From: Pelagibacteraceae bacterium AG-422-I02 | GTDB lineage: Bacteria > Pseudomonadota > Alphaproteobacteria > Pelagibacterales > Pelagibacteraceae | Assembly (NCBI GenBank): GCA_003213555.1 | Contig: QCMS01000006.1 | Location: forward strand, 1 to 61,678 | Length of the DNA stretch: 61,678 nt | Direction: 5' to 3' | In this document: piece after piece, positions 1 through 61,678 of the stretch | Position numbering within the stretch: position 1 is the stretch's first letter | How the letters are laid out: every line of letters begins with the position of its first letter | The notes under the pieces: generated by a model | The model's database searches: none | Told to the model about the DNA's origin: nothing | The model's input: only the letters and a program-made list of their open reading frames with translations | Position numbers and translations under genes: made by a program

Positions 1-510
1 GAAATCTTTTTAAATAATATTGGAGAGCCAAATAAATTATTTAAAATTAAAGAAAATGGAGAGCTAAAGGAAATTGATTTAGAAATTAATTCTGAACCTA
101 ATGGACTTGGTACAGGCGCAGCTGTAGCCGATATCGATAAAGATGGTATTTTAGAATTATTAATCTCACACGGAGAAACAGGCAACCAAATACTAACTCT
201 TTATAAAGCTGATATTAAAAAAAATAATAATTATTTAAGAATTAAACCTTTAAATAAAAATGGAGCACCCGCAAGAGGTGCCACGGTAACGCTTACTTCT
301 AATTTAAGAGAACACTCTAAAACAATCGATGCAGGATCAGGATATTTATGTCAAATGGAGCCTGTTGCTCATTATGGACTTCGGGAAGGTGAAAAAGATT
401 TTAAAGTTTCAATTAAGTGGACAAACGGAAAGACTAATAATTATAAAATAACAAAAACTGGTAAGACTTATATTTTTAAACAAAGTAAGATGACTATCTC
501 GCCATCTTAA
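1..510 (+). CDS. FG-GAP/ASPIC-UnbV repeat protein, C-terminal part (5' end outside window)
   Basis: Open from base 1 to a TAA at 508-510, giving the last 169 residues of a longer protein. Residues 35-54 look like the end of an FG-GAP/VCBS repeat, with the acidic Ca-binding-type loop DIDKDG. Residues about 72-160 match the ASPIC/UnbV pattern, including GAPARGATVTL, GSGYLCQ and a HYGL motif. Family members are usually exported or cell-surface beta-propeller proteins of unclear role. The gene runs tail-to-tail into the next gene and overlaps it by 17 bases. The missing N-terminus prevents any statement about a signal peptide or repeat number. Confidence 0.85.
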   Translation, partial: EIFLNNIGEPNKLFKIKENGELKEIDLEINSEPNGLGTGAAVADIDKDGILELLISHGETGNQILTLYKADIKKNNNYLRIKPLNKNGAPARGATVTLTSNLREHSKTIDAGSGYLCQMEPVAHYGLREGEKDFKVSIKWTNGKTNNYKITKTGKTYIFKQSKMTISPS

Positions 511-1192
511 TAAATATATCACCCATTCCAATATTCATTTCTTCTAAAGGAATATCATTTTTGAAAGCACAGAATTTTCCGGTGATTTCATTAGACTCTA
601 TTTTTTTAATATCTGCTTTTTGACATTTTCTTGCTTCGTATAAAATTCCTATTACTAACTTATTATCAACCACATGAACTTCTTCTTTATTTAACTTTTG
701 ACCATTACAGAAATAATTTCTGTTTACTTCCTTTGGAAAATCTTTTTTTGTGCATGGATTATCTATTAAGAGGACATCAATCATTTTTGGGCCATCCTTA
801 AATTTATGTTTGATTTTTTTAACCTTAGTGTAATTCATGAGGTCACAAGAACATGGCCAACAACATCTGTAAAGTTCACCACAAATATTTTTTTGTGTTC
901 TTAATTCTTTAACAAAAATAAAATCTGGTTTTTCTCCCGGGTTAATCAATGAACCTGATACGGGACAATATAATTTATTATACTCAATAAATTCTTCATA
1001 TGTTAAATCTTGGTCAATTAAATATTTAAAAAATCTTGGTCCAGCTGCATTTCTATTACTGTCAGGAAAGATTTTGGTCCAGTTTTTTACAAGATTTTCA
1101 TAGTAAAATTTTTTTTGCTGATAGTTAACCTCTGCGTATATCGAAGAGCAAAGAATAAATAGAAAAACTGATACTTTAATTATAAATTTCAT
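494..1192 (-). CDS. exported Cys-rich protein of unknown function (232 aa)
   Basis: The N-terminus (MKF, a hydrophobic stretch, then a likely cut after Ala20 in SSIYA) is a classical signal peptide, so the mature protein should be periplasmic. Cysteines cluster at positions 76, 104, 110, 111, 114 and 116, including the motif CCWPCSCD and a CPVSG motif at 76-80. This spacing suits metal binding or several disulfides, but I do not recognise the family. A second Cys pair region lies in the C-terminal half (NPCTKKD, YFCNG, ARKCQ). Its 3' end overlaps the ASPIC/UnbV gene by 17 bases on the opposite strand. The start ATG at 1192 is the natural one because it opens the signal peptide. Confidence 0.8.
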   Translation of the reverse strand: MKFIIKVSVFLFILCSSIYAEVNYQQKKFYYENLVKNWTKIFPDSNRNAAGPRFFKYLIDQDLTYEEFIEYNKLYCPVSGSLINPGEKPDFIFVKELRTQKNICGELYRCCWPCSCDLMNYTKVKKIKHKFKDGPKMIDVLLIDNPCTKKDFPKEVNRNYFCNGQKLNKEEVHVVDNKLVIGILYEARKCQKADIKKIESNEITGKFCAFKNDIPLEEMNIGMGDIFIKMAR

Positions 1193-1253
1193 TTTAAATA
1201 TTTAATCATTTTTAAAATAATTACGCTGCGGTTTTCTTGCTATTTTTGTGATA

Positions 1254-1403
1254 TCAATTTTTTCTTCTAATTTTTTTAATTCCGCAATCTTTACATTTTA
1301 TCGTTTCAGTTGAACCGCCTAGGCTAAAACTATAATTAATATCAACTTTTTCATATCTGTGGATACCTATTTTACAAAACAGTAAATACAACCGTCTAAT
1401 CAT
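1254..1403 (-). CDS. candidate 49-aa small protein with CxxC (zinc-ribbon-like)
   Basis: A short ORF starting MIRRLYLLFCKIGIHRYEK and ending TIKCKDCGIKKIRRKN. The layout (hydrophobic or basic start, Cys-x-x-Gly-His-like turn, then CxxCG near the end) resembles small zinc-ribbon proteins of phage and bacterial origin, but this is a weak resemblance. No clear Shine-Dalgarno lies before the ATG at 1403. It fills most of an otherwise unexplained gap of about 340 bases between two minus-strand genes, which supports its being real in a genome this compact. Function is unknown. Confidence 0.45.
   Translation of the reverse strand: MIRRLYLLFCKIGIHRYEKVDINYSFSLGGSTETIKCKDCGIKKIRRKN
1371..1400 (+). 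promoter_or_regulatory. possible sigma-70 promoter for the 18-aa peptide
   Basis: TTTACA (1371-1376), an 18-base spacer and TCTAAT (1395-1400) would start transcription near 1407, about 42 bases before the ATG at 1449. Matches are moderate and A+T richness makes chance hits common. Confidence 0.3.
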
Positions 1404-1448
1404 AATTTAAACAAAAATATTATTAATGATATTTTAGGAGGTAATTAA

Positions 1449-1505
1449 ATGTCTGGTTGGGAAATATTAATTGTTTTAGCCGTAATTTACGCAATAACTA
1501 ATTAA
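1449..1505 (+). CDS. candidate 18-aa hydrophobic micropeptide
   Basis: The ORF encodes MSGWEILIVLAVIYAITN and stops at TAA 1503-1505. A perfect AGGAGG Shine-Dalgarno sits at 1436-1441, seven bases before the ATG; such a strong site is rare elsewhere in this window, where many genes lack one. Residues 5-16 form one short hydrophobic helix, so the peptide would probably sit in the inner membrane. It lies alone on the plus strand, convergent to the TRAP permease gene that ends at 1535. It could be a small membrane protein or a leader-type peptide; nothing downstream on the same strand suggests the latter. Confidence 0.55.
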   Translation: MSGWEILIVLAVIYAITN

Positions 1506-1534
1506 ATTAAAAGGGAATAAAAATTGGAAAAATT

Positions 1535-3871
1535 TTAATTTGGACTTTCTTTTCCAAATCTAAAATTCGTGTATCCAAAAGTTAATAAAAAAATTAACGC
1601 AATTGGATAAACTATATTTTTATTTGGTCTATCTGGATTTTCAATTTTAAAATTACTTATGATGTCACCCATTTGAATACCAGATTTTTTTGCCTCTCCT
1701 TTCCAATTTAATTTGTCTACAGTGAGTTGATCATTCTGATCTGCTAATGTTACTCCATATTCTTCTAAATTATAATTATTTTCAAATTTTCCTTTATCAA
1801 TCACGAATAATTTATATCTTTCTCCGTATTCAGTTACTCGAGTAACCTTAATGTGAACTTCTTTTGAGGGATCGAAAGATAAATTTTGAATACTTTCTGC
1901 TGAGAGTTTTTGTTCATTAAATTTTGGGTAGAATTTACCTAATACATAGTCGGGAGCTAAAAATGATAAAGATATTATTAAGAAAGCTATAGTCTCGTAC
2001 CACCTTAATTTATTTATAAACCATTGTTGTGTTGCTGCAGTGAAAACTAAAATACCTATTAATGAAGTGACTATTACCAATATTGCCTGCCAGATACTAT
2101 CTACTCCAATTAATAAAAGTTCATGGTTAAATAAAAAGACGATCGGTAAAATTCCTGTTCTTAAACTATACCAAATAGCTTGGAGTCCTGTTCTTAAAGG
2201 ATCTCCACCAGAAATTGCTGCTGCTGCATAAGACGCTAAACCTACAGGAGGAGTTACATCGGCCATCAGTCCAAAATAAAATACGAATAAGTGAACAGCA
2301 ATTAATGGAAAAATAAAACCTGAAGCATTTCCAACGTCTACTAAAACAGTGGCCATTAGTGAAGCCACCACCACATAGTTTGCGGTTGTTGGAAGACCCA
2401 TTCCAAGAAGTAAACAAAGAATAATAGTTAATAAAATTAATATGATTACATTATCTCTTGCTATTGTTTCGATGACTATAATTAAATTAGTACTTAATCC
2501 TGTTGAACCAACCGCTCCTACTATTATACCTGCTGTGGCAATCGCTATTCCAACTCCAACCATATTAATTGCTCCTTTTTGAAGTCCAACAATAGTTTGG
2601 TTCCACCATTCGATTAAGCCGGTTTTATAATCTGAGTTTTTAATTATACGATTTATCAAATTCACAATGATTAAAGAAATAGTTGCATAAAAAATCGAAA
2701 AACCTGCCGTGTATCTCATGTAGACAAGTAGAAAAATTAATACAAAAATTGGTATTAGAAAATGTAATCCAGATAAAAAAGTTTTCTTAAGATGAGGTAC
2801 GTCTGAATCATCCATTCCTTTGAGTCCTAGTTTAAGAGCCTCTAGATGAGATATATAAAATAAAGCAATGTATGAAATGATAGCTGGTAAAAAAGCATGT
2901 TTGACAACTTCAAAATAGGTTACACCAATAAAACTTGCCATTACAAAAGCTGCCGCTCCCATAACCGGTGGCATAATTTGACCATTTACAGATGATGAAA
3001 CTTCAATTGCACCAGCTTTCTCTTGAGAGAAACCAGTTTTTTTCATAATCGGAATTGTAAAAGTTCCAGTGGTGACAGTATTAGCAATTGAAGAACCTGA
3101 AATCATACCAGTCATTCCAGAACCTAAAATTGCAGCTTTAGCAGGTCCTCCTCGCATCTTACCCACCATTGCGAATGCTAAATCTAAAAAATATTTTCCT
3201 CCGCCTGCTGTTTCTAACAATGCTCCAAAAAGAACGAATAAAAATATGAAATCAACAGATACGCCTATAGGTATTCCAAAAATAGCTTCTTGATCAAACC
3301 ATTGGAAGCCAACTAGTCTTTTAACAGATAGACCACCGTGAGAAATAATATCTGGCGCATATTTACCAAAATAAGAAAATAAAAGAAAACAGATAGCAAT
3401 TATTACTAATGGTAATCCGATAGCTCTTCTTGTGGCCTCTAAAAGTATTAAAATACCTGTTGCCCCAATAATAAGCTCTACAGGAACTTTAAATCCGAAT
3501 ATCTCTTTAACTAAAAGTATCCCGCCCCTATTAACAAGATCGTCATAAAAAAAATAAATATAAAGGCAACAGAATGCAGCGACAATACTTATAAGAATAT
3601 CAAAAACTGATATTTTCTTTCCTCGTACAACAGGAAAGATTAAAAATGTAAGTGTGAGTGCGAAACCTAAATGTATTGCTCTAGCAGGTAAACCTTTGAA
3701 CATTCCAAAGTTAAACCAAAAAGGAAAAGGAGAAGCATACCAAAGTTGAAATAATGTCCAAATAATTGCTATTCCAAATACTATTTTTAAATGGATGCCT
3801 GATAAATTTCTAGTAGGAGAAATATCTTCTTGAATTTTGTCTTTAATCTTACTTTGAATTGTTTGATTCAT
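1535..3871 (-). CDS. TRAP transporter fused permease, TAXI type (4TM/12TM)
   Basis: A 778-residue polytopic membrane protein fusing the small (DctQ-like) and large (DctM-like) TRAP permease subunits, as is usual for TAXI systems. Many hydrophobic helices run from about residue 28 to 640. The central signature GSGMTGMISGSSIANTV followed by TTGTFTIPIMKKTGF is typical of the large-subunit repeat, and a second such region carries GMGLPTTANYV. The C-terminal 130 residues include a soluble segment ending in a PDZ-like stretch (KKSGIQMGDIISNF) and one last helix. It should import an organic acid or amino-acid-type substrate using an ion gradient together with the binding protein encoded just upstream. 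Substrate unknown. Confidence 0.92.
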   Translation of the reverse strand: MNQTIQSKIKDKIQEDISPTRNLSGIHLKIVFGIAIIWTLFQLWYASPFPFWFNFGMFKGLPARAIHLGFALTLTFLIFPVVRGKKISVFDILISIVAAFCCLYIYFFYDDLVNRGGILLVKEIFGFKVPVELIIGATGILILLEATRRAIGLPLVIIAICFLLFSYFGKYAPDIISHGGLSVKRLVGFQWFDQEAIFGIPIGVSVDFIFLFVLFGALLETAGGGKYFLDLAFAMVGKMRGGPAKAAILGSGMTGMISGSSIANTVTTGTFTIPIMKKTGFSQEKAGAIEVSSSVNGQIMPPVMGAAAFVMASFIGVTYFEVVKHAFLPAIISYIALFYISHLEALKLGLKGMDDSDVPHLKKTFLSGLHFLIPIFVLIFLLVYMRYTAGFSIFYATISLIIVNLINRIIKNSDYKTGLIEWWNQTIVGLQKGAINMVGVGIAIATAGIIVGAVGSTGLSTNLIIVIETIARDNVIILILLTIILCLLLGMGLPTTANYVVVASLMATVLVDVGNASGFIFPLIAVHLFVFYFGLMADVTPPVGLASYAAAAISGGDPLRTGLQAIWYSLRTGILPIVFLFNHELLLIGVDSIWQAILVIVTSLIGILVFTAATQQWFINKLRWYETIAFLIISLSFLAPDYVLGKFYPKFNEQKLSAESIQNLSFDPSKEVHIKVTRVTEYGERYKLFVIDKGKFENNYNLEEYGVTLADQNDQLTVDKLNWKGEAKKSGIQMGDIISNFKIENPDRPNKNIVYPIALIFLLTFGYTNFRFGKESPN

Positions 3872-3902
3872 TGCGTTTAAGATACATTATTCTAAAAAAA
3901 AA

Positions 3903-3922
3903 GGCCCAAGAAATATTGGGCC
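3903..3922 (-). terminator. intercistronic hairpin between TRAP binding protein and permease genes
   Basis: GGCCCAA (3903-3909) pairs with TTGGGCC (3916-3922) around a 6-base loop. On the minus strand it is followed by nine T, and on the plus strand by six T, so it can act in both directions. It lies between the binding-protein gene and the permease gene of one transporter, so it probably ends or attenuates most transcripts and keeps the binding protein more abundant than the permease. Confidence 0.8.
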
Positions 3923-3948
3923 TTTTTTAATTAAACTAAAAAGTTGAA

Positions 3949-4953
3949 TTACATTAATCCAGCTTCTTTGTAGTACTTAATTGCACCTGGATGTAATGGA
4001 GCCGATAAACCATCAGCTATCATATTTTTCTTTTCCAGAGGTCCAAAAGCTGGGTGTTGAGCTCTGAAGTCATCAAAGTTCTCCATTACCGCTTTTGTTA
4101 CTAAGTATACAAGTTCCTCAGAAACATCTGCGCTTGTCACAACTGTAGCTTTTACACCAAACGTTGTAGCGTCTTTTTTCTGATTTGAATAAGTTCCTTT
4201 TGGAATTACAGCTTTTGCATAGTAATCAGCTCCATCAATTAAACCTTGAACTGGCGCGCCTGTCAAATTGATTGGGCTAGCTTTTGCTTTACAAGTAGCT
4301 GCTTGCTCCATAGCACCATTTGGAAATCCTACTGAATATCCGAATGCATCTATTTTACCATCGCAGAGAGCTTTTACCTGTTCAGAAGAAGTCAGCTCAG
4401 TAGTAGCTTTAAACATACTCATGTCTGCTCCCATAGCTTTCATTAATTCTTCCATAGTTCCTCTCTGACCAGAACCTGGGTTACCGATGTTTACTGTTTT
4501 TCCTTTTAGGCCCTTGAAATTTTTAATTCCAGATTTTTTACTTGCCCAAATTTGAAAAGGTTCATTATGAACAGAAAATACAGCTCGTAAATTACTAAAC
4601 TGTTTTCCTTCCCATTTGCTTGAACCGTTGTAAGCATGATACTGCCAGTCTGACTGAGCAACACCAAATTGAAACTCACCATCTTTGATTTGTCCAATAT
4701 TGTAGTTAGAACCACCTGTTGAAGGTGCAGTACATCTATAAGCTTTAGCTGTACCTTTTTTTCTACCATGATCAGCACTTATTGCTGACTTGTGTAACAT
4801 TTTACAGATAGCGTTACCTGTTTGGAAATATACTCCAGTTGGTCCGCCTGTTCCTATTGTAAAGAACTCTGCTGATTTTGCGATCGAAGTAATAGGGCTT
4901 GAAAAAGCAAACATTACTAGTACCGCTGAAATCAATGACGTCATTTTTTTCAT
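3949..4953 (-). CDS. TAXI-family TRAP transporter solute-binding protein
   Basis: This 334-residue periplasmic receptor captures the substrate of the adjacent TRAP permease. Residues 1-28 are a signal peptide (MKKMTSLISAVLVMFAF, then SIAKSAE). The mature protein starts with FFTIGTGGPTGVYFQTG, the hallmark of the TAXI (TRAP-associated extracytoplasmic immunogenic) family. Its length fits the family. A good Shine-Dalgarno (AGAGGAG) precedes the ATG at 4953. It is read after the aminotransferase and before the permease on the same strand, with its own likely promoter in the 63-base gap upstream. The ligand cannot be told from sequence; a link to the aminotransferase hints at an amino or keto acid, but that is inference. 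Confidence 0.93.
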   Translation of the reverse strand: MKKMTSLISAVLVMFAFSSPITSIAKSAEFFTIGTGGPTGVYFQTGNAICKMLHKSAISADHGRKKGTAKAYRCTAPSTGGSNYNIGQIKDGEFQFGVAQSDWQYHAYNGSSKWEGKQFSNLRAVFSVHNEPFQIWASKKSGIKNFKGLKGKTVNIGNPGSGQRGTMEELMKAMGADMSMFKATTELTSSEQVKALCDGKIDAFGYSVGFPNGAMEQAATCKAKASPINLTGAPVQGLIDGADYYAKAVIPKGTYSNQKKDATTFGVKATVVTSADVSEELVYLVTKAVMENFDDFRAQHPAFGPLEKKNMIADGLSAPLHPGAIKYYKEAGLM

Positions 4954-4979
4954 GTGTACTCCTCTTGTTATAAAAATGA

Positions 4980-5008
4980 ATTTAACTATTTTATTGAATG
5001 GAGGTCAA
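4980..5008 (-). promoter_or_regulatory. likely sigma-70 promoter of the TAXI binding-protein gene
   Basis: On the minus strand TTGACC (5003-5008), a 17-base spacer and TTAAAT (4980-4985) lie about 27 bases before the start codon at 4953 and wholly within the gap after the aminotransferase gene. The transporter can therefore be expressed independently of that gene. Confidence 0.5.
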
Positions 5009-5016
5009 AGAGAATC

Positions 5017-6255
5017 TTATAAATTTTTGGCCCAATTTGATAATTTATTTATGCCTTCAACTACATTTGGGGCATACTTTTTAATCATCTCATCATCTAT
5101 CATCTTACAATTAGTTACGTTTTTAAAAAACTCTACTCCATCAAAATCGGTATAACTTAATCTCGTTAACATTTTTTTTGATTTAAAACCAAAGTCCGAG
5201 CCTGGCAACATTGCAACACCCGTTTCTTTTAAAATAGCTTCACATAGTTTTGATGATGTTTTATATTTTTTATTTTTAAATTCCGGCATTAAATAAAACG
5301 CTCCCTGTGGTGGTGCTATTAATATCTTATTTGATTTCAGATTATTATAAACATAATTTCCTACAGATCTTAATATCGCTCTTACTTTAAGTTTGTAAAT
5401 ATCGTGCTCATGAGCGTATGCTTCTATTGATGCGTATTGAGTAGGTGTGTTAACAGTAGAATATGATTCGCTTGCAAGAGATTTTAAACTTTTTAAAAAT
5501 TCAGATAATTTTTTTGGAACAGCTAAAAATCCAAGTCTCCATCCTCCAGCTCCACACCATTTACTTAAGCCTCCAGTTATAAAAGTTAATTCAGGATAAA
5601 ATTTTGAGATCGAATTATACTCGCCGTTAAATGTAAGGTCTGTATAAATTTCATCTGACAAAACCATAATTTTATATTTTTTTGCAATTTTAGCTAGTTC
5701 TTTTAAATTATTACAAACTACTCCTGATGGATTATTTGGAGAATTAAGAATTAAAATTAAATTTTTGTTTTTTCCTACTGATTTAATTTTTTTTTCTAGT
5801 TCTCGCCCAGTTGGAAACCAATTATTTTCTCTTTTAGTTTCTAACCAATGTACTTTGTTTGAACCTATTTCTGCCTGAGGTTCATATGATACCCAGCCAG
5901 GGGCTGGAATTATAATTTCTCCGTTAAATGCTATGTGTATTAATAACATTGCTTCTTTTGATCCAGGAGTAATTAATATATTTTCTTTTGGGTATTCATT
6001 TCCCGTTCTTTTGGATAAGTACTTTGAAATATTTTCTCTTAATTCAGGCAATCCTTGTATCGGTAAGTATTCTTTTCTATAAGCGTTTTTTTTTAATGCA
6101 TCAACAATTTTTTCTGGAACTGGGAATGGTGATTGTCCAAAACCAAATTGATAAACTTTTTTTCCTTTAGAAATAAGTTCTTTAGATTTTTCATTAATTA
6201 CAAGTGTAGAAGACTCTTTTAGCTTAAGAATTTTCTTTTTTACTTTAGAGGTCAT
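5017..6255 (-). CDS. class I/II PLP-dependent aminotransferase
   Basis: A 412-residue fold-type I aminotransferase. Lys232 in GGLSKWCGAGGWRLG is the PLP Schiff-base lysine, followed by the GWRLG phosphate-binding Arg. NSPNNPSG at 171-178 and DEIY at 201-204 are the cofactor-contacting motifs, and a C-terminal Arg lies in LTRLSY. These features place it in the AspC/aromatic-type group, though the exact substrate cannot be assigned. The usual SFSK is replaced by GLSK, an acceptable variant. It precedes the TAXI transporter genes by 63 bases on the same strand and diverges from the helicase operon across a 156-base gap. Confidence 0.88.
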   Translation of the reverse strand: MTSKVKKKILKLKESSTLVINEKSKELISKGKKVYQFGFGQSPFPVPEKIVDALKKNAYRKEYLPIQGLPELRENISKYLSKRTGNEYPKENILITPGSKEAMLLIHIAFNGEIIIPAPGWVSYEPQAEIGSNKVHWLETKRENNWFPTGRELEKKIKSVGKNKNLILILNSPNNPSGVVCNNLKELAKIAKKYKIMVLSDEIYTDLTFNGEYNSISKFYPELTFITGGLSKWCGAGGWRLGFLAVPKKLSEFLKSLKSLASESYSTVNTPTQYASIEAYAHEHDIYKLKVRAILRSVGNYVYNNLKSNKILIAPPQGAFYLMPEFKNKKYKTSSKLCEAILKETGVAMLPGSDFGFKSKKMLTRLSYTDFDGVEFFKNVTNCKMIDDEMIKKYAPNVVEGINKLSNWAKNL

Positions 6256-6305
6256 TTTAACTTTAAATTACCTATACGGGGACTGCCTATTAGAAGTCAA
6301 ATCAA

Positions 6306-6330
6306 TTGTTAAAATTGGAACATTTGACAA
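6306..6330. promoter_or_regulatory. inverted repeat overlapping the helicase -35 box (possible operator)
   Basis: TTGTTAAA (6306-6313) and TTTGACAA (6323-6330) are inverted copies with one mismatch, separated by 9 bases. The right arm contains the -35 element TTGACA of the helicase promoter. A bound dimeric regulator would cover that promoter. The repeat is short, so chance is possible. Confidence 0.35.
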
Positions 6331-6352
6331 AACGATTCGGTCATGTTTTAAT
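6324..6352 (+). promoter_or_regulatory. sigma-70 promoter of the helicase-terB-fdxA-carD operon
   Basis: TTGACA (6324-6329), a 17-base spacer and TTTAAT (6347-6352). The -35 box is a perfect consensus match and the expected start point near 6359 leaves a leader of about 53 bases before the ATG at 6412. Confidence 0.6.
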
Positions 6353-6411
6353 CTTCCTTTGTTCTCAACTTGAACCTACATATAGTATAAAAAAAGTTAT
6401 CTGACACAAAT

Positions 6412-8877
6412 ATGAATTTCAACTCTTCAAATATCATAGCGCTATTAGGGCCAACTAATACTGGAAAGACCTATGTGGCAATTGAAAAAATGTTGGAATT
6501 TGATTCTGGCATATTTGGTTTACCCTTAAGACTACTCGCTAGAGAAGTTTATGACAAGTGCGTAAATAAAGTTGGAATAGAAAAAGTTGCTTTAATTACT
6601 GGAGAGGAAAAAATTATCCCAAGCACTGCTTGTTATTTTATTTGCACCGTAGAGTCTATGCCAAAAGATAAAAAAGTTGATTTTGTTGCTATTGACGAAA
6701 TACAGATGTGCGCAGATAAGGAAAGAGGTCATATTTTTACTGAGAGATTATTGGAGTTAAGAGGTGAAAAACAGACTATGTTTCTTGGATCACAAGTGAT
6801 GGCAAAAATTATTGAGGAATTAGTTGATAATGTTAAATTTGAAAAAAAAGAACGGTATTCTAAACTTGGCTATTCAGGAATTAAAAAAATTTCAAGATTA
6901 GACAGAAAAGTTGCAATAATAGCTTTTTCCATAGAAGAAGTTTATGCAATAGCTGAACTTGTCAGAAGACAAAAAGGAGGGGCAGCAGTTATAATGGGAT
7001 CTTTAAGTCCAAAAACAAGAAATTCACAAGTTGGCTTATATCAGTCCGGTGATGTAGATTATTTGATTGCGACTGATGCCATTGGTATGGGCTTAAATAT
7101 GGACATCAATGAAATTTATTTTTCAAGTTTAAAAAAATTTGATGGAAAAAAAACGAGACGACTAAATTTAATAGAAATGTCTCAAATTGCTGGTCGTGCA
7201 GGTAGATATAAGAATGACGGTGGTTTTGGAACTACTGGAGATTGTGAAACTTTAAATTCTGACGAAATAGAGAAAATTGAAAAGCATGACTTACCAGATA
7301 CAAAAACAATTTATTGGAGAAACTCGAATTTAAATTTTGAAAATCCTGAAAAATTAATATCATCTCTAGAATTAAAACCAAAACAAAAAAATCTTCTTAG
7401 AACAAACGACTCTTTAGATGAGAGTGTTTTGAGGTTTTTTCTCAAAAAGGGTACAAATAATATTATTTATCATAAAAATTTAGAAATATTATGGGAATGC
7501 TGTCAAATACCTGACTTCGAAAAAAAAGCTTATGGTCAACATATAAATGTTGTTGATAAAGTATTTCAATTTTTGACCACAAGAAAAAAAAGAATACCAA
7601 GCACGTTTATGAAAGAACAGCTTAAAGGGTTAGAAAAGGATCACGGTAATGTAGATTTACTTTCTCATAGACTATCAAATGTAAGAACTTGGTCGTATGT
7701 AGCTAACAAAAAAAATTGGGTTGAAAATTCTGATTATTGGGTCCAACTTACGAAGGGTATTGAAGACAAGTTGTCAGATAAATTACACGACGAATTGACA
7801 AAAAGTTTTATTGATAAAAAAATTAGTATTCTGTCTAGAAGTTTAAAACAGGATCTTGTGATGAACACAGAGATAAATGATATGAATAAAATACACATAG
7901 ATGGTCAATTAATTGGAGAACTCAAAGGTTTAAAATTCTTAATAGAGATTACATCTAGAACACTCGATACAGATATAAAATCAATGAAAAAAGCTGCAAG
8001 AAAAGGTGTGGAAAAGGAATTAGTTAACAGAGTCAATGAAATTCTAAAATATGGTAATATTGAAATTGATCATGAAAGTAGAATTATTTGGAAAAACAAT
8101 TCAATTGCTAGGTTAAAAAAAGGTAATGACTATCTCAATCCAGGAATAGAAATTATTGCCGATGACACTCTTGATGAAGAGTCTAAGTCAAAGTTATATA
8201 TGTTTTTAAATAAGTGGTTAACTAATTATATTAATGAAGTATTAGGAGACCTTATAAAATTAACTAATCACAAAATTAACAATCAATATCTTAGAGGTTT
8301 AATTTTTCAACTTTATGAAAATAATGGTGTTATTAAAAGAAGTGATGTAAGTAAAATTGTCAAACTTATCCCACCTGATGAAAGGAAGAAATTATGGGGA
8401 ATGGGTGTCAAAATAGGAAGATATCATATCTATTTACCAAAAATGCTAAAACCAAAGGCAGTTAATTTTAGAGTGAGCTTATGGAAAATATATCATAATC
8501 TTTCAGAAAAAAATAAAATTCCTAAATCTGGCCTAAACTTTCTAATTGGTAACAATTTAGAAAAAAACTTTCTTTTATTATGTGGATTTGAGAAATTTAA
8601 TGAATTCTTTGTAAGAATTGATATTCTTGAAAAATTATTTCTTAAAATAATAGAAAATACTAAAAATGGTAAATTTAAAATCAATTCAGAAATGATGAAC
8701 TTATTAGGTTGCTCTAAAGAAAACTTCTATAAATTAATGAGTTATATGAACTATAAAAAAGATAAATTAGCTGATACTTATGTTTTTCGAGGCGAAAAAA
8801 AGAAAAGAGGGAAAATAATACGATTTGACAAAAAAGAAAATCCCTTTAATAAACTTCTTTCTTTAAATATAAAATGA
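6412..8877 (+). CDS. SUV3-like superfamily 2 RNA helicase
   Basis: An 821-residue ATP-dependent helicase. Walker A is GPTNTGKT at 13-20, Walker B is DEIQM at 95-99 and motif VI is QIAGRAGR at 258-265; this combination, with GPTN-GKT and DEIQ, is characteristic of the SUV3/mgpS group that unwinds RNA in degradation complexes of mitochondria and alphaproteobacteria. The C-terminal 500 residues are Lys-rich and poorly conserved by eye, ending in a basic stretch (RGEKKKRGKII) that may bind RNA. It is first in an operon and overlaps the next gene by ATGA. The function in RNA turnover is inferred from the family. Confidence 0.85.
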   Translation: MNFNSSNIIALLGPTNTGKTYVAIEKMLEFDSGIFGLPLRLLAREVYDKCVNKVGIEKVALITGEEKIIPSTACYFICTVESMPKDKKVDFVAIDEIQMCADKERGHIFTERLLELRGEKQTMFLGSQVMAKIIEELVDNVKFEKKERYSKLGYSGIKKISRLDRKVAIIAFSIEEVYAIAELVRRQKGGAAVIMGSLSPKTRNSQVGLYQSGDVDYLIATDAIGMGLNMDINEIYFSSLKKFDGKKTRRLNLIEMSQIAGRAGRYKNDGGFGTTGDCETLNSDEIEKIEKHDLPDTKTIYWRNSNLNFENPEKLISSLELKPKQKNLLRTNDSLDESVLRFFLKKGTNNIIYHKNLEILWECCQIPDFEKKAYGQHINVVDKVFQFLTTRKKRIPSTFMKEQLKGLEKDHGNVDLLSHRLSNVRTWSYVANKKNWVENSDYWVQLTKGIEDKLSDKLHDELTKSFIDKKISILSRSLKQDLVMNTEINDMNKIHIDGQLIGELKGLKFLIEITSRTLDTDIKSMKKAARKGVEKELVNRVNEILKYGNIEIDHESRIIWKNNSIARLKKGNDYLNPGIEIIADDTLDEESKSKLYMFLNKWLTNYINEVLGDLIKLTNHKINNQYLRGLIFQLYENNGVIKRSDVSKIVKLIPPDERKKLWGMGVKIGRYHIYLPKMLKPKAVNFRVSLWKIYHNLSEKNKIPKSGLNFLIGNNLEKNFLLLCGFEKFNEFFVRIDILEKLFLKIIENTKNGKFKINSEMMNLLGCSKENFYKLMSYMNYKKDKLADTYVFRGEKKKRGKIIRFDKKENPFNKLLSLNIK

Positions 8878-9263
8878 ATAAATTAGACAAAGAAAGTGTT
8901 ACAGCTATTTCAGCATTACTTGTTCATGCAGCAAATGTTGATGAAATCTATTCTGAGAATGAGAAAAAATTAATTAAAAATTTCATCAAATCATATTTAC
9001 TAAATGATGATGCTGACGAAATTATGAGAAAAGCAGAAAAAATTGAAAGCGACTCAAATCAATTGCTAAATTACACAAATGTAATAAAACAGAATTCTTT
9101 AGAAATAAAAAAAGATATTATTGAACATCTTTGGAAAGTAATAATTTCAGATAATACAATTGATCAGTACGAGTCAAACCTTATGAGAAGAATTTGCGGC
9201 TTAATTTATTTTCCTGATAAGGAATGTGCTGAAATAAAACTAAAATTAGTAAATAGTAAATGA
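8874..9263 (+). CDS. TerB-like (tellurite-resistance B family) helical protein
   Basis: A 129-residue soluble, mostly helical protein. It shows two internal acidic helix-turn segments, [14 protein letters not shown] near the start and [15 protein letters not shown] near the end, typical of TerB domains, which carry paired acidic metal-binding-like motifs. Its biochemical role is unknown in the family. The start overlaps the helicase stop as ATGA, and its own stop overlaps the ferredoxin start in the same way, so the three genes are translationally coupled. Confidence 0.7.
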
Positions 9264-9601
9264 CTTATATAGTTAAAGATGAATGTATAAAATGTAAGTT
9301 AACAGATTGCGTGGAGGTATGTCCCGTAGACTGTTTTTATGAAGGAGAAAATTTTCTAGCAATAAATCCTGATGAGTGTATTGACTGTGGTGTTTGTGAA
9401 CCTGAATGTCCTATTGATGCAATAAAAGCTGATACTGATGAAAGCGTAAAAGATATGGATAAATGGTTATTGATAAATAAAAAGTTTTCTGCAATATGGC
9501 CTAATATTTCTAAAAAACAGGAGCCAATGAAAGATCATGAAAAATTTAGAAATATGAAAGATAAGTATGATAAGTACTTTTCAGAAAAACCTGGGAAATA
9601 G
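9260..9601 (+). CDS. fdxA: 7Fe ferredoxin (one 3Fe-4S and one 4Fe-4S cluster)
   Basis: This 113-residue electron carrier has the Azotobacter FdI-type pattern. C9, C17 and C50 should bind the 3Fe-4S cluster and C21, C40, C43 and C46 the 4Fe-4S cluster; C12 and C25 are also present, as in that family. The C-terminal 50 residues form the usual long FdxA tail ([19 protein letters not shown]). It is co-transcribed with the CarD gene six bases downstream, an arrangement common in alphaproteobacteria. The redox partner is not evident. Confidence 0.93.
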
Positions 9602-9607
9602 AGAAAT

Positions 9608-10264
9608 ATGCCAAAAAAGAAAAAAAGAAAAAAAGAAAAAAAAGTAAAATCTCAAAAAAAATCGAAATTATCTTTAAAAAATTTAGATAAGAAAAATCAG
9701 GTTTCAGGCACAGATGAAAAACCTGAAATAAAAAAAATAAAGAAACAACCTACGGAAAAAAGAATTTACAACGTAAAAGATTTTGTAGTTTATCCTAAAC
9801 ATGGAGTAGGTAAAATTACATCGATAGATAAAGCCAAAATAGGGGATATTGATATCCAATTTTATAAAATTTTGGTTGAAAAAGAAAAGCTCACCTTAAC
9901 GGTCCCAATAAACCAGCAATCTAAATTAAGGCCTATAGCTTCTATCAATCAGATAAATAAATGTATCTCAATTTTGAAAACAAAACCTAAGATTAAAAGA
10001 ACGATGTGGAGTAGACGTGCTCAAGAATATGATCAAAAAATAAATTCTGGTAAAATTTATGAGCTTGCTGAAGTAGTAAAAGATCTAAATAAAAACACAG
10101 ATATTATTGCAGATCAATCTTACTCTGAAAGACAATTATTTGAAAAAGCTTACGAAAGATTAAAGTCCGAATTTGAGGCAGTTTTAAATGTAGGCCCTGA
10201 AGACGTGCAAAAAAAAATGGATAAGGCTTTAGGAAGGACTAATATTTCTGAGAGCACACAATAA
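9608..10264 (+). CDS. carD: CarD-family transcriptional regulator with Lys-rich N-terminal extension
   Basis: CarD proteins bind the RNA polymerase beta subunit and stabilise the open promoter complex. Here the polymerase-interacting domain starts near residue 55 (YNVKDFVVYPKHGVGKI), and the C-terminal helical DNA-contacting domain follows (RAQEYDQKINSGKIYELAEVV). The first 50 residues are an almost pure Lys/Glu/Ser extension (PKKKKRKKEKK onward) not needed for the core fold. Total length is 218 residues, against about 160-190 for the bare family. It is the last gene of the helicase operon and is followed by a strong hairpin terminator. Confidence 0.9.
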   Translation: MPKKKKRKKEKKVKSQKKSKLSLKNLDKKNQVSGTDEKPEIKKIKKQPTEKRIYNVKDFVVYPKHGVGKITSIDKAKIGDIDIQFYKILVEKEKLTLTVPINQQSKLRPIASINQINKCISILKTKPKIKRTMWSRRAQEYDQKINSGKIYELAEVVKDLNKNTDIIADQSYSERQLFEKAYERLKSEFEAVLNVGPEDVQKKMDKALGRTNISESTQ

Positions 10265-10269
10265 AAAAA

Positions 10270-10300
10270 ACGCCCTTTTTAAAATAGTTAAAAAGGGCGT
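10270..10300. terminator. strong bidirectional rho-independent terminator
   Basis: CGCCCTTTTTAA (10271-10282) pairs perfectly with TTAAAAAGGGCG (10288-10299), and A10270/T10300 adds one pair. The plus strand is followed by TTT, and the minus strand by eight T. It ends the carD operon from one side and the 22-residue peptide gene from the other. Confidence 0.88.
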
Positions 10301-10316
10301 TTAGTAAAAGAGAAAA

Positions 10317-10385
10317 CTATCTTCTTTTTCTTCTTCTCTTTTTAGCTTTTTTCTTTTTCTTAGCTTTTTTTCTTCTTTTAGCCAT
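10317..10385 (-). CDS. 22-aa polybasic peptide (18 of 22 residues Lys or Arg)
   Basis: The ORF begins MAKRRKKAKKKKKAKK and ends RRRKRR before a TAG; apart from Met and three Ala every residue is Lys or Arg. It has its own sigma-70-type promoter at 10436-10463, a GGGAG ribosome site four bases before the ATG, and a dedicated terminator just downstream, so it is a complete transcription unit. Codons alternate AAA, AAG and AGA. Such a peptide would bind nucleic acid or ribosomes, or could resemble the basic tails of histone-like proteins. I do not know its family, and its small size means automatic annotation may omit it. Confidence 0.75.
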   Translation of the reverse strand: MAKRRKKAKKKKKAKKRRRKRR

Positions 10386-10435
10386 CTTTTCTCCCTTGTT
10401 GTTAAACAAATCTTAATGATTCGTTTGTTAATTAA

Positions 10436-10463
10436 ACATTAGTTATTAAAAGATTCATGTCAA
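10436..10463 (-). promoter_or_regulatory. sigma-70 promoter of the polybasic peptide gene
   Basis: On the minus strand TTGACA (10458-10463), a 16-base spacer and TAATGT (10436-10441), about 50 bases before the ATG at 10385. The -35 box is a perfect match. The stretch 10464-10593 beyond it is extremely A+T-rich with runs of T and A; I see no gene or stable hairpin there. Confidence 0.55.
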
Positions 10464-10593
10464 ACATAAATTAATTTACAAAATTGATTCAAAATTTAAA
10501 TTTTTAATTATTTTTTTAAATTTTTATTAATTTTTAAAAAAGTTAGTAATATCAATGTTTTTTTAAGCAAAAAATTAACTTTTAATTGTAAAT

Positions 10594-12270
10594 TTAATAA
10601 AGATTTTCTAATTGTTGTTTATAATTTTTAATTATTTCTTTTCTTTTTAACTTTAAAGTTGGTGTTAACATTCCGTTTTCAATTGTAAATTCTTTATGAA
10701 TTAAAACAAATTTTTTAATTTTTTCTATTAAGGTTAAACTTTTATTTGTATTTTCAATTATAAGTTTAATTTTTTCTTTATTAATTTCTTTTTCTGTAAC
10801 TAATATTGCAACTAAGTAATTTTTTTTGTCTCCATAAACAAAAGATTGTTTAATATTTTCATTTAAGCATAAAATATTTTCAATTTTACTTGGTGAAATG
10901 TTGTCACCACCTAAATTAACTATAATATCTTTTTTTCTGTCTGTTATTTTTAAATAATTGTTTTGATCTAGTTCACCAATATCCCCTGTATGTAACCAAC
11001 CATCTTTGATTACATTTTTTGTCTCCTCCTCGAGATTCCAATAACCTAACATTACGTTTTCTCCCTTTATCAAGATTTCACCATCCCCTGCTATTTTAAC
11101 TTTATTGGTTCTAAATGGAGGACCGACTGACTCGACTTTGACTAAATCTGGTAGATTACAGCTTACGACAGGAGAGGCCTCTGTAAGACCGTAACCTTGC
11201 AAAGTAGGCAATCCTATAGCATTTAAAAATTCACCAATATTTTGATCTAAAGCTCCACCCCCAGAAACGAAGGCTTGAAGATTTCCACCAAATTGATTTC
11301 TGATTTTTTTTCGCACCAATTTCTCACATAAAAAATTTACTATTTTTTCACTAAGACTTAGTTGCTCTTTTTTAAGTATTTTTTTTCCTAATTTTAAAGT
11401 TCGATTAATTAATTTTTTTTTAAGACCTATTTGTTTATCAAAATTCATATTTATTTTAGTAAAAAGGTTTTGATAAAACCTTGGAACAGCTGTCATGATG
11501 GTGGGTTTAGCGACACTCATATTTGAAATTAATTTTTCTAAACTTTCAGCGTAGAAAACTTTAGCACCTACAATTATTTGTATAAATTGAACTGTGTGTT
11601 CATATGAATGTGATAGTGGTAACCAAGTTAAAAACACAGGTTCTTTTTTTTTAGTTAAAGTTTCTAGCAATTCTAATGCTCCTTCGCAATTCGATAAGAT
11701 ACCACCATGACTTAAAATAACACCTTTAGGATTTCCTGAAGTACCTGACGTATAAATAATACATGCAGGCATATTTCTTTTTAATTTATTATTAATCTCT
11801 TTTTTATAATTTTCCTCATTTATAATATTTTTTATTAATAAGCTGTCTACATCTATCTCTTCAAAAGAGATTATTTTTTGCTCATTTAAATTAATGTGAT
11901 TTTTTATTTTTTTGAATTGATAGTTATTTGAAACAATAATCAAAGATGGCTTACAATCATTTAAAATATATTCATAATCATTTGATGAATATGTTGTGAA
12001 AATCGGGACAGAAATTCCTCCTGCATTCATTACGGCAAGATCTGCTATTAACCAGTAAGGTCTATTCTCAGATAATATTAAACAACGATCTCCTTCTTGA
12101 ATTAAAGATTTTATTTTTGAAGAAAGTTTGAATATTCTATCTTTTATATCACCCCAATTGTAAGTTGGTTTATCTGGTTTCAACCATTTTAAAAAAGGTC
12201 TTTTAGGATCAACCTCTTCACACTTTTTAAAGTATAATTCTACAAGGCTATTAAGTTTATCTATTTCCAT
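10594..12270 (-). CDS. long-chain acyl-CoA synthetase (AMP-forming)
   Basis: A 558-residue member of the adenylate-forming family that activates fatty acids to acyl-AMP and then acyl-CoA. The nucleotide loop YTSGTSGNPKG is at 173-183, followed by GYGLTEASP, GWLHTGDIG and LKITDRKKDIIVNLGG, the last carrying the hinge and the catalytic region. Similarity is closest to the FAA1-type long-chain enzymes. The ATG at 12270 lies only four bases after the CCA end of tRNA-Leu and has no ribosome site of its own; no other Met occurs until residue 81. The substrate chain length is inferred. Confidence 0.9.
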   Translation of the reverse strand: MEIDKLNSLVELYFKKCEEVDPKRPFLKWLKPDKPTYNWGDIKDRIFKLSSKIKSLIQEGDRCLILSENRPYWLIADLAVMNAGGISVPIFTTYSSNDYEYILNDCKPSLIIVSNNYQFKKIKNHINLNEQKIISFEEIDVDSLLIKNIINEENYKKEINNKLKRNMPACIIYTSGTSGNPKGVILSHGGILSNCEGALELLETLTKKKEPVFLTWLPLSHSYEHTVQFIQIIVGAKVFYAESLEKLISNMSVAKPTIMTAVPRFYQNLFTKINMNFDKQIGLKKKLINRTLKLGKKILKKEQLSLSEKIVNFLCEKLVRKKIRNQFGGNLQAFVSGGGALDQNIGEFLNAIGLPTLQGYGLTEASPVVSCNLPDLVKVESVGPPFRTNKVKIAGDGEILIKGENVMLGYWNLEEETKNVIKDGWLHTGDIGELDQNNYLKITDRKKDIIVNLGGDNISPSKIENILCLNENIKQSFVYGDKKNYLVAILVTEKEINKEKIKLIIENTNKSLTLIEKIKKFVLIHKEFTIENGMLTPTLKLKRKEIIKNYKQQLENLY

Positions 12271-12274
12271 AACT

Positions 12275-12361
12275 TGGTGGGCGAAGAGAGACTCGAACTC
12301 TCAAGGTATTGCTACCACCGGATTTTGAGTCCGGCGCGTCTACCAGTTCCACCATTCGCCC
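12275..12361 (-). tRNA. tRNA-Leu (anticodon CAA), CCA encoded
   Basis: On the minus strand the acceptor GGGCGAA pairs with TTCGCCC and ends ACCA at 12275. The anticodon stem CCGGA/TCCGG holds the loop CTCAAAA, anticodon CAA, reading UUG. A long variable arm (GGTAGCAATACC) marks a class II tRNA, and the T arm is GAGAG-TTCGAGT-CTCTC. The total of 87 bases includes CCA. It sits 15 bases after the symporter gene and 4 bases before the acyl-CoA synthetase gene, all on one strand, so it may be cut from a polycistronic transcript. Confidence 0.97.
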
Positions 12362-12376
12362 ATTTTTTGAAATAAT

Positions 12377-13222
12377 CTAATTTATTTTTCTAATTATGAG
12401 AACAAAAATAATTGAGGTAACGAACATAATTAGTGCATATGCGGCTGTTGGCACCATAAATACAATATCATCAAATAATTGTGAAGCTACGAAAACAGCT
12501 AAAGTTCCGTTTTGTAAACCACACTCAAGTGAAATACATTTCCTTTGTCCTAATCCCGAAGCTAAAAATTTTGCCATGAAGTAGCCTATAAAAATCATTG
12601 TGATATTTAAAATGAAAGCTACTAAACCTGCTCTAGTTATAAAACTAATAATTCTATCCCACTCTTCTACCCAAATAGAAATAAAGACAATTAAAAACAA
12701 TATTACCGATAACCTCTGAACTAATAGAGTTTTGGACGCGATGAAATCTGTCATTAAGCTTCTTACGATCATGCCAAAGATGACAGGGATAGTTACTACA
12801 AAGAACATTTTAAATGCTATAATTAACATTGATATTTCTTTTGCAATTTCAATTCCTAAAAATTCTGCAGAATTATAGACAATTAAAGGTACTGTAATTA
12901 CAGATAATAAACTCACCACTGCAGTTAGCGTTACAGAAAGTGCTACATCTCCATTTGCAAATTTAGTCAAAATATTTGATGTAACTCCACCCGGAGCTGC
13001 TGCAATTACCATTACACCAAGAGCTATTTCGGGTGGCATTGAAATAATATGAATTAAAATAAAAGCGATAATTGGAAGTATGATAACTTGACCAAAAAAA
13101 CCTATTATAAAATCTCTAGGGATTGTAACAACTCTTTTAAAGTCTGCTACGGTTAGGCCAAGACCTAATCCGAACATTATTATAGCTAAACACACGGGAG
13201 CTATCGTTTTTGCTATTTCCAT
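12377..13222 (-). CDS. bile acid:sodium symporter family (BASS) membrane protein
   Basis: A 281-residue membrane protein with about nine hydrophobic helices. The segment MVIAAAPGGVTSNILTKFANG, with its Pro-Gly-Gly and Ser-Asn, is the conserved crossing region of the family, and ECGLQNGTLAVFVA in the second half is the matching inverted-repeat motif with the Na-site Glu and Gln. In bacteria such carriers move organic anions with sodium; the real substrate is usually not bile acid. It follows the winged-helix regulator gene by 17 bases, which suggests that the regulator controls it. Confidence 0.88.
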   Translation of the reverse strand: MEIAKTIAPVCLAIIMFGLGLGLTVADFKRVVTIPRDFIIGFFGQVIILPIIAFILIHIISMPPEIALGVMVIAAAPGGVTSNILTKFANGDVALSVTLTAVVSLLSVITVPLIVYNSAEFLGIEIAKEISMLIIAFKMFFVVTIPVIFGMIVRSLMTDFIASKTLLVQRLSVILFLIVFISIWVEEWDRIISFITRAGLVAFILNITMIFIGYFMAKFLASGLGQRKCISLECGLQNGTLAVFVASQLFDDIVFMVPTAAYALIMFVTSIIFVLIIRKIN

Positions 13223-13239
13223 AATATTTTTGAATAATT

Positions 13240-14262
13240 TTAAATACTAAATTTTGAAAATTTCATTAAGTTAAACATTGTTGTGCAATATTCACTAAAT
13301 GCTCTTTGGGTAGTTTTGTAGTTTTCTCCTATTATTTTCATTTGTTCTCGATTATTCCCAATTGAATATTCTAGTTTTTTATTTCTTATTATGTGCTTAT
13401 TTTTCTCTAAAGTCTTAAGTTTTCGAATTACAGTTGCCCTTGGTATGGCTGATATATCAGAAATAGAAGAAGCATTTATTCCTCGTTTAGACTTATGTTT
13501 AAGAGTTGCCAAATAGAAATCCCCATATGTTTCAGGTTTTCTAGATACATCATTTTCAATAGATTCTATTAAATCTCTAATTTGAACCAGGCCAATTGAA
13601 CCCCACACGTTCCAGGACTCTAAATCTCCAAAAAAAGACCTATGTCTTACTAAGTACGGTATTTGAAATCTATACCAGTACTCCCAACTTACAGTAAAAT
13701 GCTCTAAGATAAATTTTTTTATATCCTCTTTATCTAAAGCTTTACCAAACCAGTCTTCAGCGGATAAGTAGATTGAAAGTTTAGATAATAATCCAGATAT
13801 GTTTTCAATTGTGGTCATGGGTTTTTGAATTTCCAATCCTTTTGAATTTAAAAAAATTGATTTTCCGGATCGTACAATTATATCATTACTTTGAAGATAA
13901 TTAACTTTCCGTCTGACTGTTTCTTTTGGAATATTAAGATCTTTCGATATCTCAATTAAATTTAGTTTTTCGATACCTACTTTGTCCTGACCATAAAAAA
14001 CTTCCATTGACATATAGTGAAATCGATCTGAATAATTTACGTAAACCTTATTCATTAAATACATCAAGATTAAATATGTATCGAAATCGTTAAAGTTCTT
14101 ATAAGCGCGGTTTACCCAGTCTTGTTGTAATCTATAAAATAACTTTAATTTATCATTGATGTATCGCTGAAAAACTTCATGAACTAAGTCTTTGTCTATA
14201 CTTTTGCTTGTATTTTCATTTTTATTTATATGAGCAATTTTTACGTTTACGGGTTTACTCAT
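13240..14262 (-). CDS. protein with two winged-helix DNA-binding domains, probable transcription regulator
   Basis: A 340-residue soluble protein I cannot place in a named family. Residues 101-138 (LIEISKDLNIPKETVRRKV, then NYLQSNDIIVRSG) form a winged helix, and residues 262-302 (INASSISDISAIPRATVIRKL, then KTLEKNKHIIRNK) form a second one of the same kind, each with a recognition helix beginning P-x-x-TV-RK. Between them lies a mostly helical, aromatic-rich region of about 120 residues with no recognisable ligand domain. The internal duplication suggests that one chain binds DNA as a pseudo-dimer. It starts the run leading into the BASS carrier gene. Confidence 0.65.
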   Translation of the reverse strand: MSKPVNVKIAHINKNENTSKSIDKDLVHEVFQRYINDKLKLFYRLQQDWVNRAYKNFNDFDTYLILMYLMNKVYVNYSDRFHYMSMEVFYGQDKVGIEKLNLIEISKDLNIPKETVRRKVNYLQSNDIIVRSGKSIFLNSKGLEIQKPMTTIENISGLLSKLSIYLSAEDWFGKALDKEDIKKFILEHFTVSWEYWYRFQIPYLVRHRSFFGDLESWNVWGSIGLVQIRDLIESIENDVSRKPETYGDFYLATLKHKSKRGINASSISDISAIPRATVIRKLKTLEKNKHIIRNKKLEYSIGNNREQMKIIGENYKTTQRAFSEYCTTMFNLMKFSKFSI

Positions 14263-14267
14263 GACAA

Positions 14268-14453
14268 CTATTTATTCCAGGTAACGCTTTGATTAATAAG
14301 AATAGCCATTAAAATCCAAATGATAAAAGTATCAGCTGGAGAAAATCCATAGTTTGCACCGAACACACCCGCAACTATTACGATAGCGTAGATAACAACT
14401 GTCGATAAAATTAAACTTGCGAGGTATCTAAGAATTGTGCATTTTAAATTCAT
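14268..14453 (-). CDS. small two-helix membrane protein (61 aa), unknown function
   Basis: Two hydrophobic segments (YLASLILSTVVIYAIVIVAG and FIIWILMAILINQ) are joined by a short loop with NYGFSPADT. Its ATG (complement of 14451-14453) overlaps the DedA-type gene's ATG (14452-14454) in the palindrome CATG. The stop at 14268 is 5 bases before the winged-helix gene's start, so it heads that minus-strand run. Function is unknown. Confidence 0.65.
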   Translation of the reverse strand: MNLKCTILRYLASLILSTVVIYAIVIVAGVFGANYGFSPADTFIIWILMAILINQSVTWNK

Positions 14454-15051
14454 GTTAAAAAAATTATACGACAGATGTGTACAGCTGGCTAGACATAAAT
14501 TTTCTAAGCCTTTGCTTGGCTTTGTGGCTTTTATAGAAAGTTTCTTTTTTCCTGTCCCTCCTGACTTAATGATTATTCCTATGGTTGTGGCAAAAAGAGA
14601 AGATTATTTTAAGATATTTTTAATAGCTACTGCAGGTTCAGTTCTTGGCGGATTGTTTGGTTATATGTTAGGGGTGTTCTTTTTAGATGCTTCAATGGTA
14701 ATTATTGAGTTTTACGGCTATGAAGAAAAAGTATTTCAAATACAAGATAAGATGTCCACGAGAGGCGGTTTTTTAGCTTGGCTTGGAATTATGTTTTTAG
14801 CAGGTTTTACACCTTTGCCTTTTAAAGTTTTTACTATCACCAGCGGTGTTATCGGTTTTAATCTTGGTGTTTTCTTTTTTATATGCCTTTTTACGCGAGG
14901 TCTAAGATTTTTATTAGTTTCTTACTTTACTTATCTTTTTGGTAAAAAATTTGGCAATTTTATCGAAAAGAAAGGTGCGTTATGGTTTACAGCAACTGGA
15001 ATATTTATTGTAATTTTAGCTACTGTCTTATACATAACTTTCGTTAAATGA
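14452..15051 (+). CDS. DedA/SNARE-associated (VTT-domain) membrane protein
   Basis: A protein of about 199 residues from the inner-membrane DedA superfamily, which includes undecaprenyl-phosphate and phospholipid flippases. The region AFIESFFFPVPPDLMIIPMVV carries the Glu and Pro-rich family motif, and AGFTPLPFKVFTI with its Thr-Pro pair forms the second re-entrant loop; an Arg in FTRGLRF matches the conserved G-x-x-x-R-G region. I chose the ATG at 14452 (MLKKLYDRC) over a GTG at 14437 because it begins at the usual family start. It couples to dsbB by ATGA. Confidence 0.85.
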   Translation: MLKKLYDRCVQLARHKFSKPLLGFVAFIESFFFPVPPDLMIIPMVVAKREDYFKIFLIATAGSVLGGLFGYMLGVFFLDASMVIIEFYGYEEKVFQIQDKMSTRGGFLAWLGIMFLAGFTPLPFKVFTITSGVIGFNLGVFFFICLFTRGLRFLLVSYFTYLFGKKFGNFIEKKGALWFTATGIFIVILATVLYITFVK

Positions 15052-15524
15052 ATTCAAACAAGTTATTATTAAATAGTATTTTAGCCTTTAGCATTATAAC
15101 ACTTTTAATAGCTTACTTCATACAATACGTGCTTGGTCATAAACCATGTAATTTATGTATAATTGAAAGAATACCCTATATTGCAGCGATAATACTTATT
15201 TCACTAATCTTTATTTTGAGTAAATATCAAAATATAATTTCTACTTTCATTTTAATATTCTTCTTTTTTGGTGCTGTAGTTTCTTTTTATCATTTTGGAA
15301 TAGAGCAAGGTTTTTTTAGCGAATCTTTCGTTTGTGATTTAAGTAGTAGCCTGCCTTTAAATAAAGAAGAACTTCTTAATCAGCTTCAAAAGTCAGATAT
15401 AGTAAGCTGTAAGGACGTAAAATTTACATTTTTTGGACTTTCACTTGCTACAATTAATACTATTATCTCATTAATTCTAAGTGGTATTATGATTAAAATT
15501 ATAAAAAATTATGGAAAAAACTAA
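15048..15524 (+). CDS. dsbB: disulfide bond formation protein DsbB
   Basis: An inner-membrane enzyme that re-oxidises DsbA and passes electrons to quinone. It has four hydrophobic helices over 158 residues. The first periplasmic pair is C34-x-x-C37 (KPCNLC) and the second pair is C96 and C121, matching the two redox-active pairs of the family. ER after the first CxxC corresponds to the conserved quinone-contacting Arg region. The start overlaps the DedA-type gene stop. The gene that follows, coq7, makes the quinone it uses, though this link may be coincidental. Confidence 0.9.
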   Translation: MNSNKLLLNSILAFSIITLLIAYFIQYVLGHKPCNLCIIERIPYIAAIILISLIFILSKYQNIISTFILIFFFFGAVVSFYHFGIEQGFFSESFVCDLSSSLPLNKEELLNQLQKSDIVSCKDVKFTFFGLSLATINTIISLILSGIMIKIIKNYGKN

Positions 15525-16044
15525 TAAAAAAACTTTAGAAGAAATTATAAGGGTTGATCACGCTGGTGAGCGTGGTGCTATCAAGATTTATGAAGGGCAA
15601 CTTCTAGCTCTAAAAACATTTAAACAAGACGAGTTTTTAAAAAAGAAAATAGAAGAGATGAAAGAACATGAAAAAGAGCATTACGAATACTTTGATAACG
15701 AAATAAAAAAAAGAAATATTAAACCCACAAAACTATTACCTCTCTGGGATCTAATGGGTGTAACACTTGGTTTTGGAACGGCAATGTTAGGAGAGAAAGC
15801 GGCTATGCTTTGCACTGCATCTGTGGAAGAGGTAATTGATGGTCACTATAAAGATCAAACTTATAAACTTGGAAAAGATGAAGAAGAGTTAAAAAAGAAA
15901 ATTATGAAATTTAGGCAGGACGAATTAGATCATAAAGACATAGCGTATGATAACGGAGCAACTAAAAAAGGATTATACGGAGTCTTAGATAAGATTATTA
16001 AAACTTCATCAAGAATAGCTATAACGATTTCAGAAAAAGTTTAA
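15511..16044 (+). CDS. coq7: Coq7 demethoxyubiquinone hydroxylase
   Basis: A 177-residue di-iron monooxygenase that performs the C6 hydroxylation late in ubiquinone synthesis. Iron ligands lie in RVDHAGERGAIKIYEGQ (first Glu), EHEKEHYEYF (Glu and His), EEVIDGHY (Glu) and DELDHKD (Glu and His). The protein is of normal length for the single-domain alphaproteobacterial form. It overlaps the dsbB gene by 14 bases. Its TAA meets the TAA of the HNH gene on the other strand as TAATTA with no gap. Confidence 0.93.
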   Translation: MEKTNKKTLEEIIRVDHAGERGAIKIYEGQLLALKTFKQDEFLKKKIEEMKEHEKEHYEYFDNEIKKRNIKPTKLLPLWDLMGVTLGFGTAMLGEKAAMLCTASVEEVIDGHYKDQTYKLGKDEEELKKKIMKFRQDELDHKDIAYDNGATKKGLYGVLDKIIKTSSRIAITISEKV

Positions 16045-16614
16045 TTAAGGTTCTAGCTCGATATCCCAGTATAAGTAATCCATCCAACTTTCGTGTAGAA
16101 AGTTAGGAGGAAAATTTCTTCCATTTCTATGCAAATCCTCAACCGTTGGAGCGTAAGGTTTGTTAGTTAATTTAAGATCACAATCTTTATAAAGCTTTCC
16201 ACCTTTTTTAACATTACAACTTGAACAAGCTGTTACTACATTGTTCCAATCTGTTAATCCACCTCTTGACTTAGGTAATAAATGGTCAAAGGTTAAATCT
16301 TTTTTATCTCCACAATACTGACATGAAAACTTGTCTCTTAAAAAAACATTAAATCTTGTAAAGTTTGGATTTTTTGAAGGTTGTATAAAATTTTTAAGTG
16401 CAATCACACTCGGTAAATTCATTTCAAACGAAGGACTTCTAATTTTTCTTTTATAATTAGAAACAATGCTAACTCTATCTAAAAAAACTGATTTCACTGC
16501 ATCTTGCCAACACCAAATTGATAGTGGATAATAGCTCAAAGGCCTAAAGTCGGCGTTCAATACTAGCGCCGGGCATTTTTCTAGAGGTACTTTGTCTACA
16601 GAAGAAATAATCAT
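16045..16614 (-). CDS. HNH endonuclease family protein
   Basis: A 189-residue protein with a Zn-stabilised HNH fold in its C-terminal half: C98 and C101 (CQYCG), D110-H111 (TFDHLLPKSRGG), an Asn in DWNNVV and C130/C133 (CSSCN). This type, with a conserved N-terminal part (VLNADFRPLSYYPLSIW), is found as a single housekeeping copy in many alphaproteobacteria and is not obviously part of a mobile element or a restriction system. The physiological role is unknown. A minus-strand extended -10 promoter lies just upstream. Confidence 0.88.
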   Translation of the reverse strand: MIISSVDKVPLEKCPALVLNADFRPLSYYPLSIWCWQDAVKSVFLDRVSIVSNYKRKIRSPSFEMNLPSVIALKNFIQPSKNPNFTRFNVFLRDKFSCQYCGDKKDLTFDHLLPKSRGGLTDWNNVVTACSSCNVKKGGKLYKDCDLKLTNKPYAPTVEDLHRNGRNFPPNFLHESWMDYLYWDIELEP

Positions 16615-16639
16615 TAACTAAAGCTAACTGATACAAAAA

Positions 16640-16648
16640 ATTATATCA
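16640..16648 (-). promoter_or_regulatory. extended -10 promoter of the HNH gene
   Basis: TGATATAAT on the minus strand is a perfect extended -10 (TG-N-TATAAT), with its -10 hexamer at 16640-16645, 26 bases before the start at 16614. A weak -35 (TTGAGT) lies 20 bases further upstream. Confidence 0.6.
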
Positions 16649-16676
16649 AGTTATAATTATGTATCACTCAAAAAAA

Positions 16677-17333
16677 TTAAGAATTAAATTGTTTTTTTAT
16701 AAATTGTAGGCCCAAACTTGACCCCTCGGTTGGTATACGATGTTCACAGTTTTTGAAAATTTGTGTTTCAATTTCGTAATTATTTTTATTAAAAAAGTCT
16801 TTAGCTTCTAGTAATGAGTCAATAGAAACAACTTGATCTACGTCCCCATGCATTAAAATAATTTTTGGTCTAGAATTAATATTTTTTGAAAGATGCTCAG
16901 TATCAATAATTCTACCTGAATAGCCAATTATAGAATTTACTGAATCTTTTCTTTTCAAGCCAGCTTGTAAAGTAATCATACATCCTTGACTAAATCCTCC
17001 GATAATAATTTCAAAAGCTTTTAAGTTATTTTTATTTTTTACCTCATCAATAAGTTTATTTAATTTGTTTTCTGCGACCAAAGATTTAGCTAAAACTTGC
17101 TCTGGTGTTTGATCCATTAAGTCAAACCATTGAAAACCAGAGGAACTTGCTGCACATTTCTCAGGAGCATCAGGGCATATAAATATTGTATCTGGTAAAT
17201 GAGCCCGCCAGTAATTTGCAAGGATTGAGATATCTTTACCATCTCCTCCATAACCGTGGCAAAGTATTACGGCGTTTTTAGGTTTATTTTTAGAAAGTGG
17301 TTCTAAAACAATTGTATTTAATGAATAGGTCAT
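16677..17333 (-). CDS. phospholipase/carboxylesterase family alpha/beta hydrolase
   Basis: A 218-residue cytoplasmic serine hydrolase. The oxyanion motif CHGYGGDG at 25-32 and the nucleophile S115 in GGFSQG are clear; D166 (MHGDVDQVV) and H198 (CEHRI) complete a plausible triad. Length and layout fit the YpfH/acyl-protein thioesterase group. Natural substrates are unknown. Its start codon is only 16 bases from the start of the divergent HIG1 gene. Confidence 0.88.
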   Translation of the reverse strand: MTYSLNTIVLEPLSKNKPKNAVILCHGYGGDGKDISILANYWRAHLPDTIFICPDAPEKCAASSSGFQWFDLMDQTPEQVLAKSLVAENKLNKLIDEVKNKNNLKAFEIIIGGFSQGCMITLQAGLKRKDSVNSIIGYSGRIIDTEHLSKNINSRPKIILMHGDVDQVVSIDSLLEAKDFFNKNNYEIETQIFKNCEHRIPTEGSSLGLQFIKKQFNS

Positions 17334-17349
17334 GATAGTAGGATATTAA

Positions 17350-17550
17350 ATGTCTGATTTTTTTTTTAATTTTATAGGGTTTACTTTATTAGGTGCTGTA
17401 GCCATAGTTTTAATAATGGGTATATATACTTTATTTAAGGGTGGAAGTACTAGTAAAAAATATTCTAATAAATTAATGCAATTACGGGTCTTACTTCAGT
17501 TTATTGCAATTATAGTTTTGGTTTTAATGGCTTATTTTTTTAAAAATTAA
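17350..17550 (+). CDS. HIG1-domain twin-transmembrane protein
   Basis: A 66-residue inner-membrane protein with two hydrophobic helices (FIGFTLLGAVAIVLIMGIY and VLLQFIAIIVLVLMAYF) linked by a basic loop. The segment SNKLMQLRVLLQ is the HIG1 signature. In mitochondria HIG1 proteins help assemble or stabilise cytochrome oxidase supercomplexes; a similar role in this bacterium is inference. An AGGAT lies before the ATG. Its TAA interlocks with the TAA of the TlpA-like gene as TTAA. Confidence 0.85.
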   Translation: MSDFFFNFIGFTLLGAVAIVLIMGIYTLFKGGSTSKKYSNKLMQLRVLLQFIAIIVLVLMAYFFKN

Positions 17551-18074
17551 ATATATTTTTTTATTAAACTGATAAAATCATCACTCACAAAATCAACTTC
17601 ACCGATGACTCTACCAAATTCATTACCATTTTTATCAATCAAAATACTTGTGGGAAGTCCTCGCATTTTGAATTGTTTTACTAATTTCAACTTTGGATCA
17701 TAGTAGGTATCTAAACTAGCTACACCAATGCTTCTAAAAAAGTCTCTTACTTTCAGTTTATTAGGTTGTTCCATGTTAATGGCGTAAACTTTAACTTGTG
17801 GGAATTGATTTGTTAGTCTTTCAAGCGAAGGCATTTCTCTTTTACAGGGAGCACACCATGTTGCCCAGAAATTCAAGATCATGATGTTGCCTTTTTTGTT
17901 AGTTAAATCGACATCATTAAGATCTGAATCTTTGAATTTCAATTCTTTAATTTGAGTAGGTTTTTCATGAATTATTATATTTTTTGAAAAATCTTCTGCC
18001 CCATAGAGATTGTGGTTAATCAAATAAAGAAGGATTATGTGAATATAGATTTTAAAAGATTTACTAATTTTCAT
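17547..18074 (-). CDS. TlpA/ResA-like periplasmic thioredoxin
   Basis: A 175-residue exported or membrane-anchored thiol-disulfide protein. Residues 7-25 are a hydrophobic signal or anchor. The active site is C74-x-x-C77 in NFWATWCAPCKREMP, and the cis-proline lies in RGLPTSILID. Such proteins reduce cytochrome c apoprotein or cytochrome oxidase copper-site cysteines. It diverges from argH across 30 bases, an arrangement common in alphaproteobacteria. Confidence 0.9.
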   Translation of the reverse strand: MKISKSFKIYIHIILLYLINHNLYGAEDFSKNIIIHEKPTQIKELKFKDSDLNDVDLTNKKGNIMILNFWATWCAPCKREMPSLERLTNQFPQVKVYAINMEQPNKLKVRDFFRSIGVASLDTYYDPKLKLVKQFKMRGLPTSILIDKNGNEFGRVIGEVDFVSDDFISLIKKYI

Positions 18075-18104
18075 ATTAATTTAAATTAGAAATAACACAG
18101 TAAA

Positions 18105-19484
18105 ATGAAAAATAAAACAATTTGGTCAAATAGATTTAAAAATAAAACGTCCCAATCTTTTCAAAAAATTGGGTCTTCAATTCATATTGATAAAAGACTT
18201 TATGAACAAGATATCGCTGGATCTATTGTGCACACGCAAATGCTAATGAAACAAAAGATCATTAAAAGTGACGACGGTAACAAAATTATTAATGGGCTTA
18301 AAAAAATTAAAGCTCAGATAGATAAGGGTAATTTTGAGTTTAAAGAAAAGTTCGAAGATATTCACTTAAATATAGAAAAAGCATTATTTGAGATCATTGG
18401 TCCCTCAGCTGGATTTCTGCACACTGCAAGATCAAGAAATGATCAGGTAGTGACTGATTTTAAATTATGGGTTAAAGAAGCATCAAACGAAATTATAAAA
18501 GATATTTCAGTTGTTATGAAAAATCTAATAAAAAAAGCTGAAAAAAATACTGATACGATTATGCCTGGATTGACGCATTTGAAAAATGCGCAAACTATTT
18601 CATTTGCTCATTATTTGTTGTCATACTATGAGATGCTAAAAAGAGATAAAAAAAGATTTGAAAATAATCTTGAACTTTTAGATGAGTGTCCGCTTGGATC
18701 TGCGGCTCTCTCAGGAACACCTTATAAGATAGATAGAACTTATACTGCAAAAAAACTTGGTTTTAAAAAACCTACAGATAATTCTATAGACTCTGTATCT
18801 GATAGAGATTTTGCAATCGATTTTTTATATGCTTCTGCTGTTTGTGCAATGCACTTATCAAGATTAGCTGAAGATTTTATTATTTATAATTCTGATGCCT
18901 TTAATTTAATTTCATTTAAAGACAGTATGCTTACAGGATCTTCAATTATGCCACAAAAAAAGAATCCTGATCCTGCAGAACTAATAAGAGGAAAAGTTGG
19001 AATAAATTATGGAAAGTTAAATGCAATGCTAACAATAATGAAAGGTCTTCCCATGTCATATTTTAAAGATATGCAAGATGACAAAGAGTTAGTTTTTAGT
19101 GGCTACGATACTTTAAAAGATACTCTAACTATGAGTGCTGAATTAATCAGCGCTGTGAATGCTAATAAAGTAAATATGCTTTTTATGGCTAATCAAGGCT
19201 ACACAACAGCAACAGATTTTGCAGACTATCTTGTTGAAAATAAAAATTTATCATTTAGAGAGTCTTATGCTATTTCAACAAAACTTGTTGATTACGCAGA
19301 AAAAAATAAAAAGATATTATCTGAATTAAATTTAGAAGAAATTAAAAAATTTTATAAAGATTTAGATAAAAGTGTTTTAAAAGTGTTTGATGTAAAAAAC
19401 TCTGTGAATACAAAAAAATCTCATGGAGGAACATCTGTAATTAATGTTAAATCAATGATAAAAAAATATAAAAGAGAAATTTAA
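18105..19484 (+). CDS. argH: argininosuccinate lyase
   Basis: Cleaves argininosuccinate to arginine and fumarate in the last step of arginine synthesis. It has 459 residues, normal for the family. The superfamily signature GSSIMPQKKNPDPAE spans 279-293 with the catalytic Ser280, and His158 sits in PGLTHLKNAQ. SRNDQV at 110-115 is the substrate-binding motif. The stop codon overlaps the start of the small lipoprotein gene by one base (TAATG). Confidence 0.96.
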   Translation: MKNKTIWSNRFKNKTSQSFQKIGSSIHIDKRLYEQDIAGSIVHTQMLMKQKIIKSDDGNKIINGLKKIKAQIDKGNFEFKEKFEDIHLNIEKALFEIIGPSAGFLHTARSRNDQVVTDFKLWVKEASNEIIKDISVVMKNLIKKAEKNTDTIMPGLTHLKNAQTISFAHYLLSYYEMLKRDKKRFENNLELLDECPLGSAALSGTPYKIDRTYTAKKLGFKKPTDNSIDSVSDRDFAIDFLYASAVCAMHLSRLAEDFIIYNSDAFNLISFKDSMLTGSSIMPQKKNPDPAELIRGKVGINYGKLNAMLTIMKGLPMSYFKDMQDDKELVFSGYDTLKDTLTMSAELISAVNANKVNMLFMANQGYTTATDFADYLVENKNLSFRESYAISTKLVDYAEKNKKILSELNLEEIKKFYKDLDKSVLKVFDVKNSVNTKKSHGGTSVINVKSMIKKYKREI

Positions 19485-19594
19485 TGAAACTAATAACTGC
19501 TTTTTTCTTGATGATTTTTATTTTAATTAATTGTGGAAAAAAATCTGAACCTAAATACCAAGGTCAAATAGATCAGGTCAATATAATTTCATAA
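19484..19594 (+). CDS. lptM: LptM (YifL)-like small lipoprotein
   Basis: A 36-residue ORF, MKLITAFFLMIFILINCGKK then SEPKYQGQIDQVNIIS. It has a lipoprotein signal with a loose lipobox ending at Cys17 and the CGKK start that matches the CG-x-KGPL motif of LptM, although the GPL part is altered. In E. coli LptM assists assembly of the LPS translocon LptD. The position between argH and lysA is the typical alphaproteobacterial location of this family. It overlaps argH by one base and ends four bases before lysA. The function is inferred from context and the short motif. Confidence 0.75.
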   Translation: MKLITAFFLMIFILINCGKKSEPKYQGQIDQVNIIS

Positions 19595-19598
19595 TCTT

Positions 19599-20828
19599 AT
19601 GCAAAATTTAAGATATGTAGGAAATAATTTATTTGTTGAAAAACTGTCAATTAAGAATATTTTAAAAAAAAATAAAACACCTTTTTATATTTATTCAGAG
19701 AGTCAAATTACTTTCAATTTTTTAAAGTTTGCCAACACATTTAAAAAAACTAATCCTTTAATTTGTTTTGCAGCGAAATCTAATAGTAATTTAAATATAC
19801 TAAGAGTTCTTAGTAAATTAGGTGCTGGTGCCGATGTAGTTTCAGGAGGTGAATTATTAAAAGCCTTAAAAGCAGGCATTAAGCCTGATAAAATTGTTTT
19901 TTCTGGCGTGGGTAAAACTGAAGAGGAACTTAAAATTGCGATTAATAAAAAAATATTATTAATCAATTGTGAATCTGAAAGCGAAGCCAAATTAGTAAAT
20001 AATTTATCAAAAAAATTAAAAAAGAAAGTTTCAATAGGATTTAGATTAAATCCAAATGTTGATGCTAAAACACATAAAAATATATCAACCGGTAAAGCTG
20101 AAAATAAATTCGGTTTATCAATTAAAAATTTTAAAGTTTTCCTAAAAACAGTAAAAACTTTTAAAAACGTAAAATTAGATGCATTAAGTGTGCATATTGG
20201 TAGTCAAATTTTAAATGACGCACCTTTTAGAAAAACTCTAAATGTAATGAGTAAATTAATAAAAAAATTAAAACTGAATTTAAAATATGTCGATTTGGGC
20301 GGTGGTTTTGGTATTAATTATACTGATAAAGAAAAACCAATTAATTTAAACAAATATTCTAAATTGGTTCATAATTTTTCTAAAAAGTTAAATTGTAGAA
20401 TAATTTTTGAACCAGGTAGATCTATTATTGGTAATACTGGACTGTTAATTAGCAAAATACAATTTATTAAAAAAGGCACTAATAAAAACTTTATTATATT
20501 AGATGCTGGAATGAATGATTTTATGCGTCCTGCTTTATATGAAGCTTTTCATAAAATTATTCCGATTTTAAAGAAATCATCTAGAATGAGAGGTAAAATA
20601 GAATTTGTGGGACCAATATGTGAGAGTACTTGTAAATTTGGAGTTTATAAAAACTATCCTAAAATAAATGAAAATGAATTTGTAGCTATAACTAATGTTG
20701 GGGCATACGGATCATCATTATCCTCAAATTATAATACTAGACCATTAATTGCTGAAATTTTAATCAATAAAAATAAACTAAGATATATTAGAAAGAAACA
20801 AAATTTACTTAAATTGATTAATTCTTAA
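19599..20828 (+). CDS. lysA: diaminopimelate decarboxylase
   Basis: A 409-residue fold-type III PLP enzyme making lysine from meso-diaminopimelate. Lys60 in CFAAKSNSN holds PLP. The glycine loop is GGGFGINY, EPGRS contacts phosphate, and CESTCKFG carries the active-site Cys and the partner-subunit motif. Length fits. The stop is shared with the plsC start as TAATG, so the two genes are coupled. Confidence 0.95.
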   Translation: MQNLRYVGNNLFVEKLSIKNILKKNKTPFYIYSESQITFNFLKFANTFKKTNPLICFAAKSNSNLNILRVLSKLGAGADVVSGGELLKALKAGIKPDKIVFSGVGKTEEELKIAINKKILLINCESESEAKLVNNLSKKLKKKVSIGFRLNPNVDAKTHKNISTGKAENKFGLSIKNFKVFLKTVKTFKNVKLDALSVHIGSQILNDAPFRKTLNVMSKLIKKLKLNLKYVDLGGGFGINYTDKEKPINLNKYSKLVHNFSKKLNCRIIFEPGRSIIGNTGLLISKIQFIKKGTNKNFIILDAGMNDFMRPALYEAFHKIIPILKKSSRMRGKIEFVGPICESTCKFGVYKNYPKINENEFVAITNVGAYGSSLSSNYNTRPLIAEILINKNKLRYIRKKQNLLKLINS

Positions 20829-21535
20829 TGCAATTAATTAGATCATTAATTTTTAATATTTTTTTATATGTTGGTCTCATAACAATTTTTATTGTAGCTA
20901 TACCAACCTTATTTTTACCAAGTAAGTTCACAATTTTTTTTGGGAGATTATCCGCAAAATATATAGTACTGATTTTGAGAATTATCTTAAATACAAAAGT
21001 AATCTTTCATGGGGTAGAGAATCTTAAAAAAGTAGAAAATTATTTTGTCGCCTCTGCACATCAGTCTATGTTTGAAACTTTTGCTCTACAAATACCCTTA
21101 GATGGTCCAATTTTTATTTTAAAAAAAGAACTCCTGAATATTCCATTATTTGGTTGGTACTTAAGAAAAATAGGTTCAATAGCAATAGTTAGAGAGACAA
21201 CAACAAAAGAAAATTTAAATTTTTTTGATAAAGTGAAAAAAATAATTGAGAAAAATAAAAGACCTCTTTTAATATTTCCCCAAGGAACAAGAGTAAAAAT
21301 CGATGAAAATCCACCTTTTAAAAAAGGAGTTGGTAGAATTTACAAAGCTCTAAATTTACCCTGTGTCCCTGTAGCTCTTAATACAGGTAAAGTCTGGCCA
21401 AAGAATAGTTTTATGAAATACCCAGGTGATATTCACATTTCATTTTTAGAGCCAATCATGCCAGGTAAAGGTAATGAGGAATTTACCAAAGACATAGAAA
21501 ATCAAATTTATAATGAAATAAGAAAGTTCTCCTAA
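20828..21535 (+). CDS. plsC: 1-acyl-sn-glycerol-3-phosphate acyltransferase
   Basis: A 235-residue inner-membrane enzyme of phosphatidic acid synthesis. An N-terminal hydrophobic segment (residues 7-30) anchors it. The catalytic block is HQSMFE at 78-83, i.e. HX4E instead of HX4D, and the glycerophosphate-binding block is FPQGTR at 150-155. The Glu variant is common in alphaproteobacterial members. It ends at TAA directly abutting the tyrA stop on the opposite strand. Confidence 0.9.
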   Translation: MQLIRSLIFNIFLYVGLITIFIVAIPTLFLPSKFTIFFGRLSAKYIVLILRIILNTKVIFHGVENLKKVENYFVASAHQSMFETFALQIPLDGPIFILKKELLNIPLFGWYLRKIGSIAIVRETTTKENLNFFDKVKKIIEKNKRPLLIFPQGTRVKIDENPPFKKGVGRIYKALNLPCVPVALNTGKVWPKNSFMKYPGDIHISFLEPIMPGKGNEEFTKDIENQIYNEIRKFS

Positions 21536-22432
21536 TTATTTTCTTCCAAATCCTGGTTTGTCAGTATCTTGACCAGCTTCGATAATTTCTTTTCTTACTT
21601 TTTTAGTTGATAAAAAAATATTTAAAAGTTTTTTACTATCCTTATTTTTTATAGCATCTTTAATTTCATTTAGATTCTTTGAATAATTATCTAAAACCTT
21701 AAGTATGTTATCACTATTATCAATAAATATATCTTTCCACATTAAAGGATCTGATGCTGCTATTCTTGTAAAATCTCTCAATCCACCTGCACTATATTGA
21801 ATGACATCATCTTTAAATTTATCCTCATTATTAATTGCAGTTTTTACAATACTGTACGCTACAGCATGAGGTAAATGGCTAGTTAATGATAAAACATAAT
21901 CGTGATCTTCAAATGTCATAAATTTTGTCTTACTTCCTAACTTTGACCAAAAAATTTCGAGAGATTTTATCTTATTCTTATCTACCTCTTTGTCTGCCGA
22001 TAATATGCACCATCTATTTTTAAATAAACTTGCAAAACCAGCTTCTGGACCACTGTATTCTGTTCCAGCTATAGGATGTGAAGCAATCCAATTAACATTT
22101 TTAAGATTTAGGTTGTTTATAATTTTATTCACCTCTTTTTTTGCAGAACCTGTATCAGTTAAAATTACATTTTCTTTTAAGTTAGACTGTATAGAAAGTA
22201 ATATTTCTTTGTAGCTACTCAAAGGAGAGGCAATTATTACTAAATCAGAGTCCTTAACAACATCTGAGATATTGTTGCAAATTTCTACTGAAAAGTTCTT
22301 TTTTAAATATTCGTTGACTTTAGGTGATTTATCGTAAGCGCTCATTTTAGATGCTAATTTCTTTTCTTTTACACCTCTCAAAATAGAGGAGCCAATTAAA
22401 CCACATCCAATTATACTTATCTTATTAAACAT
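21536..22432 (-). CDS. tyrA: prephenate/arogenate dehydrogenase
   Basis: A 298-residue enzyme oxidising prephenate or arogenate in tyrosine synthesis. The Rossmann loop GCGLIGSS is at 9-16, and SHPIAGTEYSGPEAG holds the catalytic His and substrate-binding residues. There is no fused chorismate mutase or ACT domain, as in the TyrC type of alphaproteobacteria. It overlaps the hisC gene by 8 bases, which suggests that the HisC enzyme may also serve aromatic transamination. Prephenate versus arogenate preference cannot be read from sequence. Confidence 0.92.
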   Translation of the reverse strand: MFNKISIIGCGLIGSSILRGVKEKKLASKMSAYDKSPKVNEYLKKNFSVEICNNISDVVKDSDLVIIASPLSSYKEILLSIQSNLKENVILTDTGSAKKEVNKIINNLNLKNVNWIASHPIAGTEYSGPEAGFASLFKNRWCILSADKEVDKNKIKSLEIFWSKLGSKTKFMTFEDHDYVLSLTSHLPHAVAYSIVKTAINNEDKFKDDVIQYSAGGLRDFTRIAASDPLMWKDIFIDNSDNILKVLDNYSKNLNEIKDAIKNKDSKKLLNIFLSTKKVRKEIIEAGQDTDKPGFGRK

Positions 22433-23507
22433 TTAATATTTTTTTCATTTTAGAAATTAATTTTCTATTTTCTTCATTTTTTCCAATTGTAATTCTCAAT
22501 GAATTTTTAATACCATAAACATCCATCTTGCGAACTAAAATTCCTGCTTTAGCTAGTAATTTAAAAACTCTGGATGAACTTATTTTTACTTTATCAAAAT
22601 TAGCTAATAAAAAATTACTATAACTTCTATTAGTTTCAATTTTCATTTTTTTAAATTCATTAAACATTTTTTTATTCCAATTATTAACATGCTTAATTTC
22701 TTTATTTAGCCAAGCATTATCTTTGACAGCAGCTGATGCAGCAAATAAAGCTGCTTTGTTTACATTAAATGGTGGCTTAATTTTATTTAAGACATCAATA
22801 ATTTTTTTTGATCCGTATCCCCACCCCACTCGCAGTCCGGCCAAACCGTAAATTTTTGAAAATGTTCTTGTCGTTACTACATTTTTAAAATTTGCAAATA
22901 ATTTTAAAGCTGAGGAATAATCTTTTTGTCGGACGTATTCAAAATAAGCATCATCAACAACAAGTAAAATATTACTCCTTAGTTTTTTTCGTAGAAATAA
23001 CAAATCTTTTTTTTTAATGTAAGTTCCCGTTGGATTATTGGGATTAGCCAGAAAAACAATTTTTGTCTTGCTGGTAACTTTTTTTAAAATATCTTTTACT
23101 GAAACTATAAAATTATTTTCTTTAGAGTAAATAACTTTTGCTCCATTTATTTTGCTATAAATTCTGTAAATAATAAAACTATACTTAGGCACAATTACTT
23201 CGTCACCCTTTTTAAGATACGCTTTACAAATTAGTTCAAAAATTTGGTCAGATCCTGATCCTAATATAATTCTATTTTTATCTATTTTAAATTTTTTAGA
23301 CAAATTTTCTCTTAAAAACGTTCCATTTGAGTCAGGGTATCTTGCAAAACTTTTTGATACCTTCATATATTCTTTTTTCGCCATTGGGCTGGGTCCAAGT
23401 GCAGACTCATTAGCCGATAACTTAATCTTAGCTGATCTCTTTTTATAGAAACTCATTCCAGCTACATATATCTCTGCTTGAATATTATTTGGTTTTGGAA
23501 GCTTCAT
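22425..23507 (-). CDS. hisC: histidinol-phosphate aminotransferase
   Basis: A 360-residue fold-type I aminotransferase. Lys218 in TRTFSKIYGLAGLRVGWG binds PLP; NPNNPTG is at 155-161 and D186 lies in VDDAYFEY. The N-terminal LSANESALGPS is typical of HisC. It acts in histidine synthesis and, given its coupling to tyrA, probably also in aromatic amino acid synthesis (inference). It diverges from metX across about 150 bases holding the SAM-II element. Confidence 0.92.
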   Translation of the reverse strand: MKLPKPNNIQAEIYVAGMSFYKKRSAKIKLSANESALGPSPMAKKEYMKVSKSFARYPDSNGTFLRENLSKKFKIDKNRIILGSGSDQIFELICKAYLKKGDEVIVPKYSFIIYRIYSKINGAKVIYSKENNFIVSVKDILKKVTSKTKIVFLANPNNPTGTYIKKKDLLFLRKKLRSNILLVVDDAYFEYVRQKDYSSALKLFANFKNVVTTRTFSKIYGLAGLRVGWGYGSKKIIDVLNKIKPPFNVNKAALFAASAAVKDNAWLNKEIKHVNNWNKKMFNEFKKMKIETNRSYSNFLLANFDKVKISSSRVFKLLAKAGILVRKMDVYGIKNSLRITIGKNEENRKLISKMKKILNV

Positions 23508-23566
23508 TTACTAATGTAATATCTAAATTGTTAGAGTTTTTCTAGGAGTCTTTATCTTATATAAAA

Positions 23567-23595
23567 TTGACAAGTTTGTGATGATCTAGTAAATA
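23567..23595 (+). promoter_or_regulatory. sigma-70 promoter of metX-metW
   Basis: TTGACA (23567-23572), a 17-base spacer and TAAATA (23590-23595). The expected start point, near 23602, falls at the 5' end of the SAM-II aptamer, so the transcript would begin with the riboswitch. Confidence 0.65.
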
Positions 23596-23599
23596 GATA

Positions 23600-23651
23600 A
23601 CGCGCTGATTTAACCATATTGCAAGCGCATAATAAATTTAGCTAAAAAGGG
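23600..23651 (+). ncRNA. SAM-II riboswitch (S-adenosylmethionine aptamer)
   Basis: This 52-base element matches the SAM-II consensus nearly base for base. P1 is GCGCT (23602-23606) with AGCGC (23624-23628); the loop GATTTAACCATATTGC and the tail TTTAGCTAAAAAGGG form the pseudoknot. Differences from the marine metX aptamer of known structure are a few changes such as CCA for CCG in the loop. Binding of SAM to this class hides the ribosome site at the 3' end (AAGGGAG, 23647-23653), which would shut down methionine synthesis when SAM is plentiful. Confidence 0.95.
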
Positions 23652-23655
23652 AGAT

Positions 23656-23681
23656 GCCCAGTTTAGCTGGGCTTTTTTTTT
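23656..23681 (+). terminator. intrinsic terminator hairpin directly after the SAM-II aptamer
   Basis: GCCCAG (23656-23661) pairs with CTGGGC (23667-23672) around TTTAG, followed by nine T (23673-23681). It lies between the aptamer and the metX ATG at 23684, so control could be by transcription termination as well as by hiding the ribosome site. The hairpin overlaps an upstream in-frame ATG at 23654. Confidence 0.8.
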
Positions 23682-23683
23682 GG

Positions 23684-24811
23684 ATGAGTAGAAAAATTGA
23701 GAATATAAATAAGATTATTGTTTCAAAACCACTGAAACTTGACTGTGGTAAGACTATTAAAGATTTTCCTCTTGCATTTGAAACTTATGGAAAACTTAAT
23801 GATAATAAAGACAATGCTATTTTAGTATTTCACGCATTAACAGGTGATCAATTTGTTGCTGAAACAAATCCAATTACTAAGAAAGATGGGTGGTGGGTTA
23901 CAGCTGTTGGGCCTGGCAAAGCTATTGATACGAATAAATATTTTGTAATTTGTGCAAATGTCATCGGTGGTTGCATGGGTTCACTAGGGCCTAGTGATAT
24001 AAATAAAGAAACTAATCAACCATACGGATTAGATTTTCCAGTGATTACGATTAAAGATATTGTAAGAGCGCAAGAGTCTCTTCTTGATCATCTTGGCATT
24101 AAAAAACTCTTATGTGCTACAGGTGGTTCAATGGGAGGGATGCAACTACTTCAATTTTGCACAACTTTTCCAGAAAAAACTTTCTCGGCGATACCTATAG
24201 CTTGTAGCTCAAGTCATAGTGCTCAAAATATTGCTTTAAATGAGTTAGCTCGTCAGGCGATAATGGCTGATCCTGTATGGGATAATGGAAAATATTTTTT
24301 AAAAAATACACAACCTAAAAATGGTCTTGCTGTAGCAAGAATGGTTGGTCATATTAGTTACTTATCGGAACAAGGTATGCAGGAAAAATTTGGTAGAAAG
24401 CTTCAAGAAAAAGCAGATTATGAATTTAGTTTTAATGCAGATTTTCAAGTTGAAAGTTATTTAAGACATCAAGGTAGCTCTTTTGTTGAGAGATTTGATG
24501 CTAATTCAATTTTATATATCACTAGAGCAATGGATTATTTTGATTTATCAAAACAATTTAATGGTGGATTGGTTGAAGCTTTCAAAAATCAATCTGCAAA
24601 GTTTTTAGTAATTTCATTTTCCTCAGATTGGCTTTACACAACCAAAGAAAATAAAGATATTGTGATTGCTTTAAATGCTTCAGGAGCGGATGTATCTTAT
24701 TCAGAGATAGAAACAGATAAAGGACATGACTCTTTTTTATTAAATGAACCAGAATTCTTAAAAACTCTTAAGGCTTTTATAGACTCTATGTATGAAAAGT
24801 TTAAAAAATGA
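23684..24811 (+). CDS. metX: homoserine O-acetyltransferase (or succinyltransferase)
   Basis: An alpha/beta-hydrolase-fold acyltransferase activating homoserine for methionine synthesis. From the chosen ATG it has 375 residues; the nucleophile Ser149 is in GGSMGGMQ, the Asp in SSDWLY near 318 and the His348 in KGHDSF, with FHALTGDQF as the oxyanion region. An in-frame ATG at 23654 would add [10 protein letters not shown], but that segment is the translated terminator hairpin, so I prefer 23684. Acyl-CoA preference is not clear from sequence. It is coupled to metW by ATGA and controlled by the SAM-II element. Confidence 0.93.
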
Positions 24812-25401
24812 AAAAAGAATTTAAAGTAATAGCAAATCTGCTACCTGATAACTCAAGAGTACTTGATGTAGGTTGTGGAGATGGTTCCTTAATGAACTAT
24901 CTAGTAAAAGAAAAAAATATTGAAACGAGAGGATTGGAACTTGATCAAAATAACGTACAAGAATGTTTAAATAAAGGTTTAACTGTTATTCAAGGCAATG
25001 CAGAAACTGAACTTTATCAATTTCCTAAACAATCTTTTGATTATGTGGTTCTTAGTCAAACACTACAAGCATTTTATAAGCCTGATAAAGTTTTAAATGA
25101 GTTATTACGTATTGGAAAATCTGTAATTGTTTCAATACCAAACTTTGGATATTGGAAGGTAAGAACGAGTTTGTTGTTTTTTGGTAAAATGCCAGTCACA
25201 AAAACTTTACCTAACTCTTGGTATAATACTCCCAATTTGCATATGTGCACAATAAAAGATCTTTTTAATTATTGCACAAATAATAATATAATTATTAAAA
25301 AAGTTATTGGCGTTAATGAAAATAATATTTCACTAATTAAAAAAAGTAATTTAGAAATAAAAAATTTATTCTCAAAACTAGGGATTTTTTTAATAGGTTA
25401 A
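24808..25401 (+). CDS. metW: MetW, methionine biosynthesis methyltransferase-like protein
   Basis: A 197-residue class I SAM-dependent methyltransferase-fold protein with the SAM loop [10 protein letters not shown] at 18-27 and an acidic residue in GLELDQ ending the second strand. MetW always accompanies metX in proteobacteria and supports its acyltransferase activity, so the pair acts together. It overlaps metX by ATGA and is followed one base later by gloB. Confidence 0.93.
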
Positions 25402-25402
25402 A

Positions 25403-26164
25403 ATGGTTATAGAAGTAATACCTTGTCTTAATGATAATTACAGTTATTTAATAAAAGATAATCAATCCAATACAGTGGCAATTATTGATCCTTCAGAATT
25501 TAGTCCATGTGATAAAAAAATAAATCAAAAATATAAAAAACTAGACTTCATACTTAACACTCATCATCATTTTGATCATATCGGAGGAAATGCTGAACTT
25601 AAAGATAAATACGGTTCAAAAGTATTAGGATTTGAGAAAGATCAAAAACGTATACCAGAGATAGATATTCTATTAAAAGAAGGTCAACAGTTTAAAATTG
25701 GAAACCTAAATTTTAAAACTATATTTGTTCCAGGACATACCTCGGGTCATGTTGCTTTTTATTTTGAAAGAGAAAAAGTTATTTTTACTGGAGACACATT
25801 ATTTTCCTTAGGATGCGGTAGAGTATTTGAAGGAACATATCAACAAATGTTTAACTCTTTAAATAAAATAAAAAGTCTTCCTGGAGATACAAAAATTTAT
25901 TGTGGTCATGAGTATACAAAAGATAACTTGAAATTCTGTATGAGATTCAATCCTAACAATAAGTATTTAAAAGACAAAAAAAAATTCTTAGAGGGAAGAA
26001 TAAAAGAAAAAAAACCTACAATTCCATCTACAATAAAAGATGAAATTCAAACTAATATATTCTTAAGATATGATGATCCTGATGTTAAAGATGCTCTAAA
26101 TTCAAAAAAGGCCTCAGAACTAGAAATATTTAGTAAATTACGTGATCTAAAAGACAATTTTTAA
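25403..26164 (+). CDS. gloB: hydroxyacylglutathione hydrolase (glyoxalase II)
   Basis: A 253-residue metallo-beta-lactamase-fold enzyme hydrolysing S-D-lactoylglutathione. The metal motif THHHFDHIGG supplies His54, His56, Asp58 and His59; further ligands lie in PGHTSGH and in FTGDTLF, and CGHEYT carries the last His. The C-terminal glyoxalase-II domain (NLKFCMRFNP with the glutathione contacts) is present. It is probably co-transcribed with metW, from which it is separated by one base. Confidence 0.92.
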   Translation: MVIEVIPCLNDNYSYLIKDNQSNTVAIIDPSEFSPCDKKINQKYKKLDFILNTHHHFDHIGGNAELKDKYGSKVLGFEKDQKRIPEIDILLKEGQQFKIGNLNFKTIFVPGHTSGHVAFYFEREKVIFTGDTLFSLGCGRVFEGTYQQMFNSLNKIKSLPGDTKIYCGHEYTKDNLKFCMRFNPNNKYLKDKKKFLEGRIKEKKPTIPSTIKDEIQTNIFLRYDDPDVKDALNSKKASELEIFSKLRDLKDNF

Positions 26165-26175
26165 GCTCAATAATC

Positions 26176-26203
26176 TTGACTTGATAATATTGGGGGCTAT
26201 ATT
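26176..26203 (+). promoter_or_regulatory. sigma-70 promoter of the rplU-rpmA-obgE operon
   Basis: TTGACT (26176-26181), a 16-base spacer and TATATT (26198-26203), 27 bases before the rplU ATG, in the 65-base gap after gloB. A G-rich run lies in the spacer next to the -10. Confidence 0.65.
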
Positions 26204-26229
26204 GCCCTGAAACTTAACAACGAGAATTT

Positions 26230-26667
26230 ATGTCATTTGCAATTATTGAAACTGGTGGAAAACAATACAAAGTGTCTGCAAGTAAAATATTAGAAATAGA
26301 AAAACTTAATGCAAAAGTAGGTGAAACTGTTAAATTTAAAAATGTTTTACTTTTAAACGACGATAAAACAACTGAAATCGGAAGCCCGAGTATAAATGGG
26401 GCAACCGTCGAGGCTAAACTACTGGATAATGTAAAAGATAGAACTATTTTAATTTTCCACAAAAGAAGAAGAAAACATTCAAGAAAAAAAAATGGACATA
26501 GACAGCGACATTCTAAAATTCAAATTACTAAGATTTTATCTAAAGATGGTAGAGTAATAGATGAAGCTAAAGCAGTAGTTGCTAAAAAAGCTGTTACAAA
26601 AGAAGTAGCTTCTAAAAAAACAGTAACAAAAGAAAAAGTTGCAAAAATTAAAGTGGAAAAAAAATAG
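26230..26667 (+). CDS. rplU: 50S ribosomal protein L21 with Ala/Lys/Val-rich tail
   Basis: Binds 23S rRNA in the large subunit. Residues 1-103 are a normal bL21 (ETGGKQYKVSASKILEIEKL, then FHKRRRKHSRKKNGHRQ). Residues about 105-145 form an extra low-complexity tail made of AVTKEVASKK-type units. Bacterial L21 usually ends near residue 103, so the tail is an addition. It leads the operon with rpmA and obgE, the common order in bacteria. Confidence 0.95.
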   Translation: MSFAIIETGGKQYKVSASKILEIEKLNAKVGETVKFKNVLLLNDDKTTEIGSPSINGATVEAKLLDNVKDRTILIFHKRRRKHSRKKNGHRQRHSKIQITKILSKDGRVIDEAKAVVAKKAVTKEVASKKTVTKEKVAKIKVEKK

Positions 26668-26676
26668 GATAAACAA

Positions 26677-26931
26677 ATGGCAACAAAAAAAGCAGGTGGA
26701 TCATCGAAAAACGGTCGAGATAGTAAAGGTAGACGTCTCGGAGTAAAAAAATACGGTGACCAATTAGTAATTCCTGGAAACATAATTGTTAGGCAAAGAG
26801 GTACTAAGGTTCACCCGGGTGATAACGTTGGTATGGGAAAAGATCATTCAATATATTCTTTGGTTAAAGGAAAAGTAAAGTTCAAAAAATCAAAATTAAA
26901 CAGAACTTTTGTTTCTGTAATCCCCAACTAA
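26677..26931 (+). CDS. rpmA: 50S ribosomal protein L27
   Basis: An 84-residue bL27. The N-terminus [20 protein letters not shown] is the flexible arm that reaches the peptidyl transferase centre; it is not extended by a cleavable leader as in Firmicutes. Core motifs [20 protein letters not shown] and GTKVHPG are intact. It lies nine bases after rplU and before obgE. Confidence 0.97.
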
Positions 26932-26969
26932 ATCTATAAATAACCTAAGTTATTTATATTATACCAACA

Positions 26970-27953
26970 ATGAAATTTTTAGATCAAGCAAAAATATATA
27001 TAAAAGCTGGTAACGGTGGTACGGGCTCTGCTAGTTTCAGAAGAGAAAAATTTATCGAATATGGTGGACCTGATGGTGGTGATGGCGGTAATGGTGGATC
27101 AATTGTCATCGAGTCAGATAGAAATTTGAATACTTTGATTGATTTTAGATATGCGCAGCATTTTAAAGCACAACATGGTAGTCCAGGAAGTAAGAGAAAT
27201 AAAACTGGAGCCAGTGGCAAGGATTTAGTATTAAAAGTCCCGGTAGGGACTCAAATTTACGAAGAAGATAATAATACTTTAATTTACGATTTTACAAAAA
27301 ATAAAGAAAAATATCTTGTTGCAGCAGGTGGAAAAGGTGGTCTTGGTAATGTTAGATTTAAAAGTTCGACTAATAGAGCTCCAAAGAAAAAAACTAATGG
27401 AAAAATAGGAGAAGAGTTTTGGATATGGCTTCAATTAAAAGTTATCGCAGATATTGGAATAATAGGAAAACCTAACGCTGGTAAATCTAGTTTACTAGCA
27501 GCATTAACTAGAGCAAAGCCTAAAATTGCTAACTATCCTTTTACAACTATAAATCCTAATTTAGGTGTTACTTATTATGATGGTAAAGAAGTAACTTTAG
27601 CTGATATACCTGGTTTAGTAGAAGGTGCTCACAAAGGAGTTGGCCTAGGAGATAAATTTTTACGTCATATAGAGAGATGTAAGGTTTTGTTGCATCTTAT
27701 TGATATTACAGAGAATGATTTGATAAGTGTCTACAAAAAGATAAAATTTGAATTATTAACTTATGATAAAAATTTAATAAAAAAGAAAGAAATTATTTTT
27801 TTTAATAAGTCAGATTTACTTGAAGAGAAGGTGATAAAAAATAAATTACACGAATTTAAAAAGAAAGTAAAATCTAAGTATGAAATTATTTCAGTATTTT
27901 CAAACAGTGATATACAAAAAATAAAAAAAATACTAATAAAAAATGCTAATTGA
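26970..27953 (+). CDS. obgE: GTPase Obg (CgtA)
   Basis: A 327-residue GTPase acting in late 50S subunit assembly. Residues 1-158 are the glycine-rich Obg fold (GPDGGDGGNGGS, KTGASGKDL). The G domain shows G1 GKPNAGKS at 166-173, switch II ADIPGLVEGAHKG and G4 NKSD. The C-terminal OCT domain found in some homologues is absent, as in many alphaproteobacteria. The 3' end overlaps proB by 11 bases. Confidence 0.95.
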   Translation: MKFLDQAKIYIKAGNGGTGSASFRREKFIEYGGPDGGDGGNGGSIVIESDRNLNTLIDFRYAQHFKAQHGSPGSKRNKTGASGKDLVLKVPVGTQIYEEDNNTLIYDFTKNKEKYLVAAGGKGGLGNVRFKSSTNRAPKKKTNGKIGEEFWIWLQLKVIADIGIIGKPNAGKSSLLAALTRAKPKIANYPFTTINPNLGVTYYDGKEVTLADIPGLVEGAHKGVGLGDKFLRHIERCKVLLHLIDITENDLISVYKKIKFELLTYDKNLIKKKEIIFFNKSDLLEEKVIKNKLHEFKKKVKSKYEIISVFSNSDIQKIKKILIKNAN

Positions 27954-29034
27954 AAATTCAAAAAAAATTGTTTTAAAACTTGGATCATCTACTGTTGTGG
28001 ATAGTAAGGGGGCATTTAAGAAGAAATGGATAACTTCACTGATTAAAGACATTAAGAAATTCGGTAAAAATAAAAATTTTGTGATTGTATCTTCTGGGGC
28101 AATAGCACTTGGTCAAAAATATCTTAGAATTAAAAGAAAAAAAATAAAACTTGAAATGTCTCAAGCAATTGCAGCTGTTGGTCAGATCCATTTAGCTGGA
28201 GAATTTCAAAAATTGTTTGATAAATATAAGATCAAAACTGGTCAAATTCTTATAAGTCCTGATGATACTGAACAAAGAAGAAGGGCGATTAACGTTAGAA
28301 GAACTTTTGATAATTTATTTAAATTAAATGCGATCCCAATTGTAAATGAAAATGATTCTACTGCTACAGCTGAGATCAAATACGGTGATAATGATAGATT
28401 GGCTGCAAGAGTCGCTCAGATAATTGGAGCGGATATTTTAATAATTTTCTCTGATGTGGATGGTTTATACGATAGATCAAAAAGTAAAAAAATTGTGAAA
28501 AATATTAAGCTTATTGACGATAAAATAACCTCACTTATTGAAAAAACAAAAAATACTTACGGTTCAGGAGGAATTTATACAAAATTGGATGCAGCAAAAA
28601 TTTGTATGAATTCTGGATGTCATATGTTTATAGCCAATGGTAAAAAAGATAATCCAATTTCAAATATGATTAAAAATGAGAGATTTACTCATTTCTTTCC
28701 TAAAATCTCAAGCTTAGACGCAAAGAAAAAATGGATTATTGGATCATTAAGCTCAAATGGCACTATTAAAATTGATGATGGAGCATCAAAAGCTCTTCGT
28801 AACGGAAAAAGTTTATTAGCTGCGGGTATTACTAGAATTGATGGTTTTTTTAAAAAGGGAGAGAATGTCTTAGTTATGGATCAAAATAATAATCAGTTAG
28901 CCCGAGGTTTGTCATCATTTAGTTCTGATGAAATTAATAAGATTAAAGGTAAGCAAAGTAAAGAAATTGAGAAAATTTTAGGATATTTTAGCAAAACTGA
29001 AATTATCCACAAAGATGATATGGTACTATTATAA
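27943..29034 (+). CDS. proB: glutamate 5-kinase
   Basis: Phosphorylates glutamate in the first step of proline synthesis. This 363-residue protein has an N-terminal amino-acid-kinase domain (KLGSSTVVDS, SSGAIALG, NENDSTATAEIKYGDNDRLAA and GSGGIYTKLDAAKI) and a C-terminal PUA domain from about residue 275 (GTIKIDDGASKALRNGKSLL). The full-length two-domain form is typical. It overlaps obgE by 11 bases and abuts proA with no spacer, so all three are probably read as one unit. Confidence 0.95.
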   Translation: MLIENSKKIVLKLGSSTVVDSKGAFKKKWITSLIKDIKKFGKNKNFVIVSSGAIALGQKYLRIKRKKIKLEMSQAIAAVGQIHLAGEFQKLFDKYKIKTGQILISPDDTEQRRRAINVRRTFDNLFKLNAIPIVNENDSTATAEIKYGDNDRLAARVAQIIGADILIIFSDVDGLYDRSKSKKIVKNIKLIDDKITSLIEKTKNTYGSGGIYTKLDAAKICMNSGCHMFIANGKKDNPISNMIKNERFTHFFPKISSLDAKKKWIIGSLSSNGTIKIDDGASKALRNGKSLLAAGITRIDGFFKKGENVLVMDQNNNQLARGLSSFSSDEINKIKGKQSKEIEKILGYFSKTEIIHKDDMVLL

Positions 29035-30276
29035 ATGAATTATTTAGAAAATATTGGAAAAAATGCAAAAAAAGCGTATGAGGACTTAAAAACTGTTAAG
29101 CACTCTAAAATTAAGAAAGTTCTAGAAAATTATAATAAGTCTTTATTAACAAATAAAAAAAAAATTATTAAAGAAAATCATAAGGATGTAAAAAACGTAA
29201 AAAGGAAACATCTTGTAGATAGGCTAATTCTTAATGATAAACGAATTGAGGGTATAAGGTATTCGATAAACCAAATTGCAAAATTTAAAGACCCTGTTGG
29301 CAGGGTTCTGGAGCAATGGAAAAGACCAAATAAATTGCTAATCAAAAAGATTACAACACCTATAGGAGTGATTGGGGTAATTTATGAAAGCAGACCTAAT
29401 GTAACTGCTGATGTTGCTGCTTTGTGTCTAAAGTCTGGAAACTGTTCAATATTAAGAGGGGGATCAGAAGCATTTAACACAAATAAGCTTTTAGCTAATC
29501 TTTTTAGAGACGTATTGAAAAGAAATAACATCAATAAGAATTGTGTTCAATTTATTAAGAATAAGAACAGAAAAATTGTGGATGGTATGCTATCAAAAAT
29601 GACTGATTACATTGATGTAATTGTTCCAAGAGGTGGAAAAGGATTAGTTGCAAAAGTACAAAAATTTTCAAATGTGCATGTTATTGGTCATCTTGAAGGT
29701 ATATGTCATATTTATTTAGATAAGAGTGCAAATATTAAGATGGCAAAGAAATTAATAATAAATGCAAAAATGCGAAGAACTAGTATCTGTGGAGCAGTAG
29801 AAACATTGCTTATCGATGTAAAAGCAATAAATTCTCATGCAAAATATGTAATTCAAGCTCTAATTAATTCAGGTTGTGAGGTTAGAGTAGATAACAAGTT
29901 GAACAGATTATTTAATTATAAGCTGAAAAAAGCTGAAGAAAAAGATTGGAGAACAGAATACTTGGACTCTATAATTTCAATTAAATCTGTAAAAAGTATA
30001 AAAGAGGCTATCGATCATATTTTGAAATACGGCACAATGCATACAGATAGTATTATTACAAATAATAAAAAAAATGCTCAGATATTTTTAAATGGCGTAA
30101 ATAGTTCAATAGCAATGCACAATGTATCAACTCAATTCGCTGATGGAGGAGAGTTTGGTTTTGGTGGAGAAATTGGAATATCGACAAATAAACTACCCCC
30201 TAGAGGGCCTGTAGGTATTAACCAACTAACATCATATAAATACTTAGTTTCTGGAAAGGGAATTACAAGACCATAG
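29035..30276 (+). CDS. proA: glutamate-5-semialdehyde dehydrogenase (gamma-glutamyl phosphate reductase)
   Basis: A 413-residue NADPH-dependent enzyme of proline synthesis. The catalytic Cys252 lies in RRTSICGAVETLL, and GVIYESRPNVTADVAALCLK together with GGSEAFNTN forms the conserved N-terminal block. It abuts proB directly. No frameshift or missing motif is seen. Confidence 0.95.
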   Translation: MNYLENIGKNAKKAYEDLKTVKHSKIKKVLENYNKSLLTNKKKIIKENHKDVKNVKRKHLVDRLILNDKRIEGIRYSINQIAKFKDPVGRVLEQWKRPNKLLIKKITTPIGVIGVIYESRPNVTADVAALCLKSGNCSILRGGSEAFNTNKLLANLFRDVLKRNNINKNCVQFIKNKNRKIVDGMLSKMTDYIDVIVPRGGKGLVAKVQKFSNVHVIGHLEGICHIYLDKSANIKMAKKLIINAKMRRTSICGAVETLLIDVKAINSHAKYVIQALINSGCEVRVDNKLNRLFNYKLKKAEEKDWRTEYLDSIISIKSVKSIKEAIDHILKYGTMHTDSIITNNKKNAQIFLNGVNSSIAMHNVSTQFADGGEFGFGGEIGISTNKLPPRGPVGINQLTSYKYLVSGKGITRP

Positions 30277-30279
30277 TTG

Positions 30280-30819
30280 ATGGTAAAGAGTTCTAAAAAA
30301 TCTATTGGTTTATTAGGTGGTAGCTTTGATCCTCCGCATAAAGGACACTTAATGATATCAAAAATAGCACTAAAGAAAATTAAGCTTAAAAATGTATTAT
30401 GGTTGGTAACAAAAAAAAACCCATTTAAAAATAAATCATTTTATTCATTAACCCAGAGAATAAGTAAGGCGAAAAAAATTGCAAAAAAAGAAAAAAAAAT
30501 TGAAGTAATGAGCCTAGATAAAATCGTAAATTCATCAAGAAGTATAAATACAATTAATTATTTAATTAACAAAAAAAAAATGACAAATATCTATTTTATT
30601 ATTGGGGCTGATAATTTGATTAAATTTCATAAGTGGAAAAGCTGGAAAAAGATAGTAAAATTAACAAAATTAATAGTTTTTTCTAGGAAGGGATATGATA
30701 AGAAAGGTAAGAAATCAATAGTGGCTAAATATTTAAAAAATAAAATTATCTTTATAAATAATAAACCTATAACAATCTCGTCTACTAAAATAAGAAGACA
30801 AGCTAAAGTAAGTTATTAA
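30280..30819 (+). CDS. nadD: nicotinate-nucleotide adenylyltransferase
   Basis: A 179-residue nucleotidyltransferase forming deamido-NAD. The HxGH-type motif is in GGSFDPPHKGHL, and the C-terminal ISSTKIRR replaces the usual ISST-IR-R signature correctly. I chose the ATG at 30280 over the TTG at 30277 directly after the proA stop. Lys content is very high. Its stop overlaps the rsfS start (TAATG), giving the widespread nadD-rsfS pair. Confidence 0.92.
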   Translation: MVKSSKKSIGLLGGSFDPPHKGHLMISKIALKKIKLKNVLWLVTKKNPFKNKSFYSLTQRISKAKKIAKKEKKIEVMSLDKIVNSSRSINTINYLINKKKMTNIYFIIGADNLIKFHKWKSWKKIVKLTKLIVFSRKGYDKKGKKSIVAKYLKNKIIFINNKPITISSTKIRRQAKVSY

Positions 30820-31166
30820 TGCAAATTAGTAATATAAAAAATAATATAGAGAAAATTCTCGATGATAATAAAGCTCAATGCATCACATCTATAGATTTAA
30901 AAAATAAATCATATATTGCAGACTTTATGATTATTGCTTCAGGAACATCTTCAAGACATCTTCAATCCCTATCTGAAATTCTAGTTACTGAATTAAAAAA
31001 AATTGGTATACAAAATTGCCGTATTGAGGGAAAAGATAGTAATGATTGGAAATTAGTCGATGCACATGATGTAATTGTACATTTGTTTCATCCTGAAAAA
31101 AGGGAGTTTTACGATTTAGAAAAAATGTGGTCAGAAGAAATTCCAAAAGAGAAAGCTATGATATGA
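30819..31166 (+). CDS. rsfS: ribosomal silencing factor RsfS
   Basis: A 115-residue Iojap-family protein that binds ribosomal protein L14 and blocks subunit joining when nutrients are scarce. Motifs DFMIIASGTSSRHLQS, EGKDSNDWKLVDAHDVIVHLF and REFYDLEKMW are all conserved. It is coupled to nadD by TAATG and overlaps the ctpA ATG by 4 bases. Confidence 0.95.
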   Translation: MQISNIKNNIEKILDDNKAQCITSIDLKNKSYIADFMIIASGTSSRHLQSLSEILVTELKKIGIQNCRIEGKDSNDWKLVDAHDVIVHLFHPEKREFYDLEKMWSEEIPKEKAMI

Positions 31167-32296
31167 AAAAAACTTTAATTTTAGTATTTTTATTTACTTT
31201 TCATCACTCTATTGCTTTTTCAAAAAACGAGCTATATGAAAAAATTGATCTTTTTGGAGAAGTGCTTGAAAATATAAAAAAGGATTATGTTGAAGATGTT
31301 GATCAAGCAGAGATAATGGACTCTGCAATTAATGGAGTATTACAATCTTTAGATCCTTACTCGGCATACATGAGTCCAGAATTATTTAAGGAAATGCAAA
31401 CTGATACCAAAGGAGAATTCGGTGGTTTAGGTATTGAAATAGGCATGGAAGCAGGTGTAGTTAAAGTTATTTCTCCAATAGATGGTACCCCAGCAGCAAA
31501 ATCAGGTATTAAAGCTGGAGATTATATTGTGAAGATTGGCAAAGAACAAGTTCAAGGAAAGTCTTTGATGGAAGCTGTAAAATTAATGAGAGGACCAGTA
31601 GGTACATCAATTAATTTAACAGTTAGAAGAAAAAATGTAAAAAAACCGATTGAGTTCATTATAAAAAGAAAGATTATTGAAGTTCAATCAGTAAGTTCAG
31701 AAATATTAAGCAAAGAAAAAAATATTGGCTATATCAGACTAAAATCTTTTAACGAAAATAGTGATAATCAATTTTTAAAATCAATTAAAAAATTTGAAAA
31801 AAATTCGAAAATAAAGGGTTATGTAATTGATTTAAGAAATAATCCAGGAGGTCTTCTAACTCAAGCAATCAATATTACTGATTTTTTTCTAGACGATGGG
31901 GAAATTGTTTCTACAAAAGGTAGAAAAGTTTCTGAAACTAGAAAATTTTTTGCAAGAAAGGGTGATGAAGTTAAAGGTAAACCCATAGCTGTTCTAATAA
32001 ATAACGGATCGGCATCTGCAGCAGAAATTTTTGCTGGTGCTTTAAAGGATCATAAAAGAGCAGTTATACTTGGTGAAAATTCTTATGGTAAAGGCTCCGT
32101 GCAGTCAATTATACCTTTAAGAAATGGTGGTGGTATGAGATTAACTATCTCAAAATACTATCTACCATCTGGAAAATCTATTTCAGAAATTGGTGTAACT
32201 CCAGATATTTTGGTAGAGGAGATTGGTAACGATTTCAAAATTAATTCTGAAAGTGATAATCAGTTAAATTACGCAATCAAACTCTTCAACTCATAA
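31163..32296 (+). CDS. ctpA: carboxy-terminal processing protease (S41A), periplasmic
   Basis: A 377-residue exported protease. From the ATG at 31163 residues 1-19 form a signal peptide (MKKTLILVFLFTFHHSIAF); an earlier in-frame ATG at 31127 would put 12 polar residues before it, so I reject it. A PDZ domain spans about 85-165 (GLGIEIG, GTPAAKSGIKAGDYIVKI). The catalytic pair is Ser285 in NGSASAAE and Lys310 in SYGKGSVQ, exactly 25 residues apart as in E. coli Prc. It probably trims or regulates envelope enzymes. Confidence 0.93.
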   Translation: MKKTLILVFLFTFHHSIAFSKNELYEKIDLFGEVLENIKKDYVEDVDQAEIMDSAINGVLQSLDPYSAYMSPELFKEMQTDTKGEFGGLGIEIGMEAGVVKVISPIDGTPAAKSGIKAGDYIVKIGKEQVQGKSLMEAVKLMRGPVGTSINLTVRRKNVKKPIEFIIKRKIIEVQSVSSEILSKEKNIGYIRLKSFNENSDNQFLKSIKKFEKNSKIKGYVIDLRNNPGGLLTQAINITDFFLDDGEIVSTKGRKVSETRKFFARKGDEVKGKPIAVLINNGSASAAEIFAGALKDHKRAVILGENSYGKGSVQSIIPLRNGGGMRLTISKYYLPSGKSISEIGVTPDILVEEIGNDFKINSESDNQLNYAIKLFNS

Positions 32297-32298
32297 AT

Positions 32299-32769
32299 AT
32301 GAAAACCAATAAACTCCCAATGCGTACTGGGGTAGGAATTATTGTTTTAAATAAAGATAATCTAGTTTTTGTAGGTAAAAGAAAAGACAATCCTGGAGAC
32401 AAATGGCAAATGCCACAAGGCGGTGTAAATGAAGGAGAAAATTATATCACAGCTATGAAAAGAGAATTAGTCGAGGAGACGAGTATCAGTAGTATTAAAG
32501 TTATTAAAGAATTAGAAAAAATTTATCAGTATGAACTTCCAGAAAATTTAATAGGTATTATTTGGAAAGGGAAATACAGAGGTCAAAAACAAAAATGGTA
32601 TATTACAAGATTTTTAGGGGAGGAAAGTGAAATAAATTTAAATACGAAACATGCTGAATTTATTGATTGGAAATGGATTGAACCTAAATTGCTACCTGAA
32701 GTAATAGTTAATTTTAAAAAAGATTTATATCTCAATCTTCTAACAGAAATTAACCTCGTAATTGACTAA
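32299..32769 (+). CDS. rppH: RNA pyrophosphohydrolase (Nudix)
   Basis: A 156-residue Nudix hydrolase that removes pyrophosphate from mRNA 5' ends, starting decay. The Nudix box runs GGVNEGENYITAMKRELVEE then TSI, obeying GX5EX7REUXEE, with Ser where Gly is usual near the end. MPQGGV and KWQMPQ are typical of RppH. It begins two bases after ctpA, and its 3' end overlaps the atpC gene on the other strand by 20 bases. Confidence 0.92.
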   Translation: MKTNKLPMRTGVGIIVLNKDNLVFVGKRKDNPGDKWQMPQGGVNEGENYITAMKRELVEETSISSIKVIKELEKIYQYELPENLIGIIWKGKYRGQKQKWYITRFLGEESEINLNTKHAEFIDWKWIEPKLLPEVIVNFKKDLYLNLLTEINLVID

Positions 32770-33147
32770 TTTCTCTTAAAGTTTCTATTTTGTAAGCTGC
32801 AACATACCTTTCTTTATCTGTAGAGTCTGTGTTATTTAATTGCAATTCTGCTTCTTTGAGTAGATCATTTACTAAAGCTTTATCTAAATTAGCTAAATCA
32901 TTTGCCGTAGAAGTTAAAATCAAAAGATTATTATTTGAAAACTCAACAGTGCCCTCTTCAACGTAAAATTTTTTTTCAACGTTGGTCTTAATCGTAATAA
33001 TTCCAGGTCTTAAAAATGTTATTAGAGGAATATGGTTCTTTAAAATTCCCATTTGCCCCTCGTAAGAAGGAATCGTTGCTTCGTTTGTCTCTTGTTTTAA
33101 AATTGATTGTTCTGGGCTTATAATTTCGACTGTAAATAAATCTGACA

Positions 33148-33148
<1 letters not shown>
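32750..33148 (-). CDS. atpC: F1Fo ATP synthase epsilon subunit
   Basis: A 132-residue central-stalk subunit. The N-terminal beta-sandwich carries LFTVEIISPEQSILKQE and the conserved EGQMGILKNHIPLITFLRPG; the C-terminal half is a helical hairpin. The start overlaps the atpD stop as TAATG. It is the last gene of the atp run, and its end overlaps rppH by 20 bases with no room for a terminator. Confidence 0.95.
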
Positions 33149-35446
<2,298 letters not shown>

Positions 35447-35447
<1 letters not shown>

Positions 35448-36970
35448 TATTTTTTCTTATATTCCTCTATAACTTGTTTTAATTGATTTTCTATATCTTC
35501 ATCTAATTTTCCTGATGATTGAATAGCTTCAATAATTTCTGGTTTATCATTTCTGATTTTTTCAATTATATCTTTCTCAAATCCTTTAATTTTTCCTAAA
35601 TCAACGTCATCCAAATATCCTTTTACTCCAGCAAAAACTGAAATTACTTGTTCTGCGACAGTCATTGGAGAGTATTGGTCTTGTTTTAATAATTCTGTTA
35701 ATTTTGCTCCTCGATTTAATAGTTGTTGAGTAGAAGCATCTAAGTCTGATCCAAATTGAGCAAAAGCTGCCATTTCTCTATATTGAGCAAGTTCCAATTT
35801 AATTGAGCCAGCTACTTTTTTCATCGCTTTAGTTTGCGCTGCAGATCCTACTCGCGATACTGATAGACCAACGTTTACAGCAGGTCTTATTCCTTGGTTA
35901 AATAATTCAGTCTCCAGAAATATTTGTCCATCAGTAATAGAAATTACATTTGTTGGAATATAAGCAGAGACATCGCCGGCTTGTGTTTCAATAATTGGTA
36001 GTGCGGTTAATGATCCACCTCCATTAGCATCACTTAGTTTTGCAGATCTTTCTAAAAGTCTACTGTGAAGATAGAAAACATCACCAGGATAGGCTTCCCT
36101 TCCTGGAGGTCGTCTAAGTAATAGTGACATTTGTCTATATGCTACTGCTTGTTTTGACAAATCATCATAAACTATTAAAGCATGCATTCCATTATCTCTA
36201 AAATATTCACCAATTGTGCAGCCAGTATAAGGAGCTAAAAACTGGAGCGGTGCAGAGTCTGATGCTGTTGCAGCAACTATTGTTGTATATTTAAGTGCGC
36301 CTGCTTCTTCTAAAGTTTTCGTTATTTGAGCTACTGTTGAACGTTTTTGTCCAATTGCCACATAAACACAATAAAGTTTTTTCTTCTCATCAGATGACTC
36401 GTTTATTTTTTTTTGATTAATAATTGCATCAATTGCAACTGCGGTTTTACCTGTTTGTCTGTCACCAATAATTAATTCCCTTTGGCCTCTGCCTACAGGT
36501 ATAAGTGAGTCGATAGATTTTAATCCTGTTTGCATTGGTTCACTAACGGATTGTCTTGGAATTATACCTGGGGCTTTTACTTCAACTCTTTTTCTTTCTT
36601 TGGAAGAGATAGCTCCTTTTCCATCTATTGGATTTCCTAAACCATCAACAACTCTTCCTAATAATTCTTTTCCAACTGGAACATCCACAATTGCATTGGT
36701 TCTTTTAATTGTATCGCCCTCTTTAATTTTTCTATCATCTCCAAAAATTACAACTCCAACATTGTCATTTTCTAAGTTTAATGCCATACCTTTTGAGCCA
36801 TCTTCAAATTCAACCATTTCTCCAGCCTGAACATTATCCAAACCGTAAACTCGTGCAATTCCATCACCAACCGATAAAACTTTTCCAATTTCTGAAACTT
36901 CAGCTTTTTCACCAAAATTTTTAATTTGATCTTTAAGTAATTTAGTAATTTCTGAGGGGTTTATAGACAT
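35447..36970 (-). CDS. atpA: F1Fo ATP synthase alpha subunit
   Basis: A 507-residue non-catalytic nucleotide-binding subunit. Walker A is GDRQTGKT at 169-176, and [23 protein letters not shown] and [18 protein letters not shown] are diagnostic; the latter carries the Arg finger. It lies one base after atpH on the same strand. Confidence 0.98.
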
Positions 36971-36971
36971 A

Positions 36972-37529
36972 TTAACTTTCCAACATTTCTTTTTTGTACT
37001 TATTTAATTTATTTTTAATCGAGGCATCAATCATAAAGCTTCCAAGTTGAAGTTTTAATCCTCCTATAAGCTCTTTATCAACTTTGTAGTTGAATTTTAT
37101 AGTTGAGCTTGTTGAAGAAGATAGTTCTTTACTTATATTTTCAAGTTCATTTTCTGATAATTCTTTAGAAGATATTAAAGAAGCTTTAACTTCTCCTCTT
37201 TTTTGTGCACATAATTTTAAAAAACTATCAATAATTTTTTCAATAAAAAATATTCTTTTTTTTTCAATTAATAAAAACATAAAGTTTTTTAAATTTTTTG
37301 AAAAGTTTAGCTTTTCAGCTAATAGGTTTAATACGTTGTTTTGATTATCTTTACTTTGAGTTGGATTGTGTATGAAATTTTTTATCTCTTTGCTATTGAT
37401 CAATAGAGAGGCAAAGTTCTTGATGTCATTTTCAATTTTCTCTAATTCACTAGCTTCTTGCGCTACTTCAAAAAGTGCGCGAGAGTATCTTTCTGAGGTT
37501 TCTGTTGAGAAAGATTTATTTGTGCTCAT
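36972..37529 (-). CDS. atpH: F1Fo ATP synthase delta subunit
   Basis: A 185-residue peripheral-stalk subunit. The N-terminal helical bundle has [21 protein letters not shown] and the C-terminal part [29 protein letters not shown]. It is the first gene of the five-gene F1 run atpHAGDC; the Fo genes (atpI, B, E, F) are not in this window. A 78-base gap separates its start from the priA stop and probably holds the promoter, but I find no strong -10/-35 pair there. Confidence 0.95.
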
Positions 37530-37607
37530 TTTTTAATGAAATTGTTATGAAATAATGAGCGTGTCGTACCATAAGAGTTTACCTTGATCAAGTTTCCAAA
37601 TAATCGA

Positions 37608-39557
37608 TTAACCAAAATTTACGGGATCGACATCAACCGTAAGTTTAATTTTGCTTGAAATTTTCAATGAATTTAGAAGGTTAGAAACCATTTTTTGCTT
37701 TAAGCTTTTCTCATTAAACCTAATTAATAATCTTGATCTAAATTTTTTTTTTATCTTCAATAAAGGCGAGTCTACAGGGCCCATGATTTCTAAACCATTT
37801 ATCTTACTAAGACGTGTTTTAATTTCTCTAGCTCCTTCAATACTTAAAGATTGATTATTAGCTGATATGATTATTGCGATAAGTCTACAAAAAGGAGGTA
37901 GGAAATTTTCTTTTCTCGAATTAAGCTCTTTTTTTAAAATTTCATCAGGATTATTTTTTATCAACTCATTTAAAGTAATATTCTCAGGAGATAATGTTTG
38001 GTAAACAATTAAAGACTCAGAGCTAAATCTACCAGCTCTTCCGCTTAATTGATTATACAATTGAATATTTTTTTCAGTAGTTCTTAAGTCGTAACCTCTT
38101 CCCGAAAAATCTGCATCAATTACAACTATACAATTTAGTTTAGGAAAGTTAAAACCTTTTGAAATCATCTGAGTTCCAACTAAAATGTTTACCTGATTAT
38201 TTTTGATTCTGTTAAACAAGGAATTTATATGATCCTTTTTTTTCATATAATCACTTGAAAAAATTTCTATTTTGCTAGTTGGAAATAATTTACTCACTTC
38301 CTCATAAATTTTTTCAACACCTGGCCCGTACATTATAAAATCACAATTTTTTTCATCTTTACATTTATTAAATATTTTTTTTTCACAAGAACAATGATGA
38401 CAGACAGCTTTATTTTTACTTTTATGGAATGTTAAATACATCGAACAATTATTACAGATCTGTTTATATCCACAATTTTTACAAATTAAATATGGAGCAT
38501 AACCTCTTCTATTTAAAAAAAATAAAACTTGTTCCTCTTTCTCAAGAAATTTTTTAACAATTTTAATGCTTTCATCAGAAATAAAGCTATTTTTTATTTT
38601 TTTTAAATTTAAATTGACAATTTTTGTTTTTGGTAAAGGATAGTCGGCATATCTCTTATTAATTTTAAAATGTCTAAATTTTTTATTTTGAATATTATTA
38701 AAAGTTTCTAGTGATGGTATGGCACTGACTAAATGGATTGGTATTTTTTCAAAAGAAGCTCTTGCTATTGCCATATCTCTTGCATGATATATTACACCTT
38801 CATCTTGTTTGTAAGAAGTATCATGTTCCTCATCAACAATTATAATTCCAAGTTTTTTAAAAGGTAAAAGTAGAGAGGATCTTGCTCCAACAACTAATTT
38901 AATATTATTATTAATTATACCATTCCAAATAATTCTTTTATTTTTTGGCGTTATTTTTGAATGCCAGATTGCAGGTTCGAAACCAAAGAAATCATAGAAC
39001 CTTGTCTTAAATTCATTAGTTAAAAAAATTTCAGGGAGCAAAACTAAAGCTTGTTTATCTTCAGCAATAATTTTTTTTATTCTCTCAAAATATACAAGTG
39101 TTTTACCTGAACCAGTTGTTCCTTGAAGGACAGAAACATCAAATCTATTATTTATTGAATTTAAAAATTTTAAAGCGTCATTTTGCTCTTGATTTAAGTT
39201 GAATTTTTTTGTTTTGATTGCTGTTTGGCCGAAATTTTTATCATTTTTAATAAATAAATTTTTATTACCTCCAATAACCATTTTAAGAACGAGCCCTAAA
39301 GGTGTTACGTTGTACATCGCAAACCATTTCATAAAATTAATAAAACTTTTATTTAAAGAAATTTTCCCAATTTTTTTATGAATATCTTTAATTTTTATAT
39401 CTTTTGGCGCAAAACTTTCGCTTGGCCACACAACACCGATCACCTTTTCTTTCCCAAAAGGAACTTCAACGATATCACCTGGGGTTAATTTTTCTTTTTT
39501 TATTTTGTATGTAAATGAAAAATTAAATATTTTAGGCAGCAATACTTGCGCTTTCAT
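37608..39557 (-). CDS. priA: primosomal replication restart helicase PriA
   Basis: A 649-residue SF2 DNA helicase that reloads the replisome at stalled forks. Walker A is GTTGSGKT at 146-153, DEEH is at 242-245, and the Zn-binding insert has repeated CxxC-type motifs (ICKNCGYKQICNNC, CHHCSC). The C-terminal part has LNRRGYAPYLICKNC and QLSGRAGR. At 649 residues it is about 80 shorter than the E. coli protein, probably by trimmed loops in the N-terminal DNA-binding domain. Confidence 0.93.
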   Translation of the reverse strand: MKAQVLLPKIFNFSFTYKIKKEKLTPGDIVEVPFGKEKVIGVVWPSESFAPKDIKIKDIHKKIGKISLNKSFINFMKWFAMYNVTPLGLVLKMVIGGNKNLFIKNDKNFGQTAIKTKKFNLNQEQNDALKFLNSINNRFDVSVLQGTTGSGKTLVYFERIKKIIAEDKQALVLLPEIFLTNEFKTRFYDFFGFEPAIWHSKITPKNKRIIWNGIINNNIKLVVGARSSLLLPFKKLGIIIVDEEHDTSYKQDEGVIYHARDMAIARASFEKIPIHLVSAIPSLETFNNIQNKKFRHFKINKRYADYPLPKTKIVNLNLKKIKNSFISDESIKIVKKFLEKEEQVLFFLNRRGYAPYLICKNCGYKQICNNCSMYLTFHKSKNKAVCHHCSCEKKIFNKCKDEKNCDFIMYGPGVEKIYEEVSKLFPTSKIEIFSSDYMKKKDHINSLFNRIKNNQVNILVGTQMISKGFNFPKLNCIVVIDADFSGRGYDLRTTEKNIQLYNQLSGRAGRFSSESLIVYQTLSPENITLNELIKNNPDEILKKELNSRKENFLPPFCRLIAIIISANNQSLSIEGAREIKTRLSKINGLEIMGPVDSPLLKIKKKFRSRLLIRFNEKSLKQKMVSNLLNSLKISSKIKLTVDVDPVNFG

Positions 39558-39585
39558 ATTTTAATAGTAGTTGAATTTTTTTTTT

Positions 39586-40992
39586 TTAAAAATGAATTGG
39601 TCTTTTATCAACAGCTAAAGCTGCTTCTTTAATAGCTTCTGTATGTGTAGGATGGGCATGGCAAGTTCTAGCAATATCTTCAGCACTTGCACCAAATTCC
39701 ATTGCTAATGCCATCTCCGCAATCATATCACCGCAATGAGGCCCAATTATATGTACACCCAAAACTTTATCTGTTTTGCTATCAGCAAGTATTTTAACAA
39801 ATCCTTCAGTTTCATTATTAACTTTTGCTCTTGAATTAGCTAGAAAAGGGAATTTTCCTGTTTTGTAAGATTTCTTTTCCTCTTTTAATTGTTCCTCTGT
39901 TTTACCAACAGTGGCTACTTCTGGAGATGTATAAACAACTCCAGGAATTACATCGTAATTAACGTGTCCAGCTTGTCCCGCTAGTATTTCAGCTACTGCA
40001 ATACCCTCCTCTTCTGCTTTATGAGCTAGCATTGGACCTTTAATTACATCTCCTATGGCATAAATATTGCTTACTGAAGTTTGCAACTTGTTATTTACTT
40101 CTATTCTACCTTTGCTGTCTTTTTTAATTCCTACTTTTGAAAGATTTAATCCTTCAGTATAAGGTTTTCTTCCAACAGATACTAAAACTTTATCAACTTC
40201 TAATACCTCTTTTTTTGAATTCTTAATATTTGTGTAAGAAATTAAAGCAGACTTTCCATTATCTTCCACGGTATCTACCTTTGATCCCATTTTGAATTTA
40301 ATTCCTTGCTTAGATAAGATTTTTTGAAATTCATTTGAAATTTCTCTATCCATCCCAGGAGTGATAAAATCTAAATATTCTATAACAGTTACCTCAGATC
40401 CTAATCTTGACCAAACTGATCCCATTTCCAAACCAATGTAGCCTCCTCCAATTACAGCCAACTTGGTTGGTACCTTGTTAAAAGATAGGGCGCCAGTAGA
40501 GGAAACAATATTTTTTTCGTTAATCTCAATACCGGGTAATGAAGATACTGTTGAGCCAGTGGCAATAACTATGTTCTTAGATTTTATGTTGGTTCTTTTG
40601 TTGTTGCTTTCATAAACAACAATATCATTTTTAGAAAGAAGAACTCCTTTGCCTTTAAAATATGTAACTTTATTTTTTTTAAATAGAAATTCTACTCCTT
40701 TAGTTAATACTTGAATCGACTTATTTTTGTTGGACATCATTTTTTCTATGTTTAGTTTTATACCCTCTATTTCGATCCCCTGCTGATTAAAATCTTTCTT
40801 TGCTTTATTAAAGTTTTCAGATAAATTTAATAAACTTTTTGATGGTATACATCCTACATTAAGGCAAGTTCCTCCTAGAGCTCCTCTTGACTCCACACAG
40901 GCGGTTTTCAATCCAAGCTGTGCAGCTCTAATTGCACAAACATATCCTCCTGGTCCGCCTCCAATTATTACTAAGTCAAAATTATTTTCCAT
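39586..40992 (-). CDS. lpd: dihydrolipoamide dehydrogenase (E3)
   Basis: A 468-residue flavoprotein re-oxidising lipoyl groups of the 2-oxoglutarate dehydrogenase complex. FAD loop GGGPGG is at 11-16, the redox disulfide is Cys43-Cys48 in GGTCLNVGCIPSK, the NAD loop is GGGYIGLEMG and the catalytic His-Glu is in HAHPTHTEAIKEA. I use the ATG at 40992; a TTG lies six bases upstream inside the sucB stop. It ends the sucCDAB-lpd run. Confidence 0.96.
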   Translation of the reverse strand: MENNFDLVIIGGGPGGYVCAIRAAQLGLKTACVESRGALGGTCLNVGCIPSKSLLNLSENFNKAKKDFNQQGIEIEGIKLNIEKMMSNKNKSIQVLTKGVEFLFKKNKVTYFKGKGVLLSKNDIVVYESNNKRTNIKSKNIVIATGSTVSSLPGIEINEKNIVSSTGALSFNKVPTKLAVIGGGYIGLEMGSVWSRLGSEVTVIEYLDFITPGMDREISNEFQKILSKQGIKFKMGSKVDTVEDNGKSALISYTNIKNSKKEVLEVDKVLVSVGRKPYTEGLNLSKVGIKKDSKGRIEVNNKLQTSVSNIYAIGDVIKGPMLAHKAEEEGIAVAEILAGQAGHVNYDVIPGVVYTSPEVATVGKTEEQLKEEKKSYKTGKFPFLANSRAKVNNETEGFVKILADSKTDKVLGVHIIGPHCGDMIAEMALAMEFGASAEDIARTCHAHPTHTEAIKEAALAVDKRPIHF

Positions 40993-40994
40993 GA

Positions 40995-42305
40995 TCAAAT
41001 ATTTAAAAACAGTCTTTGAGGTTGTTCTAATGACTCTTTTACTATTTTCAAAAAAGACACTGCTTCTTTTCCATCAATTATTCTATGATCGTAAGATAGC
41101 GCCAAATACATTACAGGTCTTACCTCCACGTTACCGTCTACAACAACTGGTCTTTGAATTATATTATGCATTCCTAATACTGCAGATTGTGGTGGATTTA
41201 AAATTGGTGTTGAAAGCATGGAGCCATAAATTCCGCCATTTGTAATTGTAAATGTTCCACCTTGTAAATCTTCAATTGTAATTTTTCCATCCTTAGCTTT
41301 TTGACCAAGTTTGCTTACATTTTTTTCAATATCAGCAAAAGACATTTCATCTGTTTCTCTAAGAACTGGCACAACGAGTCCTCTATCCGTTCCTACAGCA
41401 ATACTTATATTATAATAATTTTTATAAACAATTTCTTCACCTTGAATTTCTGCGTTTACCGCAGGATAATTTTTTAAACCAATAACACAAGCTTTTACAA
41501 AGAATGACATAAACCCTAGTTTAACTCCGTATTTGTTTTGAAATTCCTCTTTGTATTGACTTCTCATTTTTATCACTTTGCTCATATCAATTTCATTGAA
41601 AGTTGTAAGCATTGCTGCACTCTCTTGAGCTTCTTTTAATCTTTTAGCTATCGTTAATCTTAACCTTGTCATTTTAACTCTCTCTTCTGGGCCATACTTA
41701 ATTTTTCTCTCTGACGGAGATGGTTTCGAGCCCATCAAGCTCATAATATCCTCTTTTAAAATTAAACCATTTTTTCCAGTTCCCTCTACAGCTTCTAAAT
41801 TTATTTTTGCCTCGCTGGCCATTTTTCTAGCTGCTGGAGATGCTTCTTTGTTTTCCTTTGAAACTATTTTTTCTTCATGCACTTGATCCAAGATTAACGG
41901 TTCTTCCTCCTCTAATTTAAGAACAGGTTCTTCGATTTTTTTTTGCTTTGGCTTTTTTGGTTTTTTAATTTTTTCCTCTTCAAAAATCTTTGGCTGAATT
42001 TCTTGCTTTGTCTTATTAGGTGGATTATAATTATTTATTTCTTCTGTATTTTTTACTTTGGTACTTGTGGAACTATCTACTGTACCTAATAAAGAACCTA
42101 CGTTAACTGTTTCTCCCTCTTTTACAGAAATACTTCCAAGTACTCCATTCGTAGGTGAAGGAACTTCTACGTTTACTTTATCTGTCTCTAATTCTACAAT
42201 AGGTTCATCAGCCGAAACTTTGTCTCCTTGTGATTTTAGCCACTTGGATACTGTAGCTTCTGTGACTGATTCCCCAAGTGTTGGAACTGTAATTTTTTCT
42301 GCCAT
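40995..42305 (-). CDS. sucB: 2-oxoglutarate dehydrogenase E2, dihydrolipoyl succinyltransferase
   Basis: A 436-residue core enzyme. The lipoyl domain (1-78) has Lys43 in [12 protein letters not shown] long Lys/Pro/Glu linker ([20 protein letters not shown]) leads to the E3-binding domain ([19 protein letters not shown]), and the catalytic domain ends with His407 and Asp411 in SYDHRIIDG. The linker is one of the more charged ones. It lies directly behind sucA with no gap. Confidence 0.97.
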
Positions 42306-45200
42306 TTAACCTTTAATTATCTTTTCCAATATTTCTTTTTGTTGTGCAAGGTGTTTATTTAGATTTCCAGTCGCAGTGGAAGAAGCTGCTTTTCTACCAA
42401 CATATTTAACAGACTTATCACCAAAATTAACTATTTCTAAAGTTCGATCAATATAATTTCTTACTGTGTTCCAAGCCCCCATATTTTTTGGCTCTTCTTG
42501 ACACCAAATAAATTCTGCTTTTGTATATCTTTTTAAAATATTTGCTAAAGTTTTCGCAGGAAATGGATAAAGTTGCTCTATCCTTATAAATGTCACTTCA
42601 TTGTTTTTATATTTTTCTCTAGCCTCAATAAGATCGTAGTAAATTTTTCCTGAGCACATGATTACTTTTTTAATTTTTGCATCTCTTCTTTTAAGTTCTA
42701 ATAAATTTTTTATATTCGAATATGCATCGTCCTCTAAAACTCTATGAAAAGTGCTTTTTTTTGAAAACTCTGAGATATTTGAAACACACTTTTTATGTCT
42801 TAAGAGTGATTTCGGAGTCATAATAACTAGTGGTTTTCTAAATTCTCTATGCATTTGACGTCTTAGAACATGAAAATAATTTGAAGGTGTAGTGCAATTT
42901 ACTACTTGAATATTTTCTCCAGCACACAATTGTAAAAATCTTTCTAATCTCGCAGAGGAATGCTCAGGTCCTTGACCTTCATAACCGTGGGGAAGTAATA
43001 ATACTAAACCACTAGCTCTACCCCATTTTGACTCTCCTGATGAAATAAATTGATCTATTATAATTTGCGCTCCATTAGCAAAATCACCAAACTGAGCTTC
43101 CCATAAAACAAGTGTTTCAGGTTCAGATAGGGAGTATCCAAATTCAAAACCTAAGACTGCTAGTTCTGATAGAAGACTGTCTATTATTTCAAATTTTTTT
43201 TGATTTCCCGAAATATTATTAAGTGGAATGTATCTTTCATGATTATCCTGGTTTCTTAAAACTGCATGTCTTTGACTAAAAGTCCCCCTACCAGAGTCCT
43301 GCCCAGATAATCTTACAGAAAATCCCTCAGTGAGTAGAGTTCCAAAAGCTAAGCTTTCTGCTGTAGACCAATCAATTGATTTTCCATCTTTTATAGCTGT
43401 CATTCTTAAATTGAATATTTTTTTTAATGTTTTGTGGACGTTAAATTCTTGTGGAATCGTAGAGATTTTTTTACCAATATCAATTAATTTAGCCTTATCA
43501 ACGCCGCTTACACCTCTCTTGTCTTTGCCAAGGCCAGGTTTAAATCTTGACCAAACTCCATCATACCATTTTAATTCTGACTTATAACTTTTTGATGATT
43601 CAAATTCTTTTTCTAAAAACTTTTTAAATTTTGTTTTCTCTTTTTGTAAATCAGTTTCAGATGTCAATTCTTCTTTACTTAATTTTTTTCCATAAATTGA
43701 AAGTGTTGTAGGATGTGTTTTTATTTTTTTATACATAATTGGTTGTGTAAAAGAGGGCTCGTCTCCCTCATTATGGCCAAATCTTCTATAACAAACCATA
43801 TCAATAACTACGTCCCTGTTAAATTTCTGTCTATACTCAGTCGCAATCTTAGCGCAATGTACTACTGCCTCTGGATCATCTCCGTTGACATGAAATATTG
43901 GTGCTTGAGCGGTCTTTGCCACATCAGAAGGATAAGGTGAAGATCTTGCAAATCTTGGTGCTGTAGTAAAACCTATTTGATTATTAACAATTATATGAAT
44001 AGTACCTCCAATATTATGTCCTGGAAGACCAGACATAGCAAAACATTCAGCAACTATACCTTGGCCTGCGAATGCTGCGTCTCCATGCATTAGAACAGGA
44101 ATAACTTTTTTTCTCTCTTTATCCTTATGAAAAAATTGTTTTGCTCTAACCTGTCCTAAAACAACAGGGTTTACTGCCTCAAGATGAGATGGATTGTCGG
44201 TTAAACTTATATGAACTGAGTTTCCATCAAACTCTCTATTAGACGAGGCTCCAAGGTGGTATTTTACATCACCTTCAAAATCTTTGCTACTGCTTACGCT
44301 TTTTCCAAAAAATTCGCTAAAGATTGCTTTAAAGGGTTTGCCCATAACATTTGCCAATACATTTAATCTTCCACGATGGGGCATGCCTATTTTGATTTCC
44401 TTTGCGCCTAAATTTCCTCCTCTTTTTATTATTTGTTCTAGTGCTGGTATTAATGACTCTCCCCCGTCGAGTCCAAATCTTTTAGTTCCAACAAATTTAA
44501 CATGTAAATATTTTTCAAAACCTTCTGCTTGAACCATCTTATTCAAAATTGCCCTTTTCCCATTTTCTGTGAAAGTTATATTTTTTTCTGGTCCCTCAAT
44601 TCTATCTCTGATCCATGCTTTTTCCTCAGGGTCACCCATGTGCATGAATTCATAGCCAATATTTGAACAATATGTTTTTTTTAAAATTTTTAAAATTTGA
44701 TTTAAGTCTCCATATTGTAATCCAAGAACACCATCTAAGAAAATTTTTCTGTTGTAATCCTCTAAAGCAAACCCATAACTCTCAGGCTTTAACTCCGGAT
44801 GCTCTTCTTTTTTTTGAATTGCTAATGGATCTAAATTAGCAATTAAATGACCTCTTATTCTATATGCTCTTATTAGCATAATAGCTCTTACAGAATCTTT
44901 GGAGGCTTCTTTAATCGATGATGAGTTTAATTTTGACTCATCTTCCTTTACATCTTTAATCTCTTGTGACCTAAATTTTACTTTTTTTATTTTTTTTTCT
45001 CGTGACCAGCTAGGTCCATTTAAATCATTTAAAATTAATTTTTCGTCCTCACTTAATCCATCAAAAAACTCTCTCCAACTTTTTGGCAGAGAATTAGGAT
45101 CCGACAAATAATCTGCATAAAATTCATTGATAAATTCAGAATTATTACCAGCTAAAAAAGATGTTTTTTTAAATGTTATGTTGCTATTTGATGACGACAT
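42306..45200 (-). CDS. sucA: 2-oxoglutarate dehydrogenase E1 component
   Basis: A 964-residue TPP-dependent decarboxylase. Substrate-binding GMPHRGRLNVLANVMGKP, the TPP/Mg motif HGDAAFAGQGIVAECFAMS and the second half FGDFANGAQIIIDQFISSGE are all complete. The N-terminal segment (FINEFYADYLSDPNSLPKSW) is the usual E2-docking helix. Commits 2-oxoglutarate to succinyl-CoA. A 33-base A+T-rich gap separates it from sucD. Confidence 0.97.
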   Translation of the reverse strand: MSSSNSNITFKKTSFLAGNNSEFINEFYADYLSDPNSLPKSWREFFDGLSEDEKLILNDLNGPSWSREKKIKKVKFRSQEIKDVKEDESKLNSSSIKEASKDSVRAIMLIRAYRIRGHLIANLDPLAIQKKEEHPELKPESYGFALEDYNRKIFLDGVLGLQYGDLNQILKILKKTYCSNIGYEFMHMGDPEEKAWIRDRIEGPEKNITFTENGKRAILNKMVQAEGFEKYLHVKFVGTKRFGLDGGESLIPALEQIIKRGGNLGAKEIKIGMPHRGRLNVLANVMGKPFKAIFSEFFGKSVSSSKDFEGDVKYHLGASSNREFDGNSVHISLTDNPSHLEAVNPVVLGQVRAKQFFHKDKERKKVIPVLMHGDAAFAGQGIVAECFAMSGLPGHNIGGTIHIIVNNQIGFTTAPRFARSSPYPSDVAKTAQAPIFHVNGDDPEAVVHCAKIATEYRQKFNRDVVIDMVCYRRFGHNEGDEPSFTQPIMYKKIKTHPTTLSIYGKKLSKEELTSETDLQKEKTKFKKFLEKEFESSKSYKSELKWYDGVWSRFKPGLGKDKRGVSGVDKAKLIDIGKKISTIPQEFNVHKTLKKIFNLRMTAIKDGKSIDWSTAESLAFGTLLTEGFSVRLSGQDSGRGTFSQRHAVLRNQDNHERYIPLNNISGNQKKFEIIDSLLSELAVLGFEFGYSLSEPETLVLWEAQFGDFANGAQIIIDQFISSGESKWGRASGLVLLLPHGYEGQGPEHSSARLERFLQLCAGENIQVVNCTTPSNYFHVLRRQMHREFRKPLVIMTPKSLLRHKKCVSNISEFSKKSTFHRVLEDDAYSNIKNLLELKRRDAKIKKVIMCSGKIYYDLIEAREKYKNNEVTFIRIEQLYPFPAKTLANILKRYTKAEFIWCQEEPKNMGAWNTVRNYIDRTLEIVNFGDKSVKYVGRKAASSTATGNLNKHLAQQKEILEKIIKG

Positions 45201-45233
45201 TAAGATATTAATTTTAACATAATTTAATAAAAA

Positions 45234-46109
45234 TCAACCATTAAGTTTTTGAAAAAGTGTCTTGCCTATATCGGCTGGAGATTTTGAGATCGTAATATCA
45301 GCAGATTTCATTATCTCAATTTTATCTTCTGCTCCGCCTTTTCCACCTGAAATAATAGCTCCAGCATGTCCCATTCTCCTTCCAGGAGGAGCGGTCAATC
45401 CAGCAATAAATCCAACCATGGGCTTTTTAATCTTCTCTCTTTTTAAAAATTCTGCCGCTTCTTCCTCTGCCGAGCCGCCAATCTCTCCAATCATGATTAT
45501 AGATTTTGTTTCTTCATCTTTTAGAAATAATTCTAAACAATCTATAAAATTCGTACCATTAATTGGATCTCCACCAATTCCTATACAAGTTGACTGCCCC
45601 ATTCCGTTTATTGAAGTTTGAGCAACAGCTTCATAAGTAAGTGTCCCTGATCTTGAAACTATACCAACTGTACCTTTTTTATGAATATTACCTGGCATTA
45701 TTCCAATTTTACATTCATCCGGAGTTATTATGCCTGGACAGTTAGGTCCGATTAATCTTGATGAACTTTTTTTTAAGTACTTTTTGACCTTAACCATATC
45801 CAAAATAGGTATCCCTTCAGTTATACAAACAATTAATTCAATCTTAGCATCTATAGCTTCAATGATCGCTGCTGATGCAAACTTTGGGGGTACATAAATC
45901 ATCGTTGCAACTGCTGATGTTTTTTCTTTTGCTTGAATTACAGTATCAAATACAGGTAAACCTAAATGTTTTTGACCTCCTTTTTTAGGTGTAACACCTC
46001 CTACTAATTTTGTACCGTACTTTAAAGCTTGTTCTGAATGAAAAGTTCCATGTTTTCCAGTAAAACCTTGACAAATTACTTTTGTATTTTTATTAACTAA
46101 AATTGACAT
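45234..46109 (-). CDS. sucD: succinyl-CoA synthetase alpha subunit
   Basis: A 291-residue CoA-binding subunit. The Rossmann-like N-terminus is [19 protein letters not shown], and the phosphorylated His lies in [30 protein letters not shown] and [10 protein letters not shown] are conserved. It overlaps the sucC stop by one base as TAATG. Confidence 0.97.
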
Positions 46110-47272
46110 TAATTAATCGCCTCGACGATTTTTTTTGCTGCATCATTCAAATCAGACGCTGATAAAATTTTTAAATTTGACTCGTCTAATATTTTTTTTC
46201 CCTCTTTAAAATTAGTTCCTGCTAACCTGACTACAAGTGGTACAGAGAGCTTAATTTTTTTTGCAGCATCCACAACTCCTTGAGCAAGTACATCACATCT
46301 CATAATACCTCCAAAAATATTAATTAAAATTCCTTTTACATTTTTATCCGAGAGAATTAATTTAAATGCTTCTCCTACTTTTTCTTTTGATGCCCCACCA
46401 CCTACATCTAAAAAGTTAGCAGGTTCTTGCCCGTAGAGTTTTATTATATCCATTGTTGCCATAGCTAATCCTGCACCATTTACCATACAACCAATTGATC
46501 CATTTAACTTAATATATGCTAAACCATATTTGCTAGCCTCAATCTCTGCTGGATCTTCCTCGTTTAAATCTCTTAAATTGAGAATATCAGGTCTTCGAAA
46601 AATTGCATTATCATCAAAATTCATTTTTGCATCTAAGCAAATTAATTCGTTTGATTTTGTAATAATCAATGGATTTATTTCTATTAAACTTGCATCTCTT
46701 TTAATTACTATCTCATAAAGTGATTTGATCAACTTTGTAGCCGTAATTTTTTGTTTTTCATTGAATTTAAAAATAGAGATAATATCTTCAACTTCTTTAT
46801 CACTTAGTCCGTCATCCTTTAATTCTACTTTATTAGTAATAATTTTATCAGGTGTTTCTGATGCGACTTTTTCTATATCCATCCCCCCTTCAGTGCTACT
46901 AATAAATGCTATCTTAGAAGTTTCTCTATCAACCAAGCAAGATAGATAAAATTCCTTAGATATTTCTGAAGCCTCTTCAATATATAATCTTTTGACTTCT
47001 TTTCCTTCAGGGCCAGTCTGATGTGTTACAAGTACTGCTCCCATCATTTTCTTTGCTTGAGTCTCTAAATCGGAGAGATTTTTTATTAATTTTACTCCCC
47101 CTGCCTTTCCTCGTCCTCCGGCGTGAATTTGAGCTTTTAAGACAAATTCTTTACTTTTAAGTTTTGAAATTTTTTTTTTTATCTCATCAACTGAATGTAT
47201 AACGATCCCATTTGAAACTGGTGCTCCAAATTCTTTTAAAATTTCTTTAGCTTGATGTTCGTGAATATTCAT
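46109..47272 (-). CDS. sucC: succinyl-CoA synthetase beta subunit
   Basis: A 387-residue ATP-grasp subunit making ATP or GTP from succinyl-CoA. The true start is the ATG at 47272 ([12 protein letters not shown]), the universal SucC N-terminus; an in-frame start at 47287 adds five unusual residues. [29 protein letters not shown] and [14 protein letters not shown] are diagnostic. The start overlaps the stop of the upstream membrane-protein gene as TAATG, so translation is coupled to it. Confidence 0.96.
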
Positions 47273-48858
47273 TATTTTCCTTTGCAACTCACTATTTCAT
47301 AATTAGAGAAACTTTTATTTACTAATTTATGGTTTTTAAAACATATTATGTCACCAAAACTTTCTTTAAATCTTTTAAATTTTATATTGGTTCCTAATAA
47401 ATATACCACTTCGATTTTTTCTTTTTGTATTTTTTTGTTTACCATTGATTTATAAATATTAAAATATTTATGATTTCTAGTAGGATGAGTGTTGTTATCC
47501 CATAAATACCATCTGTTCAATATGTTTAAATCTTCTTCAATAGCTGATGAGATAAAGTGATAGTGAGTAATTAACATTTTTTTTCTGTTATCCTCTTTAA
47601 TTGTTTTAATGGCTGTTTTTAAAATCTTTACTTCTTCAGAAGGATCTGGATATTTGTAGCTGATCCATTTTAAACCCGTAAGACTTTTATGGATTAATGA
47701 TGCATCTAAAGCTACCGATTTATTTATGTTTTCTAAATCATGAAATTTTCTCTCAATATTATATCTGTGATGAAACTTAATTGTAGCAAATAAAGTTGTG
47801 GTAATAATTAAACAAATAATAAATTTAGAGTATTGAAGTTTTTCCATATTTATATGTAGTATTGCAGCTAAGACAGGAATTAAGCTAAATATATATATTT
47901 GATTTGCTGTAAGTAATTGATTGTAAATAAATAGTATACTAGCGGATATAAAGATTACATTGAGAAGTTTTTTATTATTTTCCTTTTTTACAACTTTGTA
48001 TGCTGTAATTATTATTAATGGTATCAAAAAAATTTGAATAAATTTAAAGTCCCCAAAGATTCTTTTAAAATTTAATTGATCTTTTAAAGATAAATAAGCT
48101 GACGCTTCACCTAGAATTCTTCCTTCGCCAATTGTTAATGGAAACAAAAAATATTGATAAATAAAATTATCAAATCTAGTCCCCGTTAATAAAAGATAGA
48201 TAATAATTAAGGTGATTGTAAAAATAGTTCCAGTTGCGAATGATATAAAGTTCTTTAAGTTTTTTGTTTTGAAAAAGAAATAAGATGATAAGAAAATTAT
48301 AAATAAAACTATATATCCTGTTGGTGATTGCATGCTAAGAAAAGCAAAAGCACAAATAATTGGTAAAATAAACCAATAGTGATTATTTTCTTTTTTTATT
48401 GCGAAATAAAAAACTAGTAGAGAAATTAAAGAAAATACGTAAGCGTGTAAATAAGCAAATGGTGTGCCAGAAACTGGATAACATAAAGTTGCGAAACATA
48501 AAGCGTAGAATGTAGCGTAAATTAATTTTAAATTTATCTTTCGTAAAAAATAATAAAAACTTAAGGAAGCTAGAATATTAATAAAAGAGGCGTGAAAAAT
48601 ATGCGCACTCCAATTATTTCCAAAGATTAAGAAAAATAACGCTTCAAAATAATCTACAAGGATACCAGTGAATATCCAAAAGTCTCGTATGGGCAATTTC
48701 CCTTTTAAGATGCTATATCCAGTGTCGTAAAAACCAAAACTGTCTATAGGCAAAACACCAATATTTCCACTAAGTTGGTTTATAAAATGCGCATATAAAC
48801 AAATTATTATTATGATTGATAGCTCTTTTATATTTTTTAAAAAATACTTTTCGGTCAT
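47272..48858 (-). CDS. polytopic membrane protein, probable glycosyltransferase-like (GT39/ArnT type)
   Basis: A 528-residue protein with about ten hydrophobic helices from residue 10 to 360 and a soluble C-terminal domain of roughly 150 residues. The first loop, DSFGFYDTGYSILKGKLPIR then DFWIFTGILVDY, has the acidic residues and G-x-P-x-x-D pattern of lipid-linked sugar transferases of the PMT/ArnT clan, which act on periplasmic acceptors. I cannot assign the sugar or acceptor. Its stop shares TAATG with sucC, so a cell-surface gene feeds straight into a TCA-cycle operon. It diverges from a methyltransferase gene across 76 bases. Confidence 0.55.
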   Translation of the reverse strand: MTEKYFLKNIKELSIIIIICLYAHFINQLSGNIGVLPIDSFGFYDTGYSILKGKLPIRDFWIFTGILVDYFEALFFLIFGNNWSAHIFHASFINILASLSFYYFLRKINLKLIYATFYALCFATLCYPVSGTPFAYLHAYVFSLISLLVFYFAIKKENNHYWFILPIICAFAFLSMQSPTGYIVLFIIFLSSYFFFKTKNLKNFISFATGTIFTITLIIIYLLLTGTRFDNFIYQYFLFPLTIGEGRILGEASAYLSLKDQLNFKRIFGDFKFIQIFLIPLIIITAYKVVKKENNKKLLNVIFISASILFIYNQLLTANQIYIFSLIPVLAAILHINMEKLQYSKFIICLIITTTLFATIKFHHRYNIERKFHDLENINKSVALDASLIHKSLTGLKWISYKYPDPSEEVKILKTAIKTIKEDNRKKMLITHYHFISSAIEEDLNILNRWYLWDNNTHPTRNHKYFNIYKSMVNKKIQKEKIEVVYLLGTNIKFKRFKESFGDIICFKNHKLVNKSFSNYEIVSCKGK

Positions 48859-48934
48859 TTTATAATGAAATTAATAGTATTCTTGGTTATTTAAATGTAT
48901 CACTAAATAATTTTAATTAATATATTTATAATTC

Positions 48935-52205
<3,271 letters not shown>

Positions 52206-52228
52206 GATGATATTGAATAAATAAGCTT

Positions 52229-53005
52229 TTAACTTGTTGCAAGCATTTTCTTTATAGATCCAATAGCTTTTGCTGGATTCAATCCTTTTGGACAAGAATT
52301 AGTACAGTTCATAATCGTGTGACATCTATATAACTTAAGTTCGTCAGCTACTTTTTTAAGTCTCTCTTTTTTATCTCCGTCTCTACTATCATTGATCCAA
52401 CGATATGCTTGTAATAAGACTGCTGGGCCTAAGTATTTGTCACCATTCCACCAGTAGCTTGGGCATGAAGTTGAGCAGCATGCACATAATATACATTCGT
52501 AATAGCCATCTAATTTTTCTCTATCTTTTTGAGACTGTTTTATTTCTTCTTTTTCTGTTCCAGTTTGTTCTATTTGTAGCCATGGCTTAATCGACTCGTA
52601 TTGTTTGTAAAGTGTGGTTAAATCTCCAATTAAATCTTTAACTACTTTCAAATGAGGTAAAGGATAGACGTTTAAATCTCCATTGATATCTGTGTGAGAT
52701 TTAATACAAGCTAAAGTATTAACTCCATCTATATTCATCGCGCATGAACCGCACACCCCATGGGCGCATGATCTTCTAAAAGTAAGTGAGGGATCGATTT
52801 CATTTTTTATTTTAAATAGAATATCTAATACTTTTGGACCACAATTATCCATATCAACTTCAAAAGTATCGACTCTAGGATTTTGTTTTGTTGATGGATC
52901 CCACCTATAAACATTTACTTTTTTTAAATTTTTTGAATTTGTCTCATCTTTATAATACTTACCAACTTCTATTTTTGAACTTTGAGGTAAGTTGAATTGA
53001 ACCAT
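52229..53005 (-). CDS. sdhB: succinate dehydrogenase iron-sulfur subunit
   Basis: A 258-residue electron-transfer subunit carrying three clusters: 2Fe-2S at C80, C85, C88 and C100 ([13 protein letters not shown]), 4Fe-4S at [16 protein letters not shown], and 3Fe-4S using [18 protein letters not shown] with shared ligands. All ligands are present. It lies two bases from sdhA and transfers electrons from the flavin to ubiquinone via the membrane anchors. Confidence 0.97.
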
Positions 53006-53007
53006 TC

Positions 53008-54783
53008 TTAATAAACTCTTTCCTTTGGCGGGAAGTATTGAACGTCATTCGTAAGGGTTCTTGAGTGAACGTCTCTATATTTTATCTCTACTTTTTTGTC
53101 ATTTTGCCAGGCTAAAGTGTGCTTCATAAAGTTTTTATCGTCTCTCTTATTGTAATCCTCTCTTGCATGCGCACCTCTACTTTCTTTTCTACTATAAGCT
53201 GAGTCCATAGTAGTCAATGCTTGTCTGATCAAATTATCAAATTCCAGAGTTTCAACTAATTCAGTATTAAAAAGTAGAGATTTGTCTTTAACTGAAATAT
53301 CTTTCATTCCTTCAAAAGGCTTTCGAATTTGATCAACACCTTCTTTTAGTGTCTTTTCAGTTCTAAACACAGCACATTTTGATTGCATTGTTTTTTGCAT
53401 ATTTAATCTTAATTCTGCAGTCCTAGTAGTTCCCGAGGAATTTCTAATTTTATCAAACCTATCTAAACATTTATCTGTTTCTGAACTAGAAACTTCTTCG
53501 TGAGCCATTCCAGGTTTTACAAGTTCTGCTGCTCTTTTAGCGGCTGCTCTTCCAAATACAACAAGGTCAATTAATGAATTTGAACCCAATCTATTAGCGC
53601 CATGTACTGATACGCAAGCTGCTTCACCAATTGCCATTAGTCCTGGGACAGTTTTTTCTGATCCATTTAAAGTTAAAACTTCTGCTTTATAATTTGTTGG
53701 AATGCCTCCCATGTTATAATGAACTGTAGGTACAACTGGTATCGGTTGTTTATTTACATCAACGTTTGCAAAAGTTTTTGCAGCCTCTGTAATTCCTGGC
53801 AACCTCTCATCTAAAACTTCCTTATCCAAATGATCTAAGTGTAAATTTATATGATCTTTATCCTTACCAACACCTCTACCCTCGTTGATTTCCATTTCCA
53901 TTGATCTGCTTACTACATCTCTTGATGCTAAATCTTTTGCATTAGGAGCATATCTTTCCATGAATCTTTCACCTTTTCCATTTACTAGGAAACCGCCTTC
54001 TCCTCTTGCGCCCTCAGTTATTAAACACCCGACTCCATAGATACCTGTTGGATGGAATTGAACAAACTCCATATCTTGTAAAGGCAACCCAGCTCTCAAT
54101 ACCATGGCGTTTCCGTCTCCTGTGCATGTATGCGCCGAGGTAGCTGAATAATAAACTTTGCCATAACCACCCGTTGCAATTATTGTAATGTGCGATCTAA
54201 ATCTATGAATAGTTCCATCTGTTAAGTTCCAAGCTATAACTCCTTTGCACTCACCATTTTTCATAATCAAGTCTAATGCAAAATATTCAATAAAAAATTC
54301 TGTGTTATGTTTTAATGCTTGACCATAAAGAGTGTGTAAAATTGCGTGGCCAGTTCTATCAGCTGCAGCGCATGTTCTTTGTGCTGTACCATTACCATAA
54401 TTTTTTGTCATTCCACCAAACGGCCTTTGATAAATTTTTCCATCGTCTGTTCTACTAAATGGGACACCATATCTTTCTAATTCAACTACTGCTCTTGGAG
54501 CCTCTTTACATAAATATTCAATTGCGTCCTGGTCACCTAACCAATCAGAACCTTTGACTGTATCGTACATATGCCATCTCCAGTCGTCCTCTCCCATATT
54601 TCCAAGTGCAGCCGAGATACCTCCTTGAGCTGCAGATGTGTGGCTTCTAGTTGGAAAAACTTTTGAAATACAAGCTGTTTTTAATCCAGCTTCTGATAAG
54701 CCAACAGCGGCTCTAAGACCAGATCCTCCTGCTCCTAAAACTACAACGTCATATTCATGATCTATAATTTTATATGCACTCAT
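53008..54783 (-). CDS. sdhA: succinate dehydrogenase flavoprotein subunit
   Basis: A 591-residue catalytic subunit. The FAD loop is GAGGSG at 18-23, His48 in [10 protein letters not shown] should carry covalent FAD, and the active site is in QFHPTGIYG and HMNMGG-type motifs (here [10 protein letters not shown]). It matches the alphaproteobacterial/mitochondrial SdhA length. The start overlaps the sdhD stop as TAATG. Confidence 0.97.
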
Positions 54784-55109
54784 TATGATAAATTATATAT
54801 TCCTGTAATAGTTATTAAAGGCATAATTATAGCAAATATATTGAATACTTTATTTGCGACATTTTTGATTTTTTGATCTTTTATATAGTCTTCGAATATC
54901 TCACTTATAGTTAAAGCTGAAAAAAAGAAAGCGATTACAATGAATATTGAAAATAAAATTTTTGTTGGTTGATGTGTAAAGAAAATAAGTACTGTTTGAT
55001 AATCATTCTCATAAATAGAAACAAAATTTAAAATAAACCATATCATAAAGGGAATAAGTATTAAGGAACTTATTTTTGTAAATAACCATTTTTTTGTAGA
55101 AATATGCAT
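54783..55109 (-). CDS. sdhD: succinate dehydrogenase membrane anchor subunit
   Basis: A 108-residue protein with three hydrophobic helices ([41 protein letters not shown] and [17 protein letters not shown]). A His in helix II region FFTHQP is a poor match to the usual heme ligand position, so heme coordination here is unsure. I use the ATG at 55109, one base after the sdhC stop; an earlier in-frame start at 55130 would overlap sdhC by 20 bases. Identity rests mainly on its place in sdhCDAB. Confidence 0.85.
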
Positions 55110-55110
55110 A

Positions 55111-55497
55111 TTAAAAAATATTTTTTCCAATTAAATAAAATAAAACTGTAAGTGCAAAAGATCCAACTAAAGCCAAAACTCCAGTGATTTTTGAAATTTT
55201 TAAATCGAAACCATATCCTAAATCCCAAGATAAATGACGTAGTTCATTTAAAATATGAAAACTAAAGGTCCAGCACAAACCAATAACCATAAATTTACCC
55301 AAAAAACTCTGAAAAAAATTATTAATCACAAAATATCTATCCGCTCCCAGTAATAAAGACAAACTCCAAAAACAAATTATTGTAATAGCAATTATATTTA
55401 TCACTCCAACAATTCTATGCGTAATAGAAAGCAAAGAAGATATCTGCCATCTATAAATTTGAAGATGAGGGCTTAAAGGATTATTTTTTTCTTCCAT
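55111..55497 (-). CDS. sdhC: succinate dehydrogenase cytochrome b556 subunit
   Basis: A 128-residue anchor with three helices. The quinone-site motif SITHRIVG (His27, Arg28) and the heme His81 in FHILNELRHLSWDLG are both present. It is the first of the sdhCDAB genes and starts 14 bases after the asd stop, so it may share a transcript with the leucine and asd genes. No internal promoter is clear. Confidence 0.93.
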   Translation of the reverse strand: MEEKNNPLSPHLQIYRWQISSLLSITHRIVGVINIIAITIICFWSLSLLLGADRYFVINNFFQSFLGKFMVIGLCWTFSFHILNELRHLSWDLGYGFDLKISKITGVLALVGSFALTVLFYLIGKNIF

Positions 55498-55511
55498 ATG
55501 AGATTTATAAA

Positions 55512-56510
55512 CTAAAGTTTTAATTTTTTCACTAAGTGCTCAGCAATCTGAACAGTGTTTAAAGCCGCCCCTTTTAATAAGTTGTCGGACACAACCCATA
55601 TATTAATAGCCTTAACATTCGAATTATCTTTTCTGATTCGAGAAATGTAAGTTGTATAATCTCCTTCTGCTTCAATTGGTGTAATATATCCACCATCTTT
55701 TCTCTCATCGATGACTTTACATCCAGGTGCATTACTTAAGATTTTTATAACATTTTCAAAATCATATAAATTATCAAATTCAATATTTATAGACTCAGAG
55801 TGTCCAGTTCTAACCGGCACCCTTACACATGTTGCGGTAACATCAATTTCATTATCAAGAATTTTTTTTGTTTCGTTTGTCATTTTCAATTCTTCTTTTG
55901 TATAACCATCTTTATCAAAAGTATCGATGTGCGGTATTAAATTAAAAGCAATTTGTTTAGTAAAATTTTTTGAATTAATTTTTTTATTTTCTAAATAATC
56001 TTTTGTTTGCTCAAATAATTCATCCATTGGGGCTTTACCAGCACCAGAAACAGCTTGATAAGTTGAAACGACAACCCTGTTAATTTTATATTCATCATGC
56101 AATGGTTTAAGTGCGAGAACCATCTGCATTGTTGAACAGTTAGGATTTGAGATAATGTTGTTATGCTTGTTTAATGCTTCAATGTTTACTTCAGGAACAA
56201 CTAAGGGAACATCTGATTGCATTCTGAAATAACTAGAATTATCAATAACTATAGTTTTCTTTGCTGCTTTAGGGACCCACTCTTTGGCAATTTGGCTACC
56301 CGCAGCAAAAAAAGTTATTTGAGCTTTTGAAAAGTCGTAGCTTTCTAAATTTTCAATAACAATTTCTTCTCCACGAAATTTAATTGTTTTACCAGCGCTT
56401 TTTTCTGAAGCAACTAAATATAGTTTTTTAAATGGAATTCTAGACTTCTCTAAAATTTCTATTGTTTTTCTTCCTACATTTCCAGATGCTCCAATAATTG
56501 CAAAATTCAT
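55512..56510 (-). CDS. asd: aspartate-semialdehyde dehydrogenase
   Basis: A 332-residue NADPH enzyme at the branch to lysine, methionine and threonine. The NADP loop GASGNVGR is at 7-14, catalytic Cys125 is in ISNPNCSTMQM, and His in VRTGHSESI completes the active site. Its position after leuCDB is typical of alphaproteobacteria. Confidence 0.96.
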   Translation of the reverse strand: MNFAIIGASGNVGRKTIEILEKSRIPFKKLYLVASEKSAGKTIKFRGEEIVIENLESYDFSKAQITFFAAGSQIAKEWVPKAAKKTIVIDNSSYFRMQSDVPLVVPEVNIEALNKHNNIISNPNCSTMQMVLALKPLHDEYKINRVVVSTYQAVSGAGKAPMDELFEQTKDYLENKKINSKNFTKQIAFNLIPHIDTFDKDGYTKEELKMTNETKKILDNEIDVTATCVRVPVRTGHSESINIEFDNLYDFENVIKILSNAPGCKVIDERKDGGYITPIEAEGDYTTYISRIRKDNSNVKAINIWVVSDNLLKGAALNTVQIAEHLVKKLKL

Positions 56511-56522
56511 GTGATTATTACT

Positions 56523-57629
56523 TTAATTTAATTTTGATATAATTGCATCACCCATGGCAGAGGTAGAGATCTCTTTCATATTTTTTGACATGATATCTTT
56601 TGTTCTTAATCCATCATCTAGAACACTTTGTACAGCTTTATTTAATTGTTCTGCTTCTTTATCAAGGTCAAGAGAGTATTTTAATGCCATGGATAAACTT
56701 AAAATTGTTGCGATCGGGTTTGCAATATTTTTTCCAGCAATATCTGGTGCAGAACCATGAACAGGCTCATACATCGATCTAATTTTACCATTTTTATCTT
56801 TAGCTCCTAAAGAGGCTGATGGCAGTAAACCCAAAGATCCAGTTAACATCGCAGCTTCATCTGAAAGAATGTCGCCAAATAGGTTGTCAGTAACAATTAC
56901 ATCAAATTGTTTTGGATTTCTCAATAACTGCATTGCACAATTGTCTGCTAACATATGGCTGAGTTCAATCTTTTTATATTCTTTGTCTTTAAGTGCCTGA
57001 ACTTCCTCTCTCCATAAAACCCCTGCTTCCATTACATTAGACTTTTCACAAGATGTTACTTTATTTTTTCTTTTTTTAGCTAAATCAAAAGCAACTCTCG
57101 CCACTCTTTGAATTTCACTAGTGGTGTAAGTATGGGTATTTACTCCTTTTCTCTCATTGTTTTTGATTGGTTCTATTCCTCTAGGTTCTCCGAAATAAAT
57201 ACCTCCTGTTAACTCCCGCACAATCATTATGTCCAAGCCAGAAATTATTTCAGGTTTTAATGAGGACGCATCTACCAATTGTTTGAAACATATTGCTGGC
57301 CGCAAATTTGCGAATAATTTTAATTCTTTTCTAAGTTTTAATAAGGCTCTTTCGGGTCTCTTGGAGAATTCTAAATTATCGTACTTAGGTCCTCCAACAG
57401 CACCTAATATTACTGCTTCACTCTCTAGTGCTTTGTAAAAAACTTCATCTGTAATTGGTTTTTTATGCTTTTCATAAGATGCTCCACCAATTAATCCTTC
57501 TTCAATTTTAAAATCTAATGACTTATTTTTATTAAACCACTCTATGATCTTTCTAACTTCTCTCACTACCTCAGGACCAATACCGTCACCAGGAAGAAGT
57601 AAAAGTTTTCTATCTTTTACTTTAATCAT
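56523..57629 (-). CDS. leuB: 3-isopropylmalate dehydrogenase
   Basis: A 368-residue decarboxylating dehydrogenase of leucine synthesis. Substrate and metal motifs are [30 protein letters not shown] and the NAD-binding [14 protein letters not shown]. It overlaps leuD by 8 bases. Length and motifs are normal. Confidence 0.96.
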
Positions 57630-58230
57630 TTTTTAAAAGCCAAGGCTTATCTTTTATAAGTTTTTTTTCAAAATTATCTATCTGAGAGATTTTTTCCATC
57701 GACAAGGCAATATCGTCTAAGCCCTCTATTAAACATTTTTTTTTAAAAGCATCTACTTCAAACTTTATAACTTTATTTCCATATTTAATTTCTTGCTTTT
57801 CCAAATTTATTTCAATTTCCTTTTTTCTCTTAGAATATTCAGCAAGTTCTAAAACTACTTTATCATCAATTTTAATTGGTAAAATTCCATTTTTAAAACA
57901 ATTGTTATAAAAAATATCTGCAAAACTAGAACTAATAATGCACTTAATGCCAAAATCTGATAAAGCCCAAGGAGCGTGCTCCCTTGAAGAACCGCATCCA
58001 AAATTTTTTCCAGCAAGTAAAATTTTTGACTTATTATAAGGGTCTTTATTTAAAATAAAATCATTAATGATTTTTCCGTTTTCATCATATCTCATTTCAT
58101 AGAATAAGCTTTTACCCAATCCTGTTCTTTTTATAGTTTTTAAGAACTGTTTTGGAATTATCATATCAGTATCAATATTTTGAAGTGACAAATAAGATGG
58201 TATCGATTTTAAATTAGAAAATTTTTTCAT
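57622..58230 (-). CDS. leuD: isopropylmalate isomerase small subunit
   Basis: A 202-residue subunit with [19 protein letters not shown], the aconitase-swivel signature, and [14 protein letters not shown] at the start. It pairs with LeuC to isomerise 2-isopropylmalate. It lies one base after leuC and overlaps leuB, fitting tight coupling. Confidence 0.95.
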
Positions 58231-58231
58231 C

Positions 58232-59629
58232 TTATATCTTTCTAACGTCTGTTAAATGGCCATTAATCGCAGCTGCGATAGCCATGCCCGGGCTGACTAA
58301 ATGTGTTCTTCCTCCTCGTCCTTGTCTACCCTCAAAATTTCTATTAGATGTTGAAGCACATCTTTCTTTTGGTTTTAATTGATCCGGGTTCATTCCTAAG
58401 CACATTGAACAACCAGGCTCTCTCCATTCAAATCCGGCTTCTTTAAAAACTTTGTCTAATCCCTCTTTTTCAGCTTGCTCCTTAACTAATCCCGATCCAG
58501 GAACAACCATTGCGCTTACATTATTTGCAATTTTTTTGCCTCTTAAAAGTTCTGCGGCAACTCTTAGATCTTCAATTCTTCCATTTGTACAACTACCAAT
58601 AAATATTTTATCTATTTTAATATCTGAAATTTTAGTATTAGCTTTAAGTCCCATATACTCTAGAGATCTTTTCATAGCCATTTTTCTATCTTCATTTTTT
58701 TCTTCTTCAGGATCAGGTACAACTCCAGTCACAGGCGATACATCTTGTGGAGAAGTTCCCCATGTAACTAGCGGCTCAATATCTTTGCCATCAATATTTA
58801 TTTCTTTATCAAATTTACATTCTTTATCTGAATATAATGTTTTCCAAAATTTTACTGCTTTTAACCAATCTTCTCCTTTGGGTGACATAGATTTGTTTTT
58901 TAAATAATCAAACGTTTTCTCGTCCGGTGATATTAATCCTGCTCTAGCCCCAGCTTCTATTGTCATATTACAAACTGTCATTCTCTCTTCCATGCTTAGG
59001 CCGCGTATAACGGCACCAGCAAATTCTACAACATATCCGGTACCGCCAGCTGTACCTATAGTTCCTATAATTTTGAGAATTACATCTTTGGCTGTAACAC
59101 CCTTGGGCAATTCCCCGTTTACATTAATTCTAAAATTTTTTGATTTTTTTTGAATTAAGGTTTGTGTAGCAAGTACATGCTCAACCTCAGAGGTTCCAAT
59201 ACCAAATGCTAAAGCACCGAATGCACCGTGGGTAGCAGTATGACTATCTCCACACACTATAACAGTTCCGGGCTGAGTAAATCCTTGCTCAGGACCTATA
59301 ATATGAACAATACCTTGACGTTTGTCGTTCACATCAAAAAGCTTTACACCAAACTCCTTACAATTACTTCTTAACGTCTCTACCTGTATTCTTGACTCCT
59401 CATCATCAATACCTTTAGTTCTATCAGTTGTGGGAACATTATGGTCAGGAACAGCTAAAGTTAATTCTGGCCTTCTAACTTTTCTTTTTTGCAATCTCAG
59501 TCCCTCAAAAGCTTGAGGGCTTGTAACTTCATGAACTAAATGACGATCAACATAAATTAATGTTGTACCATCATTCTGTTCATGAACAAGATGGTTTTCC
59601 CATATCTTATCGTATAGAGTTTTTGACAT
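58232..59629 (-). CDS. leuC: isopropylmalate isomerase large subunit
   Basis: A 465-residue aconitase-family protein. The 4Fe-4S cysteines are in [13 protein letters not shown] and [11 protein letters not shown], and the early [13 protein letters not shown] and [13 protein letters not shown] motifs are conserved. It is first of leuCDB, six bases after rplS, so leucine genes may be read from the ribosomal promoter. No leader peptide or T-box-like RNA fits in the gap. Confidence 0.96.
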
Positions 59630-59635
59630 TAAATT

Positions 59636-60145
59636 CTATTTTTTTTCGCTAGTTTGCTTTTCAGCTTTAGCTTCGACTTTTTTGTCTTCTTTTTTCAGCT
59701 CCTCAGTTTTGGGTGCCTCTTCAACAGGCTCAACTGAAACGGCTTTGGGTTCTTCTGGTTTAACAGATACGTCAACACCGATTTTCTTTTTAATTTTTTC
59801 TGCAATTCTAGCAGATTTACCTTTTCTATCTCTTAAATAATAAAGTTTGGCTCTTCTAACTTTTCCTGACCGTATTACTTTAATAGAGTCAACATTTGGA
59901 CTATACAACGCAAAGGTTCTTTCAACCCCTTCACCAAAAGAAATTTTTCTTACAGTAAAAGAAGAGTTTAAGTCTCTGTTCTTTTTTGCAATACAAACGC
60001 CTTCAAAATATTGAATTCTTTCTCTTTTTCCTTCAACAATTTTTACACCTACTTTAATAGTGTCGCCTGGAGAAAATTCAGTAATTTTCTTATTAGCTGT
60101 TATTTTTTGAATTGCTGCTTTATTTATATCTTCAATGTTTTTCAT
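59636..60145 (-). CDS. rplS: 50S ribosomal protein L19 with acidic/Lys-rich tail
   Basis: Residues 1-121 are normal bL19 ([69 protein letters not shown]). Residues 122-169 form a Glu/Lys/Pro/Val-rich tail not found in the E. coli protein. L19 lies at the subunit interface. It overlaps trmD by 14 bases, preserving the trmD-rplS pair. Confidence 0.95.
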
Positions 60146-60833
60146 TTTTTTTCTCCAAGTATTTTTTCCAAAGATCAGGTCTTTGGCGTTGTGTTATAGC
60201 CTCAGATTGAGATAAACGCCACCCCTTTATTTTAGCATGATCACCCGAAAATAGTACTTCTGGCACTTTTTTGCCCTCCCAGTCTCTTGGTTTAGTGTAT
60301 TGAGGGTACTCCAAAAGATTATTCTCAAAACTCTCATCTTTAGCAGAATTTGCATTACCCAAAACACCAGGGAGAAGTCTAACTAATGCATCTACGAGTA
60401 CAAATGATGCGCTCTCCCCTCCAGATAAAATAAAATCTCCTATACTATATTCCTCAATATTTCGTGTCTCTAAAAGTCTTTGATCAATACCTTCAAAATG
60501 GCCACATAAAATATTTATTCTTTTTAACTTGCTCAAAGATTTTACTTTTTGTTGATCAAGCCTTTTGCCTTTCGGAGATAAGTAAATTATTTTTTCTTTA
60601 GCATTTATATTTTTATCTAAAGCAGATGCTACAACATCTGGTTTTAATAACATACCACTCCCACCACCAAAAGGTGTATCATCAACTGTCCGATTATCAT
60701 CAAAAGCGTAGTCTCTAATATCTATAATTTTGAGACTCCATTTTTGTTTTTCCTTAGCTTTTTTATAGATGCCCACATCTAAAAGCCCAGGGTACAATTC
60801 TGGATACAATGTAAATATTTGTACTTCGAACAT
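60132..60833 (-). CDS. trmD: tRNA (guanine-N1)-methyltransferase
   Basis: A 233-residue SPOUT enzyme that methylates G37 of several tRNAs. The knot region carries [12 protein letters not shown] and [36 protein letters not shown] binds substrate. It follows rpsP by 11 bases, without the rimM gene that usually lies between. The 3' end overlaps rplS. Confidence 0.95.
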
Positions 60834-60844
60834 TTTTTAAAACC

Positions 60845-61345
60845 TTATTTTTTATCTTTAGGTTCTTCCTTTTTAGGCTCTTCCTTTTTTGCTTCTGCTT
60901 TAGGCTGTTCCTTTTTAGGTTCCTCTTTTTTAGGTTCTTCCTTCTTAGCCTCTGCTTTAGGTTGTTCCTTTTTAGCTTCTGCTTTAGGATCTTCTTTTTT
61001 ACCTTCCTCTTTAGGTGCTTCTTTACTTTCTTCAGCACTTTTCTTTCTATCCTTTTTAGGAATAGCTTTTTGAGGATTATTTCCCGGTTTCGGCATTGGC
61101 ATTATTTGGAGTTCACCCAAAAGTCTAGAAACTCTAAGAGTTGGTTGAGCACCTTTGCTCATCCAATATTTTACTCTTTCAGCTTCTATCTTTATTCTTT
61201 CCTTTTTATCTTTTGGAAGTAATGGATTGTAAGAACCAATTTTTTCAATAAATTTACCGTCTCGTGGATATCTTCCATCAGCGATAACTATTTTATATAT
61301 TGGTCTTTTCCTTACTCCTCCCATTGATAATCTTATTCTTAACAT
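60845..61345 (-). CDS. rpsP: 30S ribosomal protein S16 with repetitive Lys/Glu/Pro tail
   Basis: Residues 1-85 are a normal bS16 (RIRLSMGGVRKRPIYKIVIA, GSYNPLLP, RVKYWMSKGAQPT). From about residue 100 to 166 a low-complexity tail repeats units such as KKEEPKKEQPKAEA. A typical bS16 is 80-100 residues, so about 65 are extra. It sits between ffh and trmD, the standard position. Confidence 0.94.
   Translation of the reverse strand: MLRIRLSMGGVRKRPIYKIVIADGRYPRDGKFIEKIGSYNPLLPKDKKERIKIEAERVKYWMSKGAQPTLRVSRLLGELQIMPMPKPGNNPQKAIPKKDRKKSAEESKEAPKEEGKKEDPKAEAKKEQPKAEAKKEEPKKEEPKKEQPKAEAKKEEPKKEEPKDKK
60848..60994 (-). repeat. tandem repeats coding the S16 tail
   Basis: This segment repeats imperfect 15-24 base units built around AAAAAGGAAGAGCCTAAA-like words, read on the minus strand as KKEEPK or KAEAKKEQP. 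It is coding low complexity, not a CRISPR: no constant spacer length, and the units stay in frame. Confidence 0.7.
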
Positions 61346-61355
61346 GTTTTACCTT

Positions 61356-61678
61356 TCATTTTAGTTTATTGAGCATTTCATCCGGGATCATTCCAGATGG
61401 AATTTTTTTTCCTTGTGACATCTTTTTCATCATATCTGACATCATTTTAAATTGTTTAAGTAACTTATTTATTTTGGAAACATCTACTCCAGCGCCTTGG
61501 GAAATTCTTTTTCTTCTAGAACCGCTAATGATTTTTGGATTTTCTTTTTCATTTTTTGTCATAGATAAAATAATAGCCTCATTTTCAATAAGCATTCTTT
61601 CATCTATATTAGCTTGATCCATTTTAGCTTTCATTTTATTTACACCAGGTAACATTGACATAACTCCTTCCATGCCTC
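61356..61678 (-). CDS. ffh: signal recognition particle protein Ffh, C-terminal part (5' end outside window)
   Basis: The last 107 or so codons of Ffh, open to the right edge. This is the M domain: SGSRRKRISQGAGVDVSKIN binds 4.5S RNA, and the Met-rich FKMMSDMMKKMSQGKKIPSGM recognises signal peptides. The GTPase domain lies outside the window. It precedes rpsP by 10 bases, the usual ffh-rpsP pairing. Confidence 0.96.
   Translation of the reverse strand, partial: GMEGVMSMLPGVNKMKAKMDQANIDERMLIENEAIILSMTKNEKENPKIISGSRRKRISQGAGVDVSKINKLLKQFKMMSDMMKKMSQGKKIPSGMIPDEMLNKLK

Follow-up and report, generated by a model that had tools for sequence, protein, structure and literature searches.

An 18-codon gene found at different sites in Pelagibacteraceae genomes encodes a predicted single-helix membrane micropeptide resembling the TatA/TatB transmembrane helix

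The locus and the micropeptide ORF

The window analysed is the stretch of 61,678 nucleotides at positions 1 to 61,678 of contig QCMS01000006.1 from Pelagibacteraceae bacterium AG-422-I02. Close to one end of the window, a short gap between two minus-strand ORFs, one of 49 amino acids and the other coding for a fused TRAP permease, contains a very small plus-strand ORF (Table 1). Direct reading bore out the original prediction of an AGGAGG seven bases before an ATG, followed by an 18-codon ORF standing alone on the plus strand of this gap. The product is small and hydrophobic and, judged from size and composition, of single-transmembrane character. It is predicted to form one membrane-spanning helix similar to that of TatA/TatB, with a glutamate at position 5 followed by 12 mostly hydrophobic residues and Asn18. 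The gene for a 232-aa cysteine-rich protein lies on the far side of the 49-aa ORF, and this protein was found in 16 of the 54 micropeptide loci compared.

Table 1. Features at the micropeptide locus (coordinates are those of the window)
Feature	Position	Strand	Remarks
232-aa cysteine-rich protein	494-1192	-	No Pfam family at E <= 0.01
49-aa ORF with CKDC motif	1254-1403	-	No Pfam family at E <= 0.01
Gap with micropeptide gene	1404-1534	.	131 bases, TRAP stop to start of 49-aa ORF
Shine-Dalgarno AGGAGG	1436-1441	+	Spacer TAATTAA (7 nt) to ATG
Micropeptide ORF MSGWEILIVLAVIYAITN	1449-1505	+	18 codons, ATG at 1449, stop TAA at 1503-1505; read from sequence
Fused TRAP permease (DctM + DUF3394)	1535-3871	-	Pfam; convergent with micropeptide

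The ribosome site had been described as unusually good, and few starts in the window are indeed preceded by a complete AGGAGG. As a signal within a single sequence, the pairing of AGGAGG with ATG is not above chance. Two cases with a distance of 4-10 nt were present in the window against 1.60 expected from dinucleotide-preserving shuffles, and at least two were reached in 44 of 100 shuffles. The status of the ORF as a gene therefore comes from conservation between genomes. A simple scan of positions 1200-1700 called neither a plus-strand sigma-70-like promoter nor a terminator, promoter-like sites in this region being at chance level, and positions 1150-1700 yielded no Rfam match at E <= 1.

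Conservation and coding evidence

That the ORF represents a new SAR11 membrane micropeptide gained support from related genomes. Its start, frame, Shine-Dalgarno sequence and length were kept across the copies in the genus, and codon-level comparison of these relatives gave a dN/dS of approximately 0.23. In 38 copies with a TCN codon for Ser2, columns -12 to -4 (GGRGGTAAT) were nearly invariant apart from the A/G column; bases -30 to -13 and the bases past the stop were variable. For the 31 distinct coding sequences with TCN at Ser2, a mean pN of 0.145 and a mean pS of 0.452 were obtained, with a Jukes-Cantor ratio of 0.23. Entropies of 0.51, 0.28 and 0.83 were determined for codon positions 1, 2 and 3, respectively, the third being the most variable (permutation p = 0.0005). 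Judged from these substitution patterns, the micropeptide is under purifying selection.

The codon for Ser2 belongs to either of two families. Among 72 distinct copies it was TCN in 39 and AGY in 31, the remaining two having Thr, and among the 54 copies that could be placed on the chromosome it followed the site exactly, with TCN in 32 of 32 copies beside the TRAP gene and AGY in 22 of 22 elsewhere. One copy (L017) has undergone a nonsense change from TGG to TGA at codon 4.

These data bear on the explanation that there is no peptide gene here, and that the conserved sequence serves as a regulatory element, a terminator or a leader in which an ORF occurs by accident. Conservation of the surrounding DNA among close relatives, extending to as much as 161 nt, would be expected of such an element, as would a region in which no plus-strand promoter or terminator was called. 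It is nonetheless highly improbable, given the codon-level pattern with its low dN/dS, the conserved position of the stop, the retention of Ser2 across TCN and AGY codons and the retention of the peptide where its surroundings differ. At the window site there is, moreover, no same-strand downstream gene for a leader to control.

The selection of nine further genomes of the genus rested on DNA similarity that falls for the most part upstream of the ORF, in and next to the place where the 49-aa ORF starts. Each of the nine possesses a tiny hydrophobic ORF of diverged sequence, preceded by a Shine-Dalgarno sequence, at the matching place. A glutamate near the start was retained in seven of the nine diverged peptides, the other two having no glutamate at all, and one of the nine genomes (L177) additionally carries a broken micropeptide copy. 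The TRAP gene adjoins in six of the nine and lies approximately 1.2-1.4 kb away in G110, G088 and G070. The micropeptide is very probably encoded by a real, conserved gene, whose transcription and translation are predicted.

Distribution among genomes

The genus was surveyed over 169 genomes, first with DNA (a query of 161 nt) and subsequently with a peptide profile. Profile matches at E <= 0.02 were obtained in 57 genomes, with one match each. The next-best matches in the genus began at E 0.1, and five inspected at E >= 0.1, namely three proteins of greater length and a 52-codon frame that occurs in two genomes, look unrelated. Fourteen genomes of the genus have a completeness of at least 90%. 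A clear copy was found in four of these (G006, G065, G078 and G137), and a fifth, G073, has a divergent copy that was missed by the profile.

Across the family, 56 of 297 sampled genomes matched the window peptide at E <= 10, and these belonged to five of 14 genera. An exact DNA pattern for MSGWEIL and the two following residues was present in 17 of 397 genomes of the order and absent from g4, the genus sampled most within that set, while a similar pattern among 385 genomes of the class was confined to the window's own genome. A scan of 84,980 species, with one genome each, matched 75 stretches. Fifty-three of these are ORFs of 18-21 codons from Pelagibacteraceae/Pelagibacterales with, by eye, a Shine-Dalgarno-like site, and the other 22 are unrelated. 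At the sensitivity of the scan, which would miss diverged members, the micropeptide family appears to be restricted to the Pelagibacteraceae/Pelagibacterales.

Several of the pattern matches outside SAR11 were long proteins starting MSGWEI, which we take by recognition to be PnuC-like (NMN transporter). Kinship with PnuC was rejected, the common start being taken as a coincidence between first helices. A phage origin was likewise rejected. A 371-base query (window 1190-1560) gave no phage match, a 20-aa family member had no tblastn match in phages at E <= 10, and in eight viral contigs matching the DNA pattern the frames are unrelated and 10 or 51 residues long. A viral scan derived from the profile returned 12 stretches, none of which was confirmed at tblastn E <= 1e-3, a strict threshold for 18 residues.

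Few free-living bacteria have smaller genomes than SAR11, and genes as short as this one usually go unannotated. The presence of an 18-codon gene in about a third of the genus genomes suggests that this streamlined gene set has been partly missed.

Chromosomal sites

Placed copies numbered 54, made up of the 53 ORFs from the species scan and the window. A TRAP permease gene adjoins 32 of them, and its stop lies 80-99 nt after the micropeptide ATG in 30 of these 32; the other 22 copies are elsewhere. A second group lies near a permuted tmRNA gene, with alpha_tmRNA called at four of five loci searched (L048, L187, L086 and L036), while the fifth, L041, represents part of the L086 contig. The micropeptide ATG is approximately 30 nt past the tmRNA end in L048 and farther from it in the other loci of this group. 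The tmRNA-end sequence GGGGcacctRgcaacagaacGCCCC recurs after the micropeptide and elsewhere in these loci, in the manner of attachment-site repeats. A third group follows tRNA-Ser(GGA), the tRNA 3' end being found upstream in 18 of 23 loci (some genomes counted twice). This end lies less than 80 nt upstream in eight loci, representing five distinct genomes, and G073 is a sixth. In several other tRNA-Ser loci a degenerate tRNA 3' end, recognised by eye, directly precedes the micropeptide promoter, and about 2 kb of other genes separate it from the intact tRNA-Ser. L049/L093 and L053/L123 are among the few copies outside these three groups. No neighbouring gene common to all sites was seen in the locus clusters.

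Further small elements were noted at some of these loci. Several of L036, L041, L086, L099, L113, L123, L144 and L186-L189 have the tmRNA 3'-end hairpin in two or more places; some of the hairpin copies have a promoter-like TATAAT before them and no evident ORF, and the hairpins may be sites of attachment or belong to a family of small RNAs. L131 has three tRNA-Ser 3' ends, at -4893, -3378 and -2053 from the micropeptide, and resembles an array of tRNA-Ser islands. A second micropeptide with a Shine-Dalgarno sequence, of 22 aa, was found in L079, L098, L109, L131, L132, L134 and L148, approximately 40-110 nt downstream of the first on the opposite strand and convergent with it. By eye it reads MHWILLGIAIG(I/L)V(I/F)YL(A/G)DKY(I/L)F in L079 and L132 and is similar in the others. 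Another tiny hydrophobic ORF with a Shine-Dalgarno sequence lies downstream on the plus strand in L093, starting MGADILLISMGALIVLTWIWNNA (by eye).

The fused TRAP permease gene is present in 134 of the 169 genomes of the genus, whether or not these carry the micropeptide. None of 40 further TRAP loci in the genus had a hydrophobic tiny ORF preceded by a Shine-Dalgarno sequence within 420 nt of the TRAP stop. The next feature at these empty loci, by reading, was the 49-aa ORF (13 loci), a thioesterase 3' end (13), the gene for the 232-aa protein (10) or another same-strand gene (4). The gap between TRAP gene and 49-aa ORF was 6-10 nt in 13 empty genomes (L202, L215-L225 and L232), as against 131 in the window. 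Nine of the 40 TRAP-empty genomes have the micropeptide elsewhere (G002, G003, G005, G014, G073, G085, G104, G109 and G111). Conversely, the tRNA-Ser site is empty in the window's own genome and in others, the CCA running straight into the downstream sequence, and in G073 the micropeptide lies between the tRNA-Ser CCA and that same downstream sequence.

Comparison of occupied with empty TRAP and tRNA-Ser sites delimits the micropeptide unit, which is some 120-160 bp long and present or absent as one piece. The repeats suggest that site-specific recombination at tRNA and tmRNA ends may be involved, with repeated loss as an alternative. Genes that relocate within these genomes would have a very small representative in the micropeptide gene, which is found at TRAP, tRNA-Ser and tmRNA sites.

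A role as an obligate accessory of the TRAP permease was considered and rejected on the grounds that 22 of the 54 copies are not beside the TRAP gene, several of them being close to tmRNA or tRNA-Ser, and that the TRAP gene also occurs without the micropeptide. For the same reasons the adjacent TRAP transporter is an unlikely target.

The choice of sites also raises the matter of a toxin-like or selfish stabiliser, that is, a membrane-active peptide of type I toxin size, maintained as a single copy, often at tRNA or tmRNA hot spots, and controlled by an antisense RNA. The size, hydrophobicity and patchy presence of the micropeptide would suit such an element, as would its location near tmRNA-end repeats and tRNA-Ser, the single profile match per genome at E <= 0.02 and the nonsense codon of L017; convergent transcription of the TRAP gene could, in addition, yield an antisense RNA at the window site. 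Any antisense promoter or RNA is hypothetical, however, no Rfam match having been found there, and purifying selection on the peptide argues the other way. Ribosome sites of type I toxins, in addition, are usually masked. Overall we consider this explanation improbable.

Likeness to the TatA/TatB helix

A micropeptide profile (A2) was compared with 177,635 distinct PDB sequences and yielded a single match at E <= 10, to the TatA of entry 9E07 (E = 4.2e-4). The alignment, of SGWEILIVVaIiYaIv on SGWELLLVVGVIVLLF (residues 5-20), is ungapped and places Glu5 of the micropeptide on Glu8 of TatA. The reversed profile gave no matches to the PDB; of two column-shuffled profiles, one returned nothing and the other a lone match, a taste receptor, at E 1.2. 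Entry 9E07 is TatAC of N. salsuginis and, according to passages of PMC13323110, the TatA helix there occupies the TatB site on TatC, with E8 of TatA contacting TatC equivalently to E8 of TatB.

The arrangement of a glutamate, 12 mostly hydrophobic residues and a break was found in 58 of 60 distinct peptides, most of the glutamate carriers having been gathered by a pattern or profile requiring or preferring this residue. The 12 residues following it are free of D, E, K, R, N, Q, S and P in 56 of these 58 peptides and include one Ser in the other two; Gly, Thr and His are tolerated within the run. The run is followed by Asn in 39, Ser in 8, stop in 4, Gly in 4, and Glu, Lys and Thr in one each. 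The N-terminus is usually MSG followed by Trp, Leu, Phe or Val.

SAR11 Tat proteins, which were located on suspicion of such a likeness and found among the best local alignments, have a comparable layout. SAR11 TatB and TatA present E or Q, 12 hydrophobic residues and Gly. One SAR11 TatB starts MPQIGWLEILAVVIIAILVLGPKE, and the syntenic variant of the micropeptide in another genome, MEILAVVILLVLVM, is identical to this TatB at 9 of 12 residues from the glutamate on. Among 1,019 distinct SAR11 ORF N-termini, taken from six-frame ORFs of 40 aa or more, just seven had E or Q before a hydrophobic run of 11-14 residues starting within the first ten residues; all seven are TatA or TatB and every run is of 12 residues. 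Since Tat loci were fetched for this set on purpose, the presence of Tat among the seven is uninformative and it is the absence of other proteins that is informative. With a looser layout (run of 11-14, Gly counted) applied to 30 alphaproteobacterial Tat loci, 36 of 559 ORFs were retained, 35 of them Tat by reading. Local alignment of the micropeptide with a non-redundant set of 1,034 SAR11 ORFs, from which micropeptide frames had been removed, ranked eight Tat proteins at 1, 4, 6, 7, 8, 10, 13 and 14, and with the reversed micropeptide Tat proteins ranked from 12 to 435.

Controls place limits on this likeness. Tat ranks remained high when the 12 residues were shuffled with MSGWE kept, which indicates a likeness in layout rather than in residue order, and one of eight full shuffles also ranked several Tat proteins high (4, 6, 10, 11 and lower). 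In the 559 alphaproteobacterial ORFs the reversed profile placed seven Tat proteins in the top 10 against eight for the forward profile, and five against four in the top 5. Part of the likeness is therefore composition, and profile ranking in the alphaproteobacterial loci, having failed its reversed control, was dropped as support. Several alphaproteobacterial TatA have His instead of E or Q at the polar position, and other Tat proteins in the 30 loci have yet another polar residue. Comparison with SAR11 TatB/TatA by hhalign gave a probability of 21% and an E value of 0.001.

Nor, by its sequence, is the micropeptide a member of the TatA_B_E family. The hinge (FG or LGPK) and amphipathic helix are absent, the 58 glutamate-bearing peptides ending 0-4 residues after the 12-residue run. 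Searches by blastp with SAR11 Tat proteins against ORFs of at least 45 aa, in 406 kb around the 54 copies, detected no tat gene at E <= 1e-4. Pfam, NCBIfam and PHROGs gave no match at E <= 10 for two longer members, of 20-21 aa.

The same observations allow for a genuine single-helix micropeptide that, like other known small membrane regulators, binds some other membrane protein, such as a transporter or a respiratory or cell-envelope complex, with the Tat likeness having arisen by convergence of short helices rich in Val, Ile and Leu. Conservation and a free-standing gene are independent of Tat, composition alone accounts for part of the Tat ranking, and no Tat gene is adjacent to the copies. 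We regard this as possible but rather unlikely, in view of the sole PDB match being a TatA in the right register, of a layout that was exclusive to Tat among the sampled SAR11 N-termini, and of the different neighbours at the various sites, among which no gene common to all was seen.

A proposed role at TatC

TatC was found in 113 of the 169 genus genomes, so that a target would be available, and in 12 of the 14 near-complete ones. Its detection was equal in genomes with the micropeptide (39 of 57) and without it (74 of 112), and co-occurrence consequently says nothing. The micropeptide is patchy, whereas TatC looks core. Neither TatA nor TatC was found in the window's own genome, which is 68% complete.

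Passages of PMC13323110 describe three TatA/TatB places on TatC in the Tat core, filled by one TatA and two TatB, and report that substrate is bound only by complexes containing TatB. When TatB is in excess, TatA is also reported to be displaced from the complex, which then holds less of it, and growth on SDS, which depends on Tat, is blocked. With regard to the polar residue, PMC5201420 states that no CueO export was detectable in E. coli when TatB E8A or TatA Q8A was produced at native levels, and that co-immunoprecipitation of TatB with TatC was lost in the E8A variant; it also cites earlier work in which TatB E8A was active.

The best reading of these data, which we hold tentatively, is that the micropeptide gene encodes a peptide that copies or mimics the N-terminal transmembrane helix of TatA/TatB, stands free of the rest of that protein and docks at TatC. 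Among specific functions, this one appears the best supported by the sequence comparisons. The genome comparisons show a conserved coding gene, a variety of sites with empty counterparts and a Tat-like layout, whereas insertion into the membrane, binding to TatC and an effect on Tat are inferred. The gene, which would be translated, forms a self-contained unit of approximately 120-160 bp and occupies different sites in different Pelagibacteraceae genomes. Its product would most likely insert into the inner membrane as a short helix, and the glutamate that matches residue 8 of TatA/TatB would dock it at the TatA/TatB site on TatC. As the micropeptide ends where the Tat hinge would begin, it would fill the site and, lacking the amphipathic helix, do none of the work of TatA/TatB. 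Given the three places on TatC and the effect of excess TatB, a helix without the amphipathic part should reduce or gate export, and occupation of the site by the micropeptide may thus tune down or gate the Tat pathway.

A more specific proposal, which we consider unlikely though worth stating, is that of a natural Tat decoy. An 18-residue stand-alone helix of TatB type would compete for the three TatC slots, encoded by a relocatable, single-copy micro-gene of approximately 120-160 bp at tRNA/tmRNA hot spots or beside a transporter. If so, no smaller modulator of a protein translocase may be known. If the micropeptide is a Tat helix mimic, it would also provide a natural single-helix probe of the competition between TatA and TatB at TatC, as described from recent structures of the core complex (PMC13323110), and regulation of Tat by a micropeptide would become directly testable.

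Comparison with known systems

Among the literature matches listed, which were mostly outside subscription journals, no published report of the micropeptide or of a free-standing Tat helix was seen. Small membrane peptides acting on larger membrane proteins are known as a kind.

The micropeptide is like TatA/TatB (PF02416) in that a glutamate heads its short helix and is followed by 12 mostly hydrophobic residues and a break. It has Ser-Gly-Trp-Glu in common with N. salsuginis TatA and GW(x)EILAVV in common with a SAR11 TatB. It differs from them in its length of 18 residues and in having no hinge, amphipathic helix or nearby tat gene.

Type I toxins of the Ibs kind are hydrophobic peptides of about 18-19 residues encoded by their own monocistronic genes, as is the micropeptide. 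Unlike them, the micropeptide has a conserved N-terminal Gly-(Trp)-Glu and a fixed layout of glutamate plus 12 residues; the toxins are paired with an antisense antitoxin, which for the micropeptide would be hypothetical.

With small single-transmembrane regulatory proteins the micropeptide shares one short membrane helix and a very small, often unannotated gene. KdpF, CydX, AcrZ and MgtS are proteins of this type and, at about 29-49 aa, are larger than the micropeptide. Several such proteins are encoded in the operon of their partner. Unlike these operon-bound membrane proteins, the micropeptide has different neighbours from genome to genome.
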